Virus record (IMG/VR): IMGVR_UViG_3300050190_000058 | Coordinates: 1-32,001 of that record | DNA length: 32,001 nucleotides | Reading direction: 5' to 3' (one strand) | Source of the DNA: a virus | Shown: in pieces, positions 1 to 32,001 of the stretch | Layout of the letters: each line of letters starts with the position of its first letter | Position numbering within the stretch: the first letter of the stretch is position 1 | The notes under the pieces: model-generated | The model's input: the letters and a program-made list of their open reading frames with translations, nothing else | Told to the model about the DNA's origin: nothing | Databases searched by the model: none | Position numbers and translations under genes: made by a program

Positions 1-327
1 CCGTGCGTGACTTGTTTAACGAGTGAAAAAGAATCATCGCAATGGGAACCGGTAAAGGAAGTAAATAAGAGTTGCGGTACCTGCGAACACGAACGGGTGT
101 TTTCTACAGACACTTCTTATTTTTGCCATAGATGTGCTGGCCTTGATAAATGGGAGCCGGAAGAAGATCCAAAAGTGGAGGCCAATGAGGGGATGTTCTG
201 CCCATTCAAAAACGGGGATCAACTCCATTGCCGCCAAGAGAAATGTGGTATCTGGGCAGTGGATGGTCGCACGGGAACCGGGATGTGTGCCCTGGTGATG
301 ATAGCGGGAAAGGCGGCAAACAGATGA
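1..327 (+). CDS. Cys-rich hypothetical protein, 5' end off the window
   Basis: The frame is open to the first base of the window, so the gene probably begins upstream; the first internal start is GTG at 7. The product carries Cys pairs (CGTC, CHRC, then CPF and a late Cys) and a repeated WEP motif, which suggests one or two zinc-binding knuckles. It resembles the small Cys-rich early proteins of clostridial phages but I do not recognise a family. Its stop overlaps the ATG of the next gene (ATGA), so the two are probably translationally coupled. Confidence 0.6.
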   Translation, partial: PCVTCLTSEKESSQWEPVKEVNKSCGTCEHERVFSTDTSYFCHRCAGLDKWEPEEDPKVEANEGMFCPFKNGDQLHCRQEKCGIWAVDGRTGTGMCALVMIAGKAANR

Positions 328-605
328 ACACTATAAAAAAGGATACAGGCAAGGCAGTATCTGCCGAGACCATGCAGCGCTGGGCCGATATGCGCACCGA
401 GTTCTTTGCGGAGTATGGCAATAGGAAACTGATTAGCGTAGAAAGCATGTTTGGTATCCACTTGACAGAGGAGTCCTTTTTAGCGACATTTGATCACTAC
501 AAAACTACTGTTCTAAAGCACTCAGAATATCCGGAACAGTTAGATGCAATGTACAACAAAGTTCGTTTCTTCTGTGTCCGCAAGGTCGAAGGAGGAGCGC
601 AATGA
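324..605 (+). CDS. hypothetical early phage protein, 93 aa
   Basis: The ATG at 324 overlaps the previous stop in an ATGA arrangement, which I prefer to the upstream in-frame ATG at 228 that would overlap the neighbour by 100 bp. The product is mixed-charge and helical, with no Cys cluster and no motif that I recognise. It ends in ATGA overlap with the next small gene. Function unknown. Confidence 0.6.
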   Translation: MNTIKKDTGKAVSAETMQRWADMRTEFFAEYGNRKLISVESMFGIHLTEESFLATFDHYKTTVLKHSEYPEQLDAMYNKVRFFCVRKVEGGAQ

Positions 606-772
606 CCGAAGTGCGCTGCCCCTGGGAAGAGTGTTTATGGAATAATGATGCTACCTGTGAACGGCACATCATTATGCTGACAAACAAGAATGATCCTACC
701 ACCAACAAGAATGACCCTACCACCTTGGACTGCGACCAATATGAAACAGGGTGTGAAAATGATAACGAATGA
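602..772 (+). CDS. small Cys-rich protein with a tandem heptapeptide, 56 aa
   Basis: The ATG at 602 lies 4-7 bases after a GAAGGAGGAG ribosome binding site and overlaps the previous stop (ATGA). The product has five Cys (CPWEEC, then C, C and C) and an exact tandem repeat of NKNDPTT encoded by two 21-bp units at about 686-727 that differ by one silent base. It is probably a small zinc-binding protein. Function unknown. Confidence 0.5.
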   Translation: MTEVRCPWEECLWNNDATCERHIIMLTNKNDPTTNKNDPTTLDCDQYETGCENDNE

Positions 773-1043
773 GCCGGAACCTTACCCCTGCGAACGCACC
801 AACGAACAGATCGTGTCCTGCTTCGGCTGTGGATACTACGAGGTAGACTACGGCCGATATAATCCAAACCTTTCTTATCGTGTTTGTACCTACCCGGACA
901 GTGACGAGGCAAAAGCTACGGACTTAGTAAACAAATTATGCAACTTATGCGACGAGAACAAAGGCATCAAGTTTGACGACATTAGATGCCAGGGGTGCAA
1001 GCTCCAGCAATATTGGGACGAAAACTGGAAGGGGATCATTTAA
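759..1043 (+). CDS. Cys-rich hypothetical protein, 94 aa
   Basis: The reading frame has seven Cys including CFGCGYY, CNLC and CQGC, compatible with a zinc ribbon. The start is uncertain: ATG 759 overlaps the previous gene by 14 bp and has only a weak Shine-Dalgarno, and ATG 741 is an alternative. The stop overlaps the start of the ERF gene (TAATG), so it lies in the same operon. Function unknown. Confidence 0.55.
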   Translation: MITNEPEPYPCERTNEQIVSCFGCGYYEVDYGRYNPNLSYRVCTYPDSDEAKATDLVNKLCNLCDENKGIKFDDIRCQGCKLQQYWDENWKGII

Positions 1044-1714
1044 TGAACATCTACGAAAAGTTACTAAAATGCCGGATCGAACTGCAAGACAAGAACCTGA
1101 AAAAATCAGGGGTGAATAAGTTTGCCGGATATGACTACTACGAATTGTCTGACTTTTTACCGGCCGCAAATCAACTATTCGCAAATACTAAACTTTGTCC
1201 GCTGATCACATTCAATGCCGATGTGGCAACAATGGTCCTGGTCAATGCAGAAAAACCAGAAGAAACGCTGACTTTTACGTCTCCGATGGCAGCCGCTGAT
1301 TTAAAGGGATGCCACCCAATTCAAAACTTAGGCGCAGTTGAAACCTATAGCCGCAGGTATCTCTACATCACTGCCTTAGAAATTACTGAGCATGATGCCC
1401 TAGATGCCACCACAGGCAAGCCAACAGTACAAAAACCAGTACAAGAGAAGCCTGGCACACCTACGGCAAAAGTTGTCACTATCACTACACCTATGGCAAA
1501 GGCTATGACAACACCGATCCCTGTTGACTCACCACTTGTATGCTCGGAGTGCGGAGCCGGTATCACCTTAAAGGTGTCCAACTATTCGACTCAAAGACTT
1601 GGGCGGCCACTGTGTTTCACCTGCCAGAAAGCGGGCACAGCACCGGAGCCGCAGTCTGAAGATAATTTCGACCTGAACCAAGAGGAACCACCGGGGGTAA
1701 AAGGTGATGTCTAA
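1043..1714 (+). CDS. erf: ERF-family single-strand annealing recombinase with C-terminal zinc ribbon
   Basis: 223 aa. Residues 1-130 match the ERF (essential recombination function) family pattern: an N-terminal helical segment, the GYDYYELSDFLP stretch, and the family core around QNLGAVETYSRRYLYITALEI. ERF proteins anneal complementary single strands in phage recombination and genome circularisation. A Pro/Thr-rich linker follows, then a CSEC...CFTC zinc ribbon near residues 175-205, often seen at the tail of Bacillota phage ERF proteins. The ATG at 1043 has a GGAAGGGG site upstream and overlaps the previous stop. It is placed before the replication genes, as usual. Confidence 0.85.
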   Translation: MNIYEKLLKCRIELQDKNLKKSGVNKFAGYDYYELSDFLPAANQLFANTKLCPLITFNADVATMVLVNAEKPEETLTFTSPMAAADLKGCHPIQNLGAVETYSRRYLYITALEITEHDALDATTGKPTVQKPVQEKPGTPTAKVVTITTPMAKAMTTPIPVDSPLVCSECGAGITLKVSNYSTQRLGRPLCFTCQKAGTAPEPQSEDNFDLNQEEPPGVKGDV

Positions 1715-2018
1715 ATGCACGGAAATTGCGATTGAGGAGAACTGGTGTGCACTTGCCCTCTGTATTTTGACAAAAAGACGGCCTAAACAGGCCCTTGACT
1801 ACATCCGCCACGGGGAGCGACAGAGTGTTCACCTTGTCTGTCGCTCCCCGGTGGAACTGGATATTGGGAAGATGGTCGAGATGCGGGAGTCGGGGATGTT
1901 TTATAGGGAGATTGGCGAGGTATTCGGGCTGACTGAGAACGCGGCCTATCTTCGGATATACCGACACAGGCTACGGTTGCAAGCAGAAAAGGGAGTGATC
2001 CCATCCGACCGAAAATAA
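1707..2018 (+). CDS. small helix-turn-helix DNA-binding protein, 103 aa
   Basis: The C-terminal half (about residues 52-90) reads as a sigma-like helix-turn-helix: a helix at DIGKMVEMRES, YREIGEVFGLTENAAYLRIYRHR as the HTH. It probably binds DNA; the target is unknown. The ATG at 1707 follows a GGGGGTAAAAGG stretch and overlaps the end of the ERF gene by 8 bp. The coding sequence contains a perfect 14-bp inverted repeat, reported separately. Confidence 0.65.
   Translation: MSKCTEIAIEENWCALALCILTKRRPKQALDYIRHGERQSVHLVCRSPVELDIGKMVEMRESGMFYREIGEVFGLTENAAYLRIYRHRLRLQAEKGVIPSDRK
1811..1850. repeat. perfect 14-bp inverted repeat (hairpin) inside the HTH gene
   Basis: Arms 1811-1824 and 1837-1850 (CGGGGAGCGACAGA and its exact complement) are separated by a 12-nt loop. 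There is no following T-run, so it is not a standard terminator. It encodes the part of the protein before the HTH. Confidence 0.85.
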
Positions 2019-2023
2019 TATCA

Positions 2024-2428
2024 TTGCTTCTGTCCATGCTCCTGAGCATATGTTTACTACCAACCTGCCTGCGCTTGGATACTCTGCCAAGACCGGCAAT
2101 CATCAGACAAACGCAGAGACCCGTAATGGCAGCACCTGCACCGTCCCGGAGTGATACGAGCAGGACAATAGAGGTAGTGGCAACGGCCTACACATACACA
2201 GGCCACCTAACATTTACCGGCACATTGCCAGGCAGGGGAACCGTGGCCGTTGATCCTCGGGTGATCAGACTCGGATCGATACTTCTTATAGATGGAAAGA
2301 GATACATTGCCGAAGACACTGGACGGGATATCAAGAATAATCGGATAGATATTTTTCTGACGAGTAGGAGCGCATGTCTACAGTTTGGGCGGCGGGTAGT
2401 GGTTGTGAAAATCGAGGGGGAGGACTGA
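2024..2428 (+). CDS. secreted 3D-domain protein (cell-wall hydrolase-like)
   Basis: 134 aa from the TTG at 2024. An N-terminal hydrophobic segment (LLSMLLSICLLPTC) looks like a signal peptide or lipobox-like leader. Residues 50-134 match the 3D domain (named for three Asp): VATAYTYTG, GRGTVAVDP, IAEDTGRDI and RIDIF. The fold is shared with MltA-type lytic transglycosylases and Bacillus YuiC/YocH-like proteins that act on peptidoglycan. The start is doubtful: no ribosome site precedes TTG 2024, while AAAAGGGAG at 1987 points to an ATC at 2003, which would add positively charged residues typical of a signal peptide. Confidence 0.75.
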   Translation: MLLSMLLSICLLPTCLRLDTLPRPAIIRQTQRPVMAAPAPSRSDTSRTIEVVATAYTYTGHLTFTGTLPGRGTVAVDPRVIRLGSILLIDGKRYIAEDTGRDIKNNRIDIFLTSRSACLQFGRRVVVVKIEGED

Positions 2429-2430
2429 GC

Positions 2431-2619
2431 ATGGATTATAAAAAGATACTTGATGACTTAATTGAGAAGTTTGGTAAAGAGCAATTAGGCAAATTTATTG
2501 TTGAGGCAGGATGTCTACATTCATTTGGCATGTCAGAAGTCGGCAACTGTGGAATTTGCCCGTTATATTGTCCCGAGTGTTTGACTAAGGCGCTGGGGCT
2601 GGAGGAGGCGGGGGAATGA
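2431..2619 (+). CDS. Cys-rich small protein, paralogue family copy A, 62 aa
   Basis: ATG 2431 is preceded by GGGGGAGGAC. It has an N-terminal helical part (MDYKKILDDLIEKFGKEQ) then Cys at about 28, 40, 43, 47 and 50, ending in the CPEC pair. The same plan recurs at 2825-3193 (twice) and 6473-6658. It probably binds a metal. Function unknown; the stop overlaps the next start (ATGA). Confidence 0.65.
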   Translation: MDYKKILDDLIEKFGKEQLGKFIVEAGCLHSFGMSEVGNCGICPLYCPECLTKALGLEEAGE

Positions 2620-2822
2620 GCCGTTGTCTTACCTGCGGCCAACTAACCGAGTATAACACTGTCTACTGCACCGCCTGCACGGTAGACAGTGTCAAAGGCA
2701 AATACAAGGGGACGGCCCTGGATGCGATGGTGCGGCAACTGTACCCGGAGTGGTTCCTGTCTGGCTGGGTTGAGCGGAAGCAGATGACTATTGATGAAGA
2801 GGAATTATGGGGGGAGGGATGA
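2616..2822 (+). CDS. zinc-ribbon hypothetical protein, 68 aa
   Basis: Starts with CLTCG and a CTAC pair at about residue 19, a four-Cys zinc knuckle, followed by a Trp-rich acidic part (LYPEWFLSGWVERK). ATG 2616 has GGAGGAGGCGGGG upstream and overlaps copy A's stop. Function unknown. Confidence 0.6.
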   Translation: MSRCLTCGQLTEYNTVYCTACTVDSVKGKYKGTALDAMVRQLYPEWFLSGWVERKQMTIDEEELWGEG

Positions 2823-2824
2823 TC

Positions 2825-3193
2825 ATGGATTCCGAAAAGATATTTGACAGGTTAGTTAAAAAGCTTGGTAGAGAGGGAATAGGTATGCTTATCGTTGGGC
2901 ACATATGTCCAGGCACATTCAATTTGTCAACGGCTGAGGATTGTGTACCTAACCTGCAAAATTGTACTGATTGTTGGGCTGGGACGATGGGGGTGGCGGA
3001 GATTGATTTGAGAATGCATTATGAAGAGATATTTGATGTATTGATTGAAAAGCTTGGTAAAGAGGAATTAATCAGAACTATTATCGATCAAGAATGTCCA
3101 AGTTCATTTGAGTTGTTGAATACTAAGCCTTGTGGAACTTACCCGCAAAATTGCTCCAAGTGTTGGACTAAAGCGATGGGGGAGGAGGATTAA
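2825..3193 (+). CDS. Cys-rich protein, two fused paralogue copies (B1 and B2), 122 aa
   Basis: Two tandem copies of the Cys-rich module lie in one frame: B1 (residues 1-60) and B2 (from the Met codon at 3014). Each has IFDxLxxKLGxE, then CPxxF, a middle Cys and a CxxCW pair. Copy A and the gene at 6473 share the plan. ATG 2825 is chosen because it aligns with the MDYKK starts of its paralogues; ATG 2819 is also possible. The fusion looks like a tandem duplication that lost a stop. Confidence 0.65.
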   Translation: MDSEKIFDRLVKKLGREGIGMLIVGHICPGTFNLSTAEDCVPNLQNCTDCWAGTMGVAEIDLRMHYEEIFDVLIEKLGKEELIRTIIDQECPSSFELLNTKPCGTYPQNCSKCWTKAMGEED

Positions 3194-3194
3194 T

Positions 3195-3374
3195 ATGACT
3201 TGTGAAAAATGCTGGGGTGATGCTTACCGTAGAAGCCGTTGCACCGGCAGAAGCCAATCAGAATCTTATCAAGAATTGTTACTGGAAAGAAAAGACAATC
3301 CTTGTACTCCACAACAGCAGGCAGGGGGTTATTGGGATAAAAAAAATCAATGTGATTTAAGAGATAAATATTAA
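3195..3374 (+). CDS. conserved small phage protein, 59 aa
   Basis: ATG 3195 follows a GGAGGAGG site. The product begins MTCEKCWGDAY and continues with a Gln/Glu-rich helix and a PCTPQQQ motif. I recall similar short proteins in clostridial and Peptococcaceae phages near replication genes; no function is known. The CEKCW motif recalls the end of the neighbouring paralogue family. Confidence 0.65.
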   Translation: MTCEKCWGDAYRRSRCTGRSQSESYQELLLERKDNPCTPQQQAGGYWDKKNQCDLRDKY

Positions 3375-3393
3375 TGTATTGGAGGCTAGACCA

Positions 3394-3675
3394 ATGGAAA
3401 AAACCGTAAATCTTTACTCAGTAGGCACATGTGAAGGCTCCAGTTACTTTGTTTTTGCATCCACGCCAAACAAAGCCCGGGCATTGTGTGTGCGAAGAGA
3501 CTACGACAAAGACGAAGATTATATAAGCCTGAGAGCCTACATCCTGGCAAAAAACGTCGGCGGACTTAACGATGCTGTAGTTGAGGACGAAACCGATAGA
3601 GACTACCCTAGGGTACTAGCAGCAGGATGTCGGTTTTGTACCGAAGCGGAGTTGGAGTTATGGGAGGATAGATAA
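3394..3675 (+). CDS. hypothetical early protein, 93 aa
   Basis: ATG 3394 has TTGGAGG 10 bases upstream. The product has a beta-rich N-terminus (NLYSVGTCEGSSYFVFASTPNKAR) and an acidic C-terminus with a single CRFC pair. I do not recognise a family. Confidence 0.6.
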   Translation: MEKTVNLYSVGTCEGSSYFVFASTPNKARALCVRRDYDKDEDYISLRAYILAKNVGGLNDAVVEDETDRDYPRVLAAGCRFCTEAELELWEDR

Positions 3676-3677
3676 TT

Positions 3678-3803
3678 ATGATATGTCCACAGTGCAATAC
3701 CGAGATGCATCCTCTATATTTCGGAGGTAGCCCATACGACATTATTTGGTGCCCATTATGCGGGCACATGGAAAGGCTGGGGGCAGATGTCAGTAGCGAT
3801 TGA
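3678..3803 (+). CDS. zinc-ribbon micro-protein, 41 aa
   Basis: ATG 3678 is preceded by TGGGAGGATAG. MICPQCNTEM and IIWCPLCGHME form a textbook CPxC...CPxC zinc ribbon. It overlaps the next gene by 17 bp. Function unknown; phages often carry such ribbons among replication genes. Confidence 0.6.
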   Translation: MICPQCNTEMHPLYFGGSPYDIIWCPLCGHMERLGADVSSD

Positions 3804-3987
3804 CCGTGAACTGTACGATGTTCAACGTGCGATATACGTCCCGGTAGCAAGGTGCACGTATAATATGCACCCCTGGGAGATGGACTACGGACAGGTAGAA
3901 CGGCACGGCTGCCTATCCTGGGTTAAACAGAGGCGCTGGGGGCGGCGGGTTTGTAAATATTTTAGGTCGCTAGAGGGGAGGCGGTAG
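3787..3987 (+). CDS. hypothetical basic protein, 66 aa
   Basis: ATG 3787 lies after GGCTGGGGGC. The product is Trp- and Arg-rich (HPWEMDYG, WVKQRRWGRRVCKY) and might bind nucleic acid. It sits just upstream of the replisome organizer. Function unknown and the start is only moderately supported. Confidence 0.5.
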   Translation: MSVAIDRELYDVQRAIYVPVARCTYNMHPWEMDYGQVERHGCLSWVKQRRWGRRVCKYFRSLEGRR

Positions 3988-3995
3988 GTGATTAA

Positions 3996-4826
3996 ATGGA
4001 AAACTTTTTACCATTACGGCGAGAGATAAGAGAGCATTGGATATATAAGGACTCCCAGTATTTTCAGGTGTGGTGCGAAATGCTATTTGCTGCCAGGTTT
4101 TCAAAAGAACCCAAAACAAATATTTACGAACACGTGCTTTATACCATCAATTACGGCGAGTTTATCTGTGGCAGAAGAGGTTGGTCTAGCCGGTTAAAAA
4201 TTGGTGAGCAGAAACTTAGAACATTAATCAAAAAACTCGAAAAAGATGCCATGATACAAACTGTATATATTTTTCCACACAGGTTTACTATCTATAAAAT
4301 CGTAAATTATGAAAAATATAACCTACCAAGCAACCCACCACAAACCTTAGTGGCAGAAGAGGTTAGCCTAGGTGCCAACCCACCAAGCAACCCACCGGTA
4401 ACCCACTGGCAACCCACCGGTAACCCACTGGCAACCACTAAAGAAGAAAGAAAGAAAGAAAAGAAAGTTAAGAATGATCAAGACATGGGTTTTACAGAGT
4501 TCTGGGACTGTTACCCAAGGAAAGTATCCAAGAAAAACGCTCAGTCTGCTTGGGCTAAGATAAGGCCTGACAAAGACCTTTTACAAAAAATGATTACTGC
4601 AATAAAGGATCAAAAGACTAGCCCACAATGGACCAGAGACAATGGAGATAGCATCCCCCATCCTGCTACATGGCTCAACGGCGAAAGGTGGAACGATGAG
4701 ACACAAAGGATAGGCTCATCCGGGGTAGATCATGCCATCCATTTTGACCCTGGCGAACTAGAAATTCGGAAGGAGCGTGAGCAAAACGAACGACCAACTA
4801 GTTCCCCCGGCCAGTCCGGAAGCTGA
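3996..4826 (+). CDS. phage replisome organizer / replication initiator (DnaD-like)
   Basis: 276 aa. The N-terminal 110 residues match the phage replisome-organizer winged helix (EHWIYKDSQYFQVWCEMLFAA, then INYGEFICGRRGWSSRLKI...KLRTLIKKL). A Pro-rich linker (residues 112-150) is encoded by an iteron array. The C-terminal domain (FTEFWDCYPRK...AQSAWAKI...IPHPATWLNGERW) is the one common in phage initiators next to helicases. It presumably melts the origin and recruits the helicase encoded next. The helicase start overlaps this gene by 50 bp. Confidence 0.8.
   Translation: MENFLPLRREIREHWIYKDSQYFQVWCEMLFAARFSKEPKTNIYEHVLYTINYGEFICGRRGWSSRLKIGEQKLRTLIKKLEKDAMIQTVYIFPHRFTIYKIVNYEKYNLPSNPPQTLVAEEVSLGANPPSNPPVTHWQPTGNPLATTKEERKKEKKVKNDQDMGFTEFWDCYPRKVSKKNAQSAWAKIRPDKDLLQKMITAIKDQKTSPQWTRDNGDSIPHPATWLNGERWNDETQRIGSSGVDHAIHFDPGELEIRKEREQNERPTSSPGQSGS
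4332..4480. other. candidate replication origin: 11-bp iterons in the initiator gene
   Basis: AACCCAC(C/T) occurs at 4332, 4377, 4389, 4400, 4411 and 4422. From 4389 to 4432 it forms four head-to-tail 11-bp units, alternating AACCCACCGGT and AACCCACTGGC. Eleven is not a multiple of three, so the repeat is not explained by protein repetition. A purine/AT-rich stretch (about 4438-4480) follows, as at the lambda origin inside gene O. An origin is inferred, not shown. Confidence 0.6.
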
Positions 4827-6120
4827 GGCCGTGGTTATAGGGGCCCTGATGAGCGATCTTTATCAGAACCGGTCATTGGCGTACCTCGATGATATTACGC
4901 CAAGAGACTTCTCGGTTCCAACTTATAGACAGATATTCCAGGCCATTCTAAGTATGATGGCCGAGGGCATAACGCCAGACGAGGTGCTAGTAAATATCCA
5001 ATTGCCGGAGGTAAAAACATCAGAGTTGATTGACCTGCAAAGCCGAGGATGTATACCAAATCGGATGCCACATTACATATCTATCTTGCATCAGCACCGG
5101 AGAGGCCGGAAACTATGTGCCACAATCACGACCGTCGCTCAAGAATTTAGCCAAGGTGCGGACTATGAAAGATTGGAGAATTACCTGCTAACCGCACTGA
5201 ATAATGAGAACACCACATCCGATACGAGTAGTGTATGTGAGGGGATTGACACCGAGCAAATGCTGACGGGTAACAACGAACAGGCGGGCGTTTGTACAGG
5301 GATAACCGAGATAGATCGGGCATTGTGCGGTGGCATTAGACCAGGGGAAGTCTGTTTGTTGGCCGCAAGGACATCCGTGGGGAAATCCGCTTTAGCCGTG
5401 GAGATAGCGTTAAATGCGGTGGAGCTAGGCTGGGAAACCCTGTATATGTCGTATGAGATGCCGAAAAATCAACTCTGGAAAAGACTTTTGGCTTACCAAA
5501 GTGGTGTATCCCTTAGAAAGTTCAGGAACGGACTATTTAGCGGGTTTGAGCAGGGGAAGATCCGCAATGCCAAGGAGACGATCATGGAGTACATGCCTAA
5601 ATTTAGGGTCAATACATCGGCCAATACGCCGGATAAGTTATCCAGATTGGTCAGAGTGGAGCAAGTTCGAGGCGCTGCACAGTTTCTTGTCATAGATCAT
5701 GCTGGCAGAATGCAGATGGATGATCGAACAAATGCCTCGGGGTATGAGCGGATGAGCACGATCATCAACCGTACCAAGGATCTGGCAATTCAGTTAAATA
5801 TACCGATCCTGATGCTCTGGCAACTATCCCGGTCGGTTGAAAGGAAGGAGGATAAAAGACCAGGAATGGAGGATCTCCGGGACTCCGGCCAGGCGGAAGA
5901 AATTGCAGATATGATCATGTTTCTTTCCCGGGATAACTATTATGACACAACAATCCCCTGGGATCAGGCCGAGGTCGTGATAAATATAGCAAAAGCAAGA
6001 GACGGCGCCTACATTGGAGATTTAAAAATCCCATGGAAGCGGATACTCTGCCGGCCGGAGGATGAGGGGCCGAAAATGCTAAAGGTAGGCCAGCAAAGCT
6101 GGCAGGGGGAGACAATATGA
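4777..6120 (+). CDS. dnaB: replicative DNA helicase, DnaB family
   Basis: 447 aa, typical for a DnaB helicase. The N-terminal domain (about 1-140) begins PPASPEAEAVVIGALMSD; the RecA-like domain has Walker A TSVGKSA (residues about 204-210), Walker B FLVIDHAGRM, and a downstream QLSRSVE...RDSGQAEEIADMIMFLSR region with the conserved Arg finger and sensor residues. It unwinds DNA at the fork with the organizer encoded upstream. GTG 4777 is preceded by GGAAGGAG; the start overlaps the previous gene by 50 bp. No separate loader gene is seen. Confidence 0.9.
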   Translation: MSKTNDQLVPPASPEAEAVVIGALMSDLYQNRSLAYLDDITPRDFSVPTYRQIFQAILSMMAEGITPDEVLVNIQLPEVKTSELIDLQSRGCIPNRMPHYISILHQHRRGRKLCATITTVAQEFSQGADYERLENYLLTALNNENTTSDTSSVCEGIDTEQMLTGNNEQAGVCTGITEIDRALCGGIRPGEVCLLAARTSVGKSALAVEIALNAVELGWETLYMSYEMPKNQLWKRLLAYQSGVSLRKFRNGLFSGFEQGKIRNAKETIMEYMPKFRVNTSANTPDKLSRLVRVEQVRGAAQFLVIDHAGRMQMDDRTNASGYERMSTIINRTKDLAIQLNIPILMLWQLSRSVERKEDKRPGMEDLRDSGQAEEIADMIMFLSRDNYYDTTIPWDQAEVVINIAKARDGAYIGDLKIPWKRILCRPEDEGPKMLKVGQQSWQGETI

Positions 6121-6470
6121 TCAATGCAACAAAATATAACAACCGGAAAACCGAGATTGACGGCCACATTTTTGACTCCAAAAAAGAATCAGCTAAATAC
6201 TCCGAATTGGTATTGTTGCAGAAGGCTGGAGAAATTAGGGATATAAAACTACAACCTGGAATTCTACTTCAAGAAGGATTTACCGATCAGGAAGGGCATA
6301 GGCACAGGCCGATTTTCTATATTGCTGATTTTATGGTGACTTATCCTGATGGCAAGGTTGTGGTGATTGATGTAAAAGCATCATCTAAATTTAAAACCGA
6401 TGTTTACAGGTTAAAGAAAAAATTGTTGTTACATAAATATCCGCAGATCAATTTCATGGAGGCGTATTAG
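6117..6470 (+). CDS. DUF1064 protein, predicted PD-(D/E)XK-like nuclease
   Basis: 117 aa, ATGA overlap with the helicase. It matches DUF1064: KYNNRKTEIDGHIFDSKKESAKY at the N-terminus, a YIADF core and VVVIDVKAS, which fit the Glu...Asp...Asp-x-Lys order of PD-(D/E)XK enzymes. The family sits in phage replication modules where RusA often stands, so Holliday-junction or structure-specific cleavage is a reasonable guess but not shown here. Confidence 0.75.
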   Translation: MINATKYNNRKTEIDGHIFDSKKESAKYSELVLLQKAGEIRDIKLQPGILLQEGFTDQEGHRHRPIFYIADFMVTYPDGKVVVIDVKASSKFKTDVYRLKKKLLLHKYPQINFMEAY

Positions 6471-6472
6471 AA

Positions 6473-6658
6473 ATGGATTATAAAAAGATGTTTGACAAGT
6501 TGGTTGAGCCGGTCGGTATAGAGGGAATATGTAGGATTATTATCAGGCAAGTATGTCCGACATATTTTGGTTTACACGATGACGTAACGTGTCTAACCGG
6601 TAAAGCCGGTAAATGCACTGGTTGTTGGGCTAAGGCACTGGAACAGGAGGCCGACTGA
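6473..6658 (+). CDS. Cys-rich small protein, paralogue family copy C, 61 aa
   Basis: Starts MDYKKMFDKLVEPVG and carries CPTYF, a middle Cys, and CTGCWAKAL, aligning along its full length with the modules at 2431 and 2825-3193. ATG 6473 has GGAGGCG about 12 bases upstream. It sits 3.3 kb from the other copies, beyond the helicase, so the family has dispersed. Function unknown. Confidence 0.65.
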   Translation: MDYKKMFDKLVEPVGIEGICRIIIRQVCPTYFGLHDDVTCLTGKAGKCTGCWAKALEQEAD

Positions 6659-6660
6659 GT

Positions 6661-6897
6661 ATGAGCATACAAGTTCATCCGGAGAGAGTACTTGATACTT
6701 TAGGCGTTGACAATTATCGAATCGACGGAACCAAAGTGTATCTCCTTCTGTTCGACTGGTGTAAGATAGCTCGATATTTTGATAAAACCATACTCCCAGG
6801 CTGTGAATGCTTTCACGCCGCAGGTTATTGGTGGCTGAGGGGATCTAAAGAGGAATTGAGACGATGGGAAGACACGATAGATGGGTTCGATCCCTAG
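6661..6897 (+). CDS. hypothetical protein, 78 aa
   Basis: ATG 6661 follows GGAGGCCGACTGAGT, just after copy C's stop. The product has alternating beta segments and Trp residues (YRIDGTKVYLLLFDW, GYWWLRGSKEELRRWED). I do not recognise it. About 60 bp of non-coding DNA follow before the next gene. Confidence 0.55.
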   Translation: MSIQVHPERVLDTLGVDNYRIDGTKVYLLLFDWCKIARYFDKTILPGCECFHAAGYWWLRGSKEELRRWEDTIDGFDP

Positions 6898-6957
6898 ATC
6901 TAAGATTTATTAACAGTTGTTAAATAGTTACATGAGGATGAGGGGGGAGAAAGGCTG

Positions 6958-7104
6958 ATGAAAATAGCGTTGGCAATCCTGGGCTGTATAAGTTTTGTGG
7001 TGGGTTGCCTGGCCTGTATCCGTGGGCAAATTGGGATTGAAATATTATATTTGGCGATATGGCTTCAATGTGCGGTAATTCTAAACGGGAGGGATGCGGA
7101 ATGA
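6958..7104 (+). CDS. small membrane protein, 48 aa
   Basis: ATG 6958 follows AGGGGGGAGAAAGG. The product has two hydrophobic segments (IALAILGCISFVVGCLACI and IEILYLAIWLQCAVIL) with little else. Its stop overlaps the next ATG (ATGA). Function unknown. Confidence 0.55.
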   Translation: MKIALAILGCISFVVGCLACIRGQIGIEILYLAIWLQCAVILNGRDAE

Positions 7105-7310
7105 TTGATATGGAGACCTTCGCAAACTATGATCGCTGGCGTTTAGAGTTAACACCGACAGGCGCATTTGAATGTAAAGTCTGGCTCGAAGGCTGGGAGC
7201 CGTACGCATGGGGACTAGGTGACACCATAGAACTCGCAATCGAAAGGGCGTTGGAGTGGGCAAGGGTGAGAGAGACACAGATCGTCGATCCATTGTATCC
7301 AAAATATTAA
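7101..7310 (+). CDS. hypothetical protein, 69 aa
   Basis: ATG 7101 overlaps the previous stop and is preceded by GGGAGGGATGCGGA, a better start than GTG-like upstream options. The product resembles a small two-layer sandwich: WRLELTPTGAFECKVWLEG then a helix TIELAIERALEWARV. No family recognised. Confidence 0.6.
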   Translation: MIDMETFANYDRWRLELTPTGAFECKVWLEGWEPYAWGLGDTIELAIERALEWARVRETQIVDPLYPKY

Positions 7311-7325
7311 AAAGGAGGAGTCACA

Positions 7326-7736
7326 ATGAACAAAGAACAGACCGAAACACCAACTGGCCCGGACGCAATGAACAAGGAACAGGCCGAAACCGAGCGATAT
7401 AAAATGCCGTTATCTCCAAGGGCCGAGGAGTTTATCTATCAACTGGCTCACAAAACGGAACTGCTGGAAGTGGAGAATAAAAAACTACGAGTAGTTGCCG
7501 ATGACTTATTGGACGAGAGGAACGAAGTGGAAAATGTGGCAATAAAGGCGTGTGAAATGATTGCCGATACTCTCGGATGTTGTCCTTATGCATCCACAGG
7601 TAATGATGAGATTGCCGCTATTCTCGGCTGTGAGGATTATTGTGTAACCAATAAACCATCCCAAGATACATATTGCTGGTTTAAATACCTTAGCCTTGAC
7701 CTAGATGAGACAGGAGATGTAGAGGATGAAAGTTGA
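7326..7736 (+). CDS. coiled-coil hypothetical protein, 136 aa
   Basis: ATG 7326 has a strong AAAGGAGGAG site. The N-terminus repeats MNKEQxET twice (residues 1 and 15), then a coiled coil at about residues 40-70 (ELLEVENKKLRVVADDLLDERNE). The C-terminus has scattered Cys. It resembles the architecture of Ead/Ea22-like phage accessory proteins; function unknown. Confidence 0.6.
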   Translation: MNKEQTETPTGPDAMNKEQAETERYKMPLSPRAEEFIYQLAHKTELLEVENKKLRVVADDLLDERNEVENVAIKACEMIADTLGCCPYASTGNDEIAAILGCEDYCVTNKPSQDTYCWFKYLSLDLDETGDVEDES

Positions 7737-8001
7737 CACTCAGAAGTTGAAAGAGTTGGCAGAGAATGCAGCATCGGCAGAGTTGGGTCTGTCGGAAAAG
7801 TGGGTGAATGAAGAAAGCGCCATTGTCCTTGAATCTGGCGCCATAATTGCCGATTATGTGCTTTTTAAAGTAGTTTCAGATTACATCCTTGCCGTTCAGC
7901 CCCAGGCTATTCTTGCCCTGCTTGACGAGAGGGACGAGTTGGAAGCGGAAAACGCAAGGCTGGTGGAGCTGGGCAATGCACTACTGAAAGGTGCTAAGTA
8001 A
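7726..8001 (+). CDS. coiled-coil hypothetical protein, 91 aa
   Basis: ATG 7726 is preceded by GATGTAGAGG and overlaps the previous gene by 11 bp. The C-terminus forms a short coiled coil (ALLDERDELEAENARLVELG), similar to the preceding gene and to Ea22-like phage proteins. The stop overlaps the next start (TAATG). Confidence 0.6.
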   Translation: MKVDTQKLKELAENAASAELGLSEKWVNEESAIVLESGAIIADYVLFKVVSDYILAVQPQAILALLDERDELEAENARLVELGNALLKGAK

Positions 8002-8174
8002 TGGAGTATGAGCGAACCTACACAAATGGCTGTCAGTTTTGGGAGTTGCGGAAAGACTACCAGCCGATGAGCGAATTTGAGACAAAGGTAATTGATAACT
8101 GCGGGAATTGCCAGAGTTACGACTGGAAGATGGGGAAATGCGGAGAATGGACGTTTTTTGGGATGATCCGATAG
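8001..8174 (+). CDS. small Cys-rich protein with a borrowed C-terminus, 57 aa
   Basis: TAATG overlap with the previous gene. CQFW and CGNC...KMGKC are possible metal ligands. The last seven residues, WTFF then MIR, and the DNA around them match in frame the start and end of the membrane gene at 8369: 13 identical bases at 8147-8159 and 20 at 8162-8181. This 3' end therefore looks like the product of a deletion or recombination. Confidence 0.55.
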   Translation: MEYERTYTNGCQFWELRKDYQPMSEFETKVIDNCGNCQSYDWKMGKCGEWTFFGMIR

Positions 8175-8199
8175 CACGGGGAAACCCGGGAGGAGAAAT

Positions 8200-8379
8200 A
8201 TGAAAGCAATTATTAAGAATCAACTGAATGGTAAATTAGCAATTGAATTTTGTGTCGGTGACAAAGAATATCAACTAGCCCCGGATGAAGAAATAACGAT
8301 TGATGTTGAGGAAGATGATTGTGTTTATTTTGATACAGTCTATGCAAAAAAGGGGGAGGAGAAAAACCATGTTATTTAA
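8200..8379 (+). CDS. hypothetical acidic protein, 59 aa
   Basis: ATG 8200 lies 5 bases after GGGAGGAG. The product is short, beta-rich and acidic (EEITIDVEEDDCVYFD). It overlaps the next gene by 11 bp. I do not recognise it. Confidence 0.55.
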   Translation: MKAIIKNQLNGKLAIEFCVGDKEYQLAPDEEITIDVEEDDCVYFDTVYAKKGEEKNHVI

Positions 8380-8536
8380 AATTGCTGGATGGACGTTTTT
8401 TAGCTTGAGTGTTTTTGTTGCAATGGTAGAGATGTTCGGTGTCACCAATCACGAAGACAAGGTAACAACTGGTATTCAATGTTTATATTCAATCGCACAG
8501 GCTGCATTTTTCTGGTACGTATTGATGATCCGATAG
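8369..8536 (+). CDS. small membrane protein, 55 aa
   Basis: ATG 8369 follows GGGGGAGGAG. Two hydrophobic segments (AGWTFFSLSVFVAMVEMF and CLYSIAQAAFFWYVLM) flank a polar loop. Bases 8389-8401 and 8524-8543 are shared with the 3' end of the gene at 8001. Function unknown. Confidence 0.55.
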   Translation: MLFKIAGWTFFSLSVFVAMVEMFGVTNHEDKVTTGIQCLYSIAQAAFFWYVLMIR

Positions 8537-8551
8537 CACGGGGGGATAAGG

Positions 8552-8875
8552 ATGAAACAGGGAGAAACCATAACGAATTGGGCTTTGTTAAACCGTTCGG
8601 ATTACGAAAACCCCGGGATAATCAAAAGCTTACTACGCCACCTGGATGACCTGTTAAACTGCGCACGTAGAGGGGACACTGTTGCCCATTCTATCCACCT
8701 TGATTTGATGGATGCGATTGACAAGGTTTCCACTCTAAAGCAGGGGTCCTATCTAAGGCTCTGGCTCGAGGGTTACTCACAAGAAGAGATCGCAGAGAAA
8801 TTTCAGGTCAGCCAACAGGCGGTTGGTACCAAGATTCACCGCCTGACAAAAAACATTTCAAGTTATTTAATTTAG
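8552..8875 (+). CDS. sigma-region-4-like HTH regulator, 107 aa
   Basis: ATG 8552 follows GGGGGGATAAGG. The C-terminal half is a clear sigma-70 region-4-like helix-turn-helix: LRLWLEGYSQEEIAEKFQVSQQAVGTKIHRL. Its place at the end of the early operon, just before the packaging genes, fits phage late-transcription regulators such as the ArpU type. That role is inferred from position. A 12-bp dyad overlaps its stop. Confidence 0.7.
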   Translation: MKQGETITNWALLNRSDYENPGIIKSLLRHLDDLLNCARRGDTVAHSIHLDLMDAIDKVSTLKQGSYLRLWLEGYSQEEIAEKFQVSQQAVGTKIHRLTKNISSYLI

Positions 8876-8897
8876 ATGGTTGTATAACTATCTAAAT
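8870..8897. promoter_or_regulatory. 12-bp dyad overlapping the regulator stop codon
   Basis: Arms 8870-8881 (ATTTAGATGGTT) and 8886-8897 are complementary except for one G-T, which pairs as G-U in RNA; the loop is GTAT. There is no T-run after it, so an operator or an RNA processing/stability hairpin is more likely than a terminator. Confidence 0.5.
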
Positions 8898-8931
8898 CTA
8901 GGCTTACTAATACTATAGAGAGGTGTTTAAC

Positions 8932-9144
8932 TTGTCACAAGATGCCGCCTGGTACTGGCTCAAATACAATGACCCTGAGTTTGATAAAAGAGGCAACCTA
9001 GATCACCCCTATTTATCGAACAGGCAACTGAAAAAGCGCAAAGATAAAGAAACACCAATAAGCAGCATAATCGATCCTGTTTACAGGGCCCGGATGGACA
9101 TAGATAACGAGGATGCAGAAAACGCAAAAGAGGCCATTGATTAG
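8932..9144 (+). CDS. hypothetical protein, 70 aa
   Basis: TTG 8932 lies six bases after GAGAGGTG, so I prefer it to GTG 8923, which overlaps the ribosome site. The product is charged with a WYWLKYNDPEFDKRGN start and a basic middle (KKRKDK). It is the first gene after the dyad. Function unknown. Confidence 0.55.
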   Translation: MSQDAAWYWLKYNDPEFDKRGNLDHPYLSNRQLKKRKDKETPISSIIDPVYRARMDIDNEDAENAKEAID

Positions 9145-9210
9145 CTACATCTTGTGGCATCACAAAGGGAAAACACAAGCCGTAGTATCAGATTTATGAT
9201 AAATTAGTAT

Positions 9211-9362
9211 CGATCATGCCCTTGCTTGACTCATATGCCGTTAGACGCTTATATTTACCCCAGGTGAAGAGCAAGACCTTGCGTGTATGATTCTCTTCAG
9301 GGCGCTTTAATTATAGCGCAGCGACCTGCTAGCGAGAGAGATTGACCACGGCATGATGATCG
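9211..9362 (+). ncRNA. possible structured RNA between early and late genes
   Basis: No gene is seen at 9145-9381. An 8-bp closing stem pairs 9213-9220 with 9350-9357. Inside are TGAAGAG/CTCTTCA (9265-9271/9293-9299) holding a nested GCAA/TTGC, and GCGCT/AGCGC (9302-9306/9315-9319). It does not fit a tRNA. The stems are short, so chance pairing is possible. Confidence 0.3.
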
Positions 9363-9381
9363 GCTGAGAGATGGTGATAAT

Positions 9382-9627
9382 ATGTTTGAATATGAAAGAG
9401 GATATTTTAAAGCACTGTTAGATATTATAAATTTCACAGAAGAACATAGTGAAAATTTAAAAAGGATGAGACAACGAAAGTTTATATTTCTTACAAACCT
9501 TATAAGACACTTGCTTACTAACAGAGATAAGATGGATTTGTTTATAAAGTACGGTGGTGATGTAGGAGTGAAGTTTAGCGATAGCAAAGATTGCAAGGTT
9601 GTAAATGTTTTTGATAAATTTAAATAA
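9382..9627 (+). CDS. hypothetical protein, 81 aa
   Basis: ATG 9382 follows GAGATGGTGATA. The product is helical and Lys/Phe-rich (FEYERGYFKALLDIINFTEEHSENL has heptad character). Its AT-rich sequence stands out from its neighbours, suggesting recent acquisition. No family recognised. Confidence 0.5.
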   Translation: MFEYERGYFKALLDIINFTEEHSENLKRMRQRKFIFLTNLIRHLLTNRDKMDLFIKYGGDVGVKFSDSKDCKVVNVFDKFK

Positions 9628-9683
9628 CACAGCCTGATGATCGGGGTTCCTTTTGATTACAAAACTATTAGTAGGTGGTAATA

Positions 9684-10088
9684 ATGCCAGCAGGAAGACC
9701 CAAATTCATAATAGACTATGACCAGGTAGAAAAGCTGGCATCTATCATGTGCACTATGGAAGAAATTGCAACCATGTTAGGATGCAGCCATGATACATTA
9801 TCGAGAGATAAGGAATTCTGCGTAGTCTTTAAAAGAGGACTGCAATATGGGAAATGTAGCCTGAGAAGGAAACAGTTCCTGTTAGCAGATACAAACCCCG
9901 CCATGGCGATCTTCCTTGGAAAGAACTACCTCGATCAATCTGATAGAAGAGAAGTAGAGAATATTGTAAATGTCAAAGTCCCTATGTTGAATGAAGTAAA
10001 GCAAACCTTTGAAAATATGAGGATGCTTAATAAGGCAGAGGTTATAGATATAGATATAGCAGAGCAAACAACAGAGGATAAGGAATGA
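9684..10088 (+). CDS. HTH protein, probable terminase small subunit-like
   Basis: 134 aa from ATG 9684 (GTAGGTGG upstream). It opens PAGRPKFIIDYDQVEKLASIMCTMEEIATMLGCSHDTLSRD, an HTH typical of phage proteins just upstream of terminases, followed by basic helices and the NPAMAIFLGKNYL motif. Such proteins bind packaging sites, but 1.6 kb separate it from the large subunit, so a regulatory role is also possible. Confidence 0.65.
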   Translation: MPAGRPKFIIDYDQVEKLASIMCTMEEIATMLGCSHDTLSRDKEFCVVFKRGLQYGKCSLRRKQFLLADTNPAMAIFLGKNYLDQSDRREVENIVNVKVPMLNEVKQTFENMRMLNKAEVIDIDIAEQTTEDKE

Positions 10089-10150
10089 AAGTCAAAGTCC
10101 CCTGGATAAATAAAGTCAATGAAATAAAGACCCCCCTAGGGGTGTACTGA
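10085..10150 (+). CDS. possible 21-aa peptide coupled to the HTH gene
   Basis: ATG 10085 overlaps the HTH gene's stop (ATGA) and lies after GAGGATAAGG. The peptide KVKVPWINKVNEIK resembles the HTH protein's own NVKVPMLNEVKQ, encoded by similar DNA at about 9970, so it may be a decayed duplicate. A 5-bp hairpin (10130-10143) lies near its end. Confidence 0.3.
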   Translation: MKVKVPWINKVNEIKTPLGVY

Positions 10151-10194
10151 GATTAATGTTGTACTGAAAGATTGAGTTGTAGAAAGGAGAAACC

Positions 10195-10362
10195 ATGTCC
10201 ATACTAATTAGCATCATCATTGCACTCGTCATCGTGGGGATCGTGCTGTACCTGGTCAATATACTGCCGATCCAACAACCATTCAAACAGATCATCGATG
10301 TACTGATCATCATCTGCCTGCTTCTGTGGCTATTGTCCCTATTAGGTGTGTTGCAAGTGTAG
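10195..10362 (+). CDS. small two-helix membrane protein (Thivi_2564-like)
   Basis: 55 aa; ATG 10195 after AAAGGAGAAACC. Two hydrophobic helices (ILISIIIALVIVGIVLYLVN and IIDVLIIICLLLWLLSLLGV) flank a short ILPIQQPFKQ link, the plan of the Thivi_2564-type membrane family known mostly from bacterial genomes. Function unknown; its position among packaging genes is unusual. Confidence 0.6.
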   Translation: MSILISIIIALVIVGIVLYLVNILPIQQPFKQIIDVLIIICLLLWLLSLLGVLQV

Positions 10363-10503
10363 TGTTAATGGCACTGCAATCATTCATTGCACCTTGAGTT
10401 CATGCAAGTGTACTGATATGCATGGTGCAATGGTTCAATGCACATGATGCATTCATCTCACTTGCACTGGCTGAGGGTCGCCAGAGTGGATGCATTAGTT
10501 GCA
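10352..10503. repeat. TGCA-rich non-coding cluster
   Basis: The non-coding stretch 10363-10572 begins with 11 TGCA tetramers in 152 bp (10352, 10375, 10388, 10403, 10419, 10426, 10439, 10448, 10463, 10491 and 10500). Several extend to TGCAAGTG or its complement CACTTGCA. It may be a protein-binding array, for example for the terminase. The rest, to 10572, is AT-rich with nothing recognisable. Confidence 0.5.
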
Positions 10504-10572
10504 ACTAACAACTATCTATACTTAACACTAGCAACTACCTACACATCATGATTATATAATGCTTTATTACTA

Positions 10573-10775
10573 ATGACAACGACCTCAAACCCTTGGGACA
10601 CTAAGGATATAGAGACTTATAGTAAGTTCTTATAATGCTAACTATGTCAACTAGATAAAGGATAAGTGATGATAAGGCCTGGGGGTACCACCTTCCATTC
10701 CCAGATGATGGAAAGCCCGTCAATAAGCCCGACGATTATTTTTATAATTTTCACAGCAAGGAGATGACAACATGA
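10573..10775 (+). pseudogene. decayed small gene
   Basis: Two protein-like pieces lie in different frames. ATG 10573 gives MTTTSNPWDTKDIETYSKFL then stops. From 10659 another frame reads WGYHLPFPDDGKPVNKPDDY and onward, with no start codon, ending in a TGA that overlaps the next ATG (ATGA at 10772). The composition looks genuinely coding. A frameshifted and partly deleted gene is the simplest reading; I do not recognise the family. Confidence 0.35.
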
Positions 10776-10975
10776 CTGACAGTACCTATGAGTCAAGACT
10801 ATCAGAAGCCATAAATGACGTTGGTAATGTTAAGAACTACTTCAACTATATTAAAACCAAGTTTTCAGAAGACCCTGAACTTTTACAGCTATACTTGCCA
10901 TCAGCAAAAGAGATGGTACAGCAATATGAGAAGAGATTAAATAACATATTAAGTGACAGAACACGGGCACTTTGA
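10772..10975 (+). CDS. hypothetical helical protein, 67 aa
   Basis: ATG 10772 follows AAGGAGATGACA. The product is entirely helical (ESRLSEAINDVGNVKNYFNY, SAKEMVQQYEKRLNNIL) without Cys or membrane segments. It overlaps the end of the decayed gene upstream. About 165 bp of non-coding DNA with a terminator follow. Confidence 0.6.
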   Translation: MTDSTYESRLSEAINDVGNVKNYFNYIKTKFSEDPELLQLYLPSAKEMVQQYEKRLNNILSDRTRAL

Positions 10976-11086
10976 TGATCGATCATACAGATCACTAAGT
11001 ACTATATATGTGGATCTGCATGGTTTCTCTTTACAAAACTCTGAAGACCCTTGATATTAAAGAGATTTAATGTTGTAAGAAGCAAC

Positions 11087-11129
11087 AAAAGTTAGGTGCA
11101 TTTAGGGCCTGTTTTGCACCTAACTTTTT
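11087..11129 (+). terminator. strong intrinsic terminator
   Basis: Perfect 10-bp stem GTTAGGTGCA (11091-11100) and TGCACCTAAC (11115-11124), A-tract before and T-tract after. It closes the small-gene unit upstream of the winged-helix gene. Confidence 0.85.
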
Positions 11130-11140
11130 GGAGGGGTAAT

Positions 11141-11659
11141 ATGATAAGAACGAGCAACTTGGTTGATAATGACGGGGTTGTAGTCAGCACAAAAATGCAT
11201 TATTTCAAGGAAATGTTTGATAAGGAAAAAGGCTATCTGTTCCAGAACCAAACCCGTTTTATTAAGACATTTCAAGATACGCCCCTACCAGAAAGTACAA
11301 CAAAGCCAGACATCGCCAGCCTGTTTTTATTAAGTAAAGAGATTTATGCTGACACCAACATGATCGGATACCGCGGTTATGGCGGCGTTAGACCCATGAC
11401 GATATCACAGATGGCTAAGGTTATCCGGGATACAGACAGACACACTGTTTCGTTTCTAGGCAGGATGATAGGAACCAGGGTAATGGCACGGGTAGAGGTA
11501 ACCGTTGGAGATGAGACAGTTACACAATATTACTTCAATCCTATTTACTTTTTTTCTTCAACTAGATTATCACGTAACCTTTACCTGCTGTTTCAAAAGG
11601 ACATAGATTACGTTATCCCGGAATATGCAAAGCAGAAGTTCAGATTAGTAAAGGAATAG
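11141..11659 (+). CDS. winged-helix protein, RepL/MarR-like, 172 aa
   Basis: ATG 11141 has TTGGAGGGG upstream; the earlier GTG at 11096 lies in the terminator and is rejected. The middle (residues 55-130) has the pattern of a winged helix as in plasmid RepL-like or phage regulatory proteins: SLFLLSKEIYADTNMIGY, MTISQMAKVIRDTDRHTVSFL, then a beta wing (VEVTVGDETVTQYYFNP). It may regulate transcription or packaging. The terminator just upstream suggests it starts a new unit with the terminase. Confidence 0.55.
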   Translation: MIRTSNLVDNDGVVVSTKMHYFKEMFDKEKGYLFQNQTRFIKTFQDTPLPESTTKPDIASLFLLSKEIYADTNMIGYRGYGGVRPMTISQMAKVIRDTDRHTVSFLGRMIGTRVMARVEVTVGDETVTQYYFNPIYFFSSTRLSRNLYLLFQKDIDYVIPEYAKQKFRLVKE

Positions 11660-11672
11660 AGGATGTGATCTT

Positions 11673-13412
11673 ATCCAATCGCTAGAGGTCCAAACAGAGG
11701 AGGAGCAGGACAGACAACTCCTATATGAAGCAATTTATAAACAGTCTATAGCCAGCGGTGCCAGTCCAAAGCAGGCGGTTGCTAGTACCGAGGCATTAAT
11801 TCTGAAGCACGTTGATAACCTCTTCGGCTTTCAGGGTCTGGCACATTCGATAGGATCACTCAGTATCCCGTACTTTTGTCAGTATTTTCTGCAGGATACC
11901 TTTGTGCCTAAGCCGGGCAATACGGCCCGGGAGTTAGCGTCGCTGCACCTTGAGGTCTGGGATGAACTGGATAAAATGTTTTTGCAAGATGAATACGACA
12001 AAATCGAGGTTGCCTGGCCGAGAGGTTGCGCCAAGACAACCGTTCTGGATTTTGCTCTGACCGTCTGGCTGCACTGCTATAAAAAAAGCAAATATACATT
12101 AGTCGCCGGGAAGACCGAATCAGACAGTGTGGCTTTTATTGCCCAGGCAAGGCAGGCATTCGAGGAGAACCAATACATCCTCGCCGGTTTCGGCAGGTTG
12201 ATTAAAGCCCAGGAATACACCGTCAACAAATTAGAGTTGGAGTTGGTTAATAAGACGAAGATTGAGGCGATTAGCTCCACGTCTAGCATGAGAGGGAAAA
12301 AATACGCCGGAACCCGACCAGCGGCAATTATCGCTGATGATTATCAGGGTCGGAACGATGTTATTACCGAGGAATCCAGAACCAAGAAATATAATACGTG
12401 GGTTGAAGATTCTGGGTATGCCGGTGATAAGGCAGTATTCCGGGATGGCGTAAAGATAAAACCGGCAACAAAGTTTATCGTTCTCGGTACAATACTTCAT
12501 AGATCATGCCTGATGTCGAGGCTGTTGGAGAACAAGGACTATAAACATATTCTGAAAAAGGTCGTGGATTTTGACGTTGACGAATATTTCCATATGGGAT
12601 TATGGGAAGTGTTTTATAAGATTTATTTTGACGACAAACTGAAGGACTCAGTAAGTGATGCGAAAGAGTTTTACTATCAGCATGAATCCGAGATGCAGTA
12701 TAAAACCATATGGCCAGATAAATACCTATGCGACTCCCTGGCTGAGGATTATTTTAACAACCCCATAGCCTTTAAGCAAGAAATGATGAACGATGCCTCA
12801 CGGATCGGTGAGAAATGGTTTAAATCTATGCGTACTCAATCGGCAGAGGAAATCGAGGAACACACCTTTGAAAAAACGATCCTCGTCTGTGACCCTGCGA
12901 GTAGCGTAAGCATCAAGTCGGATTTTACTGCCTTATGCGTCGGGTCTATCGCTGACAACGGTTTTACCTATGTCCGAAAAGGGATAATAGCCAAACTTGG
13001 CTTTGATGACTTCTGTGCCAACGTAGTGCGCCTGCTGGTAACATACCCGGATATTACACACTGCTCAATCGAAAAAAACCTGTACTCCGGGGCTGATGTG
13101 CTAAAGATCAAAGAATTGATAACCAAGGAGCCGGAATTAAAAAACAGGGATATTGAATTTATCAATAAGATGGCCCATGTCAACAAAGATGAGAAGATAA
13201 GCACGATCATCCAGGGTGTTAATACTGGCCAGATTATTTTTAATGAAGAGGATACGCAGGCCACCGATCAGATCATGGACTTTAGTGGCCAGCTTTTCTC
13301 AGAACATGACGATTTTCCTGATTGTGTCAGTCAGATGATGATCGATATAAAGGAAATAGAAGTAGTTTATCAGGTTGAGTTCATGGATCGAAAATTACTA
13401 TTTAGGAGGTGA
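11673..13412 (+). CDS. terL: terminase large subunit
   Basis: The packaging ATPase/nuclease. Walker A-like WPRGCAKTT, Walker B-like AAIIADDY, then RNase H-like nuclease motifs with acidic residues LVCDPAS, HCSIEKN and a late DDFPDCVSQMMID. The first canonical start is GTG 11904, but the same frame is clearly coding back to about 11670: LFGFQGLAHSIGSLSIPYF and YFLQDTFVPKPGN are typical terminase N-terminus. No ATG, GTG or TTG exists in frame there; AGAGGA at 11658 points to ATC 11673 (579 aa). The start is therefore either non-canonical or hidden by a frameshift. The end overlaps the portal gene. Confidence 0.85.
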   Translation: MQSLEVQTEEEQDRQLLYEAIYKQSIASGASPKQAVASTEALILKHVDNLFGFQGLAHSIGSLSIPYFCQYFLQDTFVPKPGNTARELASLHLEVWDELDKMFLQDEYDKIEVAWPRGCAKTTVLDFALTVWLHCYKKSKYTLVAGKTESDSVAFIAQARQAFEENQYILAGFGRLIKAQEYTVNKLELELVNKTKIEAISSTSSMRGKKYAGTRPAAIIADDYQGRNDVITEESRTKKYNTWVEDSGYAGDKAVFRDGVKIKPATKFIVLGTILHRSCLMSRLLENKDYKHILKKVVDFDVDEYFHMGLWEVFYKIYFDDKLKDSVSDAKEFYYQHESEMQYKTIWPDKYLCDSLAEDYFNNPIAFKQEMMNDASRIGEKWFKSMRTQSAEEIEEHTFEKTILVCDPASSVSIKSDFTALCVGSIADNGFTYVRKGIIAKLGFDDFCANVVRLLVTYPDITHCSIEKNLYSGADVLKIKELITKEPELKNRDIEFINKMAHVNKDEKISTIIQGVNTGQIIFNEEDTQATDQIMDFSGQLFSEHDDFPDCVSQMMIDIKEIEVVYQVEFMDRKLLFRR

Positions 13413-14833
13413 TTACCGTTTTCGATGTAGATGTGAATAGAGAGATCCTAACAAACGTCTATAGCAATTTTCAGAGACAATATCACATAAATGTCAAAAT
13501 GTACCTGTACTATATGGGGATCACCGACACCAACAGGCAGGGCCTAAACGTATCATCGAATGGTTCTTACGATGATATCTACGTTAATGAGTATGGCTTG
13601 GATGCAGAAGGTGCCGGGAACTACTCATACGTAAACGATCGCTACGATAAAAGGATCAATACAAATTTTATTAAAAAATTCTTAAAGGAGGAAACTTCCT
13701 ATTCAGTAGGCAACGACATCACCTATACGTCCCATAAGGGTGATGATAAAATCATCGAACTATTGCGAGTGTCCACGGCGCACTGGAAAACTGATCACGA
13801 TGCGAATTTATGCAAAAACATGCTGATCTATTCAACCGCCTATGAGCTTTATTATATTGACAAGGATGCTCAATTTTGCAGCCGAGTAATCAGCCCAAGG
13901 CATGGCATTGCTTATGTTGATCCTTTCGATAATATAATATTTTTTCTACATATTTTTAGGCGGCCATACGACACTAAAATGTATGTAGATATCTACACAG
14001 ACAGCGAGATCATCCACTGCGATGAGGTATTTAGTGAGATCGGCAGAACTTCTCACCCCTTTGGCTGTGTCCCGGTGGGCATTGCTACGGCCAGTGAAGA
14101 AGGATGGCTTGACAGTCTCTATAAGGACATTAAGACACTCCAGGATGCGTACGAAACAAATCTTAGTGACATATCAAGTGAGATAACCGAGTTCCGTAAT
14201 GCCTATTTAATCCTGAATAACCTGGATTTGTCGAAAGATGACCTGCCAGAGATGAAAAAGCAGGGAATTATGAAAACCAAAGGTAGAGACGGATCTGCAT
14301 CCTGGCTTATTAAGGCGATCAACGACACTTTTATCCAAAACACACTGACAACCCTAGAAGATAAGATGTTTCAGATCGCCTGCCACATCAACTCAAACGA
14401 AAAGATGTCTGCCAACACCTCAAGCCTGGCACTGCGGGCACGGTTGATTAGTTTGGAAGAAAAATGCAAGTTGAATCAAAAGGCTCTGGCAAACTGTGTT
14501 AAAACTCGCTTAGAAATGCTGCTGATTTACATGAATAACCTGAAAAACACCAGTTATGACTATCGGGACATAAAAGTCAAATTTACTCCTAATATCCCCA
14601 GCGATGATCTTACAAATTCAACGGTTGTAACTGCCCTGGGCGATAAATTAAGCAATGAAACTGCCCTGTCGCTGTTTAGTTTTGTTGACAACCCTTCAAA
14701 TGAAGTCAAAAAGGCGAAGGAAGAGAGTAAAGCCAACAGTATCGGGGCTGCACTCTTGGCACCGCCTGTGCCAGTTGCACCGCCTGTGATGCCAGCACCC
14801 CCGGAGGGCACTACAATGGGGATGACTAAATAA
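13409..14833 (+). CDS. portal protein, SPP1 gp6-type
   Basis: 474 aa. It fits the SPP1-like portal family in length, place and motifs (FIKKFLKEETSYSVGNDITYT, HGIAYVDPFDNIIFFLHIFR, long helices after residue 230). It forms the dodecameric ring for DNA entry and exit. The C-terminus is a Pro-rich tail (residues 445-470). GTG 13409 lies inside the AGGAGGTGA ribosome site; that site is best spaced for a codon near 13418 (GTT), so the true start is uncertain. Confidence 0.85.
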   Translation: MITVFDVDVNREILTNVYSNFQRQYHINVKMYLYYMGITDTNRQGLNVSSNGSYDDIYVNEYGLDAEGAGNYSYVNDRYDKRINTNFIKKFLKEETSYSVGNDITYTSHKGDDKIIELLRVSTAHWKTDHDANLCKNMLIYSTAYELYYIDKDAQFCSRVISPRHGIAYVDPFDNIIFFLHIFRRPYDTKMYVDIYTDSEIIHCDEVFSEIGRTSHPFGCVPVGIATASEEGWLDSLYKDIKTLQDAYETNLSDISSEITEFRNAYLILNNLDLSKDDLPEMKKQGIMKTKGRDGSASWLIKAINDTFIQNTLTTLEDKMFQIACHINSNEKMSANTSSLALRARLISLEEKCKLNQKALANCVKTRLEMLLIYMNNLKNTSYDYRDIKVKFTPNIPSDDLTNSTVVTALGDKLSNETALSLFSFVDNPSNEVKKAKEESKANSIGAALLAPPVPVAPPVMPAPPEGTTMGMTK

Positions 14834-15711
14834 TGGACAAAACATACAGAAAGGCCATCGAACAGATCAAGATAGACGGCGAAAACTTCGCTAATTCGGC
14901 CATGAAAGACGTATATCTTGACCAGTCTGCGGCACTTGACGAACTGCATAAGATTATCGGGAAAATTTATATCGACCATGCCAAAGATGGGATGCTGTCA
15001 CTGACCACGGCTGAAAAAGCCGCTATTACTGCAATGACAACAAAAAAGCTAAAAGATATGGGCTTGAGCCTGGGCGAAAGCGAGGTTGACACAGTAACCG
15101 CTGTCCTGGGGTCTGTTTTTAAAGATACTTATTACAAAACCATCTACACCATGGAAAGCGGTATGACTGTTAATCTTAAATTCAACATCCTCAAGGAGGG
15201 ATATGTCAATACCGCAATCAGGACAAGTTACAAAGAAGAATTCTTCTCAGACCGGATCTGGGCAAACAAGGCTGACATGATCGACGTTCTGCAAAAAAAT
15301 ATTGTCGATGCTATGAAGGGTGACACCACCATAGACAAGATTGGAAAACAGATCAAAGAAACCTTCAATGTGACTGCTTACGAATCAGGGCGGCTTGTAA
15401 CCACTGAAACGGCGAGGGTACAGACCCAGGCCAGCGAGGACATGGGCAGGGCCACCGGAGTTGAACAGGTCATGTGGAGTGCAACCTTGGACATGTTGAC
15501 CAGCCCTGAATGTGGAGACCTTGACGGTCAGTTTTGGGGCATAGATGAGGATCACCCAGAGCCACCGTTGCATCCGAATTGTCGCTGTTGTCTTTGCAAC
15601 GTACCACCAATAGAAAACTGGAGTCCAGACATAAGAAGGGACAACGAAACAAAGGAAATAATTCCCTACCAAACGTATTCGGATTGGGCAAAAGACAAAG
15701 GAATAGAGTAA
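14833..15711 (+). CDS. MuF-like minor head protein
   Basis: 292 aa, TAATG overlap with the portal. The C-terminal part holds the Mu-F/SPP1 gp7 signature: TTETARVQTQASEDMGRATG, then MLTSPECGDLDGQFW and HPNCRCCL, whose Cys and His probably bind zinc. SPP1 gp7-like proteins ride inside the capsid attached to the portal. The bidirectional terminator of the first HNH cassette follows directly. Confidence 0.85.
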   Translation: MDKTYRKAIEQIKIDGENFANSAMKDVYLDQSAALDELHKIIGKIYIDHAKDGMLSLTTAEKAAITAMTTKKLKDMGLSLGESEVDTVTAVLGSVFKDTYYKTIYTMESGMTVNLKFNILKEGYVNTAIRTSYKEEFFSDRIWANKADMIDVLQKNIVDAMKGDTTIDKIGKQIKETFNVTAYESGRLVTTETARVQTQASEDMGRATGVEQVMWSATLDMLTSPECGDLDGQFWGIDEDHPEPPLHPNCRCCLCNVPPIENWSPDIRRDNETKEIIPYQTYSDWAKDKGIE

Positions 15712-15737
15712 AAGCCCTGCTTATTCAGCGGGCTTTT
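15711..15737. terminator. bidirectional intrinsic terminator
   Basis: AGCCCTGCT (15713-15721) pairs with AGCGGGCT (15727-15734) with one bulge. A-tract on one side and T-tract on the other serve both strands: the end of the MuF gene and the end of the minus-strand RHH gene, whose stop lies in the loop. Confidence 0.75.
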
Positions 15738-15870
15738 CATATTTCTTTAAAAGCATCTCTATTGCTTCTTGAACATATTGTGCTTGCGGAACTCTTGTTT
15801 CTTTTGATAATGTTTTTAGCTTTTCGCATACGTCTTTAGTTACGTAGGTGGTAAATCTTATCTTTGCCAT
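15721..15870 (-). CDS. ribbon-helix-helix (CopG/Arc-type) DNA-binding protein, 49 aa
   Basis: Minus-strand gene, start ATG at 15868-15870, stop at 15721-15723. The product reads MAKIRFTTYVTKDVCEKLKT, then LSKETRVPQAQYVQEAIEML and onward: a beta strand (KIRFTTYV), helix A (KDVCEKLKTLSKET), turn RVP, helix B (QYVQEAIEMLLKKY), the whole RHH fold in its usual length. RHH dimers insert the beta ribbon in the major groove. An AAAGGGGG site and a TATAAT box precede it. It faces the HNH gene at 15965 and probably represses both promoters. A sister copy lies at 20557-20709. Confidence 0.8.
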   Translation of the reverse strand: MAKIRFTTYVTKDVCEKLKTLSKETRVPQAQYVQEAIEMLLKKYEKPAE

Positions 15871-15891
15871 TTTGAAAACCCCCTTTTATAT

Positions 15892-15944
15892 ATTATAACA
15901 CATACCACAAGATAATGATAACCAGCATAAACTTATGGTATAAT
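15892..15944. promoter_or_regulatory. divergent promoter pair of the first RHH/HNH cassette
   Basis: Minus-strand TATAAT at 15892-15897 and plus-strand TATAAT at 15939-15944 are 41 nt apart. Their -35 positions fall on the same bases (about 15916-15921: TTATCA read on minus, TGATAA on plus, both weak). The two -10 regions are inverted copies of TATAATATATA. Confidence 0.65.
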
Positions 15945-15964
15945 ATATATGAGGTGATAAACAA

Positions 15965-16645
15965 ATGCCATTCAAAACTAAAGAACAAAAAGAACAAAAA
16001 GATAAATATAATAGAGACTATTATTTAAAGAACAGAGAAAAAATATTAGGGCCAAAAAAGCAATATTATGAAACTAATATTGAACAGATAAAACAATACC
16101 GCGAAGACAATAAAGAAATGTTAGCTAAAAAGAATAAACAATATCATGAGTCCAATAAAGAATTAATTGCTATCCGTAAAAAACAGTGGTATATGGATAC
16201 TAAGGAAGCAAGACTCACGGTACATCAACATTGGTATGCTCTTAACAGAGAACTTATCATTAAGAAAAGGTTAGCATGGCAAAAGGTAAATAAAGATAAA
16301 GTCAATGTCATAGCTCAAAGACGCAGAACAAGAAAACATTTGTTACCATCAAATTTAACTTTTGAACAATGGGGAGAAACGAAACTACATTTTGATAATA
16401 AATGTGCTTATTGTGGCAAAGAATTGCCTTTGGTTCAAGAGCATTTCATAGCACTAAGCAAAAGCGGAGAATATACAATAAATAATATTATTCCAGCTTG
16501 TATGTCATGTAATAACTCAAAGGGCAATAAAGACTTCTTTGAATGGTATCCTAAATATCGCCATTACTCGAAGAAGCGAGAAAAAATCGTCCTCAAGTTT
16601 CTGAACTATAAAAACAATATTCACCAATTAGCACTTGCTTTTTAG
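15965..16645 (+). CDS. free-standing HNH homing endonuclease
   Basis: 226 aa. The N-terminal 120 residues are a Lys/Gln-rich helical series with repeated YxxxNKE and KKQ units, probably gripping DNA. The HNH core is CAYCGKE...EHFIALSKSGEYTINNIIPACMSCNNSKGN: Cys pairs CxxC and CxxC for zinc, His of EHF and the Asn residues for catalysis. The C-terminus KDFFEWYPKY...LALAF is almost the same as in the HNH protein at 20798. It interrupts no gene; it sits between MuF and scaffold genes. It is AT-rich and has its own promoter and terminator. Confidence 0.85.
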   Translation: MPFKTKEQKEQKDKYNRDYYLKNREKILGPKKQYYETNIEQIKQYREDNKEMLAKKNKQYHESNKELIAIRKKQWYMDTKEARLTVHQHWYALNRELIIKKRLAWQKVNKDKVNVIAQRRRTRKHLLPSNLTFEQWGETKLHFDNKCAYCGKELPLVQEHFIALSKSGEYTINNIIPACMSCNNSKGNKDFFEWYPKYRHYSKKREKIVLKFLNYKNNIHQLALAF

Positions 16646-16657
16646 CAGGTGCTTTTT
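16630..16657 (+). terminator. terminator overlapping the HNH stop codon
   Basis: AGCACTTGCT (16630-16639), loop TTTT, AGCAGGTGCT (16644-16653), then a T-run. The stop codon TAG begins in the loop, so the last residues LALAF are encoded by the terminator. The second HNH gene has the same structure. Confidence 0.8.
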
Positions 16658-16715
16658 ATTATAAAAAAACTGCGTTCTTGGTTGAAAAGTCAAGAGGGCA
16701 AAAGGAGAAAAATAA

Positions 16716-17294
16716 ATGGATATCAACGAGGTTCAAAGCTTCATTGAACAAAACAAAGATAGCGATGAGGTGAAATCATTCGTTAATGGGTTAAACCCTA
16801 TCACACCCGATAGGGTTAAGTCATTAGTAGGTGAGGACAAGGACTTAAAGTCATGGTTCGATTCGGAAAAGGATAAACACCTAAGCAAAGGGATTGACAC
16901 ATTCAAATCCAACAATGTCCCAAAGCTGGTTGATGAGGAAGTCAAAAAACGCTTCCCTGATGCCGATCCTAAAGACGTTGAGATGAAGAAACTCCAGGCG
17001 CAACTTGATAAGATGCAGGCTGATTCCACTAGAAAAGACTTGACCAATAAGACACTTAAAGCATTTCAGGAAAAAAAGTTGCCGAGCGAATTAGTCGATT
17101 TCCTTATCGGCGCAGATGAAGAAGTCACCAGCAAGAATGTGGAAATGCTTGCTAAATTGTTTGCTGCGCATGATGAAGCGATCAAGACCGAGTTTGCTAA
17201 GAGCAATAGTTATACCCCGCCTAAGGACAAGGGCGATCTTGGCAAAGAGGAAGAAACTGCACGGGCAGAGATTGCTAAGTACATGCACAAGTAG
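16716..17294 (+). CDS. phage scaffolding protein (DUF4355-like)
   Basis: 192 aa; ATG 16716 after AAAAGGAGAAAA. Highly charged and helical, with coiled coil around residues 85-115 (DVEMKKLQAQLDKMQADSTRKD) and the conserved LPSELVDFLIGADEE segment of phage scaffolds. It guides capsid assembly and is lost from the mature head. Placed right before the capsid gene, as expected. Confidence 0.8.
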   Translation: MDINEVQSFIEQNKDSDEVKSFVNGLNPITPDRVKSLVGEDKDLKSWFDSEKDKHLSKGIDTFKSNNVPKLVDEEVKKRFPDADPKDVEMKKLQAQLDKMQADSTRKDLTNKTLKAFQEKKLPSELVDFLIGADEEVTSKNVEMLAKLFAAHDEAIKTEFAKSNSYTPPKDKGDLGKEEETARAEIAKYMHK

Positions 17295-17344
17295 GTTTCG
17301 GGCTTCCTAGGAAAAAGCACTACTAATTAAAAGAGGTAATCACA

Positions 17345-17619
17345 TTGGCTATCAATACATTGGCATATGCAACCTTATTTATGCAAGAACTTGATAAGCA
17401 GGCCGTGGCAGGCGCTACGTCCGGCTGGATGGAAGGAAACGCAGGACTTGTTATTTACAACGGTGGCAATACGGTAAAGATCCCCAAATTAACCATGGAC
17501 GGACTGGGAAATTATGACCGTTCGTTAGGGTTCACCCAGGGTGCGGCTACTCTTGTCTATGAGACTAAAACGATGGGGCAGGACCGGGGTCGTACCTTTA
17601 TGCTTGATTCCATGGACGT
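17345..17619 (+). CDS. major capsid protein, exon 1
   Basis: The N-terminal 91 codons plus two bases of the major head protein, from TTG 17345 (AGAGGT upstream). Typical N-terminal arm of this HK97-fold family: AINTLAYATLFMQELDKQAV, GQDRGRTFMLDSMDV. The intron begins after the T of GGACGT at 17619. Joined to 19070-19718 the reading frame has exactly 308 codons (307 aa plus stop), and the junction reads SMDVNETNFVAN as in related capsid proteins. Unspliced RNA would stop four codons later, at 17630-17632. Confidence 0.85.
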
Positions 17620-17806
17620 TAAAGTCGCTTAACATAGCGTCCCTATATAGAGATATATAGTAAAAAAATAGGTGAACCTACAAATGTAGGGTGTGCGGAT
17701 TTATCCGTGCTAACGATGAAAAGCTAAGTTACAAGTTGCATTAAAAAAAGAGTGCTATGGTAGAGTGCTTTTTTGTGGTTTCTATGTTTTTAAACTCTGT
17801 ATATGG

Positions 17807-17812
17807 TATAAT
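17807..17812 (+). promoter_or_regulatory. -10 element inside the intron
   Basis: GGTATAATATATATG at 17805-17819 is identical to the sequence upstream of the HNH gene at 15965 and nearly so to that of 20798. No good -35 is seen. It would let the intron gene be made before late transcription. Confidence 0.55.
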
Positions 17813-17925
17813 ATATATGTAGGATAGGCGAAGGGTAGCTCCCCAAACCGACAAAGTGTTTTCCCAAACACTTTCCTATATACTAAAAATTGGGAAAAGA
17901 AGTAACCTTGGGAGGGTTATCTATT

Positions 17926-18867
17926 ATGTCTAAGAAATTAACAATCAAAGAAGTTAAACAGTTTGTTGAAGAAAATTCAAAATGCAAATTGTTATCTACA
18001 GAGTACAACAACAACCACGAAAATTTAAAATTCATATGCGGTTGCGGAAAAGAATTTTTAAGAAGTTTTAATAATTTCAATCAAGCAAAGCAAAGACAAT
18101 GTAACAAATGTAGTAATGTGAAAACCATAAAGTACACAATAGAAGGTGTGAAAAACTTTGTCAGGAATAACAGTAAATGCGAACTGTTAAGCGCAGAATA
18201 CATTGACTGCAAAACAAATTTAAGGTTTAGATGCGCCTGTGGTAATGAGTTTGAAACGCCATTTGATTGCTTTAAATCGGCAAATAAAAGGCAATGCGAT
18301 GATTGCACGAATGATAAAGTTAGAAACGAAAGAAATTACTCGTTCGAAGAGGTTAAGAATTTTGTTGAGGTAGAAAGCAAAAGTAATTGCAAACTATTGA
18401 GCACAAAATATATTAACAATCTCAGAAAAATGATGTTCCAATGTGAATGCGGCAATAAATTTGAAACAATATTCAGTAATTTTAAAAACATAAAGCAAGT
18501 GCGGTGTAAGAAATGTTCAAATGCAGTATCAGTTGCTGAATTTACTACTTCAACTATCTTAAAAGATAATGATATAGATTTTATTCCACAATATAAATTT
18601 ATTGATTGCAAACATAAACGAGGATTACCTTTTGATTTTTATTTGCCTTATTGCAATATAGCGATTGAGATAGATGGGTTACAACATTATAAGCCTGTTT
18701 GTTTTGGTGATATTAATTATGAAAAAGCCTTAGAAAATCTTAGCATACAGCAAAAACATGATGAGATAAAAAATGGTTATTGTAAACAAAATAATATTAA
18801 ACTAATAAGAATACCATATACAGAGTTTAAAAACATAGAAACCATATTAAAGAGCATTCTACCATAA
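17926..18867 (+). CDS. intron-encoded homing endonuclease, EDxHD/Vsr-like
   Basis: 313 aa from ATG 17926 (GGGAGGG upstream; the TTG at 17890 has no site). Three repeats of about 65 residues each end in CxCGxxF...RQCxxC: FICGCGKEF, RCACGNEF and QCECGNKF, zinc-ribbon DNA-binding units. The C-terminus has GLPFDFYLPYCNIAIEIDGLQHY, the pattern of Vsr-like EDxHD nucleases such as the intron enzyme I-Bth0305I. It probably cuts intronless capsid alleles so that repair copies the intron. Strongly AT-rich compared with the capsid exons. Confidence 0.8.
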   Translation: MSKKLTIKEVKQFVEENSKCKLLSTEYNNNHENLKFICGCGKEFLRSFNNFNQAKQRQCNKCSNVKTIKYTIEGVKNFVRNNSKCELLSAEYIDCKTNLRFRCACGNEFETPFDCFKSANKRQCDDCTNDKVRNERNYSFEEVKNFVEVESKSNCKLLSTKYINNLRKMMFQCECGNKFETIFSNFKNIKQVRCKKCSNAVSVAEFTTSTILKDNDIDFIPQYKFIDCKHKRGLPFDFYLPYCNIAIEIDGLQHYKPVCFGDINYEKALENLSIQQKHDEIKNGYCKQNNIKLIRIPYTEFKNIETILKSILP

Positions 18868-19069
18868 TGCTCTTTTTTTAATGCAACTTGTAATATGCCA
18901 ATATCGTGCCAATCCTTAGAGATAAGGAAGGTGTAACGACTAAATTGAGCGTAAAAGCTCTAAGAGGTTCAATGTGAAATTCATTGTTCCGTAGCGCCTA
19001 TCCCCTAGTAATAGGGTGAAGAGATAGTCTACTCCCCTAATAAATATCGGGAAACCGAGGGTATAAAGG

Positions 19070-19718
19070 AAACGAGACCAACTTTGTTGCAAACGCTAGT
19101 AATCTAATGGGCGAGTTTCAGCGCGTTCAGGTTATTCCTGAAATTGACGCTTATCGCTACAGCACAATCGCTTCTCTCGCTATCGCAGGCAGCAGGGCAT
19201 CTGGTGGATATGCCCCCGACAAGGCTACTATCCTTACTAAGATTAAAGAAGACATCGCAGCTATTCAGGATGCAATTGGAGCTGTTCCCCTGGTTATCAC
19301 CATGTCTATTGCAACACTGGCTGTCCTCGAGAATTCCACTGAGATGGTTCGCCAGCTTGAAGTTGGGGCTTTCTCCGGTACGATCTTGAGCGAAGTCAAA
19401 AAGGTTGACGAGTGCCCGATCATGGAAGTACCGAGTGCCCGGCTGAAGACCGCCTATGTCTTTAATGATGGCAAGACTACCGGCCAGACTGTTGGCGGCT
19501 TTACTCCCGCTGGCACCGCCAAAACCATTAACTGGATTATCTGTGCACAGAATACTCCTATCGCCATCAGCAAGACTGACAATATGCGGATCTTCGACCC
19601 GACCACCAACCAGGCCGCAGATGCTTGGAAGCTTGACTATAGAAAATACCATGACCTGTGGATTCTGGACAACAAAATGTCAACTGTCTTCGTAAACTGC
19701 AAAGAGGCGCTTGTCTAA
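19070..19718 (+). CDS. major capsid protein, exon 2
   Basis: The remaining 216 residues of the capsid protein: NETNFVANASNLMGEFQRVQ, VIPEIDAYRYS, and a C-terminal domain ending FVNCKEALV. Internal ATG 19107 could mimic a gene start but cuts off conserved sequence. The stop overlaps the next ATG (TAATG). GC content and codon use return to those of the phage core genes. Confidence 0.85.
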
Positions 19719-19855
19719 TGTTTGAACTTAAAAAGCTGAATGTGCATAGACTTGTGGAAACCGAACAGGAAAAGGCCAGGCTCTTGAAAGAGGGGTTTGC
19801 CGAGGTTATCCAAAAGATCGAGCAGGAAGTGGAAGTTAAACGGGGTAAGGCGTAA
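19718..19855 (+). CDS. small head-region protein, 45 aa
   Basis: TAATG overlap with the capsid gene. Short, helical and charged (LKKLNVHRLVETEQEKARLL). Small ORFs of this kind between capsid and connector genes are common in siphophages. Function unknown. Confidence 0.65.
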   Translation: MFELKKLNVHRLVETEQEKARLLKEGFAEVIQKIEQEVEVKRGKA

Positions 19856-19890
19856 AGCCTGCCCCTTTCCCTTTTTTAAGGAGGTGCGCC

Positions 19891-20259
19891 ATGGCGGTAC
19901 TTGACGATGTTAATGATATTAAAACAGTTTTAGGCATTACCGACACAACGAAAGATGCCTTGCTTACTGTCTATATCCGAAAAGGTATTACCCTGATAAC
20001 TGCCTATATGAATGCCCCTGCCGTACCCATTACAGTTCCCCCTACACTACCCGTAGATGTCGCTACAGCCTATGAAGATGCCCTGATTGAATACGTGACG
20101 CTAACATATCGCAAGAAGGGCAACGAGGGCATTAAACAGTTTAGCCAGGGTAGCAGGTCAGGGACATATGAGGACGGCTTGCAACAGAGCGTCAAAGACC
20201 TATTGCCGTCTCCGTTTATCAGGATGGTGGGTGTAAGGAATGGCAACTATGTTATCTAA
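19891..20259 (+). CDS. head-tail connector protein (gp6/YqbG-like)
   Basis: 122 aa; ATG 19891 after TAAGGAGGTG. The pattern DDVNDIKTVLGITDTTKDALLTVYI...LIEYVTLTYRKKGNEGIKQFSQG is typical of DUF3199/phage gp6-like adaptors that bind beneath the portal. It overlaps the next gene by 20 bp. Confidence 0.8.
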   Translation: MAVLDDVNDIKTVLGITDTTKDALLTVYIRKGITLITAYMNAPAVPITVPPTLPVDVATAYEDALIEYVTLTYRKKGNEGIKQFSQGSRSGTYEDGLQQSVKDLLPSPFIRMVGVRNGNYVI

Positions 20260-20548
20260 CTACAGTGTGGGCGTGTGGAACCGGGAGCCGAGCACAAAAG
20301 TAAATGGCGTGACTATCCCGGGGGTGCTGGCGTGGGTAAGGGACACTGATGTAGATATGCAACCCTATAGCCAAGAGCTTTTAATTAAGGCTTATGGCTA
20401 TGACATCCCAGTTACAAAGCGGTTTTTTATCGAGGACGTGACGGATATACAGATTGGCACAATCTTAATGTATGGCACAGAAAAGCACGAAGTTAAAAAG
20501 GTTCTGGCCTGGGATGTTTTCGAGGTTATGACCTTGGAAGCACAATAA
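20240..20548 (+). CDS. head closure protein (SPP1 gp16-like)
   Basis: 102 aa. Small beta-rich protein between adaptor and gp10-like genes, the standard place of head-completion stoppers. Seen: DMQPYSQELLIKAYGYDI, IQIGTILMYG, which fit the family's beta barrel. ATG 20240 follows GTAAGGA; ATG 20249 is an alternative. The second RHH/HNH cassette begins right after its stop. Confidence 0.7.
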   Translation: MATMLSNYSVGVWNREPSTKVNGVTIPGVLAWVRDTDVDMQPYSQELLIKAYGYDIPVTKRFFIEDVTDIQIGTILMYGTEKHEVKKVLAWDVFEVMTLEAQ

Positions 20549-20550
20549 AG

Positions 20551-20571
20551 AAAAACCTACTTTTCAGTAGG
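20551..20571 (-). terminator. terminator of the second RHH gene
   Basis: On the minus strand CCTACT, loop GAAA, AGTAGG, then five T (plus-strand 20551-20571). The gene's stop codon lies in the stem. Unlike the first cassette it lacks a T-run on the plus strand, so it acts one way. Confidence 0.7.
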
Positions 20572-20709
20572 CTTCAAATAATTTTCCAGTATTGTAATTA
20601 CCAAATTGTTGAAACTCCTGTTTTCCTTGGCTGCCAACCCTTCTAATTGCTTTTTTAAGTCCTTGTTAATGATTAAATTTGCTCTTACCTTATCTTTGCT
20701 TATGCTCAT
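20557..20709 (-). CDS. ribbon-helix-helix (CopG/Arc-type) DNA-binding protein, 50 aa
   Basis: Minus-strand gene, ATG at 20707-20709, stop at 20557-20559. The product begins MSISKDKVRANLIINKDLKK and goes on QLEGLAAKENRSFNNLVITI, then LENYLKPTEK: beta strand (KVRANLII), helix A (KDLKKQLEGLAAKEN), turn RSF, helix B (NLVITILENYLK), a standard RHH. GAGGTG lies 6 bases before the start. It diverges from the HNH gene at 20798. Sequence identity to the RHH at 15721 is low, yet length, fold and position agree, so each HNH gene has its own partner. Confidence 0.8.
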   Translation of the reverse strand: MSISKDKVRANLIINKDLKKQLEGLAAKENRSFNNLVITILENYLKPTEK

Positions 20710-20727
20710 GATATTCACCTCAATAAT

Positions 20728-20779
20728 AGTATAACATATGTATAAAGATGTTGCAATGTTTACGTAACTGTGTTATAAT
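20728..20779. promoter_or_regulatory. mirrored divergent promoters sharing one -35 box
   Basis: TTGCAA at 20751-20756 is its own reverse complement. On the plus strand TATAAT (20774-20779) lies 17 nt from it; on the minus strand TATACT (20728-20733) also lies 17 nt from it. Both arms continue into GAGGTG. One repressor bound here could close both promoters. Confidence 0.75.
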
Positions 20780-20797
20780 ATATATGAGGTGAAAAGA

Positions 20798-21571
20798 GTG
20801 AAAGCTAAGGTATGCAGTAAGTGCGGTGAAGAATTACCCTTAACGAGTGAATATTATAGAAAAGGCTTGGAAAGCAAAGATGGGTTTTATAATACTTGTA
20901 GGAGCTGTATTAATGAACAAAAAAGACGGCACTACTTGGATGTTAGAGATCGTTGCTTAGATTATAATAAACAATACAGTAAAGCGAATAAAGAAATTAT
21001 AGCAAAACAAAGAAAGCAACATTATGACGAAAACAGAGAAGTTCTTATTGAAAAGTCTAAACAATATCAAGACGATAACAAGGAAGCCACGGTTAAGCGT
21101 CTAAAACAATGGAAGGAAAAAAATAAGGAGCATTGTGCTGAATACGGGAAACAGTATAGAGAAGGGCTGAATAAGGAGACCTATAACAAAAGCCAAAGGC
21201 AATATCAAAAAGAACATCCGGAAAAGTTTAGAGGTTACTACCATAAGCGCAATGCTTTGAAACTTGAATTATTGTCTACATTAACACCCGAGCAATGGGG
21301 AGTAATTAAGCAATGTTTTAACAGTTGTTGCGCTTATTGCGGGAAGGAAGCACATCTTGAACAGGAACATTTTATTGCTTTAAGCAAAGGTGGGGAATAT
21401 ACTCACAATAACATTTTGCCCGCTTGTAAAAATTGTAATAGCAGTAAAAATAATAAAGATTTCTTTGAATGGTACCCGAAATATAAATATTACTCAAAGA
21501 AAAGAGAAAAGCAAATACTTGAATTTTTAAACTACAAAAACGGAATACACCAATTAGCACTTGCTTTTTAG
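20798..21571 (+). CDS. free-standing HNH homing endonuclease with N-terminal zinc finger
   Basis: 257 aa from GTG 20798, six bases after GAGGTG; GTG 20789 lies in that site. It adds an N-terminal CSKCGEEL...CRSC zinc finger to the plan of the HNH protein at 15965. Then come KQYxxxNKE-type repeats and the HNH core CAYCGKEAHLEQEHFIALSKGG...NNILPACKNCNSSKNN. The C-terminus KDFFEWYPKYKYYSKKREK...LALAF is nearly the same as in the other copy. It sits between head closure and gp10-like genes, AT-rich, with its own promoter and terminator. Confidence 0.85.
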   Translation: MKAKVCSKCGEELPLTSEYYRKGLESKDGFYNTCRSCINEQKRRHYLDVRDRCLDYNKQYSKANKEIIAKQRKQHYDENREVLIEKSKQYQDDNKEATVKRLKQWKEKNKEHCAEYGKQYREGLNKETYNKSQRQYQKEHPEKFRGYYHKRNALKLELLSTLTPEQWGVIKQCFNSCCAYCGKEAHLEQEHFIALSKGGEYTHNNILPACKNCNSSKNNKDFFEWYPKYKYYSKKREKQILEFLNYKNGIHQLALAF

Positions 21572-21584
21572 CAGGTGCTTTTTT
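21556..21584 (+). terminator. terminator overlapping the second HNH stop codon
   Basis: AGCACTTGCT (21556-21565), TTTT, AGCAGGTGCT (21570-21579), T-run. Identical to the stem and loop at 16630-16653. Confidence 0.8.
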
Positions 21585-21606
21585 ATTTGAGAGGGGAGGT
21601 GGCTTG

Positions 21607-21963
21607 ATGGAATATAAATCTAACTTACCACAGGTTATTGCTGCCATGAAACTCTGTCGCCGTGAATTTTGCCAGGGTGTGGGTGCTATGGTGGTGGAAA
21701 CGGTTCAAGGCATAACCCCCATTGGGGTAAAACCTGATCCACATCCTGGCAACCTAAAAAGATCCGTAACTTATGAGGTGATGTCAGGTGATGAGGGCGT
21801 TACCGTGGGCGTAACTGATGATGCCAAATATGCCTTAACAGTAGAAAAAGGGCTTCATGGCCAGAGAGCACAGCCGTACCTTGAACCCGGTGCAATGGCG
21901 AGCCTCCCCAAAATTACAGGGGTCGCTGAAGGTATTTACATGTCGAAACTAGGCGGTGAATAA
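21607..21963 (+). CDS. HK97 gp10-like head-tail protein
   Basis: 118 aa; ATG 21607, 8 bases after GGGGAGG (TTG 21604 also possible). Features of the gp10/neck family: N-terminal helix, TPIGVKPDPHPGNLKRSVTYEV, VGVTDDAKYALTVEKGL and a final QPYLEPGAMA. It helps close the head or join the tail. TAATG overlap with the next gene. Confidence 0.75.
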   Translation: MEYKSNLPQVIAAMKLCRREFCQGVGAMVVETVQGITPIGVKPDPHPGNLKRSVTYEVMSGDEGVTVGVTDDAKYALTVEKGLHGQRAQPYLEPGAMASLPKITGVAEGIYMSKLGGE

Positions 21964-22346
21964 TGCTTAATCTTTACACATTGATCAATTCCCTGATTGA
22001 ACCAATCTGCCCGTGTTTCGTTGATCACTATCCCGAAGACGAGGCAAAGGTATTTCCCTACGCAGAGATTCAATTTTCGAACACCTTGCCAAACAATACA
22101 TTCTCTGACAATAACCTGCTTTCAATAACCATCTGGGATGACAAGGGCACGGACATAACCGAGATCGAGGGCATTGCCGATGCAATTCACAAGGTGCTAA
22201 ATCGTCTGCAATATAACAATGCGGCTATGTATGTATCGATCAACCGGAACACGCCGTACAGACTTGTACTGCCTGATCCGATCATCCATATTCAGCGCAG
22301 GGAATTGAGGTACATTTCTACTGTGTACTATAAACAAACCGGCTAA
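21963..22346 (+). CDS. tail completion / tail terminator protein
   Basis: 127 aa. Position and pattern (INSLIEPICPCFVDHYPED, FPYAEIQFS, ITIWDDKGTDITEIEGIADAIHKVLNR) fit the gp17/DUF3168-like tail terminators that cap the tail tube before head joining. A terminator with a 49-bp repeat follows. Confidence 0.7.
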   Translation: MLNLYTLINSLIEPICPCFVDHYPEDEAKVFPYAEIQFSNTLPNNTFSDNNLLSITIWDDKGTDITEIEGIADAIHKVLNRLQYNNAAMYVSINRNTPYRLVLPDPIIHIQRRELRYISTVYYKQTG

Positions 22347-22347
22347 C

Positions 22348-22396
22348 TAAATATTCATTGGTAATTAGCACCCCGTGTGGGTGCTTTTTTTATTAC
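22348..22396 (+). repeat. 49-bp direct repeat with terminator, copy 1
   Basis: Contains AGCACCC (22367-22373) and GGGTGCT (22379-22385) with loop CGTGT, then a T-run. The same 49 bp recur at 23831-23879 with one mismatch (T/C). Confidence 0.85.
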
Positions 22397-22426
22397 GACA
22401 AAGTATGAAAAATAGGAGGACTTTAA

Positions 22427-23305
22427 ATGAATAGCACGAATACGATTGGCTTTACCCCCAACACGCCGAATAACCTGCAAATTGATGCCGGAGCGGTCTA
22501 TAAAAATTATGGGCTTGCAGGTGAGGCGTTAATTGGTGCCACATCCGGCGGGAACGAATTCGATATCAAGGTAAAAACAAGAGATGTCAAGGTGGATGGT
22601 CTCAAGGGCACGGTTAAGGGACTCACACGCATTATCAGTACCGATGTCACGCTCAAGGTCAATATGCTTGAAATGACTACGGATGTTCTGAAAATGGCCC
22701 TTATGGGTGCGGTAGATACCGTTATCAACTCTGGCTATGATACCGTCACAGGCAAAACAGAGATATTGCTTAGTGATTATATCGATAATATTGCCATCGT
22801 TGGTAAACTAAGTGGCAGTCTGCAGCCGGTCGTTATTATTCTCAAAAATGCTTTATCAAGTGACGGAATCAAATTCAGCAACAAAGATTCCGTTGACAAT
22901 ATTTTACCTGTCACATTCACCGGGAGTATTGACCCACTCAACCCAACCATTTCGCCCTACGAGATTAGATATCCGCAGGTCGGATCATTGGCAGCATTCT
23001 ACATGCTGGCAGCCCCAATTATGAATGATGGTAAAATTCGTATGGATCTTAGCGGCACCGTTTCCGCAACCGTTCCATTCACCGGATTTACGGCAAGCCT
23101 GCTGGGCGTGGCTGATGTAGTCACAGCGGCTATCAGAGATCCAAACGACTTATCTGTTATTGTGCTGACCCTCACCTCGGCTCCAACAGCAGGGCAGGCG
23201 GTCACTATTGCCTATGTGCAGCCCGTTGTTGATGGTGATAGGGTCAAGTCGCTGGCCGGGGGCTTGCTGGCTACATTCCCAATCGTGTCGGTCGTCAACA
23301 ACTAA
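22427..23305 (+). CDS. major tail tube protein
   Basis: 292 aa; ATG 22427 after AGGAGG. The N-terminal 200 residues fit phage tail-tube proteins (LQIDAGAVYKNYG, EFDIKVKTRDVKVDGLKGTVKG). Residues 205-292 look like an added Ig-like surface domain (ATVPFTGFTASLL, VIVLTLTSAPTAGQAVTIAY). It builds the tube for DNA passage. A terminator follows. Confidence 0.8.
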   Translation: MNSTNTIGFTPNTPNNLQIDAGAVYKNYGLAGEALIGATSGGNEFDIKVKTRDVKVDGLKGTVKGLTRIISTDVTLKVNMLEMTTDVLKMALMGAVDTVINSGYDTVTGKTEILLSDYIDNIAIVGKLSGSLQPVVIILKNALSSDGIKFSNKDSVDNILPVTFTGSIDPLNPTISPYEIRYPQVGSLAAFYMLAAPIMNDGKIRMDLSGTVSATVPFTGFTASLLGVADVVTAAIRDPNDLSVIVLTLTSAPTAGQAVTIAYVQPVVDGDRVKSLAGGLLATFPIVSVVNN

Positions 23306-23311
23306 GATTAT

Positions 23312-23339
23312 GCCCCCTTAACCGGGGGCTTTTATTTTA
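23312..23339 (+). terminator. terminator after the tail tube gene
   Basis: GCCCCC (23312-23317), loop, GGGGGC (23324-23329), then TTTTATTTT. Confidence 0.8.
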
Positions 23340-23358
23340 AATATCCCTGCCCGGAGTA

Positions 23359-23387
23359 TTGCAAAAAGGTTGTAATAGGTATAAAAT
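23359..23387 (+). promoter_or_regulatory. promoter of the zinc-ribbon membrane gene
   Basis: TTGCAA (23359-23364), 17-nt spacer, TAAAAT (23382-23387). With terminators on both sides it makes the following gene a moron-like unit. Confidence 0.5.
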
Positions 23388-23410
23388 AGAAAGAAAGGGA
23401 GGGGATATAA

Positions 23411-23833
23411 ATGAAGTATTGTAAAAACTGCGGACAGAATGTAAGCCCCACTAAGAATTTTAGTTTTGGCTGGTTTATAGTCAATTGCTTATGGTTAGTC
23501 GGTGGAATTGTATATATTTTTTATTTCCTGTTTATGAAGAAAAAGGTTTGCCCTATCTGCGGTGCTGCAAACTTTGAACAGAAGCACAGCGCAGAAGAAA
23601 TACAAACTAATAAAGCAGGCTTTCCACAAATAGTCCCACTGTCCAAAGTAGATAGAATGAACGAAAATTCAATCATAGCCTTAGAAAAGGCCCAGGATAG
23701 GGCTGTAATAGCCAAGGCTAAGTATGCAAGAGTAAAGGAAAAAAGGATTGAAGATAATAGAATCTGGCGAATAAAAAGTGCAGAAAAGAAAGCCGCAAAA
23801 GCAGCCAAAAAAGCAGCCAAGCTGGCAAGTTAA
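23411..23833 (+). CDS. zinc-ribbon membrane protein, moron-like cargo
   Basis: 140 aa; ATG 23411 after AAAGGGAGGGG. Starts YCKNCGQNVSP, one transmembrane helix (WFIVNCLWLVGGIVYIFYFLF), then a second CPICGAANF ribbon, so two Cys pairs flank the membrane segment. The C-terminus is a Lys/Ala-rich helix (EKKAAKAAKKAAK). It does not fit tail assembly, has its own promoter and terminator, and sits between tube and chaperone genes. Possibly a lysogeny or host-interaction factor; function unknown. Confidence 0.65.
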   Translation: MKYCKNCGQNVSPTKNFSFGWFIVNCLWLVGGIVYIFYFLFMKKKVCPICGAANFEQKHSAEEIQTNKAGFPQIVPLSKVDRMNENSIIALEKAQDRAVIAKAKYARVKEKRIEDNRIWRIKSAEKKAAKAAKKAAKLAS

Positions 23834-23879
23834 ATATTCATCGGTAATTAGCACCCCGTGTGGGTGCTTTTTTTATTAC
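23831..23879 (+). repeat. 49-bp direct repeat with terminator, copy 2
   Basis: 48 of 49 bases match 22348-22396. Here the first three bases are the stop codon of the moron gene. The hairpin and T-run form its terminator. Confidence 0.85.
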
Positions 23880-23897
23880 AAAGAAGGAGATGTTTAA

Positions 23898-24227
23898 ATG
23901 TTTTCATCAGAAAAGGCCTTTGATATGTTACCGAGTGTGGTGGTACTTTATGATAAGTTAGACATAGATGGATATAGCAAGAAGATCAGAGAGGGGAATA
24001 AAGGCAAAAAGGAGGTCGATAACCAGGCCTTGGGTATTGATCTGGTTAAATATGTTTTGAAAAATTCTGCAAAGATTAAAGAGGAAGTTTTCGAAGTGGT
24101 GGCAGTAGTCGAAGAAAAAACAGTCGAAGAAATTAAGGCACAAGACTTTATGAAAACCATAAACACGATTAAAGAAATATTCTCTGATAAAGAAACAGTA
24201 AGTTTTTTAACACAGGCTATGGGATAG
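23898..24227 (+). CDS. tail assembly chaperone G-like
   Basis: 109 aa; ATG 23898 after GAAGGAGATG. Acidic and helical, right before the tape measure, as lambda gpG. The last codons pass over TTTTTTA, a slippery site by which some ribosomes enter the -1 frame and make a G-T fusion ending at 24514. Chaperones of this type hold the tape measure during tail assembly. Confidence 0.8.
   Translation: MFSSEKAFDMLPSVVVLYDKLDIDGYSKKIREGNKGKKEVDNQALGIDLVKYVLKNSAKIKEEVFEVVAVVEEKTVEEIKAQDFMKTINTIKEIFSDKETVSFLTQAMG
24203..24209 (+). promoter_or_regulatory. -1 frameshift site U UUU UUA
   Basis: In the zero frame the codons are TTT (24204) and TTA (24207), preceded by T, which fits X XXY YYZ. The frame reached by -1 slippage is that of the next ORF. 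Stop in the zero frame is only 16 nt on. Confidence 0.8.
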
Positions 24228-24514
24228 GCTACGCACAAACCTTGTACCTTCTCCATAGCCATTATGGGATTAATTCTACAACAAAAATAAAATTGAAAAC
24301 GATAACGCTGTTGCTTATTGATGCTTACAAAAAAGACAGGGAAGATAAACTCTGGCAGCAATGGCTGATCGATTACGGACGGATGGACAGTGAGCATTTC
24401 ATCAGTTTTGAAGATTATAAAAAAGAATTTATAAAACCAGAGCCAGAAAAAGTAGATGTGGAAGACGTTTTAAGAGATGCAGAAAAAATAAAAGCAATGG
24501 ATCAAGGATCTTAA
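24209..24514 (+). CDS. tail assembly chaperone T part, made by -1 frameshift
   Basis: The -1 frame is open from 24209 to the stop at 24512-24514 and reads NTGYGIGYAQTLYLLHSHYG, then YKKDREDKLWQQWLIDYGRMD. It has no ribosome site of its own; TTG 24242 would be a poor start. The fusion G-T protein is about 205 aa, as in lambda-like phages. The C-terminus is acidic and helical and is expected to bind the tape measure. Confidence 0.8.
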   Translation, partial: NTGYGIGYAQTLYLLHSHYGINSTTKIKLKTITLLLIDAYKKDREDKLWQQWLIDYGRMDSEHFISFEDYKKEFIKPEPEKVDVEDVLRDAEKIKAMDQGS

Positions 24515-24530
24515 TAAGAGATCTTTTTTT
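24506..24530 (+). terminator. weak terminator after the chaperone gene
   Basis: GGATCT (24506-24511) pairs with AGATCT (24519-24524, one G-U), followed by six T. It overlaps the stop codon and probably allows read-through to the tape measure gene. Confidence 0.55.
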
Positions 24531-24544
24531 ATTGCAGAAAGGAG

Positions 24545-26764
24545 ATGGACGTTATTCAACTTTTTGAGATCTGGGGCGACGTCCTGTTGAACGATTCGGG
24601 TGCCAGCGCCAAACTTGCCGCGGTAACAGAAAGTGCAGCGGTCGCCGCAGAAGCCATAGGCGCAACGGGAGTAGCTGGTGCAGAAGCAGGGGCAGAAGTA
24701 GCCGGAGGCATGGAGGTTGCAAGTGTAGCAGAAAAAGAGGTTGGGGCTTCCGCTGAGGTTGCAAGTGCAGGGATTGGTCTATCCCTGGGATCCATAATAA
24801 AAACATTAGGCCCATTAGCCCTAATGTTTGGATTATACTCGGGCGGGAAAGCAGTCATAAAGGAAGTCGTAGACGAAACAGACGCGATGCACCAATCGAA
24901 TGTCAACTTGATACAGACTATAAAAAGTACAGGAGACTCATGTGGATTAACTGCGACACAGGTACAGACGTTATCAAAAAAACTAGCTGATCATAGTGTG
25001 TTTTCGCGGAGTGCCGTTCAAGATGGTGAGGCTATGCTCGCGACATTCACACATATTGGGAAAGATGTCTTCCCTATGGCATCACAAGCCCTTGTTGATT
25101 TATCCCAAAAAATGGGGAAAGACCCGAAAAACGCAGCCATACAACTTGGCAAGGCTCTAAACGACCCAGTAAATGGTTTGACGGCTCTAAAGCGCGTAGG
25201 TGTTACATTTTCCGATGCACAAAAAGAAGTGATTAAAAATCTTGTAAAAACGGGTGATGTCGCTGGCGCGCAGAGAGTTATTATTGCTGAACTCAACAAA
25301 GAATTCGGTGGGCAGGCTGCCGCAGCGGTTACAACCTATCAGGGCAGGGTTGCTCTGCTTAAAAAGCAGTTTGATGACTTTGCGAGTGGCATCGTAAATG
25401 GCGCGGAAAAAGCGCTTACTAATTTAGGAAAAACCCTTGTAAACGGGGTTATATATTTAGAAAGGCACAAACTTGCACTTGATGTGCTTAAAATAGTTAT
25501 GGGCATTATAGGGGCTATCATATTGATGCAAACAGGTTTTTGGGCTGCCCACACTGTTGTTGTCCTTCTCGCTACAATCGCACAATGGGCTCATGTAGTC
25601 GCAGCAAATGCAGTCACAATCGCAATGGGCCTAGCAGCAGCAGCACAATGGCTATTCGCTGCATCTACGTGGGCTGTATTAGGGCCTATTTTACTTATAA
25701 TTGCGGCGGTTGCATTGCTTGCCTTTGGGGTTTATGAACTGATCAAGAACTGGAGCACAGTAAAAGAGTTCTTTGCTAAACTTTGGGACGACACCAAAGA
25801 GATATTCAGCAAGGCCTGGAGCGGCATCGTTTCAGTGGTAATGGCCATCGTAACGCCCTTTATCAATGGGGCGATTGCTCTCTTCAACGGCATGAAGGAT
25901 GGGCTGGATAAGATTATGCAGGGGTTGCGTGAAGTTTTCAGCGGGATTTGGGATGTCATTAAAAATATCTTTTTAGGGGCAATTCTGCTAATTCTTGACC
26001 TAGTGACCGGGAACTTTGGGAAACTAAAAACGGACGCAGAAGGGATATTCCATAACCTGTCGGCAGCCTTCGGTCAGATCTGGGATGGTATAAAACAGAT
26101 CTTTACTGGCGCTGTAATGGCTATCGTTGGTTTTTTAACCACCTCATGGGAAGGGATTAAAAATACAGCTATAGCTGCGTGGAACGGGATTAAAGATGCA
26201 GCTATATCAGCTTTCAACGGCTTGAAAAGCGGCATAGCTTCCGTACTCAGCACATTGGGTGGCGTTGTTTCAAATGGCTTCAATGGTGCCATAAGTTTCA
26301 TAAAAGGGTTGCCTGGAGAAGCTTTTAAATGGGGGGCAGATATAATAAATGGAATTGTATCTGGTATAAAAAGTGCTGTTGGTGCAGTCGGAGCGGCAGT
26401 TAGTGGGGTCGCACAAGACATAAGAAAATTCCTTCACTTCAGCGTACCTGATGAAGGGCCCCTGGCCGACTTTGAAAGCTGGATGCCTGATATGATGTCC
26501 GGACTGGCAAAGGGTATCAAAGGTAGCAAGGGTCTGGTCACAGATGCAATCAGCGGACTCGGATCCGATATGAACATTGGATTAAAGGTAAACCCCGCCA
26601 TGACTGGTGGAGGAAGTGCAAGTAATAAAGCAAGTGGTGGTAGCGAAAGCACAGGCAAGGTCATGAATATGACGGTTAACAACTACAGCCCAGTGGCACT
26701 AACCCCCAGCGAGATAGCTCGCCAGGTGCGTATGGCTTGGCAACAGGCGGCACTGCAATATTAA
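24545..26764 (+). CDS. tail tape measure protein
   Basis: 739 aa; ATG 24545 after AAAGGAG. Ala-rich N-terminus, a conserved stretch around residues 115-245 (TATQVQTLSKKLADHSVF, ALNDPVNGLTALKRVGVTFS), a hydrophobic region at about 315-395 with several membrane-length segments, then repeated WxxIKxxFxG units (WDVIKNIFLG, WDGIKQIFTG, WEGIKNTAIA). It sets tail length; by the usual 1.5 angstrom per residue this predicts about 110 nm. The membrane segments fit a role in DNA entry. Confidence 0.9.
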   Translation: MDVIQLFEIWGDVLLNDSGASAKLAAVTESAAVAAEAIGATGVAGAEAGAEVAGGMEVASVAEKEVGASAEVASAGIGLSLGSIIKTLGPLALMFGLYSGGKAVIKEVVDETDAMHQSNVNLIQTIKSTGDSCGLTATQVQTLSKKLADHSVFSRSAVQDGEAMLATFTHIGKDVFPMASQALVDLSQKMGKDPKNAAIQLGKALNDPVNGLTALKRVGVTFSDAQKEVIKNLVKTGDVAGAQRVIIAELNKEFGGQAAAAVTTYQGRVALLKKQFDDFASGIVNGAEKALTNLGKTLVNGVIYLERHKLALDVLKIVMGIIGAIILMQTGFWAAHTVVVLLATIAQWAHVVAANAVTIAMGLAAAAQWLFAASTWAVLGPILLIIAAVALLAFGVYELIKNWSTVKEFFAKLWDDTKEIFSKAWSGIVSVVMAIVTPFINGAIALFNGMKDGLDKIMQGLREVFSGIWDVIKNIFLGAILLILDLVTGNFGKLKTDAEGIFHNLSAAFGQIWDGIKQIFTGAVMAIVGFLTTSWEGIKNTAIAAWNGIKDAAISAFNGLKSGIASVLSTLGGVVSNGFNGAISFIKGLPGEAFKWGADIINGIVSGIKSAVGAVGAAVSGVAQDIRKFLHFSVPDEGPLADFESWMPDMMSGLAKGIKGSKGLVTDAISGLGSDMNIGLKVNPAMTGGGSASNKASGGSESTGKVMNMTVNNYSPVALTPSEIARQVRMAWQQAALQY

Positions 26765-26783
26765 GGGAGGAGTGGAACCGTAA

Positions 26784-27653
26784 ATGCTTCAAAAACTAAC
26801 CTACACAAATAGTTTGGGAGTGGAACTATCTATCAACCGTTCTGCTCCTTTTTTAATTCAATCCTTCGACACAACTGAAAACGTGAATATATACAATGCC
26901 AAAGGAGTCCTGCAAGATGGGTCAACCTATCTAGGCAACTCCCTGGATATTAGGGATGTGTCAATCGGATTAATCCTGCTTTCGAATACTAAAGAGCAAT
27001 TAATAACCCTCAGAAAACAGGTGACGCAAATATTTAACCCCAAACTTGGCGAGGGGTATCTCACTTATACGGATGAGGCCAAATCAATAAAGATTAAATG
27101 TATCCCGGCTAAAATACCATATTTTGAAAACAATGAGGATGCACCCTGGCAATCAGCCCTGGTTAACCTGACATGCAATAATCCATTTTGGCAAGACCTA
27201 ACCCAGATCAAGGCCGAGATTGCCCTTTGGATCGGGGAGTTTGAATTTCCTTTAGAACTCGTTGCCGGTGGTATCGAAATGGGATACAGACAACCGAGCC
27301 TGATCGTAAATACATTTAATCCCGGAGATGTGCCCTGTGGTCTGACAGCGCAGTTTACAGCACTAGCCACACTAACTAACCCTAGCATTCTGAATGTAAA
27401 TACAGGGGAGTATATCAAAGCCCTGAAAACAATGGTGGCCGGGGAGATTTTAAATATCAGCACAGGGTTTGGCAACAAAAAGGTAACAAGCACTTTAAAC
27501 GGTGTCGTAACAAATGCCTTTAATTGCATTGACCTTGGTAGTACATTCCTACAACTAGCCTCAGGTGACAACCTATTTCGATATGATGCGCTTTCGGGGA
27601 TTTCCAACCTGATCGTAGCAATCTACTACACGCCCCAGTATCTAAATGTTTAG
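26784..27653 (+). CDS. distal tail protein Dit (SPP1 gp19.1-like)
   Basis: 289 aa; ATG 26784 after GGGAGGAG. N-terminus LTYTNSLGVELSINRSAPFLIQSF and the DIRDVSIGLIL...NPKLGEGYLTY segment fit the Dit/phage-tail family; the C-terminal galectin-like domain is beta-rich. Dit rings join tail tube and baseplate. Confidence 0.8.
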   Translation: MLQKLTYTNSLGVELSINRSAPFLIQSFDTTENVNIYNAKGVLQDGSTYLGNSLDIRDVSIGLILLSNTKEQLITLRKQVTQIFNPKLGEGYLTYTDEAKSIKIKCIPAKIPYFENNEDAPWQSALVNLTCNNPFWQDLTQIKAEIALWIGEFEFPLELVAGGIEMGYRQPSLIVNTFNPGDVPCGLTAQFTALATLTNPSILNVNTGEYIKALKTMVAGEILNISTGFGNKKVTSTLNGVVTNAFNCIDLGSTFLQLASGDNLFRYDALSGISNLIVAIYYTPQYLNV

Positions 27654-27674
27654 TCGGCCAGGAGGTAAACAGTC

Positions 27675-28775
27675 ATGCAGATCTATGTGTTCGATAGGAA
27701 TATAAATTTTCAGGGCATAATTGACACCTACAGTTCATTAAGATGGCGGCGGCGCTTTAATCAGTATTCAGAGTTTGAACTGCACTGCCCGCTAACCGCT
27801 GACAACCTCAGCCTACTCACTAGAGATAGCATAATCTGCAAAAGCGATAGCACGCAAGAGGCCGGATACATTGAATATAGAGAATTGCAACAAGATGAAA
27901 AAGGAGAAGAATTTCTAATAATTAAAGGTAGGTTTTTGAAGTCCTACTTTGCCAGGCGAATAATCTGGGCACAGGAACTATTAAACTGCACCTATGAAGT
28001 CGCTATGCGAAACCTGGTCAATGATCAATGTATTACTCCAACGTTAACAGACCGAATTATTCCCAATCTACAACTAGAAACCTTAAAAAGTTATGCCGGG
28101 GTTGTAAATTATCAGGTAACCTATAATAACCTGTTTGATGAACTGATCAACCTGTGCAACCTGGGCGGTCTGGGGTTTAGACTCCTGCTAGATACAATCA
28201 ATAAAAAGCTTAATTTCGACATCTTCCAGGGGTTAGACCGTACATCAGGGCAATCGGTTAATGCTCGCTGTATCTTCTCTACAGACTTCGACAATATCCT
28301 GTCTCAAAATTACGTTGACAGTATGAACAACCTGAGCAATGTCGCCCTGGTCGGTGGCACTGGTGATGGGTCTGCTAGGAAGTTAGTCACTATAGGAGCA
28401 TCCACAGGCTTAGACAGGGCTGAATTATGGGTAGACGCTAAAGATATTTCTAATGTTAATTCAACAGATTCTAGTGTAATTGCTGATGCAACATATTTGC
28501 CTATGCTAACAGCTAGAGGCAATGCGGATCTCGCTCTCACAGCCGATATCAAAACATTCGACAGCAAGATCAATGTCAATTCTAATCTCGTTTATAAGAC
28601 CGACTTTGACCTGGGGGATAAAGTTACCTGCACAAATCGTAAATGGGGTGTAACGATAGACGCGGTGATAAGCGAGATCGAGGAAGTGTGGGAAGAGAAG
28701 GGCTTTAGTGTGAGCGTTGTTTTTGGTAATACTATCCCCACCTTGCTCGATCTGATTAGGCAGAAAATAACATAA
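27675..28775 (+). CDS. tail protein, ReqiPepy6 Gp37-like
   Basis: 366 aa; ATG 27675 after CCAGGAGG. The N-terminus IYVFDRNINFQGIIDTYSSL with RWRRRFNQYSEFELHCP, and VNYQVTYNNLFDELINLCN, match the siphovirus ReqiPepy6 Gp37-like family, which forms the hub after Dit (gp27-like fold). Confidence 0.8.
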   Translation: MQIYVFDRNINFQGIIDTYSSLRWRRRFNQYSEFELHCPLTADNLSLLTRDSIICKSDSTQEAGYIEYRELQQDEKGEEFLIIKGRFLKSYFARRIIWAQELLNCTYEVAMRNLVNDQCITPTLTDRIIPNLQLETLKSYAGVVNYQVTYNNLFDELINLCNLGGLGFRLLLDTINKKLNFDIFQGLDRTSGQSVNARCIFSTDFDNILSQNYVDSMNNLSNVALVGGTGDGSARKLVTIGASTGLDRAELWVDAKDISNVNSTDSSVIADATYLPMLTARGNADLALTADIKTFDSKINVNSNLVYKTDFDLGDKVTCTNRKWGVTIDAVISEIEEVWEEKGFSVSVVFGNTIPTLLDLIRQKIT

Positions 28776-28792
28776 AGAGGACGTGATAACCT

Positions 28793-29764
28793 TTGACAGA
28801 AAAATCAAGCTTTTTTAATTCGGTGGCAGGTGATCGAAAATACGCCGCAAGCGATTTCGCAAGTTATTTTAACAGCCTGCTAACCAACGGCATATTTCCC
28901 AATCCCAGCACGAATCTACAGGTAATATCAAATAGCAACATGACCGTAACCGTGAGCATCGGAAAAGGCTGGATTAACGGTTATTTTTATTTTAACGACA
29001 ACACCCTGACACTCCCTATTGAGGTTGCAGACGGAACTTTAAACAGGGCAGATCGGATCGTATTGCAGTTTAATACAGTTGGCAGAGCTATTACTGCAAA
29101 AGTCAAAAAAGGCACATTTGCAAGTTCTCCAGTTGCTCCGGTGTTACAAAGAGATGCAGATGCCTTTGAATTGGCCTTGGCTGACGTTTATGTCGGCGCA
29201 GGGGTAACAAGTATAGTCGGCGCTAATATCACAGACCAGCGGATGAATACGGCTCTCTGCGGCTGGGTGAACAGCCTAATCCAGGCTGATACAACCGCGA
29301 TATTTAACCAGTACCAGGCGTGGTTTACCGCTCAATCAGGCACTTATAATACTCAGATGATAGCCAATGAAGCAACCTTCCAGAGTCAATTTAATGCCTG
29401 GTTTGCAGCGGTTCAAGGGCAACTAAGCGGAGATATTGCAGGAAATCTAGCAAATCAGATAAGCACCCTGGAGGGAACAGGGTGGACAAACCAGACGGTT
29501 AAGGGCAACGCTGATGCTCTTGCTACACATTCCGCAGATGCCGTTAAACATATTACATCCGGCGAAAGAACCGCATGGAATGGGAAACAAACTGCATTAG
29601 GGTATACCCCTTTGAACAAAGCAGGAGATACGGCAACAGGTATCCTCACCGCACAAGCCAACACCTCTTATACAGTTGCACAAATACACAACGTAATTTT
29701 ATCAACAGGGGATGCTGTTATCGGCTCAATGGGCAACGGGGATCTGTGGATCAAGTATGTGTAG
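28793..29764 (+). CDS. baseplate/tail fibre protein
   Basis: 323 aa from TTG 28793 (GAGGACGTGATAACC upstream). Residues 1-150 follow the common phage upper-baseplate pattern: FNSVAGDRKYAASDFASYF, GWINGYFYFND, DGTLNRADRIVLQ. A helical part (QYQAWFTAQSGTY) follows, then the fibre repeat HITSGERTAWNGKQTALGYT. It probably links the baseplate to receptor-binding parts. Confidence 0.75.
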   Translation: MTEKSSFFNSVAGDRKYAASDFASYFNSLLTNGIFPNPSTNLQVISNSNMTVTVSIGKGWINGYFYFNDNTLTLPIEVADGTLNRADRIVLQFNTVGRAITAKVKKGTFASSPVAPVLQRDADAFELALADVYVGAGVTSIVGANITDQRMNTALCGWVNSLIQADTTAIFNQYQAWFTAQSGTYNTQMIANEATFQSQFNAWFAAVQGQLSGDIAGNLANQISTLEGTGWTNQTVKGNADALATHSADAVKHITSGERTAWNGKQTALGYTPLNKAGDTATGILTAQANTSYTVAQIHNVILSTGDAVIGSMGNGDLWIKYV

Positions 29765-29776
29765 GGCGGTGATTGA

Positions 29777-30781
29777 ATGTCTCAGGTAATAAGCAATTTA
29801 GCGGTAGGTGCAAAGATTAAATATGGCAATTATCAAGTTGAAAGCAGTACCACTCTCCCTATTATCTGGCAAGTGATAGACAAAAACCACACAGGATACC
29901 CGGCCAACTCCGTTACGTTACTCACGGACAAAATTATTGATTTACGAGGATTCGATGCAAAAGAGCCTACTAATGCTAATGCAGATCGAGTTAGCTACGG
30001 TAATAACAGATATCGCTCCTCAAACTTGCGTCAATGGTTAAATAGCGGCGGTGCGGCTAATGCTTGGTGGGTTGCTAACAACCCCGCTGACGGCACAACT
30101 AATACTAATAACAAAGATGCTACTCCAGAGGATGCAGGGTTCAGTGAAACCACAGGGTACAACGATATCAAAGGGTTTATGAACAATTTCACCGCACTGG
30201 AACTAGCTAAGATTCTAGATACAACTTTGACGACAGCCAAGAACACCATTACAGACGGCGGTGGTTCCGAGACGGTTACTGACAAAGTATTCCTCTTGTC
30301 CAACACAGAGGTTGGGTTTGCTAAAGAGAACAGCATTGTTGAAGGTAGTCTATTTTCAATCTTTGCTGCCAACGCCAATAGGATCGCCTATATGACGGCT
30401 CAGGGATTCGCAAATGTCATGAGTTCAAACAAACCGGCTACAGTTGGTGCAGCGTGGTCTTGGTGGTTGAGAACCCCGTACGCCACCAATTCGGACGACG
30501 CCCGCATGGTCAGTTCCTCCGGCATCCTGGACTACTACCTTGCGTACGCTGGCAGCAGCGGCGTTCGCCCCGCTTTGAATCTGGCAAATAATATCTTGGT
30601 ATCTGACTCAACAGATTCTGACGGATGTTATACGGCGGTCTGGTGGACTGCGCCAAATATTAAAACCAACATCAACGGAGCATTAAAAACTTATGTTGAT
30701 GGCTGGGTTAATATTGGTGGAACGGCAAGGCACATTGACAGTATGTGGACTAACATCAATGGTGTGCTGAAAAAGTTATAG
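29777..30781 (+). CDS. DUF6273 C-type-lectin-like protein, candidate DGR target
   Basis: 334 aa; ATG 29777 after GGGCGGTGATTGA. The DUF6273-like domain shows LRQWLNSGG, FLLSNTEVGF and a WWLRTPYATN...GVRPALNL block (residues 229-269). This block is the usual place for diversified residues in DGR target proteins of this fold. The C-terminal 65 residues repeat WxNINGxLK-type units (TNINGALKTYVDGWVNI). As an exposed tail-tip protein it could be the receptor binder. Confidence 0.7.
   Translation: MSQVISNLAVGAKIKYGNYQVESSTTLPIIWQVIDKNHTGYPANSVTLLTDKIIDLRGFDAKEPTNANADRVSYGNNRYRSSNLRQWLNSGGAANAWWVANNPADGTTNTNNKDATPEDAGFSETTGYNDIKGFMNNFTALELAKILDTTLTTAKNTITDGGGSETVTDKVFLLSNTEVGFAKENSIVEGSLFSIFAANANRIAYMTAQGFANVMSSNKPATVGAAWSWWLRTPYATNSDDARMVSSSGILDYYLAYAGSSGVRPALNLANNILVSDSTDSDGCYTAVWWTAPNIKTNINGALKTYVDGWVNIGGTARHIDSMWTNINGVLKKL
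30461..30583 (+). other. candidate variable region of a diversity-generating retroelement
   Basis: From TGG TGG to GTT CGC CCC GCT TTG. It is clearly richer in G and C than the flanks, and many codons at exposed positions have the NNC form (TAC, GCC, GAC, GTC, TCC, ATC) expected when AAC in a template is mutated at A. No template copy or reverse transcriptase lies in the window. Confidence 0.5.
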
Positions 30782-30792
30782 GAGGTGAAATC

Positions 30793-31392
30793 ATGCAGAT
30801 TATAAAATACGAGATAGATAAAAGCAGGCTCACTGTTGGTTTTAAAGAGGATGTTTTTGTGGTGTATGCACAGATACCCTACGATAATACAAAAACAAAA
30901 GAATATCTTTTACAAAAAGCTTATGAACAGGTCAAAAGTGCCATTGAATATGAAAATACTCTGACCGAACATTCTTTTACCACGGATGAAACAGGAGAAG
31001 AATTCACTCCAGAAATGCCTAAAGCATCTAAGGTTATTATCGACAATGTAATTAATTATTTTAGTTGCTTGCAGACAGGAGATTTAACACAACAATTCAC
31101 AGCAAAAGTTTACGACCAATACGGCGACGTGATAAGTAAATCCATTACATTCTCCTTCAGTAGCACTCCTGCAAATGTTACCTTAAACAATGGACTTCTC
31201 ACAGTAGGGCAAGCAGAGGGTGACTATGATTTAACATTGACCGCAAGTTGTGAAGGTGTCACGGATGCTCTGCTAATTTATGTTAGAAAATATGTTGAAC
31301 CAACAATACCACCTAAAACGGAACCAGAGAAATTGCAAGAACAGATCGATATAAATGCTGGGGCAATAGACTTTATTGTTATGAACTTTTAG
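30793..31392 (+). CDS. tail protein with an Ig-like domain
   Basis: 199 aa; ATG 30793 after ATAGGAGGTG. Residues 95-168 fit a bacterial Ig-like (Big-type) fold: QQFTAKVYDQYGDVISKSIT, SSTPANVTLNNGLLTVGQAEG, YDLTLTASCEGV. The C-terminus IPPKTEPEKLQEQIDINAGA resembles the linker of short phage proteins before the lysis genes. Probably virion surface. Confidence 0.65.
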   Translation: MQIIKYEIDKSRLTVGFKEDVFVVYAQIPYDNTKTKEYLLQKAYEQVKSAIEYENTLTEHSFTTDETGEEFTPEMPKASKVIIDNVINYFSCLQTGDLTQQFTAKVYDQYGDVISKSITFSFSSTPANVTLNNGLLTVGQAEGDYDLTLTASCEGVTDALLIYVRKYVEPTIPPKTEPEKLQEQIDINAGAIDFIVMNF

Positions 31393-31417
31393 AGAGGAGT
31401 GGAGGGAGGTGGAAAGT

Positions 31418-31567
31418 ATGGCTTTGTATTTAGCAATGAGAATTGAAGCGGGCAAATTGGATTACTTAGCAGTTTTCAAAATTTCACGGTACACGCCGCT
31501 AAAAGAAGATGTTGACGCAATGTTAATCGTTGATGGTTTTCAAAACTTGATTGTACCAATAGTTTAA
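31418..31567 (+). CDS. small hypothetical protein, 49 aa
   Basis: ATG 31418 after GGAGGGAGGTGG. Short, with beta segments (DYLAVFKISRYTPLK, AMLIVDGFQNLIVPIV). Typical of the tiny genes between fibre and lysis genes. Function unknown. Confidence 0.55.
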   Translation: MALYLAMRIEAGKLDYLAVFKISRYTPLKEDVDAMLIVDGFQNLIVPIV

Positions 31568-31577
31568 TCCAATAAGA

Positions 31578-31645
31578 CAGGCCCCCGCTAGGGGGTGGCC
31601 CCGGAGCGGGTTGCGATGCTATACCACCGCGGCCTGCATTTTTAT
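31578..31645 (+). terminator. GC-rich composite hairpin with T-run
   Basis: Outer stem CAGGCC (31578-31583) and GGCCTG (31631-31636), inner GGTGG/CCACC and the hairpins CCC-GCTA-GGG and CCC-CGGAG-CGGG, followed by TTTTTATT. The strongest GC island of the window. A terminator or a structured RNA. Confidence 0.55.
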
Positions 31646-31688
31646 TATAGCGCAATTCGGAGAATAAATATAGGGGGTGGGATGACAT

Positions 31689-31811
31689 ATGGATGGATGG
31701 AAAAGTACCGGTTGCTGGCGGTTTTATTATTGGCAAAAGGGGAGGTGCATTCCATGTGGTGGTGGTATACCTGGTGGTGGAGATAAAGCCTCAAAGGGCG
31801 TGACATTGTGA
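31689..31811 (+). CDS. small Gly/Cys-rich protein, 40 aa
   Basis: ATG 31689 lies after GGGGGTGGG. It reads DGWKSTGCWRFYYWQKG, then a CIPCGGGIPGGG turn. Its stop overlaps the next GTG (GTGA), which supports it over the frame from ATG 31682 that ends in MWWWYTWWWR at 31786. Either could be real. Function unknown. Confidence 0.4.
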   Translation: MDGWKSTGCWRFYYWQKGRCIPCGGGIPGGGDKASKGVTL

Positions 31812-32001
31812 CTGAAGAAGTAATGAGTATAAAGTTTGCCTATCTCGAAAAGGAAAGCATCGAGATAGGCATTGCTGAAAAAGCCATGGCCAATAAGATT
31901 GCAGAAATAGAAAAAATTAGCATTAAACAAGAAGTGGCCCTGGCTGGAATTATGACAAGCGTAAGAATAATAGAATATACATTTCTCGCTTTTGTAGCAA
32001 C
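31808..32001 (+). CDS. hypothetical protein, 3' end off the window (holin-like place)
   Basis: GTG 31808, 9 bases after AAAGGG. The visible 64 residues are helical (KFAYLEKESIEIGIAEKAM, ISIKQEVALAGI) and lead into a hydrophobic start of a membrane segment (IIEYTFLAFVA) at the edge. Position after the fibre genes suggests a holin-associated protein, but the rest is not seen. Confidence 0.5.
   Translation, partial: MTEEVMSIKFAYLEKESIEIGIAEKAMANKIAEIEKISIKQEVALAGIMTSVRIIEYTFLAFVA

Follow-up and report, generated by a model that had tools for sequence, protein, structure and literature searches.

The window, i.e., the whole stretch of DNA that was analysed, is a 32,001-base IMG/VR record with siphovirus-like structural genes on the plus strand. 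At positions 20728–20779 it carries an outward divergent pair of sigma-A-type promoters with one palindromic -35 box (TTGCAA) common to both. The plus-strand promoter has TTGCAA at 20751–20756, a 17-nt spacer and the -10 box TATAAT at 20774–20779 (10/12 matches in the consensus scan), and the minus-strand promoter has the same hexamer read from 20756 to 20751, a 17-nt spacer and TATACT at 20733–20728 (9/12 matches). Both -10 boxes are extended, with TG preceding them. An earlier sequence-only reading of this DNA had described the palindromic hexamer with a -10 box exactly 17 nt away on each side, which the sequence and the consensus scan confirm, and arms continuing to GAGGTG both ways. These were also recovered: the 23-nt arms (20714–20736 and 20771–20793) are 83% complementary around the common centre 20753.5, and both reach GAGGTG ribosome sites.

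The same reading missed the genes that the two promoters drive, a small ribbon-helix-helix (RHH) gene leftwards and an HNH endonuclease gene rightwards. RHH-2 (20557–20709, minus strand) encodes a 50-aa, Arc/CopG-like RHH protein, the probable repressor of both promoters. It matches the PHROG Arc-like repressors (E 3e-9) and Pfam RHH_5 (E 0.0021), the latter under the Pfam cut-off, so its RHH assignment rests on PHROG and close relatives. The AlphaFold monomer (pLDDT 74) has the two helices and lacks the strand, and its best Foldseek matches in the PDB are the RHH proteins StnY, CopG, AmrZ, and Arc, with weak E values of 0.4–3. The HNH gene (20789–21571, plus strand) encodes 260 aa when read from GTG 20789; GTG 20798, which follows GAGGTG, is the likelier start and gives 257 aa. 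The product matches Pfam HNH (E 2.4e-8) and HNH_5 (E 8.6e-9), and endonuclease VII / HNH in PHROG. Both genes have an intrinsic terminator with a 10-pair stem overlapping the stop codon, that of RHH-2 at 20552–20575 (minus strand, T-rich tail) and that of the HNH gene at 21556–21579 (plus strand, T tail). An Rfam search at the gathering threshold gave no match.

A second copy of this plan lies upstream and is referred to as the first cassette. It includes RHH-1 (15721–15870, minus strand, 49 aa; Pfam RHH_3, E 3.5e-18, 65.7 bits, cut-off 21.6) and an HNH endonuclease gene (15965–16645, plus strand, 226 aa; Pfam HNH, E 7.8e-10), which ends in a terminator (16630–16653, plus strand) with the same stem-loop as that at 21556–21579. 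The RHH domain of Arc/MetJ/CopG repressors is thus found in both small proteins, in RHH-1 by Pfam and in RHH-2 by PHROG. The two HNH proteins of the window are 52% identical in alignment, and HNH genes lie here amid structural genes, as expected of homing-type nucleases between phage genes. The first-cassette -10 boxes, both extended by TG, are TATAAT on the minus strand at 15892–15897 (ATTATA on the plus strand) for RHH-1 and TATAAT on the plus strand at 15939–15944 for the HNH gene, and a palindrome, CATAAACTTATG (15926–15937), a candidate RHH-1 operator, lies beside the latter. The sequence-only reading had given the -10 boxes of the two cassettes as equally 41 nt apart and had the -35 positions overlap in the first. 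The measured gap is 40 nt at 20728–20779; it is 41 nt only for the first cassette, where TTGCAA is absent, the -35 matches are weak and the spacers are 18 nt.

Candidate links to anti-phage defence were rejected. The RHH proteins match no defence family, and the matches of the HNH proteins (best E 3e-5) are confined to the HNH stretch of PtuB and PDC-M01B, with the 20789–21571 product alone also matching the HNH stretch of a type IV methyl-directed restriction enzyme model.

Further features were noted in the region. A group I intron (17633–19069) with an endonuclease-like gene (17890–18867) splits a capsid-type gene (17345–17632 / 19107–19718), and positions 18818–19051 match Rfam RF00028 at 29.7 bits (E 3e-5), under the gathering score. 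The string TATGGTATAATATATATG, found at 17796–17813 upstream of the intron gene, is that of the first cassette's HNH promoter (15934–15951). Nearly identical terminator-bearing stretches (22343–22395 and 23827–23879) follow the gene at 21963–22346 and a zinc-ribbon gene (23411–23833), and the latter may itself be a further insertion, with a separate TTGCAA promoter near 23360.

Taken singly, the promoters at 20728–20779 do not stand out, and the consensus scanner by itself did not distinguish them from background (3 found; shuffle mean 4.3). The exceptional feature is the mirrored combination. A mirror site with at most one mismatch per -10 box occurs once in the window and in none of 300 dinucleotide-preserving shuffles. 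The pattern ATTATA-N17-TTGCAA-N17-TATAAT was found in 98 IMG/VR stretches, as against 1 and 5 for the control spacings N21 and N13. Shuffles and control spacings together rule out chance in AT-rich DNA. A small RHH gene flanks 59 of the 98 loci by a lenient threshold (E < 0.2), these 59 including six weak matches of one type and one cut by a contig end. Clustering at 85% identity reduces the 59 to 28 clusters and the other 39 to 26 clusters. These 39 (among loci L024–L121) have no called RHH neighbour and are still above the control counts, so mirror promoters are not confined to RHH-nuclease cassettes.

The geometry was also examined in RHH genes collected by protein similarity alone. Starting from 73 RHH hits in loci L128–L171 and L202–L235 and in the window, with loci L172–L201 left out, 55 distinct upstream regions remained once hits were removed that had less than 90 nt upstream, lay in reading frames above 150 aa or duplicated the final 90 upstream bases of another hit; the second window cassette stands in this set as its identical copy L202. 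Loss of spacing in homologues had been named in advance as evidence against the arrangement, and the spacing proved to be kept: the -10 boxes lie 39–41 nt apart in 40 of the 55 regions, compared with 3.7% of 2,200 shuffles, by a best-fit score that rewards -35 matches. With the -10 boxes scored alone, the gap is found in 31 of 55 regions vs. 4.3% in shuffles. None of the 2,200 shuffles combined the gap with a central TTGCAA or TTGTCAA. By source, the gap is present in 1/11 regions from the first whole-genome RHH search, in window cassette 1 (1/1), in 17/18, 1/1, and 5/5 from three other RHH protein searches, and in 15/19 from a search with a query resembling the pattern-found RHHs, a resemblance by which the TTGCAA majority of this last set, and not the TTGTCAA group, is partly built in. 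The 15 regions without the gap include 10 of the 11 from the first whole-genome search, most of which may belong to other RHH proteins.

The centre of the site tracks the gap. Among regions with gaps of 39 or 40 nt, the 6-bp TTGCAA goes with 40 nt (25/25) and the 7-bp TTGTCAA, which comprises two -35 hexamers offset by one base, goes with 39 nt (7/7), with a Fisher P of 3e-7 that is indicative since related rows are not independent. Both combinations yield 17-nt spacers each way. In 38 cores, the -35 match averages 4.26/6 at a 17-nt spacer; at the 14 remaining spacer lengths between 10 and 24 nt it is 0.5–2.5, highest at 18 (2.49) and 16 (2.04). By these measures, the geometry is tuned, the -35 centre and the -10 gap varying together. 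Three loci (L142, L153, L154) have a -10 gap of 50 nt, one helical turn beyond 40, and ten-base repeats of an operator-like word; in L153 and L154, two -35 boxes one helical turn apart are visible by eye.

A second palindrome is present. In the spacer of the HNH promoter of the window lies a perfect 8-bp palindrome, TTACGTAA (20760–20767), the candidate RHH-2 operator, which is kept in L245 and L205. Palindromes were tested in 39 clusters of cores in which pattern-selected and RHH-selected loci are mixed. Of the 31 clustered cores whose -10 gap is 40 nt, 13 have a palindrome with at least five of six pairs and its centre 11.5 nt from the nuclease -10 box (null 0.9%), and none has one at the mirror position (27.5); the palindrome thus sits in the spacer of the nuclease promoter, and not in that of the RHH promoter. 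Eight cores with a 39-nt gap gave no clear peak in the 12-bp test (best 1/8).

The palindromic word differs with the class of RHH. Words of the CTACnnGTAG type were found in 12/12 class-B (RGLKNRTP-type) cores, GTCCnnGGAC-type words in 9/13 class-A (KDLKTRTP-type) cores, CTTATAG in 7/9 LKNRVRIG-type cores, and RTGnTATCAC-like words in 10/16 class-F (RSFNNLV-type) cores, the other 6/16 lacking it; RHH classes and words were defined after inspecting the sequences, and the counts are therefore descriptive. The position of TTACGTAA is that of the class-F palindrome in relatives. The RHH-class-dependent palindrome is read as a candidate operator, and common descent can also produce an association of operator word and RHH class.

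The nucleases opposite the RHH genes are of several types. Of 45 distinct partners in the pattern set, 30 were scanned (the remainder being 7 under 60 aa and 8 others), and 27 of these 30 match a nuclease family at E ≤ 0.01, a few of them under the curated cut-off: HNH types (11), TnpB (8), GIY-YIG types (7), and LAGLIDADG (1). In the RHH-selected set a partner was called in 43 of 55 regions and none in 12. Matches among the 43, in which some proteins match two families, were to the TnpB TNB domain (11), OrfB_IS605 (10), HNH (10), GIY-YIG (6), SegE (2), LAGLIDADG_3 (2), HNH_2 (2), and HNH_3 (1). TnpB partners are full-length by NCBIfam, e.g., guided_TnpB in L158 (E 1e-95). By family assignment, the partners of the RHH-promoter module belong to unrelated nucleases (HNH, GIY-YIG, LAGLIDADG, and TnpB).

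Exchange of partners can be followed between close relatives. L245 and L246, the records from which L204 and L203 were taken, come from phages closely related to that of the window (portal protein 96% identical). In both, the RHH-promoter module lies directly after the portal stop codon, ahead of the minor head gene, and in L245 it is accompanied by a GIY-YIG (SegE-like) gene. The corresponding site of the window (14833) is empty and the portal and minor-head genes abut, so the module is present in two close relatives and absent from the window at this junction. Window positions 20546–20794 are 86.3% identical to L245 5933–6181, with 50/52 identities in the promoter block and 123/153 in the RHH coding part; the SegE-type GIY-YIG partner in L245 is unrelated to the window HNH protein (blastp E 8.5). 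Similarly, the RHH of L223 is 87% identical to RHH-1 and its partner is GIY-YIG. The first cassette is absent from L245 at 7817–8123, where the flank has diverged, and L245 ends before the site of the second cassette. L245 also has an HNH gene (3811–4485) between terminase and portal, where the window genes abut; no RHH was seen beside it, and a near copy of TATGGTATAATATATATG lies ahead of it. The capsid-type gene of L245 is uninterrupted, unlike the intron-split copy of the window.

Among named phages, a search with the HNH protein returned 41 records and no close relative (best identity 39%), and in regions H1, H3, and H7 no RHH gene is annotated divergently from the HNH genes. Scans based on HNH gave mostly distant HNH or other proteins, with no RHH cassette in the 12 loci inspected, and an empty-site search via the neck protein gave one weak match in 391 genomes. 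RHH matches in named phages were mainly in Streptococcus thermophilus phages, with a ACTACATGTAGT palindrome and a -10 gap of 50 nt by eye, and further in Geobacillus E3, Bacillus KLEB27-3, Psychrobacillus Perkons, and Staphylococcus S-CoN_Ph26. The last has the sole annotated divergent HNH / Arc-like pair among these matches, with a 39-nt gap around TTGTAAA by eye and GTGATATCAC at the class-F palindrome position. In this isolated phage, which lends itself to experiments, the pair (L240, 1118–1944) lies between the portal and head protease genes.

Geometry, its conservation and tuning, the class-linked palindrome, partner swapping, and presence or absence at different junctions are all evident at the sequence level. 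They make it probable, in our judgement, that the locus is a mobile nuclease cassette in which the RHH protein shuts off both promoters and the orientation of the polymerase adds mutual exclusion; binding of RHH, repression and promoter competition are what we infer from them. The nuclease, a free-standing one of homing type, and its small RHH repressor would be transcribed back to back from the mirror-symmetric promoters. Early in infection, before repressor is present, both promoters would fire, the polymerase binding one way or the other; on steric grounds it would serve one side at a time. As RHH accumulates, it would bind the palindrome, and further subunits would cover the shared -35 box and turn both promoters off. 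Because the main palindrome lies inside the nuclease promoter only, this promoter would be shut first and most tightly. Nuclease would thus be made in a brief burst that limits itself, sufficient to home into a co-infecting phage lacking the cassette while doing the carrier phage little lasting harm. Any repressor or mutation touching the shared -35 box would alter both promoters, so the nuclease would not be easily freed from its repressor.

With a shared -35 box and promoters of near-equal strength, the site could also operate by passive competition, with no repressor at the site and a symmetric promoter that makes the polymerase pick a direction and so fixes the product ratio. This is an unlikely account, as one of the two products is a repressor-type RHH beside an RHH-class-dependent palindrome, and as published bidirectional promoters compete only when strongly active: in the available part of that work, five tested E. 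coli promoters with a common -10 box showed competition only with one direction strongly active (PMC12825309). Competition for polymerase had been the central proposal of the sequence-only reading. The shared palindromic -35 box and the conserved spacing of that reading are supported, and competition itself is plausible as a secondary component. The repressor-like gene and the palindrome had been overlooked; the repressor-like product together with an RHH-class-specific palindrome in the promoter makes repression of both sides the likelier main control.

Another rival is a toxin-antitoxin or addiction pair, in which RHH would bind the nuclease directly and neutralise it, and which would be kept because its loss kills. 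Type II antitoxins often have RHH domains. RHH-1 has a weak RelB-family match (E 0.0031, 17.7 bits vs. a cut-off of 50), and the antitoxin EndoAI appeared at E 0.011 in the PDB profile search. Against these, the RHH proteins of 49–50 aa have hardly any tail for toxin binding, the genes are divergent and not in one operon, and close RHH relatives have partners from unrelated families, an HNH nuclease in the window and GIY-YIG nucleases in L203 and L223. The type II toxin-antitoxin assignment was rejected for the 50-aa RHH, given its divergent gene and several unrelated partner families, and the addiction reading is the least probable of those considered. Alternatively, RHH could act in trans, mainly on promoters elsewhere in the phage or its host in an immunity-like manner, the nuclease being a passenger on a ready promoter. 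This would agree with the absence of a called RHH gene from 39 of the 98 pattern loci and with the control of phage immunity regions by RHH repressors, as in the sections available on P22 mnt-arc-ant (PMC8022706). This reading appears highly improbable, as RHH genes mostly adjoin a nuclease, with one per viral record in most records searched, and as the position of the second palindrome within the promoter of the cassette itself is fixed.

The finding goes beyond what the sequence-only reading described. The RHH-promoter unit is a recurrent, probably mobile regulatory module common to unrelated selfish nucleases. More tentatively, and with somewhat less than even confidence, it may represent an undescribed class of mobile element, in which an exchangeable chassis of RHH and mirror promoter, the latter with its tuned common -35 box, moves between phage junctions and takes any selfish nuclease, including RNA-guided TnpB, with repressor-operator specificities that differ from one another; if so, several cassettes in one genome would not silence each other. 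As selfish genes, homing nucleases and TnpB put their carrier at risk, and to our knowledge the restraint of free-standing phage nucleases has been described largely in T4. One repressor acting on one symmetric promoter, in combination with nucleases of unrelated families, would be a simple, widespread and testable answer in phages of Gram-positive hosts. The natural series of promoters with co-varying -35 box and spacing may serve as a test bed for the choice of direction by polymerase, and the cassettes as a ready collection of repressor-operator pairs.

Several known systems share parts of this plan. By term counts, the words ribbon, promoter and TnpB do not occur in the main text of a survey covering nuclease genes in phages (PMC10448857). 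No description of an RHH-nuclease cassette with a mirror promoter was found in the titles and the opening parts of abstracts listed for RHH proteins, homing nucleases, TnpB, bidirectional promoters and P22, a scope with subscription journals and bioRxiv mostly outside it. Bidirectional promoters of E. coli and Salmonella have reportedly been studied by Warman, Grainger and colleagues. Like the mirror promoter, these have pseudo-symmetric DNA and two mutually exclusive polymerase orientations, and one of the set, acrR, encodes an auto-repressor of both directions, as proposed here for RHH (PMC12825309, sections available). They have a common -10 box and starts close together, whereas the mirror promoter has a common -35 box with -10 boxes 39–41 nt apart facing outward; the site at 20728–20779, with its -10 boxes 40 nt apart, is not a bidirectional promoter in the sense of starts flanking a common -10 box.

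In P22 mnt-arc-ant, the promoters are divergent and overlapping and the Arc operator lies inside the ant promoter. The immI region, where mnt and arc sit in the late operon according to the part of the source at hand (PMC8022706), controls an antirepressor gene, has two repressors and gives no evidence of partner swapping, whereas the window cassette controls a nuclease. CopG and the archaeal plasmid ORF56 / SvtR are of similar size to the cassette RHH (about 45–56 aa) and have the RHH fold. They are small autoregulated repressors. They control plasmid copy number or virus genes, without a nuclease partner.

Homing nucleases of T4 are similar to the cassette in lying in gene junctions and in having their own promoter and an operator-promoter overlap, and I-TevI is an autorepressor whose operator overlaps its promoter, as stated in the available portion of the source, according to which free-standing T4 nucleases mostly borrow promoters (PMC2988022). 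I-TevI represses with its own DNA-binding domain, whereas the cassette has a separate, dedicated RHH common to unrelated nuclease families. The TnpB-type partners are by sequence full members of the RNA-guided endonuclease family of IS200/IS605 elements, and differ from these in being divergent from an RHH gene via the mirror promoter.

Follow-up and report, generated by a model that had tools for sequence, protein, structure and literature searches.

Does the WWLRTP...GVRPALNL block of a DUF6273 tail-tip protein represent the variable repeat (VR) of a diversity-generating retroelement (DGR), and is this repeat still being rewritten? The question arose from an initial annotation of IMG/VR record IMGVR_UViG_3300050190_000058, in which the block was listed as a candidate DGR variable region. 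We analyzed the window (i.e. the whole stretch of 32,001 nucleotides taken from this record) together with homologous loci and related phage records.

Table 1. Coordinates of features at the target locus (TR, template repeat; RT, reverse transcriptase)
Feature	Position	Strand	Basis
Dit (PF05709/PF22768) and Gp37-like tail protein (PF14594), syntenic markers	26784..28775	+	
Virion structural (tail/baseplate-region) protein, phrog_1220-type, syntenic marker; 45% to L019, 72% to L147	28793..29764	+	
12-bp junction, expected place of Avd-TR-RT (1.93 kb in L019)	29765..29776	+	L019 synteny
DGR-type target gene, DUF6273 (C-lectin-like) tail-tip/adhesin protein, 334 aa	29777..30781	+	PF19789, phrog_10993, AF2/Foldseek
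VR, conserved framework codons and diversified NNC/NNT codons, WWLRTP...GVRPALNL	30461..30586	+	homologous VRs, GC
Diversified part of VR, codons Y235-S261	30479..30559	+	replacement changes vs L006, L018; template-adenine columns
Putative IMH at VR 3′ end, GGCGTTCGCCCCGCTTTGAATCTG	30560..30583	+	exact 20-mer common with DUF6273 VRs
Target C-terminal module (residues 263-334) and next gene (weak Big_1 match)	30563..31392	+	

The target protein and its variable repeat

The target ORF was assigned to DUF6273 by its Pfam profile match (PF19789; residues 44-269, E = 2e-39, 135.6 bits against a gathering score of 23.5), and it also matched phrog_10993 (Hoc-like; E = 4e-77). For its AlphaFold2 (AF2) model (mean pLDDT 83), the top Foldseek match was 9qa6, a DUF6273-bearing protein. 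The VR is located at the C-terminal end of the DUF6273 domain, where it covers strands 229-234, 241-245, 251-255, and 266-270 of the model; this predicted layout is consistent with the VR hairpin of tentaclins (PMC10743442). The protein presumably acts in receptor binding. DUF6273 was the only domain detected by the Pfam search of the 334 residues, with no C-terminal Ig-like domains on the chain. The C-terminal ~70 residues and the next gene are closer to a locus of Clostridium sp. CF012, which is without DUF6273, than to tentaclin Ig arms. A close target was absent from 391 genomes of the class of this Clostridium, scanned at E <= 1e-60 with no positive control.

The block itself and the local GC rise ascribed to it were both confirmed. 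GC content over 123 bp was 0.618 compared with 0.429 window-wide, a value reached or exceeded by just 0.17% of all 123-bp positions in the window; the maximum (0.642) begins at 30452. The proposed NNC-type codons were recovered as well, with C- or T-ending codons at nearly all template-adenine positions. A further argument of the annotation, the invariant WWLR and GVRPAL motifs, was rejected as DGR evidence: both are kept across DUF6273 proteins at large, and alone they are therefore no proof of a DGR.

More specific evidence came from templates and from the 3′ end of the repeat. The VR has the same frame and length as 34 unique templates from homologous loci. At its 3′ end lies a GC-rich putative IMH, of which an exact 20-mer occurred in four IMG/VR contigs, namely the overlapping contig of the phage itself and three contigs with DUF6273 VRs. 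Of these three VRs, that of L003 belongs to a complete, proven DGR, and the template there departs from the VR at the putative IMH as an IMH* would.

DGRs in homologous loci

A profile-guided scan yielded 80 loci, and addition of published phages resulted in 84 scored loci. In 72 of them a DGR reverse transcriptase (RT) adjoins the target, bearing in mind that the scan detects only nearby RTs. The window is nested among RT-bearing loci in a 17-row clade (SH-aLRT 98). A template repeat was found in 44 loci, mostly with 0-3 non-adenine mismatches to the VR versus 9-20 adenine mismatches. The L003 locus is ordered Avd, template, RT, and target; its template differs from the VR by 21 adenine mismatches and no others. 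L014 and L016 are 99% identical; their VRs differ at 18 bases, every one of them a template adenine, compared with two differing sites in the 717 bp upstream. On this pattern, the DGR type of these DUF6273 loci was recently active.

Two records contained additional VR-like blocks. In L020, two DUF6273 blocks 1 kb apart (L020:10706 and L020:11669) are low in GC and without DGR signature, and no RT was found in the 48-kb record. In L032, a further block (L032:18175) lies 7.5 kb downstream from the main target; its best match was at the template position, and it may be another target of that DGR.

Divergence of the window VR

The nearest homologues of the window are L006 (74%) and L018 (73%). Relative to L006, changes at codon positions 1 and 2 affected 21 of 56 sites in the VR versus 31 of 278 before it (p = 6e-6), and replacement codons made up 16 of 28 versus 28 of 139 (p = 1e-4). 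Position 1-2 changes were also concentrated in the VR relative to L018 (p = 2e-4). Third-position changes relative to L006 were equally common in the VR (11 of 28) and in the rest of the gene (59 of 139), so the two VRs do not have a common template.

Template-adenine columns were defined by the presence of A in 34 foreign templates. Differences from the window were enriched in these columns for L018 (17/30 vs 11/57 in other columns; p = 5e-4), L031 (20/30 vs 20/57; p = 0.005), and L006 (15/30 vs 17/57; p = 0.05). This enrichment is less sharp than the VR concentration of position 1-2 changes for L006 and L018, and the nearest homologues with which it was obtained reach no more than 65-74% identity and show differences at other positions as well. 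Agreement between the window and the best-fitting foreign template (L060) was 45 of 58 at non-adenine sites and 14 of 29 at adenine sites (p = 0.006). Judged by these sequence comparisons, a DGR-type VR in the window is well supported.

Search for a cassette in the phage genome

The window record is a fragment. Contig L001, identical to the window over a 12,225-bp overlap, adds 2.1 kb downstream, giving 34.1 kb in total versus 38-54 kb reached by related phage records; no further contig extending L001 was found via its end sequence. The VR of L001 is identical to that of the window, but as L001 possibly stems from the same sample, this identity was not counted as a sign of a frozen state.

Direct repeats and adenine-tolerant scans revealed no second VR copy or template in the window. 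A DGR-type RT was detected neither in the window nor in the L001 record (PF00078 profile and tblastn; incomplete genome), and a profile built from the Avds of relatives found none in the window or the L001 extension. No relic of a cassette was seen in the window either. In the IMG/VR database, strict adenine-degenerate and looser framework patterns returned only the VR of the phage itself, hence no template matching its framework. The check proposed initially, a search for a near-identical copy differing at adenines next to an RT, accordingly ended with RT, Avd, and template all absent from 34.1 kb of an incomplete genome. The remark that no template lies in the 1.4 kb downstream proved correct and extends to the 2.1 kb added by L001, where RT is absent too. 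The designation as DGR variable region thus held for the origin of the block (protein family, VR length, fitting foreign templates, excess replacement in the VR, and the 20-mer) but not for its status as a current target, given that no cassette adjoins it and neither RT nor template occurs in the 34.1 kb.

Synteny and decay series

The target gene is preceded by the Dit, Gp37-like, and phrog_1220-type genes and followed by a small gene whose product weakly matches Ig. In L019, three tail genes (39, 36, and 45% identical to those of the window) are followed by Avd-TR-RT within 1,932 bp and then by the target. In the window, only 12 bp separate the last tail gene from the target, with no Avd-TR-RT between them. 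Intermediate arrangements were found in two other loci. L016 has kept Avd and template, and its RT is cut to 65 codons by a ~0.8 kb deletion whose ends carry a short repeat; in L005, which has related Dit and tail genes, all that is left of the cassette is an Avd stub of ~36-40 codons (E ~ 1e-13), placed between the tail gene and the target. Both are known from metagenome contigs, in which assembly errors are possible in principle. No RT was found in the full records of L001, L005, L006, and L018.

Among 49 phage relatives found by terminase or tail gene, neither an RT nor a DUF6273 gene was present outside L019. In L147, the closest relative by its tail, a fibre extension rich in repeats takes the place of the target. 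Considering this differing content at the target site and the CF012-like C-terminus of the window protein, the receptor-binding module appears to have been exchanged within this phage group, and the DUF6273 head was probably acquired from DGR phages.

Origin and present state of the variable repeat

A working DGR in this phage is not supported. We consider it probable that the VR is an orphaned, frozen leftover of past diversification, located in a DGR-derived target whose cassette was lost or never captured. The DUF6273 C-lectin-like receptor-binding protein would then descend from a DGR target, which in most relatives directly follows Avd, template repeat, and RT. There, the template is copied by the RT with randomization of adenines, and insertion of this copy into the VR alters the binding surface. 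Since Avd-TR-RT is missing between the upstream tail gene and the target, the VR of the window is most likely fixed, the result of earlier diversification, and borne on a different fibre C-terminus as a preformed binding module. Either capture without the cassette or its loss following capture could have led to this state. As a counterpoint, the VR does not look decayed: its GC content is still high and the putative IMH is intact, as one would equally expect if diversification were recent or ongoing.

Given that the record is a fragment, a remote DGR could sit in the missing part, probably several kb, with RT and template continuing to diversify the VR. This main rival is unlikely, in our estimate, though there is precedent for remote targets (PMC8144416), neither the putative IMH nor the framework is disrupted, and the GC excess of the VR (0.147) resembles that of VRs with a template (mean 0.097). 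Every RT found adjoined its target, albeit in a scan limited to nearby RTs; no template contig in IMG/VR fits the window framework; and 48 of the 49 related phage records are without RT (as they are without target), the exception, L019, having the adjacent arrangement.

It is much less probable that a DGR acts on the target in trans, whether encoded by the host, by a prophage residing in the same cell, or by a phage infecting it at the same time. The exact 20-mer common with DGR phage L003 makes retrohoming from a foreign template conceivable, yet no IMG/VR template matches the framework of the window, and over 87 bp even the best-fitting foreign template (L060) departs from the VR at 13 non-adenine positions. 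Equally improbable is an ordinary DUF6273 domain with no DGR in its past, whose GC rise and variability would be due to ordinary diversifying selection on a receptor-binding hairpin: no RT adjoins the target and much of the WWLR and G-R-P frame is common to DUF6273 proteins without nearby DGR (AR9, BpSp, L020, L038, and L058), but L038 and L058 lack a GC excess, the loops of AR9 and BpSp are unlike the window VR, and the window follows foreign template adenines in its changes, is identical to a DGR phage over 20 bp of the putative IMH, and is nested within RT-bearing clades.

Returning to the orphaned target, we tentatively propose a more general scheme of repeated escape from the mutator, possible although not yet the likelier case. 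Phages without a DGR may capture diversified C-lectin heads, or may delete Avd-TR-RT after a good binder has arisen, so that the frozen VR would spread to other fibres as a transferable unit of specificity. DGRs have mostly been studied while intact, and RT-anchored surveys miss targets like that of the window. The series from L019 (intact) via L016 (RT deletion) and L005 (Avd stub) to the window (none) would make it possible to test at what point, and for what reason, a phage gives up diversification of its receptor binder.

Other features of the window

The major capsid gene is interrupted by ~1.45 kb (17624-19069) absent in L102/L103, whose capsid halves are 98% identical. The insert contains long inverted repeats (17729-17809 and 18811-18893) and an ORF (17890-18867) weakly matching PvuRts1I-like nucleases, and it resembles an intron that encodes a homing endonuclease; an Rfam search of the insert gave no match at E <= 0.1. 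Two related HNH endonuclease genes (15965-16645 and 20789-21571; 68% DNA identity over 300 bp) lie in the structural region. Near-duplicate terminator-like sequences (22335-22403 and 23818-23886; 87% over 69 bp) follow two tail-region genes.

Comparison with known systems

DUF6273 DGR targets and RT-less VR fragments have already been published (PMC10743442, PMC11792537, PMC4372165); new here are the cassette-less state and the decay series. Among solved structures, the only clear relative in both sequence and fold is the N-terminal region of the Thomasclavelia ramosa IgA peptidase (9qa6), which forms an accessory domain of an enzyme without phage or DGR link. Tentaclins are DGR targets of phages nd4 and nd12 composed of DUF6273 C-lec and Ig domains, and a DGR cassette was reported in each tentaclin phage analyzed (PMC10743442). 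The N-terminal DUF6273 domain of the window is 44-47% identical to target 1 of nd4/nd12, and both systems have the VR hairpin at the C-terminal end of this domain as well as a tail/lysis neighbourhood. In tentaclins, the same chain continues with between one and four Ig-like domains at its C-terminus. The window protein has no Ig domains and ends in a different module of 60-70 aa; Avd, template, and RT are also missing. The Faecalibacterium prophages Roos, Pioen, and Lelie likewise have the VR at the DUF6273 C-terminus, but with RT and template repeats present, and the DGRs of two phages of that study were active as judged by reads (PMC11792537). RT-less DGR fragments of Nanoarchaeota, taken by their authors as fossils or remote targets, share with the window an adenine-type VR history and no RT nearby (PMC4372165). 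Those are archaeal orphan genes, whereas the window encodes a phage C-lectin adhesin for which a syntenic comparison and intermediates are available.
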